A DNA stretch of 64,000 bases, taken from NCBI RefSeq assembly GCF_030056735.1, contig NZ_JASHKN010000002.1:124001-188000 (forward strand), read 5' to 3'. A program made the translations under genes and the position numbers. The DNA is from Rhodococcus sp. IEGM 1409 (GTDB lineage: Bacteria; Actinomycetota; Actinomycetes; Mycobacteriales; Mycobacteriaceae). Below the pieces are notes generated by a model. It had not been told where the DNA came from and did no database searches. It saw only the letters and a program-made list of their open reading frames with translations. Shown here in pieces: positions 1-64,000 of the stretch (the stretch's first letter is position 1; every line of letters starts with the position of its first letter).

Positions 1-1
1 C

Positions 2-139
2 AACCCAAGAGTGTATGCGACCGGAATGCGGCACGTTCTGGTGAATGGGCAACCGGCACTGTCGGACGGGGTGCCGACGGGGAAACTGGCAGGGCGTGCA
101 CTTCGGCGCTCGCGCAACGGGTTCGATGCAGTGAGATGA
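2..139 (+). CDS. C-terminus of an amidohydrolase (D-aminoacylase-like), cut by window edge
   Basis: An open frame enters from the left edge and stops at TGA 137-139, giving about 45 residues. The motif GMRHVLVNGQPALSDG followed by TGKLAGRALRR is the usual ending of metal-dependent amidohydrolases of the N-acyl-D-amino-acid deacylase/dihydroorotase-like group, where the last strands contribute to the small beta-sandwich domain. The catalytic metal ligands lie outside the window, so substrate cannot be assigned. It converges on the MFS gene at 232-1512 with a hairpin between them. The family call rests on the tail only. Confidence 0.6.
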   Translation, partial: NPRVYATGMRHVLVNGQPALSDGVPTGKLAGRALRRSRNGFDAVR

Positions 140-167
140 CGAGCTAGCACCGGGGTCAGGTCCGGAT

Positions 168-215
168 CGGCGAAGTGGCCACTGCTGGGATCGGCCTTCA
201 GCGGCCACTTCGCCG
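168..215. terminator. Bidirectional terminator hairpin
   Basis: A perfect 13-bp inverted repeat (CGGCGAAGTGGCC at 168-180 and its complement at 203-215) has a 22-nt loop and lies between two convergent genes. This fits a shared terminator; no clear T-run follows. Confidence 0.6.
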
Positions 216-231
216 GACCACATGGCAGTCC

Positions 232-1512
232 TCAGAACTTCGCCGGGGTCTGCGGAACGATCATGGCCACCAACGCCGCCGCAGCCGTCGCTCCGACCAG
301 GACTCCGAACGCGGCCATGTACGAGAACTGGTCCACCATCCATCCCATCACGAGAGGGGTGATGAAACCGGCAAGCTGTCCACAACCGTTGATCAAACCC
401 ATTCCGGAACCGAGGAATTCGGCGGGCAATGCCCGTAACGGGAGGGCGAAGATCGACATCGAGCACAGTCCGCTTACGCCCATCGCGAGGGTTTGATAGA
501 AGGTGAACATCGCGACGGTATCGGTGGTAGTCATCAAGAACAGCAGAATGGCGGAGGTGGCCATGCACGGAACGAGCAGGATGCGCGCGCTGTCGTGGAA
601 GTATTTGTCCACCAGACGTCCACCGACGACGATGGCCAATGCCGTGACGATGAACGGGATCGCGGCGAAGATTCCCGTATCGATCAGCGAGAGCCCCTTT
701 TCGTTGAGGAGGTAGCTCGGCACCCAGGTCAACAGCCCGTATCCGGCCATGTTGGCCAGGCAGAACAGAAGTGCGAACTTCCAGACCGAAACGGACTTGA
801 ACACCGCGGCGCGTGAATGTTCACTGGCTAGCGGTTGCAGTGCAGCCTCCGGATCTTCCGTGATCTTTGTGTCCAACGGCGCCGGGAGCACCAACCAGAC
901 GACTGTGCCGATCACGGCGCCGACTATGGCCACCAGCCAAAATGCGTCCCGCCAACCGACGGCCATGAGAACTGGGGCGATGATCAGTGGTGCGATGCCG
1001 GGGCCCAGGTTGTTTGCACCGATCATGAAGCCCATGGCCGTGGCGCGGGTTTTCGGGCGGGTTCGCTCAGCCAGAGCTTTGAACGACGCTGCTGGGAAGA
1101 GACCCTGGCTGAGCCCGAACATCGCACGCATGACCATCAGTGAGACGAGTCCCCAGGCGAATCCTGTCAGTGCGGTGAACACCGACCACAGGATCAAGGC
1201 GACGATCAACAGTGGCCGGGGTCCGAATCGGTCGGCCAGCATGCCGCCGGGGACCTGCCCGAGCATGTAAAAGATGGCGAAGATCGACACGACTCCGCCC
1301 AATTGCGTATTACTGAGGGAGAATTCGTCTCCGATCATCGGCAGTGCAAGCCCGATCATCACGCGATCGATCATGTCGATCATCCAGATCGTACTGAGCA
1401 GCCCAACAGTCATAGTCGTTGTTCGACGAATTGACTTGTTGTCCAATATGTTTTGTATCGACTTGCCGCCGCTATGCGAGGGTTCCTCAACTGTGGCGCG
1501 TTCCGACTTCAT
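232..1512 (-). CDS. MFS transporter, ACS (anion:cation symporter)-like
   Basis: The 426-residue protein has about twelve hydrophobic segments and the loop 2-3 signature GGMLADRFGPRP of the major facilitator superfamily. The start region (MIDRVMIGLALPMIGDEF) and the overall pattern resemble the ACS family of organic anion importers such as hexuronate and galactonate permeases. Start choice: AGGAGG at 1517-1522 is only 1 nt from the ATG at 1515 but 4 nt from the ATG at 1512, so 1512 is preferred. The substrate is unknown; the neighbouring amidohydrolase hints at an organic acid or N-acyl amino acid, which is inference. Confidence 0.8.
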   Translation of the reverse strand: MKSERATVEEPSHSGGKSIQNILDNKSIRRTTTMTVGLLSTIWMIDMIDRVMIGLALPMIGDEFSLSNTQLGGVVSIFAIFYMLGQVPGGMLADRFGPRPLLIVALILWSVFTALTGFAWGLVSLMVMRAMFGLSQGLFPAASFKALAERTRPKTRATAMGFMIGANNLGPGIAPLIIAPVLMAVGWRDAFWLVAIVGAVIGTVVWLVLPAPLDTKITEDPEAALQPLASEHSRAAVFKSVSVWKFALLFCLANMAGYGLLTWVPSYLLNEKGLSLIDTGIFAAIPFIVTALAIVVGGRLVDKYFHDSARILLVPCMATSAILLFLMTTTDTVAMFTFYQTLAMGVSGLCSMSIFALPLRALPAEFLGSGMGLINGCGQLAGFITPLVMGWMVDQFSYMAAFGVLVGATAAAALVAMIVPQTPAKF

Positions 1513-1623
1513 CATGCCTCCTGAATTGCGTTGTGCCGCATGGACTGATGAAGTGTGGCAGCGGACACGTTGGCCGCATTGGTCCGTTCGGCCAATAACC
1601 GACCGAATGTTTCGTCGGTCAGT

Positions 1624-1659
1624 ACAGCGTCACTCGGGTGAGATTCCGGGTGACGCTGT
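1624..1659 (-). terminator. Hairpin downstream of the first serine hydrolase
   Basis: The inverted repeat ACAGCGTCAC (1624-1633) / GTGACGCTGT (1650-1659) has a 16-nt loop and begins 11 nt after the stop codon of the minus-strand gene at 1670. It is a likely intrinsic terminator without a strong T-run. Confidence 0.55.
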
Positions 1660-1669
1660 CACCAGAGCT

Positions 1670-2866
1670 TTAGCTGCACAAAGCTTTGTCCACGGTGTCT
1701 ACGACTTGTTGCGTGGCGGACGCAGTCGAGGGAAGAGCAGTCACCGCAAGGTTCACGGCGCGCCCGTTGTCGGTGATGCCGCCGCGGGTCTCGTAACCGA
1801 CTATGTCGCCGCCATGGCCCCAGTAGACCCCGCCGCACGAGAGAGTCCTGCTGGTGAGCCCGAGGCCGTACTCGAGTCCGGTGGGTCCGCCGACGTGGAC
1901 GGTGGTACGCATCTGATCGAGTTGGGCTGCGGGGAGCAGTCGTCCGTCGAGGAGCGCGTAGAGGAACTGGTTGAGGTCCGAGGTGGTGGAGATCAGCTGC
2001 CCTGCGGCCCATCCCCACGACGGGTCCATCTCTGTGACGTCACTCAGTGGGCTGTCTGGTGCGGTGCGGTGGTAGCCCTTGGGATGGGGTCCCCGGATGG
2101 TCATGTCGCCCGGCGGCGGGAAGTAGGTGTCGCGCAGGCCGATCGGCGCGAAGATACGTCGATTTATTTCCTCGGCGAGGGGGCGGCCGGTAACCTTCTG
2201 TACGAGTAGGCCGGCCAGAATGTAGTTGGTGTTGCTGTACCCCCAACTCGCTCCGGGCGGTGCGTCGGCGGGGTGCTGGAAGGCGATGTCGAGCAAATCG
2301 TGGGGGTCGGCGTATCGGTATCTGATCTCTTCGTCATTGACGTGTATACCGTACTCGGGGAGTCCGCTGGTGTGTTGGAGGAGTTGGCGGATGGTGATGT
2401 TGTGCCCGTCGATCCCTTCTCCGCGGACGAGTCCGGGTAGGTAGGTCTCGATGGGGGTGTCGAGTTCGATCTTTCCTTCGGCGACCAGTTGCAGGACCAC
2501 TACTGCGGTGAAGGTTTTGGTGTTGCTGCCGATTCGTATCTGGCCGTTGTGGGGTACCTCTGATCCGGTGATCAGGTCACCGACTCCTGCGGTGTAGTTG
2601 CGGGAGTTGCCGTTTCGGTCCTGGACGCTTGCGAGAGCGGCGGGTAGTCCGTCCTCGCTCACCAATGCGTCGAGGGAGCGTTGAACCGCGTCAGGCTCGG
2701 TGGAGGAAGAACCGACGGTATCGGGACTGAGGGCGGATGACGGCGAGCAGGACGCCAGCGTCATGGCACCGAGGGCCATCGCGGTAACGACCGAGAAGGT
2801 CCGGTGCCGTTTGCGGTCCTGCCGACGATCTGAGGAAGCGAAGCCCTTTCGAATATTGTTACGCAT
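1670..2866 (-). CDS. Beta-lactamase-family serine hydrolase lipoprotein, paralog 1
   Basis: This is a 398-residue exported protein of the class C beta-lactamase/DD-peptidase superfamily. The lipobox LASC puts the lipidated cysteine at about residue 40. The catalytic SxxK motif is GSNTK (Ser114, Lys117), the second motif is the YSN of GYSNTNY (Tyr210), and HGG in WGHGGD stands in the KTG position, as in R61-type DD-peptidases and esterases of this fold. The ATG at 2866 is preferred over longer frames because AGGAG lies about 9 nt upstream. Likely acts at the outer face of the membrane on peptidoglycan-like peptides or esters; true beta-lactamase activity is not proven. It shares long near-identical stretches with the gene at 4381-5550. 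Confidence 0.85.
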   Translation of the reverse strand: MRNNIRKGFASSDRRQDRKRHRTFSVVTAMALGAMTLASCSPSSALSPDTVGSSSTEPDAVQRSLDALVSEDGLPAALASVQDRNGNSRNYTAGVGDLITGSEVPHNGQIRIGSNTKTFTAVVVLQLVAEGKIELDTPIETYLPGLVRGEGIDGHNITIRQLLQHTSGLPEYGIHVNDEEIRYRYADPHDLLDIAFQHPADAPPGASWGYSNTNYILAGLLVQKVTGRPLAEEINRRIFAPIGLRDTYFPPPGDMTIRGPHPKGYHRTAPDSPLSDVTEMDPSWGWAAGQLISTTSDLNQFLYALLDGRLLPAAQLDQMRTTVHVGGPTGLEYGLGLTSRTLSCGGVYWGHGGDIVGYETRGGITDNGRAVNLAVTALPSTASATQQVVDTVDKALCS

Positions 2867-2966
2867 CAGTAGAACTCCTGAGGATTGGTAGGGGTCGGGA
2901 CATCGTTCGATCGGGAAGAATCGTTGTTCGATGTTGCGCGCGAAGTCGTGCACGAATATGTTTCCT

Positions 2967-4151
2967 TCACTCCTCGCACATCGCTGCGTCGACAACTCGC
3001 TGTGCTGCTACGAAGGCGTCCTCGCTCATCGGGATGTGATTGAGGGTGAGAGTCACAGCGCGTCCTGTGGTATCGACTCCGCCCGAGGTGCCGAAGCCGG
3101 GGATTCCGCCGCCGTGACCCCAGATCTCCTTCCCACAGGAGCTGTTCACGCGGACTAGTCCGAGTCCGTAGCTGTCCTGCGGGCTCCTGTCGAACTGAAC
3201 GGTGTGTTTCATCTCGGCGAGCCTGTCATTCGAGACGAGGTCGCCGCGTAGCAAAGCCGTGAAGAAAGTGTTGAGGTCGGCGCCGGTTGCGACCATCGCG
3301 CCTGCGGTGTCGGCCCACGACACGTCGCCATCGGTGACATCGACCTGAATACCGCCGATCGGGTGATAGCCCTGTGCATGAGAACCGCGGATCTGTGTCT
3401 CGCGGGAGGCGGGAAAATACGTGTCCGTCAGTCCGAGCGGATCGATTATGCGGGTGGTGATCTCCTGCGCGGCAGGGCGTCCTGTGACCTTCTCGATGAG
3501 CATCCCGAGCAGAATGTAGTTCGTGTTCGAATAGACAGCCTTGTCTTTGGCGGCCGGGCCGGGTGGAAGGGACATCGCGATATCGACCAGTTCAGTGGGG
3601 GAGAAGTGCTCCGATGGTTGTGCGCTTGTCCCCACCAGCAGCTGGCCGGGCTTGATGTCTGCCGGCCGTGCTCCGCCGGCGGCGAGGTAGTCCGTCAGTC
3701 CACTGGTGTGCTGCAAGAGATCTCGAATGGTGACTCGGTTGCCGTCGTTCCCGTTGCCTACGACGGTTCCGGGCAGGTAGTGCTCGATGCTCATGTCGAG
3801 GTCGAGCAGTCCGTCGTCGACGAGTTGCATGACGACGGTCGCGACGAAGGCCTTTGTGTTGCTGCCGATTCGGACCCGCGCATCATCGGGGATAGGCTCG
3901 CCGGTGGCGATGTTTCCCATTCCCGCACGAAGGACGCGCGTGCCCCGTGACGGGTCGGAGATCACGAGTTGTGCGCCGGGGATCCCCTGCTCGATGACGC
4001 CGTCGAGCGCCTGTTGCACGGCAGCGTCGCTTTGCCGAGTGGAATCAGTGGAATCAGTGGCGTCACCACATCCGCTCACGCCCAAGATGAGGGCTGCAGC
4101 GGTGACTGCCGGAAACACGGTGAGCAGGGAGCGACGTCGAAGGGTGGTCAT
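2967..4151 (-). CDS. Beta-lactamase-family serine hydrolase lipoprotein, paralog 2
   Basis: The 394-residue protein has a signal sequence ending in the lipobox VSGC (Cys28), the catalytic GSNTK (Ser97, Lys100), AVYSNTNY as second motif and WGHGGG as third. It is the most diverged member of the local trio and carries an insertion around residues 170-190 (the ADIKPGQLLVGTSAQPS region) that the other two lack. AGGAG about 10 nt before the ATG supports the start. The gap to the upstream gene at 4381 is 229 bp, so it may have its own promoter. Role is probably cell-envelope peptidase or esterase; specificity unknown. Confidence 0.85.
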   Translation of the reverse strand: MTTLRRRSLLTVFPAVTAAALILGVSGCGDATDSTDSTRQSDAAVQQALDGVIEQGIPGAQLVISDPSRGTRVLRAGMGNIATGEPIPDDARVRIGSNTKAFVATVVMQLVDDGLLDLDMSIEHYLPGTVVGNGNDGNRVTIRDLLQHTSGLTDYLAAGGARPADIKPGQLLVGTSAQPSEHFSPTELVDIAMSLPPGPAAKDKAVYSNTNYILLGMLIEKVTGRPAAQEITTRIIDPLGLTDTYFPASRETQIRGSHAQGYHPIGGIQVDVTDGDVSWADTAGAMVATGADLNTFFTALLRGDLVSNDRLAEMKHTVQFDRSPQDSYGLGLVRVNSSCGKEIWGHGGGIPGFGTSGGVDTTGRAVTLTLNHIPMSEDAFVAAQRVVDAAMCEE

Positions 4152-4380
4152 TGGTTGTGGTCTCCTGTTCGTCGGATCTCATGGTGAGTTCCACATGCAG
4201 AGAACAGTATTGACGTGCGTACGCGTCCTCCATGGTGCGAAGTGCAGTCTCTCGGTGGTGCGTGCCGGAGCGTACGAGGTGTAGCTGGCTGCACCTCGGA
4301 GTCCGGCCTCTCGTGGCAGACACTGTCGAATTGACGAGCTATTCCGGAGTAGGCGGCTTTTGGTGGGTGACAGGAAGGAC

Positions 4381-5550
4381 TCAGCGACAAAGGGCGATAT
4401 CCACCGCATGTTCGAGTTTTCTCCGGGTGCCATCGTCGGCGACTTGCATGGTGACCGCGATGTTCGCTTCACGTCCGTCGTCGGTAGCGCCCCCGCGTGT
4501 CTCGTAGCCAGGGAAACTGCCGCCGTGGCTCCAGGACAGGCCGCCGCACGGTAGCGGACGGCTGACCAGTCCAAGTCCGTAGCGAGCCTCGGGCCCGAAG
4601 GTTTCCTCCGCGGGGACGGTGGTGCGCATCTGGTCGAGTTGGGCTGCGGGGAGAAGTCGTCCGTCGAGGAGTGCGTGGAGGAACTGGTTGAGGTCCGAGG
4701 TGGTGGAGATCAATTGCCCCGCGGCCCATCCCCACGAGGGGTCTATCTCTGTGACGTCGACCGGAGGCGCGTCCGATGACTCCCGGTAGTAGCCGCGGGG
4801 GTGGAGTTCCGAGATCTTCTCGTCGTATGGTTCAGGAAAGTAGGTGTGCTGAAGTTTGATTGGCGAGATGATTCGCCGGTCCATCTCCTCGGTGAGGGGC
4901 TTTTCGGTGATCTTCTGTATGAGTAGGCCGGCGAGTATGTAATTGGTGTTGCTGTACTTCCAACTCGTTCCTGGGGCGAAGTCGGCGGGATGTTCGAGCG
5001 CGATGTCGAGAAGTTCGCGTGGGTCGTAGTATCGGACTTCGTCTTCCAGGTAGTTGCTGTAGTTGGGGAGTCCGCTGGTGTGTTGAAGGAGTTGGCGGAT
5101 GGTGATGTTGTGGCCGTCGATCCCTTCTCCGCGGACGAGTCCGGGTAGGTAGGTCTCGAAGGGGGTGTCGAGTTCGATCTTTCCTTCGGCGACCAGTTGC
5201 AGGACCACTACTGCGGTGAAGGTTTTGGTGTTGCTGCCGATTCGTATCTGGCCGTTGTGGGGTACCTCTGATCCGGTGGTCAGGTCACCGACTCCTGCGG
5301 TGTAGTTGTGGGAGTTGCCGTTTCGGTCTTGGGTGCTTGCGAGAGCGCCGGGTAGTCCGTCCTCGCTCACCAGTGCGTCGAGGGAGCGTTGAACCGTATC
5401 GTGTCCCGCAGCGGCGGTATCGGCGGTCGACGAGCACGCACCGAGGGTGACGATGCTGAGAGTCATTGCGACGGAACAGAGGGCGCGGTGCCGTTTCCGG
5501 CTTCGTTCTTGAGGTGAGGGAGGTTGGCCCTGTCGACTGTGGCGACGCAT
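4381..5550 (-). CDS. Beta-lactamase-family serine hydrolase lipoprotein, paralog 3
   Basis: The 389-residue lipoprotein has lipobox LGAC (Cys39), SxxK at GSNTK (Ser106, Lys109), a YSNTNY motif and SHGGS as third motif. Its ATG at 5550 is preceded by AAGGAG and the same spacer (TTCTACTG) that precedes paralog 1, so the duplication includes the ribosome binding site. Residues about 55-160 are nearly identical to paralog 1, while the middle and C-terminal end are much more diverged. It is divergent from the sensor kinase at 5696, which makes control by that two-component system possible but unproven. Confidence 0.85.
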   Translation of the reverse strand: MRRHSRQGQPPSPQERSRKRHRALCSVAMTLSIVTLGACSSTADTAAAGHDTVQRSLDALVSEDGLPGALASTQDRNGNSHNYTAGVGDLTTGSEVPHNGQIRIGSNTKTFTAVVVLQLVAEGKIELDTPFETYLPGLVRGEGIDGHNITIRQLLQHTSGLPNYSNYLEDEVRYYDPRELLDIALEHPADFAPGTSWKYSNTNYILAGLLIQKITEKPLTEEMDRRIISPIKLQHTYFPEPYDEKISELHPRGYYRESSDAPPVDVTEIDPSWGWAAGQLISTTSDLNQFLHALLDGRLLPAAQLDQMRTTVPAEETFGPEARYGLGLVSRPLPCGGLSWSHGGSFPGYETRGGATDDGREANIAVTMQVADDGTRRKLEHAVDIALCR

Positions 5551-5695
5551 CAGTAGAACTCCTTGGAGAGGTTGATCGGTCTGGACACGATCCTGTCTGC
5601 AGGAGGATTGGTCGCGCATCGCTCCGACGCGGGAAAACTATCTCCCTCGATTGGGGGAGGCCATCGCCGAGCGGCCCGGTCATACTTGTCGAATC

Positions 5696-6937
5696 ATGAT
5701 CACAGGATTACGACCGCTGATGCGGGGCTCTACATACTCTGCTGTGCTTTTCGCCTTTGGTGGTGTGTTGGCAAGCCTGCCACTTCTAGTGGTTGCGATG
5801 TTGCCTGCTCTCGCGTGGCAATCCACACCCGAGTTCGTTCGGGTGTTTTCAGTCCTGCTCATATGGGTGACTCTGGTAGGAGCACTCGGCCTGGCGCATC
5901 CTGTGCGACGCGCGCTCATCGTGTCCGCCCGCCGACTGCTGCAGGTGTCGCTGCCGAGCCCAGCGCTCGGACACCGTACTCCCAACCTCTCGGACATTGA
6001 TCGTTGGCGTGCCCCGCTCTGGATTGTCCTGCATGTCATGGTGGGCTGGATGGCGGCGCTCGCGACCATCGTCCTTTTCATCATGGGGATTTCGCTCCCG
6101 GGGAACTGGCTCGGCGGCACGGCGCGAATCAGTCTGTTCGATACGTCGGTAGACGTGACGGGTGGATGGACCTGGGTCGTGGCGGCCGGTTGCATCCTGC
6201 TTGCGGTAGGAATTTGTGTCCTGGTGGCAACACTGCTGCGATGGCTGGCGCCACGACTGTTGGGGCCGTCCACGGCTGAACGGCTCGCGCTGGCGGAAGA
6301 ACGTGAACTGCAACTGGCCGAACGTAATCGGGTCGCTCACGAGTTGCACGACTCGATCGGGCACACGCTCACCGCCGCCACGATCCAGGCGGCGGTGGCG
6401 GGCGAGGTGCTCGCCTCCGATCCTGCCGCCGCTAGGGCCGCCATGCGTAGCATCGAGGAGTCGACACGGGCAGCGCTCGAGGACCTGGACTACGTACTGG
6501 GCGTACTTCGCGAGGAGAGGCCTGGGGCTGTACCTTCTCGGACGCTGTCGGACTTGCCCGAGTTAATTGACCGGTTACGGCATGCGGGGGCGGTTGTGGA
6601 GGTGAACCTGTCGGGTGACCTTTCACAGATCCAGGGGACACTCTCTCGCGCGGCGTACCGGATCCTGCAAGAGGGGACGACCAATGCTCTGCGGCACGGG
6701 GGCAGCGGGCCGATCGACATCACGGTGGCAGTCGCGTTGGAGAGTGTCGAGCTCAGAGTGGTCAACAGCATCGGGGCGGGGACCGAGGGAAACGCAGACG
6801 TAGTTCGAAGATCAGGGCGCGGCTTGGCAGGTCTGGCCGAGCGTGTACGACTCTTGAACGGCGAGTTCAAGGCTGGACCGGACGGAGCCCAGTGCTGGCG
6901 GTTGAGTGTTCAGTTGCCGGTACGGTCGGCACGATGA
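5696..6937 (+). CDS. Sensor histidine kinase, NarL/DesK type
   Basis: The 413-residue protein has four to five hydrophobic segments in residues 15-180, then a HisKA_3 dimerisation domain with ELHDSIGH (phosphoacceptor His218) and a HATPase_c domain with QEGTTNALRHG as N-box and GRGLAGLAER as G-box. No separate periplasmic sensor domain is visible, so sensing is probably within the membrane. The ATG at 5696 is preferred because the longer frame starts at a TTG inside a G-rich stretch. The ATGA overlap with the next gene shows translational coupling to its response regulator. The divergent neighbours are cell-envelope serine hydrolases, which suggests an envelope signal. Confidence 0.87.
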   Translation: MITGLRPLMRGSTYSAVLFAFGGVLASLPLLVVAMLPALAWQSTPEFVRVFSVLLIWVTLVGALGLAHPVRRALIVSARRLLQVSLPSPALGHRTPNLSDIDRWRAPLWIVLHVMVGWMAALATIVLFIMGISLPGNWLGGTARISLFDTSVDVTGGWTWVVAAGCILLAVGICVLVATLLRWLAPRLLGPSTAERLALAEERELQLAERNRVAHELHDSIGHTLTAATIQAAVAGEVLASDPAAARAAMRSIEESTRAALEDLDYVLGVLREERPGAVPSRTLSDLPELIDRLRHAGAVVEVNLSGDLSQIQGTLSRAAYRILQEGTTNALRHGGSGPIDITVAVALESVELRVVNSIGAGTEGNADVVRRSGRGLAGLAERVRLLNGEFKAGPDGAQCWRLSVQLPVRSAR

Positions 6938-7662
6938 CTGAAGCCAATTGGAGCGAGGACGCGTCCAACCCTGCAAGCATGCCAGTCACACTGCTGATTG
7001 CGGATGACGACGACGTTACCCGCAGCGGCCTGCGTATGCTGCTCGCGGCTCAGCCCGGGATTGTGGTCGTAGGCGAGGCCTCCGACGGTATCGAAGCAGT
7101 CGAGCTTTCGCGGCAACTTCGTCCGGATGTGGTGCTGATGGACGTGCGGATGCCGCTGCGCAACGGTATAGAGGCAACTCGGCACCTCCAGGTCGAGTGC
7201 ACCGAACCGCCGAAAGTCTTGGTAATCACCACTTTCGAAAACGATGGCTACGTCACGGCCGCACTCAGTGCGGGCGCGAGTGGCTTCGTGCTGAAGCGGC
7301 TCCCAGTCCCGCAGATCGCAGCGGCAGTACGTGTGGTGGCGGCGGGCGAAGTGATCCTGTTCCCTGCCGCGCTACGCCGGATGGTTACGCCCCGCCCATT
7401 GGTTTCCGCTGAGGCGTTCCCGAATGCAGCGCTGACAGCAAAGGAGGAAGAGGTATTGCGGTTGATGGCCACCGGGCTGTCCAACTCGGATGTTGCTCAG
7501 GTTCTGGTGGTGAGCCTGGAGACGGTGAAGACGCACGTTGGAAATGTGCTGGCAAAGCTCGGTGCTCAGAATCGGACGCACGCTGTCGTCATCGCCTACG
7601 AGTCTGGTCTGGTGGTCCCGGGATCAGGCACCGATACGCAACCCTGTGCAACTGGTGGTTGA
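6934..7662 (+). CDS. LuxR-type response regulator
   Basis: The 242-residue protein has a receiver domain with an acidic pocket (ADDDD at about 23-27), phosphoacceptor Asp70 in VVLMDVRMP, Thr100 and Lys121. A C-terminal LuxR helix-turn-helix follows (LTAKEEEVLRLMATG to KTHVGNVLAKLG, about 167-220). The start is the ATG overlapping the kinase stop codon as ATGA, so the pair is made together. It probably binds near the serine hydrolase/kinase intergenic region (5551-5695), which is inference from position. Confidence 0.88.
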   Translation: MTEANWSEDASNPASMPVTLLIADDDDVTRSGLRMLLAAQPGIVVVGEASDGIEAVELSRQLRPDVVLMDVRMPLRNGIEATRHLQVECTEPPKVLVITTFENDGYVTAALSAGASGFVLKRLPVPQIAAAVRVVAAGEVILFPAALRRMVTPRPLVSAEAFPNAALTAKEEEVLRLMATGLSNSDVAQVLVVSLETVKTHVGNVLAKLGAQNRTHAVVIAYESGLVVPGSGTDTQPCATGG

Positions 7663-7713
7663 TTGCTTTCGTCAGCGTGGCCCCGGTGAGGATTCGCCGA
7701 CTGAACCCACAGA

Positions 7714-7739
7714 TCCGTTCCTCTTGTCCGTTCCTCTTG
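7714..7739. repeat. 13-bp perfect tandem duplication
   Basis: TCCGTTCCTCTTG occurs twice without a gap (7714-7726, 7727-7739) in the 111-bp gap between the convergent response regulator and acyl-CoA reductase genes. No terminator-like hairpin is evident in this gap. Confidence 0.8.
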
Positions 7740-7773
7740 CCAATGCGCTCCGGGGGCGAAGTCACACCACCTG

Positions 7774-9768
7774 TCACCAGTGTGTCCCGGGCACGAGTCG
7801 GGCAGCACGTCGGCCGAGTTTGCGGATGCGCGAGCGCGAATGGTGCTGTCGCGCCGGTGTTGCCGGATCGTCTGCCGGAGTTTCCTTGTCTACCTGCCCC
7901 TTTGCCGCCGGAGAATCGGGGAAGGCCTGGTACATCTGGTTGAGAATCCGGTCCTTGGTGTGCGGTGCGAACAGAGTTCCCAGATCGCCCAAAGTCCCTA
8001 GTGGCACGTCGATGCGCTTGGGGCGGTCGATCAGTGCGCGGATCACCATTGCCGCAGCTTTTTCCGGGCTGGTGATCGGGCTGTTGTTGTATTCGCCGGT
8101 CGGAGCGATCATCGGCGTTTCGACCAGCGGCATGTGGATGGTCGTGAAAGTGATTCCGTCCGCCAGGGTTTCGGAGGCGGCTACGTCCGAGAAACCGTCC
8201 AGGGCAGCTTTGCTCGCCACGTAGGCCGAGAATCGGGGCGTCGCCGCCTGAACTCCCGCGCTGCTGATGTTCACGATGTGGCCGAATCGGCGAGAACGCA
8301 TGGTCGGCAACAACGCGAGCACCAATCGCACAGCGCCGAAGTAGTTCACGGCCATCGTTCGTTCGTAGTCGTGGAAACGATCCGTGGAGTGGTAAATGCC
8401 GCGCCGGATGGATCGGCCGGCGTTGTTTACCAACATGTCCACGTGATCATGTTCTGTCAGAACGCTTTTGATCGTGTGCTGGACGGACTCGTCGTCGGTG
8501 ATGTCGCAGGGATAACCGAACGCCTTGCCCCCGGCTGATCGAATCTCCTGTACCGCGGCGTCGAGTTCGTCGGCCCGCCGGGCGATCAGGAGAACGGTGG
8601 CGCCTTTCTGGGCGGCGGCGATGGCAGAGGCCTTGCCGATTCCGGACGAGCCACCGGTGATCAGAACTATCCGACCGACAAGTGGTCCTTCGGGATGGTT
8701 GCGGCGTGCGCGATTGGGATCGAGGCTTGCGCGCCAGTACTTCCACAGCACAGTCGAGTACGACCCGAACTCGGGGACCGTCAGTCCTGATCCGGCGAGG
8801 GCGGCAACGGTTCTCGCGGAGGTGAATGTCGGCGCCATCGTCATGTTGTCGAGTAATGCTGCAGGCATGCCGATGCGATCGAGGAAGACCTTTCGTGCCG
8901 ATTCTGCCGAATCGATCGGCAACGGCGAGACGAAGGGTTTGGCGATCACGCCCGGCAGGCTGAGCGCGGGCCGCGGCGCTCCGGCGGCCTTGGCGAGTCC
9001 GGCATAAATTTCGCGTACCGGTTGAGGTTTCGGATTCACTAGATGAAATGCTTCACCGTCATGGCCGGGCACGTGCATCAATTCGACGAGGGCGGCGGCC
9101 ACGTAATCGACCGGCACCACGTTGGTCGCGCCGAGGTTGGGGATCGGGACGGGGAGTGCTGCGGGTAGTTTCGCGAGCAGTGCCAGCCCGGGGAACAAGT
9201 AATACGGACCGTCGATCTTGTCCATCTCTCCGGTGACGGAGTTACCGACCACGGCCGACGGGCGATAGACACGCCAGGTGAGGCCTTCTCGTTCTCGAAC
9301 GATTTTCTCCGCCTCGAATTTGGTTCGGTGGTACGGAGTGGGAAAGCCTTGACCGCAATCGAAATCGGTTTCGCTGAAGGTTCCCGGGTAGTCGCCCGCA
9401 ACTGCGACTGATGACACGTGATGAAGGGTGGCTCCCAGCTGTGCGGCAAGTTCGACCACGGAGCGTGTGCCCTCGACATTCGTCGAAGCCTGCTCGTCTC
9501 CGGCGGTGATGTCGTAGATCGCGCCGAGGTGAAGGACGTGGTCGGCAAGCGGGGGAGAGTCGATGCCCAGCCCAGGCTCGGTCAGATCTCCAATGAGCGG
9601 ATGCACGCGATCGCTGCCGGGAATTGCCGACACCTGTTCTTCGAGTTTGGCGACGGAACCGGCTCTGACCAGCACGTGGATCTGAGCAGTTTCATCACGC
9701 TCTAGCAGGAGTGGCAGTGCAGCTCGTCCGAGAAATCCGGTACCGCCAGTGACGATGTATGTGGCCAT
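7774..9768 (-). CDS. Two-domain SDR protein, fatty acyl-CoA reductase-like (FcrA/AcrA1 type)
   Basis: The 664-residue protein joins two Rossmann domains. The N-terminal one is an extended SDR with TGGTGFLG (7-14) and YHRTK (Tyr146, Lys150), of the NAD-binding-4/male-sterility type that reduces acyl-CoA or acyl thioesters. The C-terminal one is a classical SDR with TGGSSGIG (371-378), NNAG (448-451) and YVASK (Tyr516, Lys520). This order and length match mycobacterial fatty acyl-CoA reductases (Rv3391 family), which make fatty aldehydes or alcohols for wax esters. The ATG is followed closely upstream by a palindrome (9778-9793) that includes the GGAG. Substrate chain length cannot be read from sequence. 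Confidence 0.8.
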   Translation of the reverse strand: MATYIVTGGTGFLGRAALPLLLERDETAQIHVLVRAGSVAKLEEQVSAIPGSDRVHPLIGDLTEPGLGIDSPPLADHVLHLGAIYDITAGDEQASTNVEGTRSVVELAAQLGATLHHVSSVAVAGDYPGTFSETDFDCGQGFPTPYHRTKFEAEKIVREREGLTWRVYRPSAVVGNSVTGEMDKIDGPYYLFPGLALLAKLPAALPVPIPNLGATNVVPVDYVAAALVELMHVPGHDGEAFHLVNPKPQPVREIYAGLAKAAGAPRPALSLPGVIAKPFVSPLPIDSAESARKVFLDRIGMPAALLDNMTMAPTFTSARTVAALAGSGLTVPEFGSYSTVLWKYWRASLDPNRARRNHPEGPLVGRIVLITGGSSGIGKASAIAAAQKGATVLLIARRADELDAAVQEIRSAGGKAFGYPCDITDDESVQHTIKSVLTEHDHVDMLVNNAGRSIRRGIYHSTDRFHDYERTMAVNYFGAVRLVLALLPTMRSRRFGHIVNISSAGVQAATPRFSAYVASKAALDGFSDVAASETLADGITFTTIHMPLVETPMIAPTGEYNNSPITSPEKAAAMVIRALIDRPKRIDVPLGTLGDLGTLFAPHTKDRILNQMYQAFPDSPAAKGQVDKETPADDPATPARQHHSRSRIRKLGRRAARLVPGTHW

Positions 9769-9777
9769 AGTCGGTAA

Positions 9778-9793
9778 CTTACTCCAAAGTAAG
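9778..9793. promoter_or_regulatory. Palindrome before the acyl-CoA reductase gene (operator or RBS hairpin)
   Basis: CTTACT-CCAA-AGTAAG is a perfect inverted repeat with 6-bp arms and a 4-nt spacer. On the minus strand it contains the GGAG that would serve the ATG at 9768. It has the size of a TetR-family operator; a role as an RNA hairpin over the ribosome binding site is the alternative. Confidence 0.45.
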
Positions 9794-9818
9794 ATTGGCG
9801 GCTAGAGGGAAACGAACA

Positions 9819-9941
9819 TCAGTGCGTCATGACACCGTCCTCGGCGTCGAAGTCGATGCCCGCGGTGATGATTCCGGAGAACAAGAACGCGACGGCAAGC
9901 GCAAGAGCGGGGATTGCAAGGATCCATTCGAAAATTGTCAT
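9819..9941 (-). CDS. Putative 40-residue membrane protein
   Basis: An ATG frame at 9941 gives 40 residues: a short polar start (MTIFEW), one transmembrane helix (residues 7-26, rich in Ala, Leu, Val, Ile) and an acidic tail (DFDAEDG). Codon third positions are mostly G or C. The only Shine-Dalgarno-like GGAG is 1 nt from the ATG, which is too close for normal use, so expression is uncertain. It lies 25 bp upstream of the palindrome that precedes the acyl-CoA reductase gene, on the same strand. No family recognised. Confidence 0.4.
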   Translation of the reverse strand: MTIFEWILAIPALALAVAFLFSGIITAGIDFDAEDGVMTH

Positions 9942-10001
9942 GCTCCAAGTCTGACGAAATCAGCTTCGGAGAACATCGCCCTGCGGAGCGATTCTGACGA
10001 T

Positions 10002-10031
10002 CGGGCAGTCATCCTCGAGGACGACTGCCCG
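10002..10031 (-). terminator. Hairpin downstream of the MMPL gene
   Basis: CGGGCAGTC (10002-10010) pairs with GACTGCCCG (10023-10031), and the inner TCCTC/GAGGA extends the stem across one mismatch. It follows the minus-strand MMPL stop codon (10071) by 40 bp. Confidence 0.55.
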
Positions 10032-10070
10032 GTCAGGGAAATCCACTAGTGCGCGATCAGTGGCCCGAGA

Positions 10071-12191
10071 TCAGTGGCCGATGCCGACCTTCGCGTGAAC
10101 CTTTTTCATCCACGCGGGAGCCCACCAGTTTGCTTCGCCCATCAACTTCACGAGTGAGGGTACGAGCAACATGCGGATGATGGTCGCGTCGACGATCAGT
10201 GCGACGATCATGCCGACGCCCAGGAACTTCATCACCGACAGCCCGGACATCGCGAAGGCTCCGGTCACCACGATCAGGAGTAAGGCGGCAGCCGTCACGA
10301 TGCGGCCGGTGCGCTCGGTTCCGAACTTGACCGCTTCCTCTGTCGTCGCACCCGCGTTCTTGGCCTCGACCATCCGTGACATCAGGAAAACCTCGTAGTC
10401 CGTGGACAATCCGAAGACGACCGCGAGGATGAGCACGACAAACGTCGCCTCCAGAGGAGTTTGACTGACCCCGAGGAGCTCGACGCCGTGTCCATCCTGG
10501 AAGACGAAGGTCAGGACGCCGAAGGTGGTCGCGAGGCTCAGGGCTGCCATCAGCACCGCCTTGATGGGCAGGACCACCGACCCGAACGCAAGGAACAACA
10601 GGATCAAGGTCGATCCGACCATGATGAGCACCATCACCGGTAGCCAGTGCAGGACGGCGTTGTTGCCGTCGTCGACCATGGCTTGGCCGCCGCCCACAAG
10701 CAATTCCGTCCCGTCGGGAGCAGAGATCGCGCGCAGATCCGTGACTGCGGCGCTCTGCGATTGGGGCGTGGAACCCTCGCTGTACAGAGCCTGAACCGCG
10801 ATGAGTTGATTGGTGCTCGCTACGACGGTTGCCTGACCGATGCCCTCGACCTGACCGGCGGACTCGGCGATCGCTGCACCTTCGGCCGGGGTGAGAGTGT
10901 TGCCATCCTCGGCCTGCAAAATCATCGTCGCACCGTTTCCGGTCTGTGGGAAGTCGCTGACCAACGTGTCCATCGCGACGCGAGCGGGGTCGTTGTCCGG
11001 CAGAGCGGTGTACGAGAGCTCTCCGAGACGGGCACCGAGCAAAGGCGAGGCCATCACGAGCAGCACGGCGACGATCGTCACCGAAACCGCCACCGGACGC
11101 TTCATCACCCACGTGACGACGCGGCCCCAGAACTTGCGCGAGCGTTCCTCGCCGCGTTGTGCCGCGTCCTTGCGCCACGTCAGGGCGTTGATGCGGTGAC
11201 CCAGGATGGCAAGCAGCGCAGGCACAGCGGTCAGCGACAGGACGGCCGCGCTCAGTACCGCAGCGATCGCGCCGAAGCCCAGAGACCGGATGACGGCCTG
11301 GGGGAAAACGAGCATGCCGCTGAACGCACAGATCAGCAGTAGACCCGAGAACATGACGGTACGACCTGCCGTCAGAACCGTTCGCTGGGCAGCAGCTCCC
11401 GGATCCGAGCCCGAATTCAGTTCTTCTCGGAACCGACCGACCACGAACAGCCCGTAGTCGATCGCCAGTCCCAACCCGAGAAGTGAAGCGACGTTGATCG
11501 AGAACGAGGACACATCGGTGATCAGTGTGAGGATTCGGAGAACCGCCAATGCACTCAGGACACTGAGTACACCCACGAACACCGGAACCGCGGCGGCGAC
11601 GATGCCTCCGAAGATGAAGACCAGCAGCACCAGAGTGATCGGAATGGCGATGGCCTCGGCGACAACCAGGTCTTTCTCGAGCTTGGTGTTGAAAGCGACG
11701 CCGACGACGGTGTTACCCGCGAATTGTGCCTCGGCGCCTTCGACTTCGAGCTTCGGCAAGAGATCGGCGAAAGTGGCCGGCGTGACTCCCGAGTCCGGTG
11801 CCAACGTGATCGCAACGGCGCCCATAGACCCGTCGTTCGAGAGCAGGCTCGCCTTGGCTGCCGCGTCCGTTCCCCAATACGACTTCACCGACGCCGTCGG
11901 CACTTCCGTTTTGAACTGGTCGACGGCGGCCGTCACTGCCGGCCCGATGTCGTCCAGAGTGTTACCGCCTGTGGGCGAATAGATCGCGATGATGTCCGGG
12001 GTCTGTGGGCCGAGATTGTCTTCGATGATGTCGGCGACCTTCGCGGAGTCGCTGCCCGGATCGATGAATCCGCCCTGGCTGAGCTTGCCGAACACTCCGA
12101 GTCCCCACACCCCACTGATGAGAACTATCAGAACCGAGAGGCTCAGTACCCACCATTTCCGGGCGACGACGGTTTGGGCCCAGCGTGTCAT
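10071..12191 (-). CDS. MMPL/RND-family exporter
   Basis: The 706-residue membrane protein has the two-fold RND layout: TM1, a large extracytoplasmic loop (about 35-165), a bundle of TM helices (165-345), TM7 at about 370, a second loop (to about 515) and a final TM bundle. Motifs such as GLGLAIDYGLFVVGRFREE and FGLSTDYEVFLMSRMVE are the paired proton-relay segments of MMPL proteins. Mycolic-acid bacteria use these to move lipids and drugs outward. It is shorter than the large mycobacterial MmpL proteins and has no siderophore or PKS genes beside it. The ATG has GGAG about 8 nt upstream. The divergent cobalamin operon seems unrelated. Confidence 0.85.
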   Translation of the reverse strand: MTRWAQTVVARKWWVLSLSVLIVLISGVWGLGVFGKLSQGGFIDPGSDSAKVADIIEDNLGPQTPDIIAIYSPTGGNTLDDIGPAVTAAVDQFKTEVPTASVKSYWGTDAAAKASLLSNDGSMGAVAITLAPDSGVTPATFADLLPKLEVEGAEAQFAGNTVVGVAFNTKLEKDLVVAEAIAIPITLVLLVFIFGGIVAAAVPVFVGVLSVLSALAVLRILTLITDVSSFSINVASLLGLGLAIDYGLFVVGRFREELNSGSDPGAAAQRTVLTAGRTVMFSGLLLICAFSGMLVFPQAVIRSLGFGAIAAVLSAAVLSLTAVPALLAILGHRINALTWRKDAAQRGEERSRKFWGRVVTWVMKRPVAVSVTIVAVLLVMASPLLGARLGELSYTALPDNDPARVAMDTLVSDFPQTGNGATMILQAEDGNTLTPAEGAAIAESAGQVEGIGQATVVASTNQLIAVQALYSEGSTPQSQSAAVTDLRAISAPDGTELLVGGGQAMVDDGNNAVLHWLPVMVLIMVGSTLILLFLAFGSVVLPIKAVLMAALSLATTFGVLTFVFQDGHGVELLGVSQTPLEATFVVLILAVVFGLSTDYEVFLMSRMVEAKNAGATTEEAVKFGTERTGRIVTAAALLLIVVTGAFAMSGLSVMKFLGVGMIVALIVDATIIRMLLVPSLVKLMGEANWWAPAWMKKVHAKVGIGH

Positions 12192-12289
12192 GTATCAACT
12201 CCGGTGTGTGGGGGCGTCTGGCCAGATCGACTGTAGTGGGCGTTTGGTCTTGAATCGGAAACGTCATGCATACTGCTCGAAGCACTTGC

Positions 12290-12392
12290 AAGCCACGCGT
12301 GTGGGGGAAGCCGGTCCGAATCCGGCGCTGACCCGCAACGGTAGGTCGATTCTCGGTAGTCGCCGAGCGTCGGCAAGCCCGATTACCCACCG
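12290..12392 (+). promoter_or_regulatory. Cobalamin (adenosylcobalamin) riboswitch
   Basis: The conserved core is readable: GGGGGAAGCCGGTCCGAATC, then CCGGCGCTGACCCGCAACGG, a variable arm ending in GCCGAGCG and a B12-box-like GCAAGCCCGATTACC. This is the actinobacterial form of the cobalamin riboswitch. It ends about 130 nt before the GTG start of the binding-protein gene on the same strand. The expression platform is not obvious; a small GGCT/AGCC hairpin at about 12501-12511 sits just before the ribosome binding site. Confidence 0.92.
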
Positions 12393-12524
12393 CGCGGTGT
12401 GCGACATCCATTCGTCGTGGTCTACGAAAAGGAAGTCCAGCAGGAGCTCTGGCCGAGGATCAGCGTGCGGGCGGAGTTGTCTGTCGGATTCTCATTCGTG
12501 GCTCAGAGCCCTTACGAGGTCCCC

Positions 12525-13520
12525 GTGTCACTTCAGTTCTCCCCGTCCCGCGCCGCCGCCGTTCTCATAGCGGTCGCCTTGGTTTCGGCAGGTTGTTCCA
12601 AAGGTCAGGAATCAGAGTCCGCGTCTGCTGCGGAATCCTTCGCACAGTCGGTGTCCGTGACCAACTGCGATCGCGAGATGACCTTCGATTCGCCGCCGCA
12701 GCGCATCGTGTCTTTGAACGGACACGTCACCGAAGCCCTCATCGAGATCGGCGCGGGTGATCGGATTGTCGGTCGGGCATACAGCGACAACCCGCCAACT
12801 GCGGAGACCGCCGATCAGTTCAACAAGATTCCCAGCCTGTCCGACACCTTCCCCAGCATGGAGCAGGTCCTCGACGTCGATCCGGACTTCGTGGTCGGAG
12901 GAATGACCAGTGCCTTCAACGAGAAGCAAGGGCGTTCACGAGACGCCTTCGGCGAGCGCGGAATCAACACCTTCCTGTTCTCCGAATACTGTGGCACCGG
13001 TTTCCCCGACATCGGATTGCTCGAGAACGACTACACACAACTCGGTCGACTCCTGGGCGTCGAAGATTCGGCCCGCGAGGTTGCCGAGGAGATCAGCAGT
13101 GGTCTCGATTCCGTCCGCGCTTCGGTCGGGGACGCAGCGCCGGTGCCGACCTTCTTCTACGACAGCGGTGACCAGGTTCCGACGACAATCGGCGGAGTCG
13201 GCGTCGGTCAATTGGTCGCGGAATACTCCGGTGTCTCGAACATCTTCGCCGAAGGGACAAAGCCCTACATCGACGCATCGTGGGAAGCTGTTGCCGAGCG
13301 TGCACCCCAGGCGATCGTGGTCATCGACTACGGCGACAAGACAGCCGAGCAGAAGATCGACTTCCTCCGTGCCCAGCCGTTGATGGCGACCACCCCTGCT
13401 GTGCAGCAGAACCGGTTCGTCGTGGTTCCTCTCGCGGACCTGTTCGAGAGTTCGCGGTTGGTGCGTTCGGCACAGACCATCGCGACGGCCTTCCATCCGG
13501 GCGCTGACGCGGCGAAGTGA
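12525..13520 (+). CDS. ABC transporter substrate-binding lipoprotein (BtuF-like)
   Basis: The 331-residue protein starts at a GTG with GAGG 5 nt upstream; longer frames would run into the riboswitch region. The signal peptide ends in the lipobox VSAGC (Cys24). The rest is a TroA/BtuF-type class III binding protein (PPQRIVSLNGHVTEALIEIG near the start, then DPDFVVGG). The family binds siderophores, haem or corrinoids. The riboswitch upstream points to cobalamin or another corrinoid. It overlaps the permease by 4 nt (GTGA). Confidence 0.87.
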   Translation: MSLQFSPSRAAAVLIAVALVSAGCSKGQESESASAAESFAQSVSVTNCDREMTFDSPPQRIVSLNGHVTEALIEIGAGDRIVGRAYSDNPPTAETADQFNKIPSLSDTFPSMEQVLDVDPDFVVGGMTSAFNEKQGRSRDAFGERGINTFLFSEYCGTGFPDIGLLENDYTQLGRLLGVEDSAREVAEEISSGLDSVRASVGDAAPVPTFFYDSGDQVPTTIGGVGVGQLVAEYSGVSNIFAEGTKPYIDASWEAVAERAPQAIVVIDYGDKTAEQKIDFLRAQPLMATTPAVQQNRFVVVPLADLFESSRLVRSAQTIATAFHPGADAAK

Positions 13521-14557
13521 CTCGCACGCGTTACGGGTACAGTGCCCTGCTCGTCGGCTTGTCCGTCGCCTTGGCGATCGTACTGGGGTTGGCAGTCTCT
13601 TTGGGATCGGTTCGCATTCCCGTCGGTGATGTCTGGGCGATAGTCGGAGCCCGTTTGGCGCCAGGGACTTTCGAGACGTGGTGGACCGCGGCGAGGGAGT
13701 CGATCGTGATCGATTCTCGCCTACCGCGTGCTCTCACGGCTGCGGTGGTGGGTGCGTCCTTGGCGATGTCGGGGGCTGTGGCTCAGGCTGTCACACGAAA
13801 TCCTCTTGCCGACCCGTATCTGCTCGGAGTTTCGTCGGGTGCGGGATTCATGGTGGTGCTTGTGTCGGTGCTGGGTTTCGGTGCCGGCCTCCTCGGGGTT
13901 TTCACGATTCCGGTCGCAGCATTCGTCGGGGCGATGATCCCGTTGTTCCTCGCGCTGCTGATCGGCGGCCGGTATCCGCAGCCGACCGCGATCATTTTGG
14001 TGGGTGTCGCGCTCGCCCAGATATTCTCGGCGCTCATCACCTTTTGCATCCTGGTGTTGGCCGATGATCGGCACGTGACGTCGGTGATGCACTGGATTGC
14101 CGGCGGATTCGGAGATGCGCGATGGTCGACGCTGATCTTCCCGACGATGGCGCTGGTCGTCGTCGGTGCCGCGCTTCTGTTCAGTTCGCAATGGATGGAC
14201 GTCTTGCAGACCGGTGACGACGGGGCTGCTGCGCTCGGTATGAACGTCAGAAGGTTCCGTGTGTTGTCCTTGCTTGCGGTCTCCGTACTGGCCGGCGCGG
14301 CAGTCAGCGTTGCCGGTGGAATCGGATTCATCGGTCTGCTGATCCCACATCTGGCCGGCTTCATCGTCGGCACCAGAGCAATTCGACTTCTCCCTGCCGC
14401 AGCTCTGCTGGGCGCTGTCGCCATGGTTGCCGCAGATACCGCTGCGCGGTCAGTAGCGCAATCCACTGAAGTCCCGGTCGGGGTGATCACTGCCCTCGTC
14501 GGTGCGCCGATCTTCGTCTGGATGCTCTATCGGCAGTATCGGAGGCTCGAACAGTGA
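13517..14557 (+). CDS. FecCD/BtuC-family ABC permease
   Basis: The 346-residue protein has about nine to ten hydrophobic segments and the FecCD hallmarks RLPRALTAAVVGASLAMSG and NPLADPYLLG near residues 65-105, and a GFIGLLIPH motif near 275 that forms the cytoplasmic loop contacting the ATPase. It would form a homodimeric importer channel for the binding protein encoded just before. GTG overlaps the previous stop by 4 nt, and the next gene overlaps its own stop by 4 nt, so stoichiometry is probably set by coupling. Confidence 0.9.
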   Translation: MTRTRYGYSALLVGLSVALAIVLGLAVSLGSVRIPVGDVWAIVGARLAPGTFETWWTAARESIVIDSRLPRALTAAVVGASLAMSGAVAQAVTRNPLADPYLLGVSSGAGFMVVLVSVLGFGAGLLGVFTIPVAAFVGAMIPLFLALLIGGRYPQPTAIILVGVALAQIFSALITFCILVLADDRHVTSVMHWIAGGFGDARWSTLIFPTMALVVVGAALLFSSQWMDVLQTGDDGAAALGMNVRRFRVLSLLAVSVLAGAAVSVAGGIGFIGLLIPHLAGFIVGTRAIRLLPAAALLGAVAMVAADTAARSVAQSTEVPVGVITALVGAPIFVWMLYRQYRRLEQ

Positions 14558-15351
14558 CACTCACGAAGGGCACCGAAGCTGCGCCTCTGCTCGAGCTCGT
14601 CGAGACCCGGGCGAGGCTCGGCAACCGCGAAGTCTTGCGCGGCATTACTTTTGCGGTCTCCCCCGGAGAAGTGTTGGGCTTGGTCGGGCCGAACGGCAGT
14701 GGCAAGACGACGGCACTGCGCTGCTGTTACAACGCTTTGACGCCAACAAGTGGCGCAGTTCTGATCGATCAGACCGACTCGACGACGCTCTCGCGCAAGG
14801 ACATCGCCAAAACCATCTCGGCGAGCGTCCAGGAACCTACTGTCTCGGCCGGTCTTTCGGTTCGTGAGTCGATCGCACTCGGACGAACTCCGCACCGCAG
14901 CTGGTTGGACCGAAGCACGGAGCGCGATACCGCCATCGTGGATCGGTGCATCGAACAGGTCGGTTTGGTCGAGCTTGCCGGACGAGACGTGTCGACCCTG
15001 TCGGGTGGTGAGCGGCAACGTGTCTCGATAGCTCGCGCGTTGGCTCAGGAGCCCAAGGTTCTGCTGTTGGACGAGCCGACCAATCATCTCGATCTTCGAC
15101 ACCAGCTGATCGTGATGGAACTGCTGGCCGAGCTTGCTTCGGCGGGGATCGCGGTTGTGGTCACGATGCACGATCTACGGTTGGCAGTCGAGTACTGCGA
15201 CAACCTTGCCGTGCTCACCGATGGTGAACTCCGCGCGTGTGGGTCTACCGTCGAGGTGTTGGACGAGCCGTTGTTGGCCGAGGTTTTCGGTATCAGGGCG
15301 CGAGTCGAACGCGGAGTACGCCCGCGGATGGAGATATTGGGGCTGGCATGA
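14554..15351 (+). CDS. ABC transporter ATPase (BtuD/FecE-like)
   Basis: The 265-residue protein has Walker A GPNGSGKT (45-52), the ABC signature LSGGERQRVSIARAL (about 150), Walker B VLLLDEPTNHLD and the H-loop MHD. It begins with a GTG overlapping the permease stop and ends in an ATGA overlap with the FhuF-like gene. It powers the importer formed with the two preceding gene products. Confidence 0.92.
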   Translation: MTLTKGTEAAPLLELVETRARLGNREVLRGITFAVSPGEVLGLVGPNGSGKTTALRCCYNALTPTSGAVLIDQTDSTTLSRKDIAKTISASVQEPTVSAGLSVRESIALGRTPHRSWLDRSTERDTAIVDRCIEQVGLVELAGRDVSTLSGGERQRVSIARALAQEPKVLLLDEPTNHLDLRHQLIVMELLAELASAGIAVVVTMHDLRLAVEYCDNLAVLTDGELRACGSTVEVLDEPLLAEVFGIRARVERGVRPRMEILGLA

Positions 15352-16118
15352 CGGAATCGATAGCCGGGATCTACGCCCGTATGGCAGCAGCTGTGCCGTT
15401 CTTCGACGACCTGACCGCATATCCGGATACGGTGCCCGCGGTGTTGATGACCGACCCCCAGTGGTTGGCAGCTCGCGTCGCCGACACGGCCAGGCGATGG
15501 GGGAGTGCGGACGTTCGAGTGAACGGCACGTTGTGGTGGTACTCGGCCAGTTCCACGTTGACTGGCATTCCGATCGGAACCGGAATGGTTACCGGGTTCG
15601 CGGCCGATCCGTCGCTGGATGGTGGACGGATCTTCCTGCGTGACAACGGTTATCTGGGCGGGTTTGCTGCCGGTTCGGTCATCCCGATCTCGCAGAGTGT
15701 GGCGGAGTTGGGTCGCGCGATGTTCGCCTCGCTCGGTCCCGTGATCGAGGTACTCGCCGACGTGTCCGGCGTTCGGCAGCAGGCGCTGTGGGCGATCACG
15801 ACGGACTCCATCGCCAATCGCAGCCTTGACGCAGCCGGTAGCGCGCGGGAGCGCGGAAGTGCATTTGCTGCCGGTCTGATCGATGTTCTCCGCGGTGAGA
15901 ACCCGGGCATTCCCGCACCGCGTTTCGTCGATGTCGACCGCAACGAAAGTGTTGTACGCGTTGGTAATCCATTGATGACGGTGGCATCCGGGCGGCGCAG
16001 ATTCACGCAGCGGGCGTCGTGCTGCCTGATCTACGAGGTGCCCGGTGAAGGCAAGTGCACCAGTTGTCCGAAGCGCGCACCCGAAGATCGGGTGCGCGCC
16101 TTGGCCGCTCTGGTGTGA
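15348..16118 (+). CDS. FhuF-like [2Fe-2S] reductase, last gene of the cobalamin-riboswitch operon
   Basis: The 256-residue protein starts at an ATG overlapping the ATPase stop (ATGA). Its C-terminus carries CC-x10-C-x2-C (Cys225, Cys226, Cys237, Cys240), the same unusual [2Fe-2S] cluster pattern as E. coli FhuF (262 residues), which reduces ferric siderophores in the cytoplasm. The rest is a soluble alpha/beta protein with no membrane segment. Its place as fourth gene behind a cobalamin riboswitch suggests that it acts on the imported substrate, perhaps by reducing cob(III)alamin. A ferric-siderophore role remains possible. The family call is firm; the substrate is inference. Confidence 0.8.
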   Translation: MTESIAGIYARMAAAVPFFDDLTAYPDTVPAVLMTDPQWLAARVADTARRWGSADVRVNGTLWWYSASSTLTGIPIGTGMVTGFAADPSLDGGRIFLRDNGYLGGFAAGSVIPISQSVAELGRAMFASLGPVIEVLADVSGVRQQALWAITTDSIANRSLDAAGSARERGSAFAAGLIDVLRGENPGIPAPRFVDVDRNESVVRVGNPLMTVASGRRRFTQRASCCLIYEVPGEGKCTSCPKRAPEDRVRALAALV

Positions 16119-16155
16119 CTGGACCCAGGAATTACCGGGTCGGGTGTTTCTCAGG

Positions 16156-17688
16156 TCAGTGCGCTGCGACCTTGGAACGGTCGAGACCCAGCGCGTCGGT
16201 CATCGTGAAGAACAGATCGGTCTGATCCGTGAGGCCACTGACGTTGGCCGCATGGGGGCCGAAAGCTGCTACGCGCAACTGAGTTCCGGTATGTCCTTCG
16301 GACTCGACGGCCGGATCTTCGGACGTTCCGTAGCTGATCGTCATCTCCGAGCCGTCCTTGGTGGTCAGCTTGCGGGTCAGGCCGGGGTAGACGATTTCCT
16401 GGGCGCGCTCGGCCGGGATGTTCTGGTCCTTGGCGATGCTGGCGATGTCGTCGGCGCTGACGTTGGTGACGATCTGACTGGTGTGAGCGTGGTCGGCTGT
16501 GACGATGACCAGGGTTTCTCCGTCGGTCTTCGCGAATTCGAGTGCCTTCTGCACCGCTTCGTCGAGGTCGACGGTTTCACCGATCTGGCCGCACGCGTTG
16601 GCTGCGTGATCCTGCTTGTCGATCGAGGCACCTTCGACTTGGAGGAAGAAACCGTTGTCGTTGACCTTCAGTAGATCGATGGCCTTCTGAGTCATGTCCG
16701 CGAGCTTCGGTACGTCGGAGGTTCGCTTGGGGTTGTCGACGCAGGTTTCGGCGGGCTGCAGGTAGCCGTCACGGGTGGCGACGGATCCTTCCCAGCGGAC
16801 GGGCATGTTGCCCTCGGCGAACAGGCCGAGCACGGGCGCATCCTGATCGGCTTTGCCGACCTCGTTCATCTCGGCGGCGTTCTTCACCAGCTGGTAGCCG
16901 CGGGCTGCGGCCTGCTCGTTGAGCGTCTTGCCTTGCCAGTCACCGGCTTTTGCAGTCTCGGCGAAGGACTTGGCGCCACCGGCAAAGGTGACGTCGGCGC
17001 GGGTGTCGAGGAGCTGTTCGCTGATCGATCCCTTGCCGCCGTTCTCGAGGGCGTTCTCCGGGCAGGACTTGGACGTCGCCTCCGGTCCGTAGCACTTGCG
17101 GCCACTGACGTGCGCGACTTGCACTGCGGGGGTGGCGTCCTGCACCTCGGCGGTGGAGACGTTGCCGGTGGCCTTGCCGTTCGCCTTGGCGATCTCGAGG
17201 ACGGTCGACTGGGCCTGACCCTTGATGTCGACGGAAATCGCGCCGTTGTAGGTCTTGGTGCCGGTGGACCACGCCGATCCGCTGGCTGCGGAGTCGGTGA
17301 CGTAGTCGGGCTTGCCGTCCTTGGTCAGTGCGTAGTGCGTGTACTGGCCGGTGATCGGCAGGGCGTCGAGACCGGGGAAGCTGCCGGCAGCGCCCTCGGC
17401 GTAGTTGCGCGCGGCCGTGATCTCCGAGTCGCCCATGCCGTCGCCGATCAAGAGAATGACGTTCTTCGCGCCGGAAGCGTTGACGGCGTCGCGCACTGCG
17501 GCCGACTGATCACCGTCGATGCGACGAGCACCACCGTTCGAGGACAGTTCGCCGGTCGAGGCGCGATCGACGGTCGTGCCGTTCGAGCCTGTGGCCTCGT
17601 CGGCACTGCTGCTGCAGCCGGCAGCGGCCAGAACGGCGACGGCGCCGGCGACGGCCGTCAACCTACGTGTGTTGCGCGAGAACGACAT
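16156..17688 (-). CDS. phoA: Alkaline phosphatase (PhoA family), lipoprotein
   Basis: The 510-residue protein has a signal sequence with lipobox AAGC (Cys25), then the PhoA core: metal ligand Asp83 in LLIGDGMGD, the catalytic [10 protein letters not shown] (Asp132, Ser133) and the ligand motif VTADHAHTS near the C-terminus, plus the late histidine in EGHTGTQL. It hydrolyses phosphomonoesters outside the membrane and supplies phosphate. The ATG at 17688 is chosen because it starts a canonical signal peptide and has AGGAG 10 nt upstream; the longer frame has no signal. No clear PHO box was identified in the divergent region shared with dnaE2. Confidence 0.9.
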
Positions 17689-17858
17689 ACTAGTAGCACT
17701 CCTGGAAACAGTGTGGATGGAGATGATGAACGCCGCTAATGGTCTGGTTCCAAAGTGAACGGAGTGCAGACATGCGTACATCTGAATGTGACGAGACGGT
17801 GAGGGTTGAGATTCGCTCTGTTGACTGCGAGTGAGTGACCTGTCAGACTTAATCTGCA

Positions 17859-17874
17859 TCGAACATCAGTTCGA
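17859..17874. promoter_or_regulatory. LexA SOS box before dnaE2
   Basis: TCGAAC-ATCA-GTTCGA matches the mycobacterial/actinobacterial LexA box exactly, and the palindrome extends to 10-bp arms (17855-17878). It lies about 85 bp upstream of the dnaE2 start at 17957, so dnaE2 should be DNA-damage inducible. Confidence 0.92.
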
Positions 17875-17956
17875 TGCATGTGGTGCGTCTTCCCTTTCGG
17901 CATCCTCGAGCAGTCGGTCGTCCGTGACGGCCGGCTCGATCAGGTGCGAGGTCAGT

Positions 17957-20900
17957 GTGGGTTGGGGAAATGGGCCGCCGACGTGGTCCGAGATGGAACG
18001 GGTGCTTTCAGGGCGGCCCGGCCGCGTGGAACATGAGGATTTGTTCCCCGGCGATGGAAGTGACAGCCCCGCCTGGTCGCGAAAGCGCGGCGAGTACCAC
18101 GCAGGTGAGCTCACCCGTGGCACCGGCGTGGTTCCTTATGCAGAGTTGCACGCTCACTCGGCCTTCAGTTTCCTCGACGGCGCATCGCCGCCGGAAGAGC
18201 TGGTCGAGGAAGCAGTGCGTCTCGGACTCGAAGCTATCGCCGTCACGGATCACGACGGGTTCTACGGCGTGGTGAGGTTTGCGGAAGCCGCACGTGAATG
18301 GGGAATGCGCACCGTGTTCGGGGCCGAGTTGTCTCTGGATTCGGTACCCAGAACCGGGTCGGCTGATCCCGGTGGAACGCACCTCCTGGTACTTGCCCGT
18401 GGGCAGGAAGGGTATCGCCGGCTCTCTCGGGAGATCGCTACCGCGCATTTGGCCGGCGGTGAGAAGGGCAAACTGCAGTACAACTACGACGTGCTGACCG
18501 AAGCGGCCGGTGGGCACTGGCAGATCCTGACCGGGTGCCGCAAAGGTCATGTGCGGCAAGCCTTGACGTCGGGTGGTCGCGAAGCTGCGGCGGAGGCCTT
18601 GCAGGATCTGGTCGAGCGTTTCGGGGCAGGGCGAGTGTCGGTGGAGCTCACCCATCATGGGTTGGCGGAGGACGACGAGCGCAATGCAGTTCTGGCCGAA
18701 CTGGCGAGAGAGCGTGGATTACGTACGGTGGCGACCACCGCCGCGCACTTCGCCGCTCCGCCGCGTCGACGCCTCGCCATGGCGATGGCAGCTGTGCGAT
18801 CGCGTCAAAGTTTGGACGAGGCGGCCGGATGGTTGGCCCCTACCGGCGGAGCGCACCTGCGGTCCGGCGCGGAGATGGCGACACTGTTCTCGCTCTATCC
18901 CGAGGCAGTCAGTGGCGCCGCCGATCTGGGACGCGAGTGCGCTTTCGATCTCAAGCTCATTGCACCCAAATTGCCACCGTTCGACGTTCCCGCCGGTCAT
19001 ACCGAGGCGTCGTGGTTGCGTGAGCTCACCATGTTGGGGGCAATGGAACGCTACGGTCCACCGGAAAGTGCACCGAAGGCATACAAACAACTCGAACACG
19101 AGCTTGCCATCATCGCGGGTTTGAATTTTCCCGGATACTTCCTGGTGGTACATGACATCGTCTCGTTCTGTAAGAACAACGACATCCTCTGTCAAGGAAG
19201 AGGTTCCGCCGCGAACTCGGCGGTGTGTTACGCGATCGGCATCACCAATGTCGATCCGGTTCGCAACAAATTGCTGTTCGAGAGGTTTCTTGCGCCCGAA
19301 CGTGACGGCCCGCCCGACATCGACGTGGACATCGAGTCCGACCGCAGGGAAGAGGCGATCCAGCACGTGTACGCGAAGTACGGGCGTACGTACGCCGCGC
19401 AGGTCGCCAATGTCATCACCTATCGAGGAAAGTCGTCGGTGCGGGACATGGCTCGGGCGCTGGGCTTTTCGCAGGGCCAGCAAGATGCGTGGAGTAAGCA
19501 GGTCGGCCGGTGGGGTGGTATCGACAAGAACGCGGATACCGATATTCCGCGTCCGGTACTCGAACTGGCGGCGCAAATCGAAGGCTATCCGCGGCACCTG
19601 GGCATCCACTCAGGCGGCATGGTCATCTGCGATCGTCCCATCGCCGACGTCTGCCCGGTGGAGTGGGCGCGGATGGCCAATCGCAGTGTCCTGCAATGGG
19701 ACAAGGATGATTGTGCTGCCGCTGGGCTGGTCAAGTTCGATCTGCTCGGCCTCGGCATGCTCTCCGCTTTGCACTACATGATGGATCTCGTGGCCGAGCA
19801 CAAAGGCATCACAGTCGATCTGGCGCAACTCGATCTGTCGGAAACAGCGGTGTACGAGATGCTGCAGCGGGCAGATTCGGTGGGGGTGTTCCAAGTGGAA
19901 TCACGTGCGCAGATGGCGACACTGCCGCGTCTGAAGCCTCGAAACTTCTACGACCTGGTGGTCGAAGTCGCGCTCATCCGTCCGGGGCCGATCCAAGGCG
20001 GATCAGTGCATCCGTACATTCGTCGGCGCAACAAACTCGAACCTGTGTCCTACGACCATCCATCGCTCGAGAAGGCACTCGAACGCACGCTGGGAGTTCC
20101 GCTGTTCCAAGAACAGTTGATGCAGATGGCCGTCGACGTTGCGGGTTTCACACCGTCCGAGGCCGACCAATTGCGTCGGGCAATGGGATCGAAACGCTCG
20201 ACCGAGAAGATGGAGCAACTGCGGGCGAGGCTGTACCAGGGCATGCGAGACCTACACGGCATCGGCGACGAGGTTGCCGACCGGATCTACGAAAAGCTCT
20301 ATGCGTTTGCCAATTTCGGTTTCCCGGAAAGCCATTCACAGAGTTTCGCCGCGCTGGTCTTCTACTCCTCGTGGTTCAAACTCCATCACCCCGCTGCGTT
20401 CTGCGCCGGGCTTCTGCGCGCGCAGCCCATGGGTTTCTACTCACCACAGTCCCTGGTTGCCGATGCGCGCAGGCACGGAGTGCAGGTACACGGTGCCGAT
20501 ATCAACGTCAGCCTCGCACACGCCACCGTCGAGGCAGGTGGATTCGAGGTTCGGCTGGGATTGGGGGAGGTGCGCAACATCGGCGATGCACTGGCCGAGA
20601 AGATCGTCGAACAGCGCGACCTCGGTGGACCGTTCACGTCGTTTCTCGATCTGACCGGGCGGGTGGAACTGACTACCGCACAAGCTGAATCGCTGGCGAC
20701 CGCCGGTGCGCTAGCCAGCTTCGGTATCTCACGTAGAGAAGCGCTGTGGGCAGCGGGCGCTGCGGCGGGGGAGCGCCCCGACCGCTTGCCCGGTATCGGT
20801 GCGTCGGTCACAGCTCCCACCTTGCCCGGCATGAGCGACGTCGAATTGGCGGCGGCGGATGTCTGGGCGACGGGAGTATCTCCCGACACCTATCCGACAC

Positions 20901-21244
20901 AATTCCTCCGCCCACAGCTGGACGCGCTCGGCGTGGTGCCGGCTTCGAGACTTCTCGACATCCCGGACGGTGACCGTGTGCTGGTGGGGGGAGCTGTCAC
21001 ACACCGGCAGCGTCCGGCCACAGCTGCGGGCGTCACGTTCATCAACCTCGAGGACGAAACCGGCATGGTCAACGTCGTGTGTTCGGTGGGGTTGTGGGCA
21101 AAGTATCGAAAACTGGCAAATACGGCGCCGGCGTTGCTTATTCGAGGAAAGGTGCAAAATGCAGAAGGCGCTGTCACCGTCGTGGCAGACCGGATGCAGC
21201 TGATGGATCTGCGAGTCACGGCCAAATCGCGAGACTTCCGTTAA
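17957..21244 (+). CDS. dnaE2: Error-prone DNA polymerase III alpha subunit DnaE2
   Basis: The 1095-residue protein has the PHP domain (AELHAHSAFSFLDGAS near the start), the C-family polymerase core with the catalytic PPDIDVDIESDR, the tandem helix-hairpin-helix region and a C-terminal OB fold (GVTFINLEDETGMVNVV). DnaE2 carries out mutagenic translesion synthesis with ImuA'/ImuB, and neither partner is in the window. Start choice: the frame is open from 17831, but that would cross the SOS box; the GTG at 17957 has a GCGAGG 5 nt upstream and begins with the usual GWGNGPPTWSE. Confidence 0.95.
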   Translation: MGWGNGPPTWSEMERVLSGRPGRVEHEDLFPGDGSDSPAWSRKRGEYHAGELTRGTGVVPYAELHAHSAFSFLDGASPPEELVEEAVRLGLEAIAVTDHDGFYGVVRFAEAAREWGMRTVFGAELSLDSVPRTGSADPGGTHLLVLARGQEGYRRLSREIATAHLAGGEKGKLQYNYDVLTEAAGGHWQILTGCRKGHVRQALTSGGREAAAEALQDLVERFGAGRVSVELTHHGLAEDDERNAVLAELARERGLRTVATTAAHFAAPPRRRLAMAMAAVRSRQSLDEAAGWLAPTGGAHLRSGAEMATLFSLYPEAVSGAADLGRECAFDLKLIAPKLPPFDVPAGHTEASWLRELTMLGAMERYGPPESAPKAYKQLEHELAIIAGLNFPGYFLVVHDIVSFCKNNDILCQGRGSAANSAVCYAIGITNVDPVRNKLLFERFLAPERDGPPDIDVDIESDRREEAIQHVYAKYGRTYAAQVANVITYRGKSSVRDMARALGFSQGQQDAWSKQVGRWGGIDKNADTDIPRPVLELAAQIEGYPRHLGIHSGGMVICDRPIADVCPVEWARMANRSVLQWDKDDCAAAGLVKFDLLGLGMLSALHYMMDLVAEHKGITVDLAQLDLSETAVYEMLQRADSVGVFQVESRAQMATLPRLKPRNFYDLVVEVALIRPGPIQGGSVHPYIRRRNKLEPVSYDHPSLEKALERTLGVPLFQEQLMQMAVDVAGFTPSEADQLRRAMGSKRSTEKMEQLRARLYQGMRDLHGIGDEVADRIYEKLYAFANFGFPESHSQSFAALVFYSSWFKLHHPAAFCAGLLRAQPMGFYSPQSLVADARRHGVQVHGADINVSLAHATVEAGGFEVRLGLGEVRNIGDALAEKIVEQRDLGGPFTSFLDLTGRVELTTAQAESLATAGALASFGISRREALWAAGAAAGERPDRLPGIGASVTAPTLPGMSDVELAAADVWATGVSPDTYPTQFLRPQLDALGVVPASRLLDIPDGDRVLVGGAVTHRQRPATAAGVTFINLEDETGMVNVVCSVGLWAKYRKLANTAPALLIRGKVQNAEGAVTVVADRMQLMDLRVTAKSRDFR

Positions 21245-21264
21245 CGCCGGATTCCGGCCACCGA

Positions 21265-21307
21265 TTTGTGCCGAGAGGACAAGGACAGTTTTGTGCCGAG
21301 AGGACAA
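21265..21307. repeat. Two 18-bp direct repeats, 25-bp period
   Basis: TTTGTGCCGAGAGGACAA occurs at 21265-21282 and again at 21290-21307. Spaced short direct repeats like this are typical of IS21-family ends. No transposase of that family remains beside it, so it is probably a relic of an element that inserted just after dnaE2. Confidence 0.6.
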
Positions 21308-21703
21308 AGGCGAGACCGAACTCTGACCTCCGAACATGTGGCGCGGGTCACAATCGTCCCTAATGTTGTCGCTTGAGTGGCGATCGATTCACCAACCGCA
21401 GCGACCGTCAGCTGCCTCATTGGTGAATATGTCGCGGCTGAACATGGCCGCGGACCCAAATGCGCTGAACCCAAAGCGCTTTCGATTCGAACGGGAACTC
21501 CATGAGCACAGCGATCCTCGTCGCACACGGAACCGTCACGACAACCTCCGAATGAAGGTGTTGCGCTGGATCAATCCCGGCAACGGCGAATGGATGGTTG
21601 AGATGCTGGAAGACCTCCCGCGCAATCGCACGCTTTCAAATCCGGATAAGTCCGGAGGTTTGCCTGCCGTTGGCTCGGTGGGCAACAACGACCTCACGAG
21701 TAC
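21308..21703. other. Stretch without recognisable gene
   Basis: No frame here has a family match or a convincing start with ribosome binding site. Base composition is somewhat less GC-biased than neighbouring genes. It lies between the spaced direct repeats and the IS110 remnant and is best read as degraded mobile-element DNA. Confidence 0.5.
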
Positions 21704-22171
21704 GATGCGCACCAATGCAATCGTGTGTAGCGCGCAATTCGCATCCCGATCACCACCACGAGATAGCCGATAGCGGACGGTCTTTCCCGACGACGCCGGA
21801 ACAGGAGCAGTCCCACACAACGCAGCGAACGACGCTTCCCTGCGAAGCCGCTCCGGGTTGCCACCCGCAGTGATCAGCAACTGCGCCGCCGTCGAGGGGC
21901 CGACCCCCTTCGCCAACAACAACGTCGGATTCGCCGCCGCGACCAGGTCCCGAATCTGAACCAGCACGTCTTCTGCTTGAGCGGTGAGGTACTGATGCCG
22001 CTTTGCCAGGTATTTCAGGGCAGTCGGTACCACTCCGCCGATGCCTCTCTTGGCGGCAGGCCGACACATCGCCAGGGCGGTGAACAGCTTCTTCTCCTTC
22101 AACTGCCGGTACTTCTCACGAATTTCGACAGGCGCGGTGACAAGCATCTGATGTAAGTTCTGTGGCGTCAG
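21704..22171 (-). mobile_element. IS110-family transposase remnant (C-terminal domain only)
   Basis: About 156 codons in one open frame match the Transposase_20 C-terminal part of IS110 transposases: LLLAKGVGPSTAAQLLITAG, NPERLRREASFAALCG, PVPASSGKTVRYRLSRGGDR and ALHTIALVRI. The N-terminal DEDD RuvC-like catalytic domain is absent, and the usual tail after VRI is replaced by unrelated sequence. The open frame continues at both ends (21536-22474) but without family similarity. It cannot transpose. Confidence 0.85.
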
Positions 22172-22357
22172 CTGAAACAGCACGGGCTGCCCACCCGCGC
22201 TGCTCGGAACTCGGCAATGATCGCCAACGTCACCCACCTCGACGCCGTCGTCGTCAGCGATCTCTTCGGTATCGCTCCTAAGACGGCGCACAAGTGGGCC
22301 CAGTATGCGGACACCAGTTGGGCCGCATATCTCGCGGCGCAGGGGAACCCCCAGTAA
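22172..22357 (+). pseudogene. C-terminal remnant of a recombinase-like protein
   Basis: A 61-codon tail ends at TAA 22355-22357: LPTRAARNSAMIANVTHLDA followed by VVVSDLFGIAPKTAHKWAQY and TSWAAYLAA. Such tails, with a helix-turn-helix-like SDLFGIAPKTAHKW, close integrase/recombinase-like proteins in actinomycetes. The similarity begins exactly where the oppositely oriented IS110 remnant begins, so the IS110 piece seems to have replaced the upstream part. The family call is tentative. Confidence 0.5.
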
Positions 22358-22625
22358 TCCGTCGAATTCAGCTACCAACGGTGAGGCGATTCGACGCAGC
22401 AACCGGCGGCCTGAAACCTGTGGATCACGCTCTGCCCGAGGATATCCGACCAAATCTCTTGGTCTACGTACCAATCCGAACAGATGCTGCCAATCGACGA
22501 ATTGTTGATGTAGTGGTCGGCGCTACCGGAGTCCTCTAGATAGCGCTGATCAGCGGATGACCAGGGAAAGTTGGGGTTCTCACTTTTATGTGCGCGAGGG
22601 GGATTCGATCCTTATCGTCGGGTGC
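22358..22625. other. Intergenic stretch between mobile-element scar and VOC gene
   Basis: No supported gene is seen. An 81-codon frame on the plus strand ending at 22539 has no family resemblance. The promoter of the VOC gene must lie in the right-hand half. Confidence 0.4.
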
Positions 22626-23324
22626 ATGACTGAGAAGACGATTCCCGCGCTGATGGCCCGCTCGATTGATCCGGTGGCCGATTTCTACACTGCTTTGGGG
22701 TTTGAGATCACGTTCCGGCAGAGTGCGCCGTACCAGTTTCTGACCGTGCAGCGTGGGGGTATCGAGCTGAACTTCTACGGAGACAAAGATTTCAATCCGG
22801 TGTCCTCCTCGCATGGCTGCCTGGTCAACACCGATGACGTCGACTACCTGTACGCGATCTTCATACAGGGACTGGAGGAGACCTTCGGGTCAGTGCCCAC
22901 GCAGGGGGTACCGCGGGTGGGTGCGTTGAAGGATATGAGCTACGGGGTCCGTCAGTTCCTAATGACCGATCCCGGTGGGAACACCATCCAGATCGCCCAG
23001 CCGATCAGTGAGGATCAACGGCACAGGCCGTTGCCGCAGGAGACGTTCGATCGGGCGATTCATATGGGCTCTCTGTTCGCCGATTCCAAGCAGGACCTTG
23101 ATCTGGCGGTGAAGGTCCTCGACCGGGCACTTCATCGCAGCGACGAGGAGCCGACTGCCGTGCAGCTCGTGAAGTTACTGGTGCTGCGGGCCGACGTGGC
23201 GGTCCGCCAGGGTGAGCTGGATCTGGCCCGAGAACTGTTGGTTCGTGTGGGGCAGACGGGGATCGGTGGACCGGAACTTGCTGATGACTTGCGGAGGGCC
23301 GCGGAACTCGAGGCCGGGCTGTGA
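22626..23324 (+). CDS. VOC-fold (bleomycin-resistance-like) protein with helical C-terminal extension
   Basis: The 232-residue protein starts with PALMARSIDPVADFYTALGF, the typical first half of a vicinal oxygen chelate domain, and reaches MTDPGGNTIQIAQP at about 120, the second half. Residues 130-232 form a helical region with TPR-like spacing (AVKVLDRAL, DVAVRQGELDLARELL). VOC proteins of this size bind drugs of the bleomycin type or act as small dioxygenases or isomerases. The ATG at 22626 is chosen by homology of the N-terminus. It stands alone among gene remnants, so it may have come in with the mobile DNA. Confidence 0.75.
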   Translation: MTEKTIPALMARSIDPVADFYTALGFEITFRQSAPYQFLTVQRGGIELNFYGDKDFNPVSSSHGCLVNTDDVDYLYAIFIQGLEETFGSVPTQGVPRVGALKDMSYGVRQFLMTDPGGNTIQIAQPISEDQRHRPLPQETFDRAIHMGSLFADSKQDLDLAVKVLDRALHRSDEEPTAVQLVKLLVLRADVAVRQGELDLARELLVRVGQTGIGGPELADDLRRAAELEAGL

Positions 23325-23370
23325 ACCGAATCCAGGTGCCAGGCGGGCTGAGGCTGTAGTCAGCAGTTGG

Positions 23371-23502
23371 CATGTGATCACGGGACGCTCTGTCCACAGC
23401 CTCGTCATCGATTCTTCCTACAGCCTCGACCGCCTCGCTGACGCGTTCGAGCAACAGAAATCAGGGCAGGCCTACGGCAAGATCGTCATCACAAACCCTT
23501 GA
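23371..23502 (+). pseudogene. C-terminal remnant of a zinc-type alcohol dehydrogenase/quinone reductase
   Basis: About 43 codons read VITGRSVHSLVIDSSYSLDR then LADAFEQQKSGQAYGKIVIT and end at TGA 23500-23502. This is the characteristic end of MDR-superfamily dehydrogenases. Nothing of the catalytic or cofactor domain remains upstream, where the VOC gene lies instead. The last 14 bp overlap the 3' end of the convergent hydrolase gene. Confidence 0.65.
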
Positions 23503-24379
23503 CGGCTTGCCGGTCCCAATGGGAATCGGTGAGAATTTCCGCCGAGTCGCCGACAAATGCCTGGGCCGCAGTCTGGTCACCGCTGAGGGTGAACCTCAGC
23601 CACGCGGTGAGGTAGCCACGAAATCCTTCACCGTCTGCGGCCCAATTGTGGCTGACTCCAAGCAGTCTGCCGCGGACGGCCGGCCCAGTGGTTTTGTCGA
23701 AGTACTCAGCTTGCGGATCGGCGGTGGAGACCGGGTCGTCGGCGCCGGTCATGAAGAACGTCGGTCCGGTCAACTGGGCCACGTCGATCACGTCGACAGG
23801 TCGCGAGGCCCACCACGGATCAGGCAAATCGAGTACCGCCGTGGCGGTGATCAGATTCGCGGACTGGGTTGCCGCGTTGATCGCGCCACCGGCGCCCTGG
23901 GAGTGCCCGACCGAGGCAATGTTGTCAGTGTCGATCCGCTGGTGAAAGATGCTTTCCGCGTTGGTGTCCTGATCGACGACGTACTGGGCAGCTCCCAAGA
24001 TCTCGGTACCGTCGCCGGTGACGCTGCTGTCGGCCACCACAACGACAAAACCCCAAGAAGCGAGATGCTGCAGGAGCGCTTCGTACTCCTCGTAAGTCGC
24101 ATAGCTGCCGTTGCCGAAGGTGACGACGGGATGCCGTTCCTCGACTGTGGCGATATCGGTGGGATAGAAGAGCTGATACCCCGTCACCGATTCCTCGGTG
24201 ACCTCGTGGGAACCGGTATTCGCGAATATCTCACTGACCGACTGCTGTACGACGGTCTCGGTCGCAGACACGTCGGGAGTAGCCGGAACCCCCGCGGTGG
24301 CATGAGTGACGGCACCCGAGAGCGCCAGTACACACGATGCAGTCACGACGGCGATCGAGTATGTGGTTCGAGAAGGCAT
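23489..24379 (-). CDS. Secreted alpha/beta hydrolase (cutinase/lipase-like)
   Basis: The 296-residue protein has a cleavable signal peptide (TM-like segment ending near THATA at about 30) and an alpha/beta hydrolase core with nucleophile elbow GHSQGAGG, an acid in MTGADDPVS and a late histidine in GVSHNW. Size and motifs fit the polyester hydrolase/cutinase-like or chlorophyllase-like group, so it probably cleaves esters outside the cell. A GTG six bases further upstream is an alternative start; ATG 24379 lies close after a TACTTG that could be a -10 element. Confidence 0.75.
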   Translation of the reverse strand: MPSRTTYSIAVVTASCVLALSGAVTHATAGVPATPDVSATETVVQQSVSEIFANTGSHEVTEESVTGYQLFYPTDIATVEERHPVVTFGNGSYATYEEYEALLQHLASWGFVVVVADSSVTGDGTEILGAAQYVVDQDTNAESIFHQRIDTDNIASVGHSQGAGGAINAATQSANLITATAVLDLPDPWWASRPVDVIDVAQLTGPTFFMTGADDPVSTADPQAEYFDKTTGPAVRGRLLGVSHNWAADGEGFRGYLTAWLRFTLSGDQTAAQAFVGDSAEILTDSHWDRQAVKGL

Positions 24380-24412
24380 GGGCACAAGTATGTCTTGTAC
24401 GGTCGTGGTCGG

Positions 24413-24721
24413 TCAGGCCGAGACGCGTGTGGGCCGTTCTTCGCCGATTCGATCCCGGATGAGAAAGATGGCGATTACCCCGAAGACGACCAAGCGGACC
24501 GTGAGTAGAGAGGTGACGGCTGCGGCGCCGATGATGATGCTGGAGGCGCTCGCGACGACGTTGTCCGTCTCGATCTGCTCTGCAAAAACACGGGAGGTTA
24601 CCTGCCCGACCGCAAGATAGAAGGCCAGGTAGACGGCGATCAGCAGGAGCACTTTCCACACCGTGGACGACGCCGAAAACCGGACTTTCCGGGGACGGTA
24701 TTGGTCATTGTCAGATCGCAA
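24413..24721 (-). CDS. Small membrane protein of unknown function
   Basis: A 102-residue frame has two or three hydrophobic segments: VWKVLLLIAVYLAFYLAVG, then ASSIIIGAAAVTSLL running into VRLVVFGVIAIFLI, ending in a charged tail. The start is uncertain; the TTG at 24721 is the only start codon that avoids overlap with the divergent rhodanese gene, and it lacks a clear ribosome binding site. No family recognised. It is followed at 24379 by the hydrolase gene on the same strand. Confidence 0.5.
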   Translation of the reverse strand: MRSDNDQYRPRKVRFSASSTVWKVLLLIAVYLAFYLAVGQVTSRVFAEQIETDNVVASASSIIIGAAAVTSLLTVRLVVFGVIAIFLIRDRIGEERPTRVSA

Positions 24722-24772
24722 GGGGAGTCGGAGGAACGCGCGCGAGTACCGTCTATTCGGACAGCAGCGAAC

Positions 24773-25102
24773 ATGAAGGCGGGCGCAGAAAAAATGTTGG
24801 AAGTCGATTTGAATGCACTGGACACGGCTTTGGCAGCGGGTGAGCCGTTGATCGACGTCCGTGAGGCCGACGAGTTCGCTCAGGTTCGAGTTCCGGGTGC
24901 GACGCTCATTCCGCTCAGCGAGTTCGTCGCTCGCGTGGGCGAGATTCCAGACGCCGAAACCGTTTACGTCATCTGCGCTGTCGGTGGCCGTAGCTTGCAA
25001 GCGGCAGAGTATTTGCAGGCTCGCGGCATCAATGCGGTTTCGGTGGCCGGTGGAACGATGGCGTGGTACCAGTCGGGGCGCCAGGTCGAGACCGGAGCCT
25101 AG
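24773..25102 (+). CDS. Single-domain rhodanese (sulfurtransferase)
   Basis: The 109-residue protein is one rhodanese domain: LIDVREADEFAQVRVPGAT near the start, and the active-site loop ICAVGGRS with the catalytic cysteine, then AAEYLQARGI and a terminal VAGGTMAW. Such proteins carry persulfide sulfur or handle thiosulfate and glutathione persulfide. ATG 24773 and ATG 24794 are both possible starts; neither has a strong ribosome binding site. A hairpin follows. Confidence 0.85.
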   Translation: MKAGAEKMLEVDLNALDTALAAGEPLIDVREADEFAQVRVPGATLIPLSEFVARVGEIPDAETVYVICAVGGRSLQAAEYLQARGINAVSVAGGTMAWYQSGRQVETGA

Positions 25103-25114
25103 GGCGTGACCGAT

Positions 25115-25144
25115 GGGGCAGCTTCAGTTTTCCGGAGCTGCCCC
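25115..25144. terminator. Bidirectional terminator
   Basis: GGGGCAGCT (25115-25123) pairs with AGCTGCCCC (25136-25144) around a 12-nt loop that contains TTTT. The outer GTGACC/GGTCAC can lengthen the stem. It lies between two convergent genes. Confidence 0.75.
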
Positions 25145-25150
25145 AACAGG

Positions 25151-25792
25151 TCACTTTCGCCAGAACAAGTGGTGCGTCACGCCGCTCGGGCTCGGCACTA
25201 TTTCGAGGTTGAAGCGATCTCGTAACTCGTCGGGTGACTCCCACAGCCGCAGACCTGATCCGAATTCGATCGGGCAGACCACCACGTGCATGGCGTCGAC
25301 AAGGTCTGCGTCGAGGAATTGCCGGATGGTGCTGACTCCGCCACCGAGCCGAACGTCCTTGCCTTGTGCTGCCTCGCGTGCCTGCGCGAGAGCCGTCGCC
25401 GGGTCGGCGTCGACGAAGTGGAATGTCGTGTCCGAGAGCGTGAACGAGGGCCGCACGTGGTGGGTCAAGACAAAAACCGGGGTGTGGAACGGCGGCTCGT
25501 CGCCCCACCAGCCCTGCCACTCGAGATTCTCCCACGGACCGCGGTAAGGGCCGAACTTGTTGCGGCCCATGATTTCGGCACCGATGTTGTTGGAGAAGTC
25601 CCGGGTGAAGTAGTCGTCGAGGCCTCGGCTGCCGCCGGGATCGGTGCGATTGGGCCAGCTGGCCGTAGCTCCCGCCCACGCAAACATTTCACCGTGGTCG
25701 AGGCCGAACGGGCTCTCGAAGCTTTGGTCCGGACCGCACGCTATTCCGTCACTGGAAATGCTGAAATTCTGCACTCGTAACAACTGACTCAC
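25151..25792 (-). CDS. Dihydrofolate reductase-family (RibD C-terminal) protein
   Basis: The 213-residue protein has the DHFR/RibD_C fold signatures IMGRNKFGPYRG, VFVLTHH and the nucleotide-binding LGGGVSTIRQFLDADLVD, with a VVVCPIEFGSG strand near the end. These proteins are NADPH-dependent reductases of pterin- or pyrimidine-like substrates, mostly uncharacterised. The GTG at 25792 has GGGAG 6 nt upstream, which decides the start over the longer frame. A second, unrelated-length member is at 51520. Confidence 0.8.
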   Translation of the reverse strand: MSQLLRVQNFSISSDGIACGPDQSFESPFGLDHGEMFAWAGATASWPNRTDPGGSRGLDDYFTRDFSNNIGAEIMGRNKFGPYRGPWENLEWQGWWGDEPPFHTPVFVLTHHVRPSFTLSDTTFHFVDADPATALAQAREAAQGKDVRLGGGVSTIRQFLDADLVDAMHVVVCPIEFGSGLRLWESPDELRDRFNLEIVPSPSGVTHHLFWRK

Positions 25793-25866
25793 CGTGTACT
25801 CCCGCTCTCGACAATGGTCTACGTGAGTACAGACCGTACGGCGAGGCAAAACTCATCGGTGCGAAT

Positions 25867-26952
25867 TCATGCAGCCGCCGGGAGAGCTCCACTGCGGATC
25901 GATCGGACGGTCCGGACCGCGACGGTTGCCCAGATGGGGATCAGCACGGTCAGCAGGGCAAGTGCGATTCCCAGAATCAGCGTCGAACCGGTGGCGACTC
26001 CGAAGGCATTCGCTCCGACTGCACATGCTCCGATGGGGAAGGTGAAGCTCCACCAGCCGAGCGAGAAGTCCAAGCCGCGGCGCAGTGCGTGGATGGTCAC
26101 GGTGGTGACGGTGACAAATGCGATGACGCCGATGATTCCGACGACGGTTCCGTATGCGATTCCGAATTCGTGCAGGGTGTCGGCGTGCTCGGTACTGAGT
26201 GCATGCCGTGAGGCGGCGGCCAACAGGTTGGATGCTGCGATCGACTGTCCGATCACGCCCAACGGAATCCACAGCGAGGGAATGGCATTGAACGGGATCA
26301 CATCAACGCCGGCCGAGCGGTTGCGTGCGAACTGCCTCGCGACGGCTATCAGAATGCCGATAGCGGCGGTCAGTGCCAGAGCGAACAGGATGTAGCAGAA
26401 GATCAGTACCGCGATGCGCGGAGCGCCTTCGGGCATGTGGGTGCTGACCGCTGCGCCGGTGGTGGCCGAGACCATCGGAGGTACGACGGGCATGAGCCAG
26501 AACGGCATTGCCGTCGCCATCCCAGCATCTCGAACGAGACGAATCATCATCACGACGTAGGTGACCAGGCCGAGTGCCGTGCCGAGTATCCACAGAGTCA
26601 GCGAGACGGTGATCGCCACGTCGTGGCCGAGGAAGTCCGGCCCGGTGATGCCGGTTGCCGATCCCACGGTCAGTAGGGCCATGGCGACGGCTCCGTAGAA
26701 CGGGAACATCGCGGGGCTGTGCAGGTAGGCGAGGGCCTGACATCGATGTTGTGACCAATGGCGGGCAAATGCGCCGATCAAGGCGCACAGTACGAGAACC
26801 GCCAGAACCCAGAAGATTTCCGAGACCAGCTTCAAGCCCTCGATCTCCGGTTCGAGCGAAGCGGCGGCCACCGAGACGATTCCCGTTCCCATCGCGGCCG
26901 CGAACCAGTTCGGGGTGATGTGGGCGAAGGTGGGACTCGTTGTGGTGGTCAT
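25867..26952 (-). CDS. TDT-family transporter (TehA/SLAC1/sulfite exporter-like)
   Basis: The 361-residue protein has about ten TM segments and begins with the family signature ITPNWFAAAMGTGIVSVAA, with WILGTALGLVTYVVMM and GWWSFTFPIGACAVG further on. The TDT family moves dicarboxylates, tellurite-related oxyanions, sulfite or other anions through a five-pair helix bundle. It is divergent from a LysR regulator only 90 bp away, which probably controls it. The substrate is not readable. Confidence 0.85.
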   Translation of the reverse strand: MTTTTSPTFAHITPNWFAAAMGTGIVSVAAASLEPEIEGLKLVSEIFWVLAVLVLCALIGAFARHWSQHRCQALAYLHSPAMFPFYGAVAMALLTVGSATGITGPDFLGHDVAITVSLTLWILGTALGLVTYVVMMIRLVRDAGMATAMPFWLMPVVPPMVSATTGAAVSTHMPEGAPRIAVLIFCYILFALALTAAIGILIAVARQFARNRSAGVDVIPFNAIPSLWIPLGVIGQSIAASNLLAAASRHALSTEHADTLHEFGIAYGTVVGIIGVIAFVTVTTVTIHALRRGLDFSLGWWSFTFPIGACAVGANAFGVATGSTLILGIALALLTVLIPIWATVAVRTVRSIRSGALPAAA

Positions 26953-27007
26953 GTATTTCACTGTCGTCTCATCCGGTTCGTACCGGTAGACCGGTTGTCC
27001 TTGAATG

Positions 27008-27028
27008 CCCACAAATCCGCCTTGTGGG
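27008..27028. promoter_or_regulatory. Candidate LysR operator between the TDT and LysR genes
   Basis: CCCACAA-N7-TTGTGGG is a perfect 7-bp-arm inverted repeat in the 90-bp divergent gap, 14 bp before the LysR start. Its size and place fit the recognition site of an autoregulated LysR protein. Confidence 0.6.
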
Positions 27029-27042
27029 TCTAATCTTGGTCT

Positions 27043-27954
27043 ATGTCGTTGTCTCCTCGGGTGCCGGAACTCAGCGCCCTCGACGTCCTGCTTTCCGTAG
27101 GGCGTCTGGGCAGCATGGGTGCTGCCGGCAGGGAGCACGGGCTCAGTCAGCAGGCAGTCAGTGCGCGCGTGCGTTCGGTCGAGCGTCAGCTCGGAATCAA
27201 GGTCTTCGATCGAGCTGCGACGGGTGTACGTCCCACCGCCGAGGGTGGACTGATTCTCGAATGGGCCAGCCACATCCTCGTCAGTGCCGAGGAAATGGCA
27301 TCGGGAGTTGCCGCTCTTCGCGGTGAACGCGACGCTGCCGTCACGGTCGCGGCCAGCATGACCATCGCCGAGTATCTGGTCCCCGGGTGGACGGTTGCGA
27401 TGCGCCACAAGTTCCCCAACGTCGTGGCGTCGGTGAGTTTGCACAATTCCTCGGACGTCTCTGCTCAAGTCCAGGCAGGTAAGGCTGATATCGGATTTGT
27501 GGAAGGGCCGGATGTGCCGTCAGCGCTCGCGTCGTGCGAGGTGGCGCGTGATCACCTCGTCGTGGTTGTGCCGCCGGGGCATGACTGGGCGAACGGAGTG
27601 CCTGTTCCGGTCGCGGATCTCGCGCGCACACCGCTCATTCAGCGCGAGTCAGGGTCCGGGACGCGTCTGACGCTCGAGAATGCTGTTCCCGATTGTGTGC
27701 CGCCGTTGCTCGAGCTCACCTCGTGCACCGCCGTCAAGGCTGCGGTGGTGGCAGGCAACGCCCCGGCCGTTCTGTCGTCGCTGGCAGTTGCGGCCGACCT
27801 GACGGACGGCCGACTGGTCGCGGTCAACGTCGACGGCTTGCGGATGCCGCGGCGACTGCAGGCCGTCTGGGATCCCGATCGCGGATTGCGCGGTGCGGCA
27901 CGAGATTTCCTCGACATCGCGCTCGGTTCCAACACCGCTGTTCATTCACGCTGA
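27043..27954 (+). CDS. LysR-family transcriptional regulator
   Basis: The 303-residue protein has an N-terminal winged helix (LGSMGAAGREHGLSQQAVS, recognition helix to RSVERQLGIKVFDR, about 20-70) and a LysR substrate-binding domain from about 95. The divergent arrangement with the TDT transporter and the palindrome between them point to a local activator or repressor that senses the transported anion or its source. Start ATG 27043. Confidence 0.88.
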   Translation: MSLSPRVPELSALDVLLSVGRLGSMGAAGREHGLSQQAVSARVRSVERQLGIKVFDRAATGVRPTAEGGLILEWASHILVSAEEMASGVAALRGERDAAVTVAASMTIAEYLVPGWTVAMRHKFPNVVASVSLHNSSDVSAQVQAGKADIGFVEGPDVPSALASCEVARDHLVVVVPPGHDWANGVPVPVADLARTPLIQRESGSGTRLTLENAVPDCVPPLLELTSCTAVKAAVVAGNAPAVLSSLAVAADLTDGRLVAVNVDGLRMPRRLQAVWDPDRGLRGAARDFLDIALGSNTAVHSR

Positions 27955-27966
27955 CGGCTGCGGCTG

Positions 27967-28131
27967 CTATCTGACGGTGTCGATCCCCGCGAGGATGAGG
28001 TTGATGCCTGCCAGAAACTGCTCGCGGTCGTCGTGGTCGCGCAGTTGTGCTGTCACCTGATTGAGGAACGAGTACTTCGCGGAGTCGAGTTCTTCCCACC
28101 GCGTGGCGACGGTCGTGAGGAATGCGCGGAC
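27967..28131 (-). pseudogene. C-terminal fragment of a TetR-family regulator
   Basis: An open stretch of 54 codons reads VRAFLTTVATRWEELDSA, then FLNQVTAQLRDHDDREQFLA and GINLILAGI, the typical ligand-domain end of a TetR/AcrR regulator. An in-frame stop at 28132-28134 precedes it, and no helix-turn-helix part is found upstream in any frame; the DUF3626 gene begins there instead. It is a decayed or truncated gene. Confidence 0.7.
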
Positions 28132-28228
28132 TCACACGTGATCCTTGATCTCTGCCTCGGTGAAGGCGCACCGCACTCACTGGTCGACTTCTTCACCGGT
28201 GCTGCTTCCGTATCCGGATAATGGGCGT

Positions 28229-29062
28229 ATGCCTGTCGATTCCACTCCCGCGTCTGCCGCGATTGCGCACGTGCGCGGTCTCTCGAAGGGTGGCCCGTTG
28301 GATCGAAATCACCGGGTGACGTTGCACTTTCATCCAGACTTCCCGTTCGAAAGTGGTCTGACACTGGCCTCGATCGCACGTCAAGGCACCTACGTGACCC
28401 AGTTCGAGACTCGTACGAGCAACGGCGGACTGACGGCACACCACGGCGGCGACCGTTGGCGTTGGGAGAGTCGGATTTTCGGCGGAGCCTACGACGAGCG
28501 AGAGCCGTCGGAACGGCCGAAGTACGGATCATTGAACTTTTCCGCCGATCTGTACGGGGCATCTCCTCGGTTCGGCTCGTCCTACTTCCGGCTTGCCGAG
28601 CACACGCTCGACCGCACCACTTTCTGCTTTCCGGACAGCGTCTTCGAGCCCGGCCTCTTCGGAACGGCGGAAGCGATGAGCTTGGTTGACGCCGCCGTAG
28701 CCGCCGAGTTCGAGGATCCGCTCGACCACTACATCGAGGCACACGTTCACGGCGTCGTCGACATCGGAACGGACGTCGAGGCGCTCGTTCTGGATCCGAG
28801 TTACCGGGGCACACGGATCGAAGAGATCGCCCACTCGCTCACGTGCCCGGTGTTGTGGCACGACGGTTACGCGGTCGACGCCGACGAGGTCGCCGAACAT
28901 CCCGACTATCGGGGAGCTACCGTCGTCGACATTGCCCGAGAGGTTGCGCTCGATGGTCGACTGACGCCTGCCGTCCTGGGTCTCGCCCGGCGCGGCTCTT
29001 ACGATCCGCAGGACGTCAAAAAGGTCTGGCACTACATCGCTCGATTCGGCGGCAGGGCGTAG
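28229..29062 (+). CDS. DUF3626 protein
   Basis: The 277-residue protein matches the DUF3626 pattern as I know it: RVTLHFHPDFP (about 32-42), YVTQFETRTSNGG, RWRWESRIFGGAY, YGSLNF and FGSSYFRL in the first half, and a more variable acidic second half. No signal peptide or membrane segment. Function is unknown. The cluster of conserved His, Arg, Ser and Glu residues suggests an enzyme. The ATG at 28229 is used because homologues begin shortly before the AIAHVRGLSKGG motif; the longer frame would run through the TetR remnant. Confidence 0.7.
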   Translation: MPVDSTPASAAIAHVRGLSKGGPLDRNHRVTLHFHPDFPFESGLTLASIARQGTYVTQFETRTSNGGLTAHHGGDRWRWESRIFGGAYDEREPSERPKYGSLNFSADLYGASPRFGSSYFRLAEHTLDRTTFCFPDSVFEPGLFGTAEAMSLVDAAVAAEFEDPLDHYIEAHVHGVVDIGTDVEALVLDPSYRGTRIEEIAHSLTCPVLWHDGYAVDADEVAEHPDYRGATVVDIAREVALDGRLTPAVLGLARRGSYDPQDVKKVWHYIARFGGRA

Positions 29063-29230
29063 AACTGGGCATTCGCGGATCCCGGCCCGTCGACGACTGT
29101 TGGTTCCAGGACCGCACATCAGTCCGAAGGCCGCGGTGAGGAAAGAGTGATTGATACGCAACATCGGGCATGAACTCCCGAAACAACTGCATCCGAAGAT
29201 AGAAGTCGACCTTGATCCTCGGTCGAAGGG

Positions 29231-32200
29231 ATGCATGAATCGATGGGCGCTCAACTCACTACCACCAGTGTCGACACCCTCTGCGCGTACTGCGGGGTGG
29301 GCTGTGGTCTTGTCCTCGACATCATCACCGATCCGGAGACAGGGCGTCGGAAGGCCGCGAAGTCGTCCGGTCTGAAGACACATCCCGCCAATTTCGGACG
29401 TTTGTGCACCAAGGGCACCACGACGGCGGACATGCTCGCCGGACCGGGGCGCATGGAATCTGCGTATCGGCGCCCGCACCGAGGTGAGGCGATCGAAGCT
29501 GCGGACATGAGCGCAGTCATCACCGAAACGGCCCACCGCCTGCGGGCAATCATCGACGAGCACGGCCCCGACGCGTTTGCGTTGTACGTGTCCGGGCAGA
29601 TGTCTCTCGAAGCCCAGTACCTGTCGAACAAACTGGCCAAGGGCTTCATCGGCACCAATCAGATCGAATCGAATTCCAGGCTGTGCATGGCCAGTGCCGG
29701 CACCGGATACAAGCAATCGCTCGGCGCCGACGGACCGCCCGGTTCCTATCAGGACTTCGAACATGCTGACGTGTTCTTCGTGACCGGCGCGAACATGGCG
29801 GACTGCCATCCGATCCTCTTCCTTCGAATGCAGGAGCGGGTCAAGGCCGGCGCGAAGTTGATCGTCGTGGATCCTCGACGCAGCGCCACCGCAGACAAGG
29901 CGAACTTGTTCCTGCAGATCGCTCCCGGCACCGATCTCGCACTACTCAACGGACTTCTCCACCTGCTCGTCGTGAACGGGCACACCGATCCGGACTTCAT
30001 CGCCGAATTCACCGAAGGCTGGGAGGCTATACCCAGCTTCCTCGAGGAGTACACACCGGAGAAGGTCAGCGAGATCACCGGCATCCCCGAAGTCGACATT
30101 CGCACCGCAGCACAATGGATCGGTGAGGCCGACAACTGGATGAGCTGTTGGACAATGGGTTTGAACCAGAGCACCCACGGCACGTGGAACACCAACGCCA
30201 TCTGCAACCTTCATCTGGCGACTGGTGCGATCTGCACGCCTGGTAGCGGTCCGTTCTCGTTGACGGGGCAGCCGAACGCCATGGGTGGGCGTGAAATGGG
30301 CTACATGGGGCCAGGTTTGCCAGGTCAGCGTGCCGTGATGGTCGACGCCGATCGCGACTTCGTCGAGGAGCGATGGGGGATCCCCGCGGGCTCGCTGCGC
30401 ACCGAAACCGGCGGTGGGACCATCGACCTGTTCTCCCGAATGGCGGCGGGTGAAATCAAGGCGTGCTGGATCATCTGCACCAATCCTGTTGCGACGGTTG
30501 CCAACCGCAAGACCGTCATCGACGGATTGGAGAAGGCTGACCTCGTCATCACCCAGGATGCGTTCTTGGGTACCGAGACCAACGAATACGCCGACATCCT
30601 GCTGCCGGCGTCACTGTGGACAGAGTCCGACGGAGTGATGATCAACTCCGAACGCAACCTGACGCTCTTCCAACAGGCACTGGATCCGGTCGGGCAGGCG
30701 CTGCCTGATTGGCAGATCATCGCCCGAATCGCCTGCGAGATGGGCTATGCCGAGGCGTTCACCTACACCAGCGCCGAAGAGGTGTTCGAGGAGATCAAGC
30801 AGTTCTGGAATCCGAAGACCGGCTACGACTTACGCGGCGTCACCTACGAGCGCCTCCGCAAGTCACCGATCCAGTGGCCATGCCCGCCCGAGAGTAATCA
30901 GGACCGTCATCCCATCCGGTACCTCAATGACGGCGTCAGTCAGAGGCTTCTGGTCCGAGAGGACGGCAGCACTCCGCGCCTCGCGTTCCCCACCGCCACC
31001 GGCCGCGCGATGTTCTTCGCCAGGCCACACATGCTTCCCGCCGAAATGCCCGACGACGACTACCCGTTCCTGCTCAACACCGGTCGTCTTGCGCACCAGT
31101 GGCACACCATGACCAAGACCGGCATGGTGGCCAAGCTGAACAAACTCAACCCCGGGCCCTTTGTCGAGATCCATCTCGACGACGCCGCTCGACTCGGCGT
31201 CGTCGACAAGGACGCGATCGAGGTCGCCTCACGCCGTGGCCGCGCAGTGCTCCCGGCCGTGGTCACCGACCGAGTGCGTCCGGGAAACTGCTTCGCACCG
31301 TTTCACTGGAACGACGCCTTCGGCGAGTACCTCTCTATCAACGCCGTCACCAACGACGCCATTGACCCTGCCTCCCAGCAACCGGAGTTCAAGGCCTGTG
31401 CCGTCACTATGACGAAGGTCGCCGTGAACACACCCGAAACAGAGCTCGCCGAATCGCCGCGGGTGGCTCCCGTGGCGGCTGATCGGGCTTTGTCGCGAAC
31501 CGATGTCCTCGCTGATGTCATCGGTCAAACAGGAACACCCGCAGTGGTATTCGATCCGCTCCAGCAGAGCTACCTGGCAGGTCTTCTCGCGGCGTTGCGT
31601 GCGGATGCCGATCGCACTGCCGGGGTGCCGACCTTGCCTCCGGCTGCACCCTTCGATGCCGAAAAGAGGATGTGGGTAGACGGTGTCTTGGCCGGCCTGT
31701 ACTCACGGACCTCACTCCCTGGCACTGACGGCCCCGCGTTGTCATCGGGTATGGACACTGCCTCCGAGCGGGCGCCGATCGTCGTGCTCTGGGCGTCGCA
31801 GACCGGAAACGCGGAGGAGTTTGCCGCGGCCTGCGCTGCTCGTCTCGGGGAAGTCGGCTTACCCGTGGTGATGCACGCAATGGACGAGTTCCCGGCCGCC
31901 GACCTGGCGGCCGCCCGAGAGGTCCTGCTGATCACCAGTACCTCCGGTGACGGCGAATCCCCGGACAACGGCAGCGGTTTCTGGGATGCCCTGGTTGCTG
32001 ACACAGCGCCTCGGATGGGCGAAACACGGTATGCAGTCATCGCTTTCGGTGACTCGAACTATGACGACTTCTGTGGACACGGACGAAAACTCGACGCCCG
32101 CCTTGCTGAACTGGGAGCCAGTCGTATTGTCGATCGTGCCGACTGCGAGCCCGATTTCGAAGACACAGCCGCTGGATGGCTCGACGCGGTCACGGCCGAA

Positions 32201-33427
32201 CTGCAGGGCGCGGCGGCTGGCGGGACGACCGACGTCGTCGTTGCAAAGAAGAATTCCGGCATAACTGCTGTGGCCGCGCCGATTTCATCGGCGGTAGCGG
32301 TGCCACCGCAGTACAACAAGAAGGCGCCACTGACTACAGCTTTGACGCGCAATGTCGTGCTCAACCGGCCAGGCTCTTCCAAAGACGTGCGGCAGTTGGG
32401 CTTCCACCTTCCGGACGACACGGTCAGTTACGAAGCCGGCGACGCTCTCGGAGTCTGGCCGCGAAACAGCTCCCCGTTTGTCGACGAGTGGCTCACCCTT
32501 ACCGGCCTCGACGGTGAGGAGACCGTCGAACTGGGGCAGTACGGTGAGATGGCCTTGCGTACCGCGCTCACCGAACGCCTGGAGATCACTCGAATCTCGA
32601 GCGACATGCTTCGGTTCGTGCATCAACGAACTCGCGATGCGGACCTGGCCGAGTTGATGAAGCCGGAGAACATCTCCACGCTCAAAGACTGGTCGTGGGG
32701 ACGACAGTCCGTCGACGTACTTGCGCAGTCGCCCGTTCGTGCTTCGACGGACGAATGGCTCTCGTTACTCAAACCGCTTCAGCCGCGGTTGTATTCGATA
32801 TCTTCCAGTCCGAAAGAGAACCCACGTGAAGTGCAGTTGACGGTGTCCGCCGTCCGATACAACGTCGCGGGCGTCCCACGCCGTGGAGTGTGCTCGACGT
32901 ATCTCGCAGATCATGCTGACGGTGATGACATCGGAATCTACGTGCAGAAGTCGACTCACTTCCGGCCTCCGTCCGATCCCGAGACCCCGATGATCATGGT
33001 TGGCCCAGGGACCGGCATCGCGCCGTTCCGCGCTTTCCTGCACGAGCGCCGGGCGTTGGGGCACACGGGTCCGAACTGGCTGTTCTTCGGGGAACAGCAT
33101 GCCGCGACCGACTTCTACTACCGCGAAGAAATCGAAGAATTGCGGAAAGACGGTTTCCTGACCGAACTCGACCTCGCATTTTCCCGGGATCAAGCCGACA
33201 AGGTCTACGTGCAGGACCGGATGCGTGAGCGGGGTGCGCTGCTGTGGGAGTGGCTGCAGAAGGGTGCACACTTCTACGTCTGCGGCGATGCCAACCGGAT
33301 GGCCAAGGACGTCGACAACGCCCTCAACGGGGTAGTTGCTCAACACGGAAAACTGGCCCCTCGTAGTGCCGAGGCGTATGTGAAGGCTCTTTCGGCGGAG
33401 AAGCGCTACGTCCGAGACGTCTACTGA
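29231..33427 (+). CDS. Fused assimilatory nitrate reductase / CysJ-like flavoprotein
   Basis: A single 1398-residue polypeptide joins three modules. Residues 1-730 are a molybdopterin nitrate reductase of the NasA/NapA type with a [4Fe-4S] site (Cys18, Cys21, Cys25, Cys59). Residues about 845-1000 are a flavodoxin-like FMN domain ([32 protein letters not shown]). Residues about 1020-1398 are a CysJ-like FAD/NADPH reductase ([34 protein letters not shown], ending YVRDVY). It should take electrons from NADPH through FAD and FMN to the molybdenum centre and reduce nitrate to nitrite for assimilation. This fusion is known in rhodococci and relatives. No nitrite reductase or nitrate transporter is beside it. 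ATG 29231 has AAGGG 4 nt upstream; ATG 29243 is an alternative. Confidence 0.9.
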
Positions 33428-33433
33428 CGTCGA

Positions 33434-33895
33434 TCAGACGGCGCCCTTGAATCCGTGCTGACGCCAGGCCTCGTACGTCACCAGGGCGGCAGCGTTGGAC
33501 AGGTTGAGGGATCGGCGTCCGGGAAGCATCGGGATACGCAGGCGCTCGGTGATGTGTTCGTCGGCCAACACTTCCTCGGACAACCCGGTGGGTTCGGGCC
33601 CGAACAGCAGGACATCGCCGGGTTGGTAAGCGATATCGGCATACGACGTGGTCGCGTGCGCGGTGAAGGCGAACACACGAGCCGGGGTGACGGCTTCCCA
33701 GGCAGCGGTCAGGTTTTCGTGGACCGTGACAGTCGCCAGATCGTGGTAGTCCAAGCCTGCGCGCTTGAGCTTCGGCTCCGACAAGTCGAACCCGAGAGGG
33801 CCGACCAGGTGGAGTTCGCAACCGGTACCTGCGACCATGCGGATCGCGTTTCCGGTGTTGGGTGGGATGCGGGGCTCGTGGAACATCACTCGGAA
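33434..33895 (-). CDS. trmL: tRNA (cytidine/uridine-34 2'-O)-methyltransferase, TrmL/SpoU family
   Basis: The 153-residue protein is a minimal SPOUT methyltransferase: RIPPNTGNAIRM at the start, LVGPLGFDLSEPKLKRAG (motif 1), FGPEPTGLSE (motif 2) and IPMLPGRRSLNLSNAAA (motif 3, the knot). It methylates the wobble nucleotide of tRNA-Leu in E. coli. The start is taken at the GTG that gives VFRVMF, which matches the N-terminus and length of the mycobacterial homologue; the longer frame is not supported. It converges on the nitrate reductase gene with 6 bp between stop codons. Confidence 0.88.
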   Translation of the reverse strand, partial: FRVMFHEPRIPPNTGNAIRMVAGTGCELHLVGPLGFDLSEPKLKRAGLDYHDLATVTVHENLTAAWEAVTPARVFAFTAHATTSYADIAYQPGDVLLFGPEPTGLSEEVLADEHITERLRIPMLPGRRSLNLSNAAALVTYEAWRQHGFKGAV

Positions 33896-34033
33896 CACCC
33901 GAGGAACTGTACCGGGCGGCGAATTGATGCCCGCGTGGGCGAGAAGAGCAGTCGAGAAGTGTGGGCAAATTGGTAACAAACCGGCCAGTCCGTGCGAATC
34001 TATTTCCGGCACTCTTCTCAGAACGGACATTTC

Positions 34034-34717
34034 ATGAACCCTCCCGCAGGTTGGAACCCCGACCCCTTCGACCCCACGATCGACCGTTACTGGGACGGTC
34101 AGCAGTGGACCGCGCAGACACGGCCCAAGGGCGTCGACGCACCCACTCAAGCATTCGGTACTCCGACGCAGGTCTTCGGTGCACCGGGATCGACGGCGCC
34201 GGACGCAAACGCCGAAGAAGGCAACAAGCGGCGTAAGTGGCCGTGGATCGCCGGCGCAGCAGTCGTGGGGCTGGTTGCCATCGCTGCGGCGACGGGAGCG
34301 GGCAGGTCGGAAGAATCGACGACGCCTGCCGCGACCTCTTCGACGACAGCTGCGGCGACGACGACCAAAAGCACTGTCCCGTCGACCACGAAGACCACAA
34401 CGTCTTCCGTCCCGCCGACCACGACTACGGCGACGAGGCTGCCGACCACGACCACAACCGTGGCAATAGTGCCGCTGGTGCCGCAGGTTCCGGTGACCAC
34501 GACAACGCCGTATGTTCCGCCCGCTCCGGCCTACACGCCCCCGAAGACAACGGAACCCGCCTACGTTCCTCCGCCGGCCAAGGTGCCCGATGCGGGGGTC
34601 TATTACGCCAACTGCTCGGCGGTGCGAGCGGCCGGTGCTGCCCCGATCTACCGCGGCGATCCCGGCTATTCTTCCAAGCTCGATCGTGACGGTGACGGCG
34701 TGGCCTGCGAGACCTAG
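34034..34717 (+). CDS. DUF2510 – TM – Thr/Pro-rich – Excalibur domain surface protein
   Basis: The 227-residue protein has a DUF2510 domain at the N-terminus (PAGWNPDPFDP, RYWDGQQWT), a lysine/arginine-flanked TM helix (about 75-92), a long Thr/Ser/Pro-rich linker (about 95-185) and a C-terminal Excalibur calcium-binding domain (YYANCSAVRAAGAAPIYRGD, then DRDGDGVACE). Topology suggests a cytoplasmic DUF2510 part and an Excalibur domain outside in the cell wall. Function is unknown; Excalibur domains often occur in surface nucleases and wall proteins. The start at ATG 34034 gives the standard DUF2510 beginning. Confidence 0.8.
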   Translation: MNPPAGWNPDPFDPTIDRYWDGQQWTAQTRPKGVDAPTQAFGTPTQVFGAPGSTAPDANAEEGNKRRKWPWIAGAAVVGLVAIAAATGAGRSEESTTPAATSSTTAAATTTKSTVPSTTKTTTSSVPPTTTTATRLPTTTTTVAIVPLVPQVPVTTTTPYVPPAPAYTPPKTTEPAYVPPPAKVPDAGVYYANCSAVRAAGAAPIYRGDPGYSSKLDRDGDGVACET

Positions 34718-34750
34718 GCGGTCGAAACGGTGTCGGTGCGGCGGGGCAGT

Positions 34751-35371
34751 ATGGACGGCATGCTCCCCGAAGAATCCGACGACGTCGTCGGCGAAGACTA
34801 TTCAGACGCGCGACTGGCCGGGCAGAAGTGGCGTCAGCGCACTTTCACCAATTGCAATTTCCGAGACGCCGACCTCACCGGAATCACGACGGAGTCGGTG
34901 GTGTTCACCGACTGCGATTTCACCGGCACCGATCTGGGCGAGTCCGCACATACGGGAACGGCGTTCCGCTCGTGCAATTTTGCGCGGACCAGCCTGTGGC
35001 ACAGCACGTTCCGAAACTGCAGTCTGCTCGGGTCGACGTTCGACGGTTGCCGCATCCGGCCGTTGACGCTCGACGAAGTCGACTTCTCGTTGACTTCACT
35101 GGGCGGGGCGGACCTGAGGAAGATCGACTTCACCTCATGCCGCTTCCGTGAAGCGAACCTGGTTCGAGCCGACATGCGCGGCGCGGTGCTGGCGTCGGCG
35201 GATCTATCGGGTGCTCGCACGGGTGGACTCAAACTCGAAGGTGCAGACCTGCGCGGTGCGCGGATCGATCCGAGCCTGTGGACATCCGCGTCCGTCGGAA
35301 ACGCGCAGATCGAGTTGATGCAGGCGGTGGCGTACGCGTCGGCGCACGGTCTTGTCGTCGACATGAAGTAG
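34751..35371 (+). CDS. Pentapeptide-repeat protein
   Basis: The 206-residue protein is built of A(D/N)LXX-type pentapeptide repeats (NFRDADLTGI, DFTGTDLGES, NLVRADMRGAVLASADLSGA, KLEGADLRGA) with a break in the middle, giving a right-handed beta-helix. Its size is close to MfpA/Qnr proteins that mimic DNA and protect gyrase from quinolones, but the family is broad. Start is uncertain (GTG 34730, ATG 34751 or ATG 34760). It lies 33 bp after the Excalibur gene on the same strand. Confidence 0.8.
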   Translation: MDGMLPEESDDVVGEDYSDARLAGQKWRQRTFTNCNFRDADLTGITTESVVFTDCDFTGTDLGESAHTGTAFRSCNFARTSLWHSTFRNCSLLGSTFDGCRIRPLTLDEVDFSLTSLGGADLRKIDFTSCRFREANLVRADMRGAVLASADLSGARTGGLKLEGADLRGARIDPSLWTSASVGNAQIELMQAVAYASAHGLVVDMK

Positions 35372-35377
35372 TGGCGC

Positions 35378-35653
35378 CTAGCTCTGCAAGCGCTCCTCGA
35401 GTCGCACGGTCACCAGTTCGCCCGTTTTCTTGCGGATAGCTTTGCGCAGGTCGGCTTTGACCGGCAGCTTGTGGTTGCCGTCTCCCAACGCCATGAACGA
35501 ACTCTGGAACGGATGTCCGTCGATCGTCCCGCGCACCTTGACCAGGCCGCGGGTGCCGAAGAACTCGGCGGACTCCGGCCAGATCACATAAGTCCACCCG
35601 CCTTTGGCGTCGCTCTTCTGCAAGGTGGCCGTGAATTCCTTGTCCAGCAACAT
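35378..35653 (-). CDS. DUF1905 protein
   Basis: The 91-residue protein is a complete DUF1905 domain: [40 protein letters not shown], then [15 protein letters not shown]. It is a small beta-barrel of unknown function, often found beside or fused to YdeI/OmdA-like domains. AAAGGA 8 nt before ATG 35653 supports the start over the longer frame. It forms a likely operon with the GNAT gene upstream (32-bp gap). Confidence 0.8.
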
Positions 35654-35685
35654 GATGTCTGTCCTTTCGGGCGAGTTCCTGTCGA

Positions 35686-36198
35686 TCAGCGGATGAATTC
35701 CCGTGCGAGCAGATCCATCAGCAGTCCGTCCTTCCACACACCGTGGCGATCTCGTGAGTACTCGCGCATCACCCCGACGTCCTTGAACCCCACAGATCGG
35801 TAGCACACGATGGCGACGGAGTTGTCGACCTCGGGGTCGATGACAAGACGGTGGAATGCGAGGTCGTCGACCAGATGGGCACACAGCACCCGAATCGATT
35901 CGCGACCGAACCCTTGACCGTGGAAGTCGGGATCGAGAAACAAGTCGAGCCCGGCGTGGCGGAAGTCGGGGTTGTCCTCAGCTTCGTACCACTGGATGAA
36001 GCCGATCAGTTGATCGTCGTAGAAGATGCTGTAGCGCGTGGTGCCGGCTTCTGGCGCCGCAGGCCAGTCGTCGTCGGGATTTTGCCACCACTGCACGACG
36101 TCCGGGTGCAGGTGAATTGCCCGCAGACGGGCGTGATGATCGGGCGCGACGGGGGAGAGGACCACTCTCGGGCCGCGTAGTTCCGGAGCCGTTGTCAC
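35686..36198 (-). CDS. GNAT acetyltransferase, AAC(6')-like
   Basis: The 170-residue protein has the GNAT acetyl-CoA loop [19 protein letters not shown] and the closing [14 protein letters not shown], with an N-terminal [20 protein letters not shown] and [13 protein letters not shown]. This is the layout of aminoglycoside 6'-N-acetyltransferases and related RimJ/RimL-like enzymes. Resistance activity cannot be claimed from sequence. It is divergent from folD with a 22-bp gap. Confidence 0.78.
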
Positions 36199-36220
36199 TC
36201 ATCGACCCTAACCTGGAACA

Positions 36221-37087
36221 ATGGTCGCCGTGACTGCAACGATCCTCGACGGCAAAGCTACCCGCGACGAAATCTTCGAAGACCTGAAGGTGCGGGTGAG
36301 CGCTCTGAAGGCAGCGGGCATCACGCCCGGCTTGGGCACCATCCTGGTAGGCGACGACCCCGGATCCGCTGCTTACGTGCGCGGCAAGCACAACGACTGC
36401 GCCAAGGTCGGTATTAATTCTTTGCGACGCGACCTGCCTGCCGACATCACGCAGGAACAGCTCAATGCCACGATCGACGAGCTCAATGCCAATCCCGAGT
36501 GCACCGGCTACATCGTGCAGTTGCCCCTTCCCAAGCATCTCGACGAGAACGCGGCCCTCGAGCGCATCGACCCAGACAAGGATGCCGACGGCTTGCACCC
36601 GGTCAACCTCGGTCGACTGGTGTTGGGCAAGGAAGCGCCCCTTCCGTGCACCCCGCGTGGAATCCTGCATCTCCTGCGCCGTTACGAGGTGCCGATTGCC
36701 GGCGCACACGTGGTGGTCGTCGGACGCGGTGTCACGGTCGGTCGCCCGATCGGACTATTGCTGACGCGTCGTAGCGAGAACGCCACGGTCACGCTCTGCC
36801 ACACGGGCACCCGCGATCTCGCAGCCGAGGTTCGCCGCGCCGACATCATCGTCGCTGCCGCCGGCGTTCCCGGTCTCATCACCGCGGACATGGTCAAGCC
36901 CGGAGCAGCGGTCCTCGATGTCGGCGTCAGTCGCACCGACGACGGCCTGCGCGGCGACGTCGCAGCCGACGTCAACGAGGTCGCCGGCTTCGTCTCACCC
37001 AACCCCGGTGGTGTCGGGCCGCTGACCCGCGCGTTCCTGATCACCAACGTGGTCGAGCGCGCCGAGCGGGTTCTGGCCGGAGTCTGA
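36221..37087 (+). CDS. folD: FolD, methylenetetrahydrofolate dehydrogenase/cyclohydrolase
   Basis: The 288-residue protein carries the FolD signatures [14 protein letters not shown] (catalytic Lys in the first half), [14 protein letters not shown], and the NADP-binding [17 protein letters not shown]. It interconverts 5,10-methylene-, methenyl- and 10-formyl-tetrahydrofolate for purine and methionine synthesis. GTG 36230, three codons in, is an alternative start with the common [10 protein letters not shown] beginning. It is followed after 5 bp by the DUF3017 gene, as in mycobacteria. Confidence 0.95.
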
Positions 37088-37092
37088 GACCG

Positions 37093-37377
37093 ATGTCCTC
37101 ACTGGTCGGCCTCGCGAAGAAGAATCTGCCCATGCTCGCGGTCCTTGCCGTGATCGCGGCAGCTGTTGTTCTCGTGCTGGCCGACCGGTGGCGCCGCGGT
37201 GCCCTCGTCTTCGGTGTTGCCGTCATCATCGGTGCTGCCGCTCGGTGGTTCGTTCCCGAGAATCGTGTGGGGTTGCTTGCCGTGCGCGGAAGAGTTTTCG
37301 ACACTGCGGCGATGGGCGTCATGGGAGCATTGATCGCGACGCTTGCCCTGACCATCGATCCGCTCGGTACCGACTGA
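37093..37377 (+). CDS. DUF3017 membrane protein
   Basis: The 94-residue protein has three hydrophobic segments (about 13-30, 37-53 and 68-87) joined by short basic loops (ADRWRRGALVFG, WFVPENRVGLLAVRGR). It is the conserved partner found downstream of folD in mycolic-acid bacteria. Function is unknown. The 5-bp gap implies co-transcription. Confidence 0.8.
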   Translation: MSSLVGLAKKNLPMLAVLAVIAAAVVLVLADRWRRGALVFGVAVIIGAAARWFVPENRVGLLAVRGRVFDTAAMGVMGALIATLALTIDPLGTD

Positions 37378-37382
37378 GAAGG

Positions 37383-37958
37383 TCAGTCCCCGTAAAACGA
37401 GCGGATGTCGATGTCGCTCAATGAGATCCACTCCGTTGACTGTGTGGATGCCGATTTCTTTCCGGCCTTGTCCGGTGCACTCCGCAGCGTCACTGCGAGG
37501 ACCGGTTCCTCGTCGATCCGCCCGGCCAGGGCGTAGATCGCTGCGAGATGGTGAACGCACGGCGAGCGTCGACCTGAGCAGTTACAGCTGGCAGTGCACT
37601 CCGAAAGATCAACGGCTACTGCGATATTTCGAGCCTGCAGTTCAGTGACGACGCTGTCCGGTAGTTCGCCGGTGGAGACGGACCTATTGGCCTTTCCCGC
37701 CGAGCGGAGAAGGCTCTTCACCGCAGATATTTCGGATTTGGTCCAGAGTGGGACACTAATTGTCACCGACGAGGTTTTTGCTTTGGTGCTCACCTCGGCT
37801 ACGACGGACCCCGATGAGACCACGGTGAAGTCCACCGACCCGTTGCGTGCGAGGGTACGAGCCGTCGGCAGTGACGGGTTCGGACCGGATGCCGCGGTCC
37901 GCTCCACCGTGCGCAGCCACGCTCGACCCCACGCGGTGACACCGAATTCGTTGGCCAT
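37383..37958 (-). CDS. SWIM zinc-finger protein
   Basis: The 191-residue protein has a SWIM zinc finger (CNCSGRRSPCVHHLAAIY, pattern CxC-x6-CxH) near residue 135, preceded by an alpha/beta region. SWIM proteins in bacteria accompany SNF2 ATPases and are thought to bind nucleic acid or the helicase. The ATG overlaps the helicase stop codon by 1 nt (TGATG), so the two are translationally coupled. Confidence 0.82.
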   Translation of the reverse strand: MANEFGVTAWGRAWLRTVERTAASGPNPSLPTARTLARNGSVDFTVVSSGSVVAEVSTKAKTSSVTISVPLWTKSEISAVKSLLRSAGKANRSVSTGELPDSVVTELQARNIAVAVDLSECTASCNCSGRRSPCVHHLAAIYALAGRIDEEPVLAVTLRSAPDKAGKKSASTQSTEWISLSDIDIRSFYGD

Positions 37959-39787
37959 CAGATGATCACCGCGCCGTCGAGTTCGAGAAGTTCACGCAGT
38001 TCGGTGTCGGGAAGATCTGCCAGGGCGGCCTCGACGTTCCCGGAAACAGCATCGGCTACAGCTCGTTTGGACTCGTGCATCGCTGCGATGTGATCCTCCA
38101 CGGTTCCGCCCGTCACCAAGGTGTGGACGTTGACGGTGCGCTTCTGGCCGATGCGGTGTGCCCGGTCGGTTGCCTGATCTTCGACGGCTGGGTTCCACCA
38201 CCGGTCGTAGTGCACGACGTGACTCGCGCGGGTGAGGTTGAGGCCGAAGCCGGCGGCGCGCAGGCTCAGAATCAGAACCGGCGGGGAATCCGTGTCGTTC
38301 TGGAACGCGTCGACCATCCCGTCGCGCTTGTCGGTGTTCAGGCCGCCGTGGAGGAAAGGCACGGCACCGATTCCCAATTCGGATCCCAGGTGCCGCGAGA
38401 GCATCTCGCCCATCGTCCGGTACTGCGTGAATATCAACGCGCGGTCGCCGTCGTCGACGATCTCGGCGATCATTTCCGTTGCGCGGTCGAGCTTTCCGGA
38501 TCTTCCGTAGAGGTCGTCCGTATCGCCGGTGACCTGCGCGGGGTGATTGCATACCTGCTTGAGGGTGGTCAGCAGCGCAAGAATGTTGCCGCGCCGGGCA
38601 ATTCCCGTACCCAATCCGGTGTCGAAAGCATCGGCAACTGCCGACCGATAGATGCGCGCCTGTTCCGACGTCAGAGTGCACGAGACGGTGGCGAACTGCT
38701 TGGGCGGAAGATCCTTGGCCACCGTGTCTTTGGTTCTGCGCAGAATGAAAGGATCGATGACCGCGGCAAGCCTGGTCGCCGCAGTGGCGGATCGACCGGA
38801 TTCGATCGGTACGGCAAAGCGTTGACGAAAACGTGCGCGAGTTCCGAGGACGTAGGGATTGGCAACGCGAAAGAGTGACCACAACTCCTCGAGGCGGTTC
38901 TCCACCGGCGTGCCGGTCATCGCCACCTTGACGTCGGCCGACAACTGCATTGCCGCTTTCGCAGCGAGGGAAGCGGGGTTCTTGATCTGCTGCGCCTCGT
39001 CGAAGATCACCGAACTCCAGTGGATCGGGGTCAATTGGGCCGCGTCGGAACGCAAGACGCTGTAGCTGGTCAGAACCGTGGTGCCGGCGGGGATACGAGT
39101 AGGAAGTGCGCGAGCAGTCCCGTGATGAACATGCAGTGGCAGATGCGGAGCGAAGCGCTCGATCTCGCGGCGCCAGTTTCCGATCACCGAGGTGGGACAC
39201 ACAACCAGATGTGGACCGTCGTCGGCGCGGATCGCGATCATCGAAATCGCTTGCAGTGTCTTACCCAAACCCATCTCGTCGGCCAAGATCCCACCGCCCG
39301 AACCCGACAGCGCAGTCAGCCAGGCAACTCCCTGCACTTGATACGGGCGCAGAGTCGCCTGAATCTTCGCTCGGCGAAGGCTGTCCACGGCTGTACGCGC
39401 AGCCGTGAACAACCGCACTGTGGACCGGGCGCTTCGGATCTTCGTGTCGTCGCGGTCGATCGCTGCATGCGCTGCGGTCGGGATGTCATGTGCGCCGGTC
39501 TCGATGACGCGCTTCCACGCGAGCAACGACGGTCCGAGGTCGCCGCGACCTGCATCGAGGTTGTGGAACGCATCGATCGCGGTGGTGAGGTCGAGCAGTT
39601 GTGCTTCGACGTCGGTTGCTGTGATCGACTCGTCGACCGGGATCGCAAGCCTGCACACGCCTGGCGACCCGGCCGGCATCCCCAGTGCCGACAGTCGCGC
39701 TGCCGGGTCTGCGTCACCCCAGAACGCGAAGGACATGTGCTCGGGAATGTACGTAGCCTGCAGGCGCGTCGAGCATGGCTGATTCAC
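37958..39787 (-). CDS. SNF2/RapA-type ATPase
   Basis: The 609-residue protein is an SF2 helicase-like ATPase: LRPYQVQGVAWL, Walker A DEMGLGKT, VIFDEAQQIKNP (motif II), GTPVENRLEELWSLF (motif III) and a helicase C domain with FTQYRTMGEMLSRHL, RAAGFGLNLTRASHVVHYDR and DRAHRIGQ (motifs V-VI). It probably remodels protein-DNA or polymerase complexes; unwinding is not implied. It is shorter than the 1000-residue HelZ type and keeps only a small N-terminal extension. The start is a GTG. Operon with the SWIM gene. Confidence 0.9.
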   Translation of the reverse strand: MNQPCSTRLQATYIPEHMSFAFWGDADPAARLSALGMPAGSPGVCRLAIPVDESITATDVEAQLLDLTTAIDAFHNLDAGRGDLGPSLLAWKRVIETGAHDIPTAAHAAIDRDDTKIRSARSTVRLFTAARTAVDSLRRAKIQATLRPYQVQGVAWLTALSGSGGGILADEMGLGKTLQAISMIAIRADDGPHLVVCPTSVIGNWRREIERFAPHLPLHVHHGTARALPTRIPAGTTVLTSYSVLRSDAAQLTPIHWSSVIFDEAQQIKNPASLAAKAAMQLSADVKVAMTGTPVENRLEELWSLFRVANPYVLGTRARFRQRFAVPIESGRSATAATRLAAVIDPFILRRTKDTVAKDLPPKQFATVSCTLTSEQARIYRSAVADAFDTGLGTGIARRGNILALLTTLKQVCNHPAQVTGDTDDLYGRSGKLDRATEMIAEIVDDGDRALIFTQYRTMGEMLSRHLGSELGIGAVPFLHGGLNTDKRDGMVDAFQNDTDSPPVLILSLRAAGFGLNLTRASHVVHYDRWWNPAVEDQATDRAHRIGQKRTVNVHTLVTGGTVEDHIAAMHESKRAVADAVSGNVEAALADLPDTELRELLELDGAVII

Positions 39788-39829
39788 GTTCGCCGATGCT
39801 AGCCGCGCCGGCTCGCGTTGGCCAATGAA

Positions 39830-39873
39830 AATGTCGGGAAAACCCGCAGATCAGCTGTGGTTTTCCCGACATT
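39830..39873 (-). terminator. Terminator downstream of metX
   Basis: A perfect 15-bp inverted repeat (AATGTCGGGAAAACC at 39830-39844, complement at 39859-39873, loop 14 nt) follows the metX stop codon on the minus strand by 32 bp. The arm itself contains TTTT. Confidence 0.8.
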
Positions 39874-39905
39874 GACGAATCCTGAAAATGTGGCTCTGTG
39901 CCGGA

Positions 39906-41042
39906 TCAGCGAGCCGTGCGTGCGAACTCCATCGTTCGGCGAAGGAGTCCGGCGACAGCGTCCGCCTCCGTCAGGAAGCCGTCGTGGCCGTCCTTGGACT
40001 TGAGAATCTCGAGGCCGCTGCACGTGGAAATTCCGTCGGCGATCTCCTCCTGCAAACGAAGGGGATACAGCCGATCCGAATCCACGCCGCCTACTACGAC
40101 CGGTGCCGTGATCGATGCCAACGCCGCTGCAACGCCGCCGCGTCCACGGCCGATGTCGTGCCGATTCATAGCCTCGGTCAGGAGGACGTACGTGCTCGGG
40201 TCGAAGCGGTCGACGAGCTTGTCCGCCTGATGTTCCAGGTAACTCTGCACAGCGTATCGTCCACCGTTCCAAGGGTTTTCGTCGTTCTGAGCGGAGTTCT
40301 CGAAGCGTGCGTCCAGTTCGGACTCGGTGCGGTACGTCAGGTGCGCGATGCGACGAGCGATGCCGAGTCCGGCGCGCGGTGCCCGACCCGATCCGTGGTA
40401 GTTACCGCCTTGCCAGTCGGGATCGGAGACGATGGCCGCGATCTGCGTCGTCTGGGTGCCGATCTGATCTGCGGTGGCCCGTGAACCGGTTGCGAGAACC
40501 AACGCGGACCGAATGCTGTCCGGGTAGGTAACTGCCCATTCGAGGGTGCGCATGCCGCCCATGGACCCGCCGACCACCGACGCCAACTGGTCGATCCCGA
40601 GGAGATCGAGGAGCTTCTTCTCCGCCGCGATCTGATCCCGGATGGAAATTTCCGGGAAGCGGCTGCCCCAGGGCTTGCCGTCGTCGGCCAGTGAACTGGG
40701 ACCGGTCGTGCCGCGACAACCACCGAGGACATTGGTTGCGAGGACACACCATTCGCCGGTGTCGATCGGTTCGCCGGGGCCGACCATCCCGTTCCACCAG
40801 CCGGGGGATGGCTGATTCGCGGAGATCGGTCCGGTGACGTGCGAGTCTCCGGTCAGTGCGTGCTCGACGAGTACGACGTTGTCGCGGTTCGGGGACAGCT
40901 CACCCCACCGCTGAACGGCGAGCGAAACGGATGGGAGTACCGCGCCGCTTTCGAGTTCCAGGGCGCCGATGTCGACGAACCCCACCTGACCGTCGGCCGG
41001 GGGCAGGAGGTCGATCCTGGGCTGCAATTCGTTCACGGTCAC
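39906..41042 (-). CDS. metX: Homoserine O-acetyltransferase MetX
   Basis: The 378-residue protein is an alpha/beta-hydrolase-fold acyltransferase: [11 protein letters not shown], the nucleophile elbow GGSMGGMRT (Ser160), Asp in [11 protein letters not shown] and His in KDGHDGFL. It uses acetyl-CoA to make O-acetylhomoserine, the substrate of MetY encoded just upstream. The two genes overlap by 4 nt, so they are one transcript under the SAM-IV leader. Confidence 0.95.
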
Positions 41043-42364
41043 GAGTTTGCCACCGCAGCCAGGCCGACGGTGAGATCGGCGAGGATGTCGTCGATTCCTT
41101 CGATACCGACAGCGAGGCGGACGAGTCCGGGCGTGACACCGGAGGCGAGCTGCTCTTCGGGTGTGAGCTGCGAGTGCGTCGTCGACGCGGGGTGGATGAC
41201 GAGTGAGCGAACGTCACCGATGTTGGCGACGTGGCTGTGCAGCGTCAGGGCGTTGACGAATTTCTTGCCCGCATCGATACCGCCGGGCAGCTCGAAGGTG
41301 ACGATGGCGCCGGTTCCCTTGGGCGTCAGCTGCTTTCCACGTTCGAACCATGGTGAGGAGGGGAGGCCCGCGTAGGAGACAGAGGCCACCTCGCCGTGGC
41401 CGTCGAGGAATTCGGCGACCTTCTGTGCATTGGATACGTGGCGCTCGATGCGCAGGCTCAAGGTTTCGATGCCCTGCGCGATGAGGAACGCGTTGAACGG
41501 CGCCACGGCGGAGCCGAGATCGCGCAGAAGTTGGACGCGCGCCTTGAGTGCAAACGCCGGCGCGCCCAGGTCTGCGAAGGTGACGCCGTGGTAGCTGGGA
41601 TCAGGCGTCGTGAAGTTCGTGTGACGACCCTGCGTCCAGTCGAAGGTGCCACCGTCGACGATGACGCCGGCGATCGCGGTGCCATGTCCGCCAAGGTATT
41701 TCGTGGCGGAGTGAACGACGATGTCGGCGCCGTGTTCGAGCGGGCGGAGCAGGTACGGCGTCGCCACGGTGTTGTCCACGATCAACGGAAGACCGTTTTC
41801 GTGGGCCAGCGACGAGATGCCGGGTAGGTCGAGGATGTGGTTCTTCGGATTGGCGATCGTTTCGCCGTAGAACGCCTTCGTGTTCGGGCGAATGGCTTCG
41901 CGCCACTGGTCGAGATCGTCAGGATCCTCGACGAATGTGACTTCGATGCCCAGTTTACGAAGGGTGTAATGCAAGAGGTTGTACGTGCCGCCGTACAGGT
42001 ACGGGCTCGAGACGATGTGGTCGCCGGCCTCGGCAATGTTGAGGATCGCGATGGTCTCGGCGGCCTGACCCGAGGAGAGCAGAAGTGCGGCGACTCCGCC
42101 TTCGAGGGCAGCGATCCGCTGCTCGACGGTGTCCTGCGTCGGATTCATGATTCGTGTGTAGATGTTGCCGGGCTCGGCGAGGCCGAACAGGGCGGCAGCG
42201 TGATCGGTGCTGTCGAAGACGTAGCTGGTGGTCTGGTAGATCGGCAGAGCGCGCGCATTGGTGGCGGTGTCCGCTGTTTGCCCGGCGTGCACCTGCTTGG
42301 TCTCGAACGACCAGTTCGCGGTCGGATCCGAAGCTGTTGCGGCGTCGGTTGTGTTGTCGGTCAT
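41039..42364 (-). CDS. metY: O-acetylhomoserine sulfhydrylase MetY
   Basis: The 441-residue protein is a PLP enzyme of the Cys/Met-metabolism family; Lys222 in [11 protein letters not shown] is the PLP lysine, and YTRIMNPT near residue 70 and SSGQAAET near 98 bind the cofactor. It makes homocysteine from O-acetylhomoserine and sulfide. The ATG at 42364 has GGAG 10 nt upstream. The 5' leader of about 280 nt holds a SAM-IV riboswitch and a short Cys-codon ORF. Confidence 0.95.
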
Positions 42365-42405
42365 GATTTGTTCACTCCAGTGGTCTGACGGATAGATGTC
42401 GGACG

Positions 42406-42435
42406 GGGGCGAAGGATCGCCGCCCCGTGCTGGGG
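42406..42435 (-). promoter_or_regulatory. Two mutually exclusive hairpins after the leader ORF
   Basis: On the minus-strand RNA, CCCC (42435-42432), 1 nt after the leader stop codon, can pair with GGGG (42426-42423). The same GGGG, as part of GGGGCG (42426-42421), can instead pair with CGCCCC (42411-42406). The structures exclude each other, as in attenuators. No U-run follows, so a rho-independent terminator is not evident and the control, if real, may be translational or Rho-dependent. Confidence 0.45.
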
Positions 42436-42436
42436 T

Positions 42437-42457
42437 CTATCTACAAGTGCGACACAT
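42437..42457 (-). CDS. Six-residue Cys-containing leader peptide ORF (MCRTCR)
   Basis: ATG TGT CGC ACT TGT AGA TAG on the minus strand encodes M-C-R-T-C-R. A full GGAGG lies at 42467-42471, 9 nt before the ATG. It sits between the SAM-IV riboswitch and metY, 72 nt before the metY start. Two of six codons are Cys, and alternative hairpins follow at once. This is the layout of a cysteine-responsive leader peptide; translation is inferred. Confidence 0.55.
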   Translation of the reverse strand: MCRTCR

Positions 42458-42566
42458 ACTGAAATACCTCCGTGGGGCTCGGCCCGGTCTGGGGTCCGTC
42501 CCTGTCGGACCCGCGCTTGTCACCCGAATTGCGGTGGAACTGCGCGAGCAGATCCACGTCGGGAAA

Positions 42567-42648
42567 CCTGGTCATCACCCGGGGCACCCCACCGCGGTTG
42601 GAGGGTTGCCGTCCAGCGAGCCGGGGCTTGACGCTGGCACTCATGACC
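42567..42648 (-). promoter_or_regulatory. SAM-IV riboswitch upstream of metY-metX
   Basis: Read on the minus strand, the element contains GGTCATGAGTGCCAGC, GGCAACCCTCCAACCGCGGT, GGGGTGCCCCGGG and closes with TGATGACC, which pairs with the first GGTCA. This is the SAM-IV consensus of Actinomycetales. It lies about 200 nt upstream of metY. A stem GGGTCCG/CGGACCC at 42492-42512 downstream could be part of the expression platform. High S-adenosylmethionine should lower metYX expression. Confidence 0.92.
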
Positions 42649-42863
42649 AAGTCGGATTCTACCGGGAAGTGAGCGCAGTCCTGACACGGGGCGAAATGTG
42701 AGCCGCAACCGCACGCGAGGCAGAGCGACGCAGCCCACTAGCAGGCAAAAGTTACTCGCGAGTAGAGACCGATGGGTGGACCTGCCGGTTGCGGCCTCAC
42801 GGGTTAGCAGTACGCTTGTCTTGTTTGGGACTCATCTCCCGAGATCAGTCCACACCGTCTAGG

Positions 42864-42872
42864 TTTGATAAT
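42864..42872 (+). promoter_or_regulatory. Possible -10 element for icd
   Basis: TTTGATAAT, with an extended-TG -10 (GATAAT at 42867-42872), is the best promoter-like hexamer in the GC-rich gap before icd. It lies 82 bp before the start codon. No clear -35 partner was found, so the call is weak. Confidence 0.3.
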
Positions 42873-42953
42873 CGAACCGTTCGCGGACCCACTCACAAAG
42901 TGTGACCGCAACCGTGTAACCAGGGAAACTTCCTAGGAGGACGCGAAGCACCC

Positions 42954-44177
42954 ATGTCCAAAATCAAGGTTGAGGGCACCGTCGTCGAACTCGACGGCGA
43001 TGAGATGACGCGCATTATCTGGCAGTTCATCAAAGACAAGTTGATCCATCCGTATCTCGATGTGAACCTCGAGTACTACGACCTCGGTATCGAGTACCGC
43101 GACGAGACCGACGACCAGGTCACCATCGACGCAGCGCACGCGATCCAGAAGCACGGCGTCGGCGTCAAATGCGCCACGATCACGCCGGACGAGGCACGTG
43201 TCGAGGAATTCGGTCTCAAGAAGATGTGGCGTTCCCCGAACGGAACGATCCGCAACATTCTCGGCGGCACGATCTTCCGCGCACCGATCATCATCTCCAA
43301 CGTTCCGCGACTCGTTCCGGGCTGGACCAAGCCGATCATCATCGGCCGTCACGCATTCGGCGACCAGTACCGCGCCACAGACTTCAAGGTCCCCGGCCCC
43401 GGCAAGGTGATGATCACCTACACGCCTGAGGACGGCAGCGCACCGATCGAGCACGAACTGGTCAACTTCCCCGAAGAGGGCGGCGTCGTCCAGGGGCAAT
43501 ACAACTTCACCACGTCCATCCGTGACTTCGCTCGCGCGTCGCTCACCTACGGACTGCAGCAGAACTACCCGGTGTACTTGTCCACCAAGAACACCATTCT
43601 CAAGGCGTACGACGGTGCCTTCAAGGACATCTTCCAGCACGTCTACGAGACCGAGTTCAAGGCTGAGTTCGATGCCGCGGGTCTGACCTACGAGCACCGT
43701 CTCATCGACGACATGGTCGCTTCCGCACTCAAGTGGGAGGGCGGCTACGTCTGGGCATGCAAGAACTACGACGGCGACGTCCAGTCCGACACCGTGGCCC
43801 AGGGCTTCGGCTCGCTCGGCCTCATGACGTCGGTTCTGCTCACCCCGGACGGACGGACCTGTGAGGCAGAGGCTGCTCACGGCACCGTGACGCGTCACTA
43901 CCGTCAGCATCAGCAGGGCAAGCCCACCTCGACCAACCCGATCGCGTCCATCTTCGCGTGGACCCGTGGGCTCGAGCACCGTGGCAAGCTCGACAGCACT
44001 CCCGAGGTCATCGGCTTCGCGCAGGCGCTCGAAGACGTTGTCATCAAGACCGTCGAAAGCGGCCAGATGACCAAGGACCTCTCGATGCTGGTCGGCGGCG
44101 ATCAGGGCTACCTGACCACCGAGGAGTTCCTCGGCGCGCTCGACGTGAACCTGCAGAAGGCCATGGCCGCGAAGTAG
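42954..44177 (+). CDS. icd: NADP-dependent isocitrate dehydrogenase
   Basis: The 407-residue protein is a dimeric, eukaryote-like [23 protein letters not shown] at the start, [20 protein letters not shown] as substrate loop, [20 protein letters not shown] with the metal-binding Asp, and [18 protein letters not shown] for NADP. It oxidises isocitrate to 2-oxoglutarate and supplies NADPH. A strong TAGGAGG lies 13 nt before ATG. Its position beside metY-metX is conserved in mycobacteria (Rv3339c-Rv3341). Confidence 0.97.
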
Positions 44178-44197
44178 ATTCACCGCTTCACCTTTCG

Positions 44198-44230
44198 AAT
44201 GGGACGTCCGGGAAACCGGGCGTCCCATTT
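44198..44230 (+). terminator. Rho-independent terminator of icd
   Basis: AATGGGACG-t-CCGG and CCGG-g-CGTCCCATT form a stem of 13 pairs with one mismatch around a GAAA tetraloop. The right arm ends in TTT. It starts 20 bp after the icd stop. Confidence 0.9.
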
Positions 44231-44241
44231 GTGTTCGCGGT

Positions 44242-44260
44242 CTCACGTGAGTGAACTCAC
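44242..44260. promoter_or_regulatory. Overlapping palindromes before the MFS gene
   Basis: CTCACGTGAG (44242-44251) is a perfect 10-bp palindrome, and GTGAG-TGAA-CTCAC (44247-44260) is an overlapping inverted repeat. Further CTCAC/GTGAG-like half sites follow at about 44265-44295. They lie in the 77-bp gap before the transporter gene and could bind a repressor. Confidence 0.45.
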
Positions 44261-44307
44261 CCGCTCTCACTTGGAAGTTCAACCAGATGTGAGATCACAA
44301 TTGATCA

Positions 44308-45516
44308 GTGACTTCGTCTACCCTCTCCCGTTTTGACGCCTCGACACCCGGGGTTCGTTCCGCCAGAGGTCCGGCGATGCTCGCTCTCGCCCTCGGCGGT
44401 TTCGGTATCGGCACCACCGAGTTCGTCGCCATGGGATTGCTCCCGGAAATGGCATCCGGGCTCGGTGTCTCGGAACCCATCGCAGGCCACGTGATCTCCG
44501 CCTACGCGCTCGGCGTTGTCGTCGGTGCTCCGCTGATTGCTGCTCTCACCGCACGGGTACCGCGCCGCACGCTGTTGATCGCACTCATGGTCGCCTTCAC
44601 CGTCGGCAATGCCGCTTCGGTTTTCGCGCCCTCGTACACGACGCTGATGATGGCTCGCTTCGTCGCCGGATTGCCGCACGGCGCGTACTTCGGAGTCGCC
44701 GCGCTGGTCGCAGCTCACCTGGCCGAACCGGGCAAACGTGCGAAGGCCGTGGCGATGGTGATGATGGGTCTTTCCGTGGCCAACGTGATCGGGGTACCGG
44801 TCGCCGCCTGGATCGGTCAGGCACTCGGCTGGCGCAGCGCCTTCGCTTTGGTCGCCGTGATCGGCGTGGCAACCGTTGCTTCGCTCTTCGTCTGGATTCC
44901 GCGGTTGGACGGCATGCCGGTGACAAATCCGATCACCGAACTCGGAGCGCTGGGCCGCGTCCAGGTGTGGATGACGCTGATCGTGGGCATGGTCGGGTTC
45001 GGCGGCATGTTTGCCGTCTACACCTACATCAGTACGACGCTCACCGACGTGTCCGGGCTCGGCGCTTCGTTCATTCCCCTGGCACTCATGCTCTACGGGC
45101 TGGGCATGGTTGCCGGCAACTTCGTCGGCGGCTACCTCGCGGATCGCGCACTGATGAAGGGCTTGTTCCTGTCCATGGGATCCCTCGTGGTGATCCTCGC
45201 TGTCTTCGTGGTGGCCGTGCGCAATCCGTACACGGCACTGATCTTCGTCTTCCTCATCGGGCTCGCGGGGTCCTCGATGGTTCCGGGTCTGCAGACACGG
45301 TTGATGGACGTCGCCGAGGACGCTCAGACCCTGGCTGCTTCTCTCAATCACGCCGCGCTGAACATCGCCAATGCCTTCGGAGCGTGGATCGGCGGCGTCG
45401 TGATCGCGGCCGGTTACGGGTACACGGCGCCGGCGGCAGTGGGGTCTTTGCTGGCGGTCGCGGGTCTTGTCGTGCTGGCGATTGCAGTGATTCTGCAGCG
45501 TGGGGCCGTGCGCTGA
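44308..45516 (+). CDS. MFS transporter, DHA1 family (AraJ-like)
   Basis: The 402-residue protein has twelve TM segments and the DHA1/AraJ pattern: ALGGFGIGTTEFVAMGLLP in TM1, ARVPRRTLLIALM in loop 2-3 and GLPHGAYFGVAALVAA in TM4-5. These proteins export sugars, drugs or arabinose-like compounds; the substrate is unknown. The start is the GTG at 44308; no Shine-Dalgarno sequence stands before it. Confidence 0.87.
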   Translation: MTSSTLSRFDASTPGVRSARGPAMLALALGGFGIGTTEFVAMGLLPEMASGLGVSEPIAGHVISAYALGVVVGAPLIAALTARVPRRTLLIALMVAFTVGNAASVFAPSYTTLMMARFVAGLPHGAYFGVAALVAAHLAEPGKRAKAVAMVMMGLSVANVIGVPVAAWIGQALGWRSAFALVAVIGVATVASLFVWIPRLDGMPVTNPITELGALGRVQVWMTLIVGMVGFGGMFAVYTYISTTLTDVSGLGASFIPLALMLYGLGMVAGNFVGGYLADRALMKGLFLSMGSLVVILAVFVVAVRNPYTALIFVFLIGLAGSSMVPGLQTRLMDVAEDAQTLAASLNHAALNIANAFGAWIGGVVIAAGYGYTAPAAVGSLLAVAGLVVLAIAVILQRGAVR

Positions 45517-45561
45517 GGTGGGCGCCCATCCGCGTCGGTGGAATCGGCTACGGTGCTTGCC

Positions 45562-46398
45562 GTGCCACAAACTGCTGACTCCCACATTCTTGCTCCCCGC
45601 ACCATCACGTCCGTGAACGTTAACGGCGTTCGAGCAGCTGCCCGCAAGGGCATGCTCGACTGGCTGGAGAAGACCTCGGCGGATTTCATCTGCCTTCAGG
45701 AAACGCGTGCGTCGGACGATCAGCTTCGTGAGACCCTCGAACCAGCACTCGGCAACGGATGGTTCCTGGTCTCCGCCGAGCCGTCCGCGAAGGGACGCAA
45801 CGGAGTCGCGGTGCTCTCACGCATCGAGCCTGACGCGGTGCGGATCGGTCACGGGGACGACGAATTTCTCGACGCCGGTCGATACATCGAAGCCGACTTC
45901 GCCGATCTGACCGTCGCGAGCCTGTACCTGCCCTCCGGTGAGGCGCTCACGCCGAAGCAGGAGGAGAAGGAACGCTTCATGGCGTCCTTCGCGGTTCACC
46001 TCGCCTCCACCGCCGCAGCGGCCGAGGCTGCCGATCGCCACGTGGTGGTCAGCGGCGATTGGAACATCGCGCACACCGAACTCGACCTCAAGAACTGGAA
46101 GACCAACAAAAAGTCTTCGGGATTCCTCCCCGAGGAGCGTGCATGGATGGACCTACTGTTCGCGGAGGATTCCACATGGGTCGATGTCTTCCGCACCCTT
46201 CACCCTGGTGTTGATGGCCCTTACTCGTGGTGGTCCTACCGCGGCAAGGCATTCGACAACGACTCGGGGTGGCGTATCGATTACCAGGTTGCCACCCGCG
46301 GCTACGCCGAGCGGGCCAAGGTCGCGGTTGTGGAACGCGCTGAGTCCTACGACCTCCGTTGGTCGGATCACGCACCTGTCACCGTCTCGTACCGGTAG
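45562..46398 (+). CDS. xth: Exodeoxyribonuclease III (AP endonuclease)
   Basis: The 278-residue protein has the EEP nuclease motifs: TSVNVNGVRAA, CLQETRAS (Glu), SGDWNIAHTELDLKN (Asp and Asn) and SDHAPVTVSY (Asp-His). It cleaves at abasic sites and removes 3' blocks in base excision repair. TACGGT followed by 7 nt and GTG at 45562 resembles a leaderless actinobacterial promoter-start, so this GTG is preferred to 45538 or 45553. Confidence 0.9.
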   Translation: MPQTADSHILAPRTITSVNVNGVRAAARKGMLDWLEKTSADFICLQETRASDDQLRETLEPALGNGWFLVSAEPSAKGRNGVAVLSRIEPDAVRIGHGDDEFLDAGRYIEADFADLTVASLYLPSGEALTPKQEEKERFMASFAVHLASTAAAAEAADRHVVVSGDWNIAHTELDLKNWKTNKKSSGFLPEERAWMDLLFAEDSTWVDVFRTLHPGVDGPYSWWSYRGKAFDNDSGWRIDYQVATRGYAERAKVAVVERAESYDLRWSDHAPVTVSYR

Positions 46399-46406
46399 GA
46401 ACGCGC

Positions 46407-46948
46407 ATGTCTGAAGGTCTGAAGATGCCGAGCGCGAAAACGCGCAACGCCATCATCACTGTCGTCGTTGCCGTGGTGGCGCTTGTGCTGGCGGTGACGC
46501 TTTCTTCGCGCGATTCCGACAGCTCGGCGTCGTCGGTGTCGTCCGGGACGTCGTCGGTCACCAAGTCCTTGAGCGTTCAGTCCTCGAGTGTTCAAGCCAA
46601 GCCTGGCGCCACCACCAAGGCTGCCCCGTCGAGTTCTGCTGCCAAGACAACGCAGCAGACAAACAACGATGCGCCGGCGCGAGTTCTCGCCACGCTGGTG
46701 GAGATCGACGCCGGGAGGTGGCCGGATTCTGCAAATGCACCGGGCACCAAGGGCGGCATTACCTTCCGCAACAGCGAGGGGCGTCTACCCGCTGTCGGTG
46801 CCGGCGGTGGACGGGTCGTCTATCAGGAATGGGACGTCAACGCGAAGAAGAACGGCCAAGGCCGCGACGCCGAGCGAATCGTCACCGGCAACGACGGTTC
46901 GGCGTGGTATACCCTCGATCACTACGGCACGTTTGTGAGGATTCGCTG

Positions 46949-46949
<1 letters not shown>
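46407..46949 (+). CDS. Membrane-tethered barnase-family ribonuclease
   Basis: The 180-residue protein has one TM/signal-anchor helix (14-33), a Ser/Thr/Ala-rich linker (34-90) and a C-terminal microbial RNase domain. Against barnase, the catalytic triad is present: Glu141 in YQEWDVN, Arg157 in AERIVTGND and His172 in LDHYGTFVRIR, plus GITFRNSEGRLP. It would cut RNA after guanine. The linker suggests an anchored domain outside the membrane, or cleavage and release. Start ATG 46407 has AGGAA 6 nt before it; ATG 46425 is an alternative. The next gene, overlapping by 1 nt, encodes its likely inhibitor. Confidence 0.85.
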
Positions 46950-48504
<1,555 letters not shown>

Positions 48505-48555
48505 CCGACGCGAATTCGGACTCACGACGCCTGACCGAACATGAGGGGGACGGCA

Positions 48556-49590
48556 ATGGCTGACACGGACGACGACGCACCCAGCTTTCTCGAGAAGCAA
48601 CGGGCAGCGCGACCCTGGCTCGATCATCTGGTTCGCGCCGCTGGACGGTTCCAAGAGCAAAAGGGCGATTACTACGCCGCGGGAATCACGTACTTCAGCG
48701 TTCTGGCGTTGATTCCGATCATGATGGTCGCGTTCGCAGTGGCCGGTTTTGTATTGGCCGGCCATCCCGAGTACCTGGAGTCGATTCAGGAGCAGATCAC
48801 AAAGAGCATTCCGGGCAGCTTGGGTGACACCATCAACACACTGATCGATTCGGCTATCGATTCGCGCGCCAGCGTCGGAATCTTCGGTCTCCTGGGTGCC
48901 TCCTACGCGGGTCTCGGTTGGATGGCAAATGTTCGCGACGCGCTGACGGCCATGTGGGAGAGCAAGCGCGAGCCGAAGGGTTTCGTGCGTACCAAACTCG
49001 GTGACGCAGGGGCCCTTATCGGTCTGGCCCTCGCCATGGTCGTCTCGCTTGGAATGTCGGCGCTGAGCAGCGGGCCGGTTGCGACTCAGATCGTGAAATG
49101 GCTAAACCTCGAGAACATCACCGGCGTGGGTGTGGGGCTAAGAATCGTTTCACTGTTGCTGTCACTGCTAGCGACATGGGCGGTCTTCCTGTGGGTGATC
49201 GCCCGGCTACCGCGCGAGCCTGTCACGCTGCGCAGCGCCGCGCAGGCAGCGCTCATCGCCGCGGTCGTGTTCGAGATCTTCAAGCAGGTGGGTGCGATCT
49301 ACCTCGCTGCCGTCACCGGCGGTCCGGCAGGCGTGGCATTCGGCCCGATCATCGGTTTGCTCGTATTCGTGTTCACGGCGTCGAGGATGCTGCTGTTCTG
49401 CACGGCGTGGGCGGCGACGACGAAGGAAAGTATGGCTCTGGCCTTCGTTCCTCCGCCCGATCCCGCTGTGATCTCGCCGCGCGTGGTTGTCAGTGATGGT
49501 GCCTCGCCGTCGCGTGCTGTTGCATTGATCGCAACGGGTGCGGTTGCCGGCCTGGGTCTTTCGGGCTTCCTGCGTCGTCGGCCGCGTTAG
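48556..49590 (+). CDS. yhjD: YhjD/YihY-family inner-membrane protein
   Basis: The 344-residue protein has six TM segments and the YihY pattern QEQKGDYYAAGITYFSVLAL and GLGWMANVRDALTAMWE, with FGPIIGLLVFVFTASRMLLF near the end. Once misnamed ribonuclease BN, the family is tied to lipid or LPS transport in E. coli; the role here is unknown. It follows trpS as in mycobacteria (Rv3335c). ATG 48556 has GAGGGGGA upstream. Its stop overlaps that of convergent dacB by 4 bp. Confidence 0.87.
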   Translation: MADTDDDAPSFLEKQRAARPWLDHLVRAAGRFQEQKGDYYAAGITYFSVLALIPIMMVAFAVAGFVLAGHPEYLESIQEQITKSIPGSLGDTINTLIDSAIDSRASVGIFGLLGASYAGLGWMANVRDALTAMWESKREPKGFVRTKLGDAGALIGLALAMVVSLGMSALSSGPVATQIVKWLNLENITGVGVGLRIVSLLLSLLATWAVFLWVIARLPREPVTLRSAAQAALIAAVVFEIFKQVGAIYLAAVTGGPAGVAFGPIIGLLVFVFTASRMLLFCTAWAATTKESMALAFVPPPDPAVISPRVVVSDGASPSRAVALIATGAVAGLGLSGFLRRRPR

Positions 49591-50897
49591 CGCCGTCGAC
49601 GGTTCAGGGCAACTGCGCCCGCTACCAGCGCGATCACCACCACTCCACCGACCGCGCCGATGAGGATGCGGTCAGTGGTGTCCGACTCGCTGTCGGTGGC
49701 GGTTGGCGCTGCCGAGATCGAGCCAGGTGCAGCGGCAGACGGTGTGCGGGTGACGTCGGGAGTGGCGTCGTCGGTCGAACGGTCCGTCAACGAGCCGACG
49801 GTCGTCCGCGCTGGGAGTGCATATCCGTAGTCGAGTAGACGGGCAGCTTGCTCCCACGGACGGATCGGCTTGGCTTCGCCGCCCATCAATGTCACCAGTA
49901 GTTTCCGGCCGTTGCGCTCCGCAGCACCCACGTACGTGTGGCGGGCGTCGTCGGTGAAGCCGGTCTTACCGCCCAATGCGCCGTCGTAGTTGTAGAGCAG
50001 CTGATTGTCGTTCGCGAGAGTGAATCCGGGCCGGTCCTGATCATCGGGAATTGTCGGGTCCTTGGGGAAACCGGGGAACTCGACGGTCTCGGTATGGATC
50101 AGGCCGGCGAAGGTCGGATTCTGCAGTGCGGTATGGAAAATCACGGCCAGGTCGTACGGTGAGCTGCTCATCCCCGGGCCGTCGAGTCCGGACGGAGTGG
50201 CCGTGCGGGTGTCGAGGGCGCCGAGGTCGGCGGCGAGGGCATTCATCTTCGACACGGCTGCAGCGTCACCGCCGAGTTGGCGGGCAAGAGCATGCGCGGC
50301 ATCGTTTCCCGACGCCATGACCAGACCTTGCATCAGCTGCCGATTGGTGTATTTACCGCCCTTGCCGATGCCGACGGCACTACCTTCAGCGTCCGCGTCT
50401 TCGGCCGTTGCGGTGATTTCGGTGTCGAGATCTAGTTCGTCGAGCGCAACGAGAGCCAACAGCATCTTGATGGTGCTGGCCGGGCGGTAGCGACCGTGCG
50501 GATCTTTGGCGGCGAGGACCTCACCGGTTTCAGCGTCCGCGAGTACCCATCCGGATGCTGCGATGTCGGCCGGGAGCACGGGAGCGCCGTCTGGGAGCAC
50601 AACACCACACTCGCCGAGCTTGTTTCCACCGACTGGGCTTTCCGGGATCGGGACAGCAGTTGGGACCGTGGATCCGGGCGCGGGTGCTTCGGAGAGATCG
50701 ATCGCCGGTGCCGGGCTACTCGTGAACGGGCAGCTGTCCGTGTTGGGTGTTGTGAACGGAGCCTCGGTGGTGGTCGGCGGCGGCAGGGCCGGTTCGGCGC
50801 CGGCGATTCCCGAGCTACCAACGACGCCGGAAAACGCAATGCTCCCTGAGAGCACTGTTCCGGCCACTGCCACTGCACACTTTCGACGCCACATCAT
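49587..50897 (-). CDS. dacB: D-alanyl-D-alanine carboxypeptidase (PBP5-like), DacB
   Basis: The 436-residue protein has a signal sequence, a Pro/Thr-rich region (40-90), then a peptidase S11 domain with STIK (Ser141, Lys144), SGN (196-198) and KTG (311-313). A C-terminal TM helix and RRRR tail anchor it. It trims the terminal D-Ala of peptidoglycan stem peptides. The ATG at 50897 starts the signal sequence. The gene matches the position of Rv3330 near trpS in mycobacteria. Confidence 0.92.
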   Translation of the reverse strand: MMWRRKCAVAVAGTVLSGSIAFSGVVGSSGIAGAEPALPPPTTTEAPFTTPNTDSCPFTSSPAPAIDLSEAPAPGSTVPTAVPIPESPVGGNKLGECGVVLPDGAPVLPADIAASGWVLADAETGEVLAAKDPHGRYRPASTIKMLLALVALDELDLDTEITATAEDADAEGSAVGIGKGGKYTNRQLMQGLVMASGNDAAHALARQLGGDAAAVSKMNALAADLGALDTRTATPSGLDGPGMSSSPYDLAVIFHTALQNPTFAGLIHTETVEFPGFPKDPTIPDDQDRPGFTLANDNQLLYNYDGALGGKTGFTDDARHTYVGAAERNGRKLLVTLMGGEAKPIRPWEQAARLLDYGYALPARTTVGSLTDRSTDDATPDVTRTPSAAAPGSISAAPTATDSESDTTDRILIGAVGGVVVIALVAGAVALNRRRR

Positions 50898-50999
50898 CGA
50901 TATACGAGGGTATGCGAACGCGAGGGAACGTCCGAATCGCCACGCAAGCGCGGGATCAAAAACAGGCGATTCGGTTTGTACGTCGGTCATAGTGGACGG

Positions 51000-51398
51000 A
51001 TGAACCTCGCAGTCATACGTGGACGCCGGACGCTCGCGGCGTTGACACTCATCGGAACGTCAGCCGCTGTCGTGGGATGTTCCGGCGATTCGGAACCGTC
51101 GGCCGAGAGCCAAATCTCTGCCGTCGTCGGTCAGAGTTTCGAATTCATGGCCGAAAGGGACTGGGAGGCAGTCGACAGCACTCAATGCAGGTCGATGCGC
51201 AGCGAGAGCCCCCGTGTCGAAGAGTCGCCGTTCGACGACGCACTTGCCAGTCTGAGACTGGACGGTGTGGAGAACATCGTGGTGAACGGGGATTCGGCGA
51301 CGGCCAACACTCGCCATTACAGCACCGAGGATCCGTCCGCGACGATGCGCGAGGACATCACCTTGATCAAAGAGAACGGCGCCTGGGTTTTGTGCTGA
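51000..51398 (+). CDS. Small lipoprotein, NTF2/DUF4878-like
   Basis: The 132-residue protein has a signal peptide with lipobox VVGC (lipidated Cys at about 26) and a small domain (AVVGQSFEFMAERDWEAVDS, ATMREDITLIKENGAWVLC) like the NTF2-like domains of many actinobacterial lipoproteins. Two further cysteines (STQCRS and the final Cys) may pair. Function is unknown. It is divergent from dacB, 102 bp apart. Confidence 0.65.
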   Translation: MNLAVIRGRRTLAALTLIGTSAAVVGCSGDSEPSAESQISAVVGQSFEFMAERDWEAVDSTQCRSMRSESPRVEESPFDDALASLRLDGVENIVVNGDSATANTRHYSTEDPSATMREDITLIKENGAWVLC

Positions 51399-51519
51399 CG
51401 TCTTTGTGTGCTGACGATCGAAGATCGCCGCCGATGAGTTCCACCACCACACAGAGTCTGTAACAGTGGGGTAGTCGACTACTCGAATGGCGCACACGCA
51501 CTGACGGCAGAGGATCGGT

Positions 51520-52092
51520 ATGGGCAATATCGTGGTGACGGAATTCGTGTCTTTGGACATGGTCATGGAAGCGCCCGGTGGTGAACCGGGCTATGCGCAC
51601 ACGGGATGGGTCTTTCCATACCAGGAGGGCGATCAGATGACGTTGAAACTCGACGAAACCCTCGCTGCGGACGTGCTTCTACTCGGTCGACGGACCTACG
51701 AGAGTTTTGCCGGTGCCTGGCCTGAGCGCGAGGACGACCAAGGCTTCGCGGACAAGATGAACGAGATGCCCAAGTACGTCGTCACGAGTTCGACCGAGCC
51801 GCTGGAATGGAACAACTCGACGGCGCTCACCGGTCCCATCGAGGAGTCCGTCCCGAAGCTCGAGGAGCAGGTCGACGGCGAGATTCTGGTGGCGGGAAGT
51901 CGGACGCTCGTCCACGCGTTGCTGTCGGCCGGTTTGGTCGACGAGCTGCGCCTGATGGTCTTCCCGGTCATTCTCGGGTCCGGCGGGAGGGTATTCCCCG
52001 AATCGGACGACAAGATCGTCCACGAGTTGAAGGACGATCGTCGGTACGAATCCGGAGTGCAGGTACTGACATACCACCCCACGGTCGCGTAG
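51520..52092 (+). CDS. Dihydrofolate reductase-family (RibD C-terminal) protein
   Basis: The 190-residue protein has LLLGRRTYESFAGAWP, KYVVTSS, EILVAGSRTLVHALLSAGLV and the LMVFPVILGSGGRVF strand of RibD_C/YyaP-like reductases. It probably reduces an unidentified pterin-, flavin-precursor- or nitro-like substrate with NADPH. AGAGGA 5 nt before the ATG supports the start. It ends at a strong bidirectional terminator. Confidence 0.85.
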   Translation: MGNIVVTEFVSLDMVMEAPGGEPGYAHTGWVFPYQEGDQMTLKLDETLAADVLLLGRRTYESFAGAWPEREDDQGFADKMNEMPKYVVTSSTEPLEWNNSTALTGPIEESVPKLEEQVDGEILVAGSRTLVHALLSAGLVDELRLMVFPVILGSGGRVFPESDDKIVHELKDDRRYESGVQVLTYHPTVA

Positions 52093-52103
52093 CCCTGTCG
52101 AAA

Positions 52104-52146
52104 ACATTTGTGGCCGAGCCTCTTCGAGAGTCTCGGCCACAAATGT
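52104..52146. terminator. Bidirectional terminator (DHFR-like gene / inositol operon end)
   Basis: A perfect 15-bp inverted repeat, ACATTTGTGGCCGAG (52104-52118) and its complement (52132-52146), with a 13-nt loop, lies between two convergent transcription units. Confidence 0.85.
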
Positions 52147-52154
52147 CCTGCCGG

Positions 52155-53660
52155 CTAGCTGTTCTCGGGGAAGCCGAGGTTGATACCGCCGTGGCTGGGG
52201 TCGAGCCAGCGACTGGTGACGGCCTTGCCGCGCGTGAAGAAATGAACACCTTCGGTCCCGTGGGCGTGGGTGTCGCCGAAGAGGCTGTTCTTCCAGCCGC
52301 CGAAGCTGTAGTAGGCCATGGGAACCGGGATGGGGACGTTGATGCCGATCATACCGACCTCCACCTCGTTCTGGAAGCGTCGGGCAGCGCCGCCGTCATT
52401 GGTGAAGATGGCGGTGCCGTTACCGTACGGATTGTTGTTGATCAGTTCGAGAGCTTGGTCGTAGGTATCGACACGCACGACGGACAGGACAGGTCCGAAG
52501 ATTTCGTCCGTGTAGATCGACATGTCGGTGGTGACGTGGTCGATGAGGGTGGGCCCAAGCCAGAAGCCGTCCGGTCCACCATCGGCCTGAACTGTGCGTC
52601 CGTCGACCACGATGGTGGCGCCGTCCTTCTCACCGGCGTCGACGTAGGACGCGACTTTGTCGCGGTGGGTCTTGGTGACGAGCGGACCCATGTCGGAGTT
52701 CTTGGTGCCGTCGCCGGTGACGAGGGGCGTGGTGCGTTCGACGATCTTGGCGACAAGTTCGTCGGCGATGTCGCCGACTGCGACGAGGGCGGAGATCGCC
52801 ATGCATCGTTCGCCCGCTGAGCCGAATCCGGCGTTGACCATTGCGTCGGCGGCGAGGTCGAGGTCCGCGTCCGGCAGAACGATGGCGTGATTCTTGGCGC
52901 CACCCAGTGCTTGGACGCGTTTTCCGTTGGCGGTGCCGGTGGCGTAGACGTACTGGGCGATAGGGGTGGATCCGACAAACGAAATCGCTTTGACTGCTTT
53001 GTTTTCGAGAAGTTCGTCCACGGCGAGTTTGTCACCTTGGAGGACGTTGAAGACGCCGGGAGGCAGACCGGCTTCGGCCCAGAGTTCGGCGAGCCAGATA
53101 GCGGCGGTGGGGTCCTTCTCCGAGGGCTTGAGAATCACGGTGTTCCCAGCGGCGATGGCGACCGGGAAGAACCACATCGGGACCATCGCGGGAAAGTTGA
53201 AGGGGGAGATGATGCCGACTGGGCCGAGGGGTTGGCGGATGGAGTAGACGTCGACCTTCGTCGAGGCGTTCTCGGTGTATCCGCCCTTGAGGAGATGCGG
53301 TATTCCGCAAGCGAATTCGACCACTTCTTGTCCGCGGCCGATTTCGCCGAGGGCGTCGGAGAGAACCTTGCCGTGCTCGGCTGTGATGATCTCGGCAAGT
53401 TCACCTTTGCGAGCATTGAGGAGTTCGCGGAAGCTGAACAGAATCTGTGTGCGCCGGGCCAGTGAGGTGTCACGCCAGGCGGGGAAGGCCGCGGCAGCCG
53501 CGTCGATGACGGCGCGGGCGTCCTCGAGGTTCGCCAGGGCCAGTCGGCCGGTGATCTGTCCGGTGGCGGGGTTGGTGACGGGGGCGGTGTTCTCGGATGT
53601 TCCGGCGAACGGCTTGCCGTCCAACCAGTGCGCGATGACACGAGTATCAGTGATGGTCAT
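52155..53660 (-). CDS. iolA: CoA-acylating methylmalonate/malonate-semialdehyde dehydrogenase
   Basis: The 501-residue aldehyde dehydrogenase has catalytic Cys286 (GSAGERCMAIS), Asn154 in ISPFNFPAMVPMWFFP and the KPSEKDPTA motif typical of MmsA/IolA, which forms acetyl-CoA or propionyl-CoA and CO2 from the semialdehyde. It is the last gene and last step of the inositol operon. The ATG has AGGAAA 6 nt upstream. Confidence 0.92.
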   Translation of the reverse strand: MTITDTRVIAHWLDGKPFAGTSENTAPVTNPATGQITGRLALANLEDARAVIDAAAAAFPAWRDTSLARRTQILFSFRELLNARKGELAEIITAEHGKVLSDALGEIGRGQEVVEFACGIPHLLKGGYTENASTKVDVYSIRQPLGPVGIISPFNFPAMVPMWFFPVAIAAGNTVILKPSEKDPTAAIWLAELWAEAGLPPGVFNVLQGDKLAVDELLENKAVKAISFVGSTPIAQYVYATGTANGKRVQALGGAKNHAIVLPDADLDLAADAMVNAGFGSAGERCMAISALVAVGDIADELVAKIVERTTPLVTGDGTKNSDMGPLVTKTHRDKVASYVDAGEKDGATIVVDGRTVQADGGPDGFWLGPTLIDHVTTDMSIYTDEIFGPVLSVVRVDTYDQALELINNNPYGNGTAIFTNDGGAARRFQNEVEVGMIGINVPIPVPMAYYSFGGWKNSLFGDTHAHGTEGVHFFTRGKAVTSRWLDPSHGGINLGFPENS

Positions 53661-53684
53661 GGTATTTCCTAGTGGTCTGGTGGC

Positions 53685-54569
53685 TCAGGAGTTCGGGGAG
53701 GCGTACTTGGCGACGTAATCGTTCATCGTCTCGCGTTGGTACCGGGAAACCTCGTGCGCGTTTTCGTTCTCGGCGAAGACGCTCGACACCATCACGGTGT
53801 TGTCACGTTCGTAGAAGCCGAGTTTGCCGAGACCACCGAAGAATTCGTCCCAGTTGACATCTCCGTCACCGATTTTGAGATGCTGATGCACTCGAACGGC
53901 ATTGCCTGGCGGGTTGGTGATGTAGCGCAGTCCGTGGGATCGGTGATGATCCATGGTGTCCGCCACATGAACGAGACGGACCATGTCGCCGGCGGCCTCC
54001 ATGATGGCGGGAAGGTCCCCACCCATGTGGAATTGGTGGCACGCCACGATCACCATGCCGAGGTTCTTGGAGTTCACGCCGCGGATCGTGCGGATCGCGG
54101 CAAGTCCGTCTTCGACAAAATCGTCCGGGTGTGGATCGATCAGGACGTCGATGCCCTCGCGTTCGATGATCGGAATCAGTTCCTCCATCGAACGATAGAA
54201 CGCACGCTCGGACTCTTCGGCCTTTTCGGGGCGGCCGGAGAATTCGGTGTTCATGACGTTGACGCCGAGGTCGACAGTGATCTGGATGGCGCGTTTCCAG
54301 TACCGCACTGCTGCTTCGCGGGCGTCCTCGTCCGGGCCGGACCAGCGAAGGACCGGGAGCACCGAAGCGATGCCGACTCCCGCGCTCGCGCAGGCCTTCC
54401 GGAACTTGGCGACGAGCGCGTCGTCAGCCTTCGGGTGATTGAAGAACGGGATCATGTCGACGTGCGGAGTGAGTTGCAGGTACTCGTACCCGAGATCGGC
54501 AACAACTCGAGGAAGTTCGAGCAGTGAGTAATCGTGGTGGAACGGTGTGGGATCGAGCGCGACCTTCAT
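53685..54569 (-). CDS. iolH: Xylose isomerase-like TIM-barrel protein, IolH/IolI type
   Basis: The 294-residue protein is an AP-endonuclease-2/sugar phosphate isomerase TIM barrel: MNTEFSGRP, DVLIDPHPDDF, MVIVACHQFHMGGD and VRLVHVADTMDHHRSHG carry the metal-binding Glu, Asp and His residues. In inositol operons such proteins isomerise 2-keto-inositols or have unassigned roles. It is 3 bp from iolG and 24 bp from iolA, so it is part of the operon. The exact IolH or IolI role is not settled. Confidence 0.8.
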   Translation of the reverse strand: MKVALDPTPFHHDYSLLELPRVVADLGYEYLQLTPHVDMIPFFNHPKADDALVAKFRKACASAGVGIASVLPVLRWSGPDEDAREAAVRYWKRAIQITVDLGVNVMNTEFSGRPEKAEESERAFYRSMEELIPIIEREGIDVLIDPHPDDFVEDGLAAIRTIRGVNSKNLGMVIVACHQFHMGGDLPAIMEAAGDMVRLVHVADTMDHHRSHGLRYITNPPGNAVRVHQHLKIGDGDVNWDEFFGGLGKLGFYERDNTVMVSSVFAENENAHEVSRYQRETMNDYVAKYASPNS

Positions 54570-54572
54570 CGT

Positions 54573-55613
54573 TTACGCTCCGGCTAACGAGGCTCGCGGA
54601 ACCATGTCGACAACGACGCGTTGGCCCGACTCGAGTGACTTCACGCCGGCAGCGCAGACGGCGGCCGCGGCGTAGCCGTCCCAGGCGCCGGGGCCGTCGA
54701 TGTAGTGACCGGTGTCGGCGCCGGTCTTGACGGCCTTGATCCAGCGGGCGAACTCGGTGTCGTACGCCTGCCCGAAGCGTTCGCGGAATCCTGGGGTGAT
54801 CTGCCCACCCCAGTTGCCGGGCTTGGTCTTTCGGATCAGCCCCACGTCGAGTCCGATCATCGCGCTGCCGAGTTCGCCGACAACCTCGGTGCGCACCTCG
54901 TAGGCGACGCCGGTGGTGACAAAAACCTCGGCGTCGACGTGCCTACCGGACGCGGTCTCGAAGATCGCGATCTGCGGATCTTGAATACCTTCGGGGGCCA
55001 GCGAATTCGCCGCCGGGCGAATGATCTGGACGGAGGTGATTTCTTCGTCGAGCAGGAAACGTGTCACGTCGACCTCGTGGACGAGTGAGTCCTTGACGAT
55101 CATCGCGCTGTCGAAACCCTTCGGAACCGCAGGATTGCGATGCGCACAGTGCACCACGAGCGGGCGACCGAGATCGCCGCTGTCGATCAAATCCTTGAGC
55201 TGGGTGTATTCATGGTCGAATCGCCGCATGAAGCCGACCTGGATCAGCTTCTTGCCCAGCGCTGCTTCGGCTTTGACGATCGCCAGCGAACTGTCCGCGT
55301 CGGTGGTCAGCGGCTTTTCGCAGAGAACAGGCTTGCCCGCTTCGAGGCAGGCAAGAACCTGCTTCTCATGGGTCGGGCCCGGGGTTGCAAGAACAACGGC
55401 GTCGACGTCCTCGGCTGCGATGGCATCGAACGGGTCGACGACGACGCGCGCCCCTGGCGTCAGTGCTGCAATTTCCTCGGCGCGGGCCAGCGAGTAGTCG
55501 TTGACGACGGTAACGCGGGCTCCGCCGATCTTGGTGGTGATGCGGTCGACGTGATCGGCCCCCATGATGCCGACGCCGAGCACTGCGATCCGGAGATCCT
55601 GGTTGTCAGACAT
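54573..55613 (-). CDS. iolG: Inositol 2-dehydrogenase (Gfo/Idh/MocA family)
   Basis: The 346-residue protein has an N-terminal Rossmann fold (IAVLGVGIMGADHVDRI), the conserved EKPLTTD with the catalytic Lys (about residue 98), and the KDSLVHEVDVTRFLL active-site helix with Asp/His. It oxidises myo-inositol to scyllo-inosose with NAD+. GAGGAG 9 nt before ATG 55613 fixes the start; the longer open frame overlaps iolE. Confidence 0.9.
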   Translation of the reverse strand: MSDNQDLRIAVLGVGIMGADHVDRITTKIGGARVTVVNDYSLARAEEIAALTPGARVVVDPFDAIAAEDVDAVVLATPGPTHEKQVLACLEAGKPVLCEKPLTTDADSSLAIVKAEAALGKKLIQVGFMRRFDHEYTQLKDLIDSGDLGRPLVVHCAHRNPAVPKGFDSAMIVKDSLVHEVDVTRFLLDEEITSVQIIRPAANSLAPEGIQDPQIAIFETASGRHVDAEVFVTTGVAYEVRTEVVGELGSAMIGLDVGLIRKTKPGNWGGQITPGFRERFGQAYDTEFARWIKAVKTGADTGHYIDGPGAWDGYAAAAVCAAGVKSLESGQRVVVDMVPRASLAGA

Positions 55614-55639
55614 GCGGTGGTACTCCTCGATTGTGTTGC

Positions 55640-56545
55640 TCAGCTGAAACGGACGGCGGGGACGCCACAGGTGGACAGGTATTTCTGGGTGCGCAGCGCG
55701 ATGGGCAGCGGTGTGTCGGGATGGCAGGGATACATGTCCTGCTCGACGATCGCGAACACGTCGATACCGAGCTTCTCGATGGCCTCCAGAAGCGGTGGCA
55801 TGTCGGGGATTCCGCGCGGCGGTTCGATCATGGCACCGAGTTTGACGGCCTCGCCGAACGGCAGGTCCTCGGCCTCCACCTTGGCGACGATCGCCGGATC
55901 CACCTGCTTGAGGTGTAGGTACCCGATGCGCTCCGGATGCTTGTCGATAATTGCGAGATTGTCGCCGCCGCAGTAGCTGATGTGGCCGGTGTCGAGACAC
56001 AGATTCACGAAACGCTCGTCGGTCCCTTCGAGGAACTTGTAGACGTTGTCCTCGATGTCGACGTGACTGTCGGCATGTGGGTGGTACTGCGCCATGACGC
56101 CGTACTCCTCGAGCATCGCCTTCCCGAGAGCGTTCATGCCGTTGGTTTTCTTACGCCACTGTTCGGGAGTCAGATTGCGGTCTTCGAGTACCGCTCCGGT
56201 GGAAGGATCGCGCCACATCTCAGGGATGACCACCACGTGCTTTCCGCCGACGGCTGCGGTCAACTTGGCGACGTCCTTGATCTGATTCCAGACGGCATCC
56301 CAGGAATCGTCTTGGTGCAGGTGTTCGAAAACGGTACCGGCCGAAAGCTTGAAGCCGCGGGCGCCGAGTTCGTCAGCCAGCTTGGCTGGATCGGTCGGAA
56401 GGTATCCGAACGGGCCGAGTTCGATCCATTCGTATCCCGAGGCGGATACCTCGTCGAGGAATCGTGTGTAAGGGGTCTGCTGAGGATCGTCCGGAAACCA
56501 CACGCCCCAAGAGTCGGGGGCTGATCCAACGCGAATCGCGCTCAT
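55640..56545 (-). CDS. iolE: Inosose dehydratase-like TIM-barrel protein (IolE)
   Basis: The 301-residue protein begins VGSAPDSWGVWFPDD, the usual IolE start, and has EWIELGPFGYLP, HPHADSHVDIED, LDTGHISYCGGD and IVEQDMYP with the metal ligands of a xylose-isomerase-like barrel. It removes water from scyllo-inosose to give the trione that IolD hydrolyses. AAGGAA 7 nt before ATG 56545 supports the start. Confidence 0.87.
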   Translation of the reverse strand: MSAIRVGSAPDSWGVWFPDDPQQTPYTRFLDEVSASGYEWIELGPFGYLPTDPAKLADELGARGFKLSAGTVFEHLHQDDSWDAVWNQIKDVAKLTAAVGGKHVVVIPEMWRDPSTGAVLEDRNLTPEQWRKKTNGMNALGKAMLEEYGVMAQYHPHADSHVDIEDNVYKFLEGTDERFVNLCLDTGHISYCGGDNLAIIDKHPERIGYLHLKQVDPAIVAKVEAEDLPFGEAVKLGAMIEPPRGIPDMPPLLEAIEKLGIDVFAIVEQDMYPCHPDTPLPIALRTQKYLSTCGVPAVRFS

Positions 56546-56583
56546 GTCTAGATTCCTTTCGCGGGCAAAGTCTGAGGGTGTGG

Positions 56584-58548
<1,965 letters not shown>

Positions 58549-58553
58549 TTCCG

Positions 58554-59426
58554 TCAGTTGTGGGACTGCAACGGCAGTCGAGGGTCGATGTCCTGGTGAT
58601 CCCAGCTTCCGCGCAGCCAGGTGTGTTGCGGATCGTCACAGATGTTCCACGCCCGGATCTCGCCCGAACCTGCCATGACGTTGAGGTAGTACATGTGGTG
58701 CCCCGGAGCTGCGATGGACGGGCCGTGATAGCCGTGCGGCACGAGGACGACGTCGCCGGAGCGGACTTCCTCGAGCACCTCGATAGGTCTCTCGGCGGTT
58801 CCGTAAACCCGGTGGTAGCCGAATCCTTCGGTGCCGGTAGGGCTTCGGTCGATCTCGAAGTAGTAGATCTCTTCCAGGGCCGATTCGACGTCGCTGTTCT
58901 CGTCGTGTTTGTGGCTGGGATACGACGACCAGTTCCCGCCGGGGGTGATGACCTCACACGCGATGATGGAGTCGGCCTCGAAGGTGTCTGCGGTGGCGAA
59001 GTTGTGAATCTGTCGGCTGCAGTTCCCGGCACCGCGGAGCTCGACTGCAACTCCTGAAGCGGGACCGTATCGATGGGGAAGCTTGGCGCCGGCGCGGGCT
59101 CCGCACAGAGCGAAGCGACCTCCGTCAGTGCTGCTGACCGAGTAGTCGGCGTCGCGTCCTACGTACGCAAAATCGCTCGGACCGTCGAAAACCGATGCGC
59201 GGCCAGTCAGGGGAATCTCCGTCCCCTCTGCAACAACCACGGCCGAACCCGCCAGTGGAACGACGATGATCTCGTTCTCGCCGGACTGCAGGTGGACGTT
59301 CGCACCAGGGGTGAGTTCGAGTGTCCACAAGCTGGATTCGGTCCACCCGGCGGACTCCGGCGTGACCACTGTGGTGAAATCACCGTCGGCGGAAGATTCG
59401 GCGGGGACGTAGTACTTGCTGAACAT
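58554..59426 (-). CDS. iolB: 5-deoxy-glucuronate isomerase (IolB)
   Basis: The 290-residue bicupin has PGGNWSSYPSHKHDEN and VLVPHGYHGPSIAAPGHHMY, the metal-binding cupin motifs of IolB, with EEIYYFEIDRSPTGTEGFGY between. It turns 5-deoxy-glucuronate into 2-deoxy-5-keto-gluconate. It lies between iolD and the aldolase gene on the same strand. Confidence 0.95.
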   Translation of the reverse strand: MFSKYYVPAESSADGDFTTVVTPESAGWTESSLWTLELTPGANVHLQSGENEIIVVPLAGSAVVVAEGTEIPLTGRASVFDGPSDFAYVGRDADYSVSSTDGGRFALCGARAGAKLPHRYGPASGVAVELRGAGNCSRQIHNFATADTFEADSIIACEVITPGGNWSSYPSHKHDENSDVESALEEIYYFEIDRSPTGTEGFGYHRVYGTAERPIEVLEEVRSGDVVLVPHGYHGPSIAAPGHHMYYLNVMAGSGEIRAWNICDDPQHTWLRGSWDHQDIDPRLPLQSHN

Positions 59427-59447
59427 CTTGCTCCTGCCAGGTCGGTT

Positions 59448-60347
59448 CTAGTGGACGAGCTTGACTGCGGTGTCGACGGCCGCGGTCACGTCACCGTCAG
59501 GTGGGTAGAGCAGGGCGCGCCCGACTATCAATCCGCGCACGGATGGCAGCTGAAGGGCAGCGTCCCACTTTGCGTAAGTCTCTTCCGGCGCGATCTGCGG
59601 ATCGCCGCCCAACAGGAGCGTCGGGAGAGTCGTCGCATCCATGACCCGTTCCATCTCGTCGACGACTGGCAACTTCATCCACGTGTACGCCGAGGTGGAG
59701 CCGAGGCCCTGGGAGATATGGATGGACTTGATGACGGCGTCGGGGCTGAGATCGTTGACCACCTTGCCGTTCACGCGACTGGAGAGGAACGGCTCGAGCA
59801 TCGCGATCAGTCCGGCCGCGGCCAGTTCGTCCACGGCTTCGGCGCATGCCGTCATGGTGGGCAAGGTGCCCGCGTCGTCGAGTGCGATGCGCAGCAGCAT
59901 CTTTCCGCCGTTCATGCCGAACTTTGCGGTACCGGCCGCTGTGTAACCCGTCATGCGGTCGTCGAGTTCGAAGCTCGCGCCTGCCAGGCCGCCGCGGTTC
60001 ATCGACGAGAAGACGACCTTGTCGTCGAGGGCGCCGAGGAGGAGCAGATCGTCGAGAATGTCCGCAGTGCCGAGAACACCGTCGACTCCTGGATTGTCGA
60101 GTGCAGTGCGCAACCGGTCCAGGAGATCGGTACGACTGTTCATCGCTGTCGGCTTGCCACCGGCGGACAGCGCCCCACGCGCCGGGTGATCGGCAGCGAC
60201 GATCATGAGTCGGCCGTTGCCTCGAACAGTGGCGCGAGGAGTTCTTGCTGCCCAGGCCTTTTCGATGATCTGCGGATCGCTCGCACGCAGTTCCGTCACT
60301 TCGGCGTAGGTGGTGGCGAGGGGGCGGGCGGCGAGCTTGTCAGACAT
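59448..60347 (-). CDS. Cgl0159-type (beta/alpha)8 protein, probable IolJ-function aldolase
   Basis: The 299-residue protein has LMIVAADHPARGALSAG, DDKVVFSSMNRGGLAG, TPAGTAKFG-like strand (YTAAGTAKFGMNGGKMLLRI) and LPVVDEMERVM, the pattern of the actinobacterial Cgl0159 family with a class I aldolase fold. It replaces classical class II IolJ in corynebacteria-type operons and should split 2-deoxy-5-keto-gluconate 6-phosphate to dihydroxyacetone phosphate and malonate semialdehyde. It overlaps iolC by 8 nt. The reaction is inferred from operon context. Confidence 0.8.
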   Translation of the reverse strand: MSDKLAARPLATTYAEVTELRASDPQIIEKAWAARTPRATVRGNGRLMIVAADHPARGALSAGGKPTAMNSRTDLLDRLRTALDNPGVDGVLGTADILDDLLLLGALDDKVVFSSMNRGGLAGASFELDDRMTGYTAAGTAKFGMNGGKMLLRIALDDAGTLPTMTACAEAVDELAAAGLIAMLEPFLSSRVNGKVVNDLSPDAVIKSIHISQGLGSTSAYTWMKLPVVDEMERVMDATTLPTLLLGGDPQIAPEETYAKWDAALQLPSVRGLIVGRALLYPPDGDVTAAVDTAVKLVH

Positions 60348-61344
60348 TGACTGCCTCCGTGGCTGTTGCTTCGGCGAGATCGTGGACTTCTTCGGCGGTC
60401 GGCATCGCAGTGGAGCATTCGAGCCGAGATGCGACTATCGCGCCGGCCGCGTTGGCGTAGCGCAGTACCTTCTCCAGCGGCCACCCCGCCAACAGTCCGT
60501 GGCACAGTGATCCGCCGAAGCTGTCGCCTGCTCCCAGTCCGTTGACCACGTCGACGGTGTTGGGCGGCACGGTGATCGACTGCTTTCGCGTTTTGCCGAG
60601 TACACCCTTCGGGCCCTGCTTCACGATGGCCAGTTCGACTCCGAGGTCGAGAAGTGCGTCCGCAGCCTTGTTCGGGTTGGTCTCACCGACCGCGATTTCG
60701 CACTCTTCACGATTTCCCACGGCTACCGTCACGTGTTTGAGGGCGCGCTGTACCTGAGTGGTCGCTTCCTGCGGCGTCGACCAGAACATCGGGCGGTAGT
60801 CCAGGTCGAGAACTGTCAGCGGGCGGCGTTCGCGGGCTTCCCAGGCGGCGAAGTGTGCGCTGCGGCTCGGTTCTTCGGACAGCCCCGTCACAGTCGACCA
60901 GTACAGCGAGGCTGTTCGAACGGCGTCGAGGTCGATGTCTTGCGGGGTGATCCGAAGATCAGGCGCATGCGGCTTGCGGTAGAAGTACAGGGGGAAGTCG
61001 TCAGGGGGGAAGATTTCGCAGAACGTCACCGGTGTCGGGTATTCGGAATTGGTGACGACAAACCTGTTGTCGACACCGAGATGTGCCAATTCGCGTGTGA
61101 CGAACTTCCCGAAGGGATCGTTGCCGACGCCGGAGATCAATGCTGCTCGCCGACCGAGGCGCGCGGCCGCCACCGAGACATTGGCTGCGCTGCCGCCGAG
61201 GAACTTGCCGAACGTCTCGACGTCCTCGAGTCCGACACCGGTCTGAAGTGGGTAGATGTCCACCCCCGATCGGCCGATGGCAAGCACGTCGAAGGGTGCG
61301 TCAGGGATGTGTGACCCGCTCTGGTGAGTGTTGATGCTTGTCAA
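60340..61344 (-). CDS. iolC: 5-dehydro-2-deoxygluconokinase (IolC), PfkB family
   Basis: The 334-residue kinase has LAIGRSGVDIYPLQTGV at the start, GGSAANVSVAAARLGRR (substrate side) and the PfkB signature NGLGAGDSFGGSLCHGLL with the catalytic Asp. It phosphorylates 2-deoxy-5-keto-gluconate. It is the first gene of the eight-gene inositol operon; its promoter is in the 200-bp gap shared with the GntR regulator. Confidence 0.93.
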   Translation of the reverse strand: MTSINTHQSGSHIPDAPFDVLAIGRSGVDIYPLQTGVGLEDVETFGKFLGGSAANVSVAAARLGRRAALISGVGNDPFGKFVTRELAHLGVDNRFVVTNSEYPTPVTFCEIFPPDDFPLYFYRKPHAPDLRITPQDIDLDAVRTASLYWSTVTGLSEEPSRSAHFAAWEARERRPLTVLDLDYRPMFWSTPQEATTQVQRALKHVTVAVGNREECEIAVGETNPNKAADALLDLGVELAIVKQGPKGVLGKTRKQSITVPPNTVDVVNGLGAGDSFGGSLCHGLLAGWPLEKVLRYANAAGAIVASRLECSTAMPTAEEVHDLAEATATEAVNV

Positions 61345-61437
61345 GACTGACTCCCGAGAGTTCGTGGTGGGTTGCCCACGCAGGGCACCGATGTATGACT
61401 GAAACTGTGCGCCGCGACACAGCGATTGTCAATAGTT

Positions 61438-61447
61438 TGTCTGGACA
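61438..61447. promoter_or_regulatory. Candidate GntR operator in the iol divergent promoter region
   Basis: TGTC-TG-GACA is a short hyphenated palindrome resembling HutC/GntR-type sites (GTCTAGAC-like core). It lies about midway between iolC and the GntR gene; TGTC/GACA-like half sites are the only clear symmetry in the gap. Low information content limits the call. Confidence 0.35.
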
Positions 61448-61545
61448 TTATGACTTGCCGTCAAGTGAATGTTAGTGTTCGCATACACTGCCGAGAGAAG
61501 TAGCGTCGATACGGCGCCTTCCCAAGTCGGAGATCGGAGTTGACC

Positions 61546-62283
61546 GTGGTCGCAGCACTCGCCGTCGAGTTGGACCGCTCGAGCCCGGTGCCGCTGTATT
61601 TTCAGCTGGCCCAGGCAATCGAGGGCGCTATTCTCGGTGGCGACCTTGCCCCAGGCGATCGCTTCGAGAACGAACTTGCGTTAGCGAAACGGCTCAATCT
61701 CTCGCGTCCGACCACACGACGCGCGATCCAGGAACTGGTGGACAAGGGCCTACTTGTTCGCAAGCGGGGAGTCGGAACTCAGGTGGTGCAGAGTCCGGTG
61801 CACCGCCCTGTCGAGCTCACCAGTCTGTTCGACGACCTGGCGAGGGCAGGCCAGGCGCCGACGACCAAGCTACTCGAGTTCACGGTAGGAGTTCCCGGCG
61901 AGGACGTAGCCGCGGAACTCAACCTCGAACCTGACGCCGAGGTGGCCACCATCAGGCGACTGCGGAGCACCAACGGCGAACCGCTGGCAGTGATGACCAA
62001 TTACATTCCGGTGGACATCGCACCCGATCCCGAGGAGTTGGAGACGCAGGGGCTCTACCAAACCTTGCGGACTCGCGGCGTTCACATCCGTGTGGCGCGC
62101 CAGCGAATCGGCGCCCGGGCGGCGACTCGCGAAGAGGCAGGATTGCTCGACGAGAAAGTGGGCGCTGCCCTCTTGACCATGAGCCGCACTGCATTTGACG
62201 ATTCAGGTAGTGCCGTCGAGTACGGCAGCCACTGCTACCGAGCGTCGCGTTACTACTTCGACACCACTGTGGTCGACCGCTAG
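61546..62283 (+). CDS. iolR: GntR/UTRA regulator, probable inositol repressor
   Basis: The 245-residue protein has a GntR winged helix (PLYFQLAQAIEGAILGGDL, then FENELALAKRLNLSRPTTRR) and a C-terminal UTRA ligand domain with TIRRLRSTNGEPLAVMTNYI. GGAG 6 nt before GTG 61546 sets the start; the TTG at 61540 has no spacing. It is divergent from iolC, as IolR is in corynebacteria, so it probably represses the operon until an inositol product binds. The inducer is not known. Confidence 0.85.
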   Translation: MVAALAVELDRSSPVPLYFQLAQAIEGAILGGDLAPGDRFENELALAKRLNLSRPTTRRAIQELVDKGLLVRKRGVGTQVVQSPVHRPVELTSLFDDLARAGQAPTTKLLEFTVGVPGEDVAAELNLEPDAEVATIRRLRSTNGEPLAVMTNYIPVDIAPDPEELETQGLYQTLRTRGVHIRVARQRIGARAATREEAGLLDEKVGAALLTMSRTAFDDSGSAVEYGSHCYRASRYYFDTTVVDR

Positions 62284-62389
62284 ATCCCGATCCCGGTGAC
62301 ACGAGTACCCGCCTGACTGAGTCAGTGGGGGTGATTTGTGACCCCAGAATTTCTGCGATCCTTCGATCATTTGACCCGAACGGAGCCTC

Positions 62390-63538
62390 ATGACAGGCAT
62401 TTCTGTAGCAGTTGCCGGATTCGGATGGATGGGCCGCGTGCATACGCAGGCGTATCTGCGTCTGCGGCAGCACTATCCCCAGCTGCCCGTGATCCGTCTG
62501 GCTGCCGTCGCCGACGAGGTGCCGGGCCGAGGGGAGGAAGCGGCGGACCAATTCGGTTTCGAAGCTTTCACCCAGGATTGGCGCGATATCGCGGCCGATC
62601 CGGCGATCGACGCGGTGAGCATCACGGCCCCGAACTTCTTGCATCGTGAAATCGGTGTCGCAATGGCACAGGCCGGCAAACACATCTGGATCGAGAAGCC
62701 CGTCGGGTTGTCCACGGAAGACGCGAAAGCTGTTGCTGCGGCTGTCTCGAAGGCCGGTGTGCAGTCGAGCGTCGGCTTCAATTATCGGAATGCGCCGGCC
62801 GTGGCCCTGGCCAAAAGCCTGATCGAGTCGGGGGAGTTAGGTACGATCACGCATTCGAGATTTCGCTTCCTCAGCGACTACGCGGCGCATCCCGAAGGCG
62901 CTTTGAGTTGGCGATACGAACGCGAGCGCGGCGGCGCCGGCGTCCTGGGTGACTTGGCTTCGCACGGTATCGATCTCATCCGTCATCTACTCGGCGACGT
63001 CGACGCCCTTGTTGCGGATACTGCCATCTTCATCCCGGAGCGTGCGCGTCCGTCCGCCGCAACCAGTGGACATGCACGGGCCAGCGGCGGGGAGATGGGG
63101 GCTGTCGAGAACGAAGACTTCGTCAGCGCACTGCTGCGCCTCGGTTCGGGTGGCCGCTGCACTCTCGAAGCTTGCCGCGTCGCCGTGGGGGAGCAGAACA
63201 ATTACGGATTCGAGATTCACGGCACGAAGGGTGCCGTGTTCTGGGATTACCGCCGAATGGGTGAACTGGGCACCAGCCTCGGCTCGAAGTACCAGGACCA
63301 ATCCGTCACGACGGTTTTGGTCGGCCCCGAGTCGGGTGAGTTCGGCCGCTTCCAGCCTGGCGCGGCCAACGCGATGGGCTACGACGACCTGAAAGTGATC
63401 GAGGCCCGCAACTTCATCTCCTCGATCGTGGACGGAGCGCCGCAGGGAGCGACCATCGCTGATGCAGTCGCGTCGGCGCACGCTCTGGACGCGATGGTCG
63501 CCTCGGTGTCCTCCGGCGGCTGGATCACTCTCGGCTGA
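62390..63538 (+). CDS. Second Gfo/Idh/MocA-family dehydrogenase
   Basis: The 382-residue protein has VAVAGFGWMGRVHTQAYLRL (NAD binding), IWIEKPVGLSTEDA with the catalytic Lys and GGAGVLGDLASHGIDLIRHL. It is longer than IolG and likely handles scyllo-inositol, another inositol isomer or a related sugar. It follows the GntR gene by 106 bp on the same strand and precedes an MFS gene, so it may belong to a second inositol unit. GGAG stands 5 nt before the ATG. Confidence 0.82.
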   Translation: MTGISVAVAGFGWMGRVHTQAYLRLRQHYPQLPVIRLAAVADEVPGRGEEAADQFGFEAFTQDWRDIAADPAIDAVSITAPNFLHREIGVAMAQAGKHIWIEKPVGLSTEDAKAVAAAVSKAGVQSSVGFNYRNAPAVALAKSLIESGELGTITHSRFRFLSDYAAHPEGALSWRYERERGGAGVLGDLASHGIDLIRHLLGDVDALVADTAIFIPERARPSAATSGHARASGGEMGAVENEDFVSALLRLGSGGRCTLEACRVAVGEQNNYGFEIHGTKGAVFWDYRRMGELGTSLGSKYQDQSVTTVLVGPESGEFGRFQPGAANAMGYDDLKVIEARNFISSIVDGAPQGATIADAVASAHALDAMVASVSSGGWITLG

Positions 63539-63568
63539 TCGACAGTTCCTCCGAAAGGCTCTGGTGCA

Positions 63569-64000
63569 GTGACATTTCCCCGAGGGCTGGCGTTGCTCGT
63601 GGCAGCAGCGCTGTTCATGGAGATGCTCGACGCGACGATTCTCGCAACGGCGCTGCCGTCGATTTCCCTATCCTTCGGAGTCGATGCCGTCGACGTCAAT
63701 GTCGCTGTTTCTTCGTATCTCTTGGTGTTGGCAGTCCTGATTCCGGCGAGCGGATGGATGGCCGACAGATTCGGAACGCGGCGGGTGTTCGTCTCTGCCA
63801 TAGCCGTTTTCACTGTGGCATCGGTGGGATGTGCGCTCAGTACGTCCCTCCCGATGCTGGTGGGAATGCGCGCACTACAAGGGGTAGGCGGCGCCATGAT
63901 GGTGCCGGTGGGGCGGCTCGCAGTATTGCGGGTGACGTCGAAAGCGGAACTCGTACGGGCCATCGCCTACCTGACGTGGCCGGCGCTCACAGCGCCGGTC
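63569..64000 (+). CDS. MFS transporter (DHA2/EmrB-like), N-terminal part, cut by window edge
   Basis: The first 144 codons are present. They hold TM1 with MEMLDATILATALPSIS (the DHA2 TM1 signature), the loop GWMADRFGTRRVFV and LQGVGGAMMVPVGRLAVL (TM4-5 motif C-like). The start is GTG 63569 with AAAGG upstream. DHA2 proteins usually export drugs, but the position after the dehydrogenase could mean inositol-related transport. The rest lies beyond the window. Confidence 0.8.
   Translation, partial: MTFPRGLALLVAAALFMEMLDATILATALPSISLSFGVDAVDVNVAVSSYLLVLAVLIPASGWMADRFGTRRVFVSAIAVFTVASVGCALSTSLPMLVGMRALQGVGGAMMVPVGRLAVLRVTSKAELVRAIAYLTWPALTAPV

Follow-up and report, generated by a model that had tools for sequence, protein, structure and literature searches.

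The metY-metX leader of Rhodococcus sp. IEGM 1409 places a SAM-IV riboswitch aptamer in series with a short, Shine-Dalgarno-led open reading frame (mini-ORF) that carries two cysteine codons. We propose, with a probability of roughly 0.6, that the two act as nested sensors of a single two-input switch, and that metY-metX would be on only when both SAM and cysteine are low. In the predicted mechanism, bound SAM would hide the ribosome site of the mini-ORF, low Cys-tRNA would park a ribosome on the UGU codons of the mini-ORF, and the parked ribosome would shield the start of a C-rich, G-poor stretch, thereby preventing a premature, likely Rho-dependent, termination before metY. The last of these links is the least certain. 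The parts are of known kinds, and it is the serial combination that is the new element: in open-access titles and the starts of abstracts we found none that describes SAM-IV followed by a cysteine uORF (Weinberg 2008, which defines SAM-IV, and Canestrari 2020, which defines polycysteine ORFs, lay outside this search), and in open-access full text SAM-IV, cysteine and uORF occurred together only in a review, with the words in separate places.

Positions refer to the window, i.e., the whole stretch of 64,000 nucleotides that was analysed. On its minus strand the elements follow each other, in the order of transcription, as a –10-like box, the SAM-IV aptamer, a hairpin labelled here P6, a GGGC/GCCC hairpin, a GGAGG, the mini-ORF, metY and metX. 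The metY gene (41039..42364, minus strand) was assigned to the bifunctional O-acetylhomoserine/O-acetylserine sulfhydrylases by NF005872 (861.1 bits, cut-off 703), and metX (39906..41042, minus strand) to the homoserine O-acetyltransferases by NF047917 of NCBIfam (592.5 bits, cut-off 475). Because the MetY model is that of a bifunctional sulfhydrylase, the enzyme may plausibly make cysteine. The step assimilates sulfur, and the family model of metY includes cysteine synthase activity. The Shine-Dalgarno sequence (SD) of metY, CTGGAG, is located at 42375..42380 (minus strand). Among the matches listed, the best one to metY from a named species is in Rhodococcus globerulus (93%), and another genome of the genus reaches 99%.

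The aptamer was detected by cmscan at 42508..42648 on the minus strand (RF00634; 104.7 bits, gathering score 38). The match is of full length (model 1-116) with an E-value of 3.7e-19, and no other Rfam match reaches an E-value of 1 or lower within 39000-46000. A covariance model of our own, R1, built from 19 aptamers including this sequence, gave 126.7 bits at 42507-42649. Judged by these matches, the metY leader carries a predicted SAM-sensing aptamer of the SAM-IV family. Within it, GCGCGG at 42511..42516 (minus strand) is the expected 3' strand of pseudoknot PK-2, by analogy with the available text of the cryo-EM description of SAM-IV (PMC6890682). The –10-like box TAGAAT (42656..42661, minus strand), the predicted promoter of the leader, starts 12 nt upstream of the aptamer. 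All 122 of the SAM-IV-metY leaders described below have a TAnnnT motif within the 25 nt that precede the aptamer, 112 of them at a distance of 12-13 nt, while the four next 25-nt intervals upstream (25-100 nt further), taken as a control, contained it in 5, 16, 3 and 5 of 122. A consensus scan of 42300-42960 did not find a full sigma-70 consensus promoter. From the position of this box, a single transcript that begins shortly upstream of the aptamer is predicted to include the aptamer, the mini-ORF and metY.

Between the aptamer and the mini-ORF are two small hairpins. P6 (GGGTCCG/CGGACCC, 42492..42512, minus strand) lies mostly beyond the Rfam model, and at least six of its seven pairs can form in 85/114 leaders compared to 50/114 with a shuffled arm, eight of the 122 leaders having been dropped from this count for a missing anchor. 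Its fourth pair varies between T-A, T-G and C-G. P6 is widespread and partly covarying, and may belong to the expression platform. The second hairpin, GGGC-CGA-GCCC, precedes the SD of the mini-ORF at 42475..42485 (minus strand). Of six clade alignments, two (win and presc) have it in their consensus fold. The same genome holds two more SAM-IV copies, L001 (C6) and L003 (C5), both lacking a Cys mini-ORF; these further copies precede a class-V aminotransferase (SufS model, under cut-off) and a luciferase-like monooxygenase.

The mini-ORF occupies 42437..42457 on the minus strand and reads ATG TGT CGC ACT TGT AGA TAG, i.e., MCRTCR and a stop, with UGU at codons 2 and 5. Its SD, GGAGG at 42467..42471 (minus strand), is 9 nt before the ATG (42457-42455) and is invariant among seven aligned sequences, those of the window and six clade members. 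MCRTCR is the form of the window's clade and is common to nine relatives. The first-pass annotation had named both the SAM-IV aptamer of this minus-strand leader and a GGAGG followed by a six-codon M-C-R-T-C-R-stop frame, and both are where it placed them. It had further proposed that a Cys-codon leader stands in tandem with SAM-IV, to be judged by conservation among relatives. A covariance model from 19 aptamers returned 190 SAM-IV hits, 189 in fetched loci and one in the window. The loci came from the metY and SAM-IV loci of relatives; of 531 related loci the first metY set keeps the best 80, three further match lists contributed loci from their best matches, and the order outside the family is represented by 30 of 74 matching genomes. 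Of the 189 matches, 143 precede metY, and dropping 21 repeated sequences gave 122 distinct leaders. Room for a mini-ORF, taken as 60 nt or more between aptamer and metY, is available in 91 of them; the other 31 are termed short leaders.

With a mini-ORF defined by an SD of at least 4 nt and at least two Cys codons within the first twelve codons, 68 of the 91 leaders with room carry one, where dinucleotide shuffles lead one to expect 1.2; since the leaders are mutually related, these counts are not independent. The start, the SD and the Cys codons are thus widely kept, and the tandem arrangement holds well beyond the window. The 68 mini-ORFs encode 50 distinct peptides, in which Cys is the commonest and Arg the second commonest residue at positions 2-8; they include MCCCRR, MMCCCCRR, MCCCLE, MCSCHE, MCCCRSQFAFR, MCCRR, VCCRMCCRS and MSCCRR. 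The opacus-type leaders carry MMCCCCRR, and Mycobacterium peregrinum (L082), a relative of M. smegmatis, has MCMCP followed by a stop. Runs of Cys codons are seen in many relatives; the copy in the window has two single, separated Cys codons, which counts against the proposed switch. The 23 remaining leaders with room comprise seven whose short two-Cys ORF lacks an SD by the count used (MMCCCCRR in L021 and MRPDMCDSC in L080 are examples), five with an SD-led ORF of one Cys codon (VRSCR, MSRCR twice, VSTLCR and MCRSPR) and 11 with neither. The cysteine codons of the mini-ORFs are UGU in 165 of 184 cases and UGC in 19, and those of 42 ORFs of the window, which are the longest non-overlapping frames, uncurated, and also served the UTR control below, are UGU in 53 of 196 and UGC in 143 (Fisher p 7e-38). 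A chance ORF in a GC-rich leader could be suspected from the copy in the window, which has just six codons and two Cys, but given the excess over shuffles and the bias to UGU we regard this explanation as scarcely credible. The excess over shuffles argues that the mini-ORF is real, and it is predicted to be translated.

Two further controls concerned the reading frame and the gene partner. The sequence AUGUG also contains a GTG, from which an overlapping frame reads Leu. This frame is absent in 19/68 leaders, and in 16 more it holds at most one Leu codon, with the Cys codons kept, so that a run of Leu codons, missing or below two in 35/68, was rejected as the conserved feature; both frames are open in the other 33/68, which counts against the Cys reading. 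For the gene partner, SAM-IV aptamers before genes other than metY were followed by a Cys mini-ORF in 1/46 leaders (one of the 46, L100, has no assigned gene), and the gene behind that single case, L113, begins like metY. A class-wide draw of 25 new loci gave 0/15 for SAM-IV loci of this non-metY kind. On the 1/46, the idea that SAM-IV is generally accompanied by a Cys mini-ORF was rejected. Taken together, the controls of codon choice, frame and gene partner show that what is conserved is the Cys codons in the SD-led frame, and that they are tied to metY and not to SAM-IV.

Among metY genes without SAM-IV, a loose rule finds a Cys-rich ORF in 7/57 rows. One of the seven is the locus of the window itself (L002), which was outside the model search and is hence counted among the 57. 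With so few, Cys control of metY is not general. The six others comprise two of a leaderless type (L007 and L165), an SD-led MRCCRR (L213) and doubtful cases. In L007 and L165, a TATTGT box lies immediately before a GTG-started ORF that lacks an SD and ends in MCICGCSGR or MCICGCPGR; by their sequence these ORFs resemble the polycysteine ORFs known from leaderless transcripts. Searching the window's own genome for other Cys mini-ORFs gave no convincing hit, the pattern occurring at 8 places compared to 24 in the reversed control. At the PAPS-reductase-family loci of this genome, two (L256 and L258) have Cys frames only on the opposite strand and two (L255 and L257) have none. Two short frames elsewhere in the genome end in CCCRL-stop (L259) and MCCCR-stop (L263), and no clear gene follows them in the scan.

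The mini-ORF has a wide distribution. In a survey of the family with one genome per genus, SAM-IV precedes metY in 21 of 30 genera; a mini-ORF with at least two Cys codons is present in 11 of these 21, and one with a single Cys codon in three more. In the class-wide draw, 3/10 SAM-IV-metY loci carry a mini-ORF (MCIRRMCCR, MRCCCQ and MRCCPLTRSH); the genome with MRCCCQ is from the window's own family. Three others from this draw, which belong to other orders of the same class, have one-Cys mini-ORFs, i.e., VSCQRMPRR (L269), MTCRMPF (L274) and VTCRMRR (L278), two of which share C-R-M.

Where the mini-ORF starts bears on how the two elements are coupled. Mini-ORFs start at a median of 44.5 nt (12-103) past the end of the aptamer model, and the metY genes behind them at a median of 137 nt. 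In the 31 short leaders, metY itself starts 15-59 nt past the aptamer, and in 30 of them 34-59 nt. By sequence comparison, then, the start of the mini-ORF matches the distance of metY in the short leaders. The mini-ORF thus stands behind the aptamer where the gene itself stands in short leaders, and the SAM and Cys inputs look nested, with SAM gating translation of the mini-ORF, rather than parallel. The alternative is two independent sensors: SAM-IV would control transcription, or metY without an intermediary, and the Cys mini-ORF would work on its own. That the modules are separable, a Cys ORF being found also at metY genes without SAM-IV (L007, L165 and L213), speaks for it; the matching distance stands against it, as do the 23/68 mini-ORFs, Nocardia-type and opacus-type ones included, that start only 12-16 nt after the end of the aptamer model, and we consider independent sensors unlikely. 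For the nested switch, a fold test was made in which the PK-2 strand is taken away from other pairing. Here the first SD became harder to open in 46/68 mini-ORF leaders and easier in 14, and the SD of the short metY leaders became harder to open in 21/30 and easier in 1. The masks were set by hand, which makes the outcome tentative; a shut-off of the mini-ORF by SAM would fit it. Counted against such SAM gating is the solved structure of SAM-IV, in which, by the available text, SAM binding leaves the base undisrupted (PMC6890682).

The 72 nt between the stop of the mini-ORF and metY hold the SD of metY and two mutually exclusive GC hairpins (42406..42435, minus strand). Hairpin 1 pairs CCCC (42435-42432) with GGGG (42426-42423), and hairpin 2 pairs GGGGCG (42426-42421), which shares that GGGG, with CGCCCC (42411-42406). 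The first-pass annotation had described these competing hairpins, together with a missing U-run, and both observations are accurate. Conservation of the hairpins, which it had put forward as a check, stood within the clade of the window, where the letters of the stems are identical in 7/7 aligned sequences, and failed beyond it, a homologous hairpin not being seen among the leaders of the other clades compared. As the stems show no variation and are confined to this clade, the competing hairpins were rejected as the conserved switch. A terminator scan of 42300-42960 found no terminator-like site, in agreement with the missing U-run, and the U-run terminator hairpin with antiterminator of a classical trp-type transcription attenuator was not found in the same interval. 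In Nocardia-type leaders (for example L078 and L055), a CGCC...GGCG hairpin with a U run within 3 nt precedes metY, possibly a weak terminator; such a hairpin with a U run was not seen in the Rhodococcus leaders compared.

Across leaders, the region after the mini-ORF folds more stably than its shuffled versions (mean z –1.03; 31/67 leaders are below –1) and has a distinct composition, with 43% C, 23% G and C exceeding G in 66/67 (one of the 68 leaders was dropped from both counts). The corresponding values are 38% C and 29% G for the start of the metY coding region, and, in a small set of control UTRs, 32% C and 25% G for leaders of the window (C exceeding G in 8/11) and 31% and 30% for others (10/17). 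Rho loads on C-rich, G-poor RNA. The composition of this stretch, a candidate Rho-loading region which in the window spans 42381..42436 (minus strand), suggests Rho as the factor. In 47/68 mini-ORFs no more than three residues separate the last Cys codon from the stop, and a ribosome parked on that codon would cover the beginning of the stretch. In the window the stretch begins with ACCCCAG right after the stop (42430..42436, minus strand).

The same ACCCCAG is a candidate anti-SD, and this brings in a translational ending of the switch, in which the SD of metY would be hidden in the folded leader until stalling of a ribosome at the Cys codons releases it. In mycobacterial polycysteine ORFs, ribosome stalling is reported to unmask the SD of the gene. 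In the consensus fold of the window's clade, ACCCCAG pairs with CTGGAGT, and a mask for the stalled ribosome lowers the energy of opening the metY SD by more than 1 kcal/mol in 24/68 leaders and raises it in 4, a count made without shuffle control. Folding with such ribosome masks, which are placed by hand, is crude and is given little weight here. Against shuffles, the effect of the mask is weak (37/57 leaders below the shuffle mean, mean z –0.32; 11 of the 68 leaders were dropped by length or SD rules), and the hiding of the metY SD in the same 57 leaders, with a mean z of –0.21, is barely or not above them, so that sequestration of this SD was rejected as a general rule. An extra pair of CCCC[A/G] after the Cys codons with the metY SD is possible in 32/44 leaders (shuffle mean 28.2, reached by 4.6% of shuffles), but when one leader per cluster of related motifs is taken the count is 8/14 against a shuffle mean of 7.7; covariation is unsupported and CCCC[A/G] as the anti-SD of metY was rejected. 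We see unmasking of the SD as a realistic possibility at somewhat less than even odds. For the ending of the switch we favour the prevention of termination, with unmasking of the metY SD a close second. In one leader of 130 nt past the aptamer (L150), TGTTGTCGCTG lies over the Cys codons (70-80) and its exact 11-nt complement CAGCGACAACA (98-108) near metY; this type of complement to the Cys codons was not seen as a rule in the other leaders.

The direction of the response could also be the reverse. If a ribosome had to complete the mini-ORF in order to reach metY, through a landing pad or termination-reinitiation, cysteine shortage would lower metY. A mini-ORF that ends on the start of metY would suit reinitiation: in L014, L016 and L098 the stop and the metY start overlap at +4, in L029 and L220 the stop falls beyond the start, and in L022 it lies 9 nt before metY. 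(In L098, the stop codon of its neighbours is a sense codon.) The ppe2 gene of Mycobacterium tuberculosis is expressed mainly in this way, from a riboswitch-controlled uORF, as the available text of that study has it (PMC11260477). Yet 62/68 mini-ORFs end at least 30 nt before metY, with a median of 68.5 nt, and the stop in the window, 72 nt before metY, does not overlap its start, so that we hold this reading to be quite improbable. For the nested switch, we infer that shortage of Cys-tRNA, as the second signal, raises metY from descriptions of cysteine attenuators, from the sulfur-assimilating role of metY, and from SAM-IV at metY, which we take to be an OFF switch. Work of Canestrari from 2020 on mycobacterial polycysteine ORFs is said to describe a rise in downstream expression on cysteine shortage.

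Each component resembles known systems, which we know here from parts of the sources. Polycysteine leaderless short ORFs of mycobacteria are read as cysteine-responsive attenuators before sulfur genes (PMC9031893, PMC13236596, PMC9094748, which cite Canestrari 2020), and are described as tying elongation speed to cysteine supply (PMC9031893). The metY mini-ORF is likewise a short Cys-codon ORF upstream of a sulfur gene; whereas in the leaderless type the ORF begins the transcript, the metY mini-ORF is SD-led and behind SAM-IV, and its predicted promoter, the –10-like box before the aptamer, is about 190 nt upstream. Actinobacterial cys leader peptides before cys operons and cbs were described without a terminator by Seliverstov 2005 (PMC1262725), and in the available text Rho was suggested for the mycobacterial ones, a prediction that the authors rate as rather weak; no conserved RNA structure was observed there upstream of methionine operons. 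Those leaders share with ours the Cys codons near the stop and the absence of a terminator hairpin, and differ in the gene that follows, which here is metY. The B12 riboswitch of ppe2, a layout studied experimentally, is a translational OFF riboswitch acting on an SD-led uORF that the gene needs, as is predicted here, where an SD-led uORF likewise lies behind the aptamer at the platform position; unlike the metY leader, the ppe2 uORF and gene overlap at AUGA, and the available text describes no amino-acid sensing (PMC11260477).

For the combination of two signals, the nearest relatives are the SAM-I/T-box(Met) tandems before metX and metY, which join SAM to an aminoacyl-tRNA signal and for which the logic NOT SAM AND uncharged tRNA was predicted, as far as the available text goes (PMC9481103). 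The predicted logic of the metY-metX switch matches this NOT-A-AND-B form, but the second sensor is a T-box for tRNA-Met in the SAM-I tandems and a Cys mini-ORF with SAM-IV here (PMC9481103). The mgtA leader with its proline-codon mgtL similarly joins an RNA that senses a ligand to a uORF that senses through its codons, although in Salmonella mgtA the inputs are Mg2+ and proline and an attenuator stem-loop is involved, according to the text available (PMC6460261).

Extended to the Actinomycetes, our reading is that SAM-IV at metY often acts through the SD of a mini-ORF, forming a NOT-SAM AND NOT-Cys gate in which one sensor licenses the second, a generalization to which we give even odds. The mini-ORF is present in most leaders with room, and metY sits directly on the platform in others, for example in a number of mycobacteria. 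The same aptamer with and without a mini-ORF thus offers an evolutionary comparison of how two sensors become one gate. If the proposal is true, a riboswitch and an amino-acid sensor that works through the ribosome would be nested and wired in series where sulfide is directed to methionine or cysteine. SAM-IV at metY would gain an expression platform that is directly testable, and cysteine attenuation would extend beyond leaderless transcripts. The parallel to the SAM-I/T-box tandems at metX and metY, as seen in the available text on these, would point to a possible convergence on the same logic.
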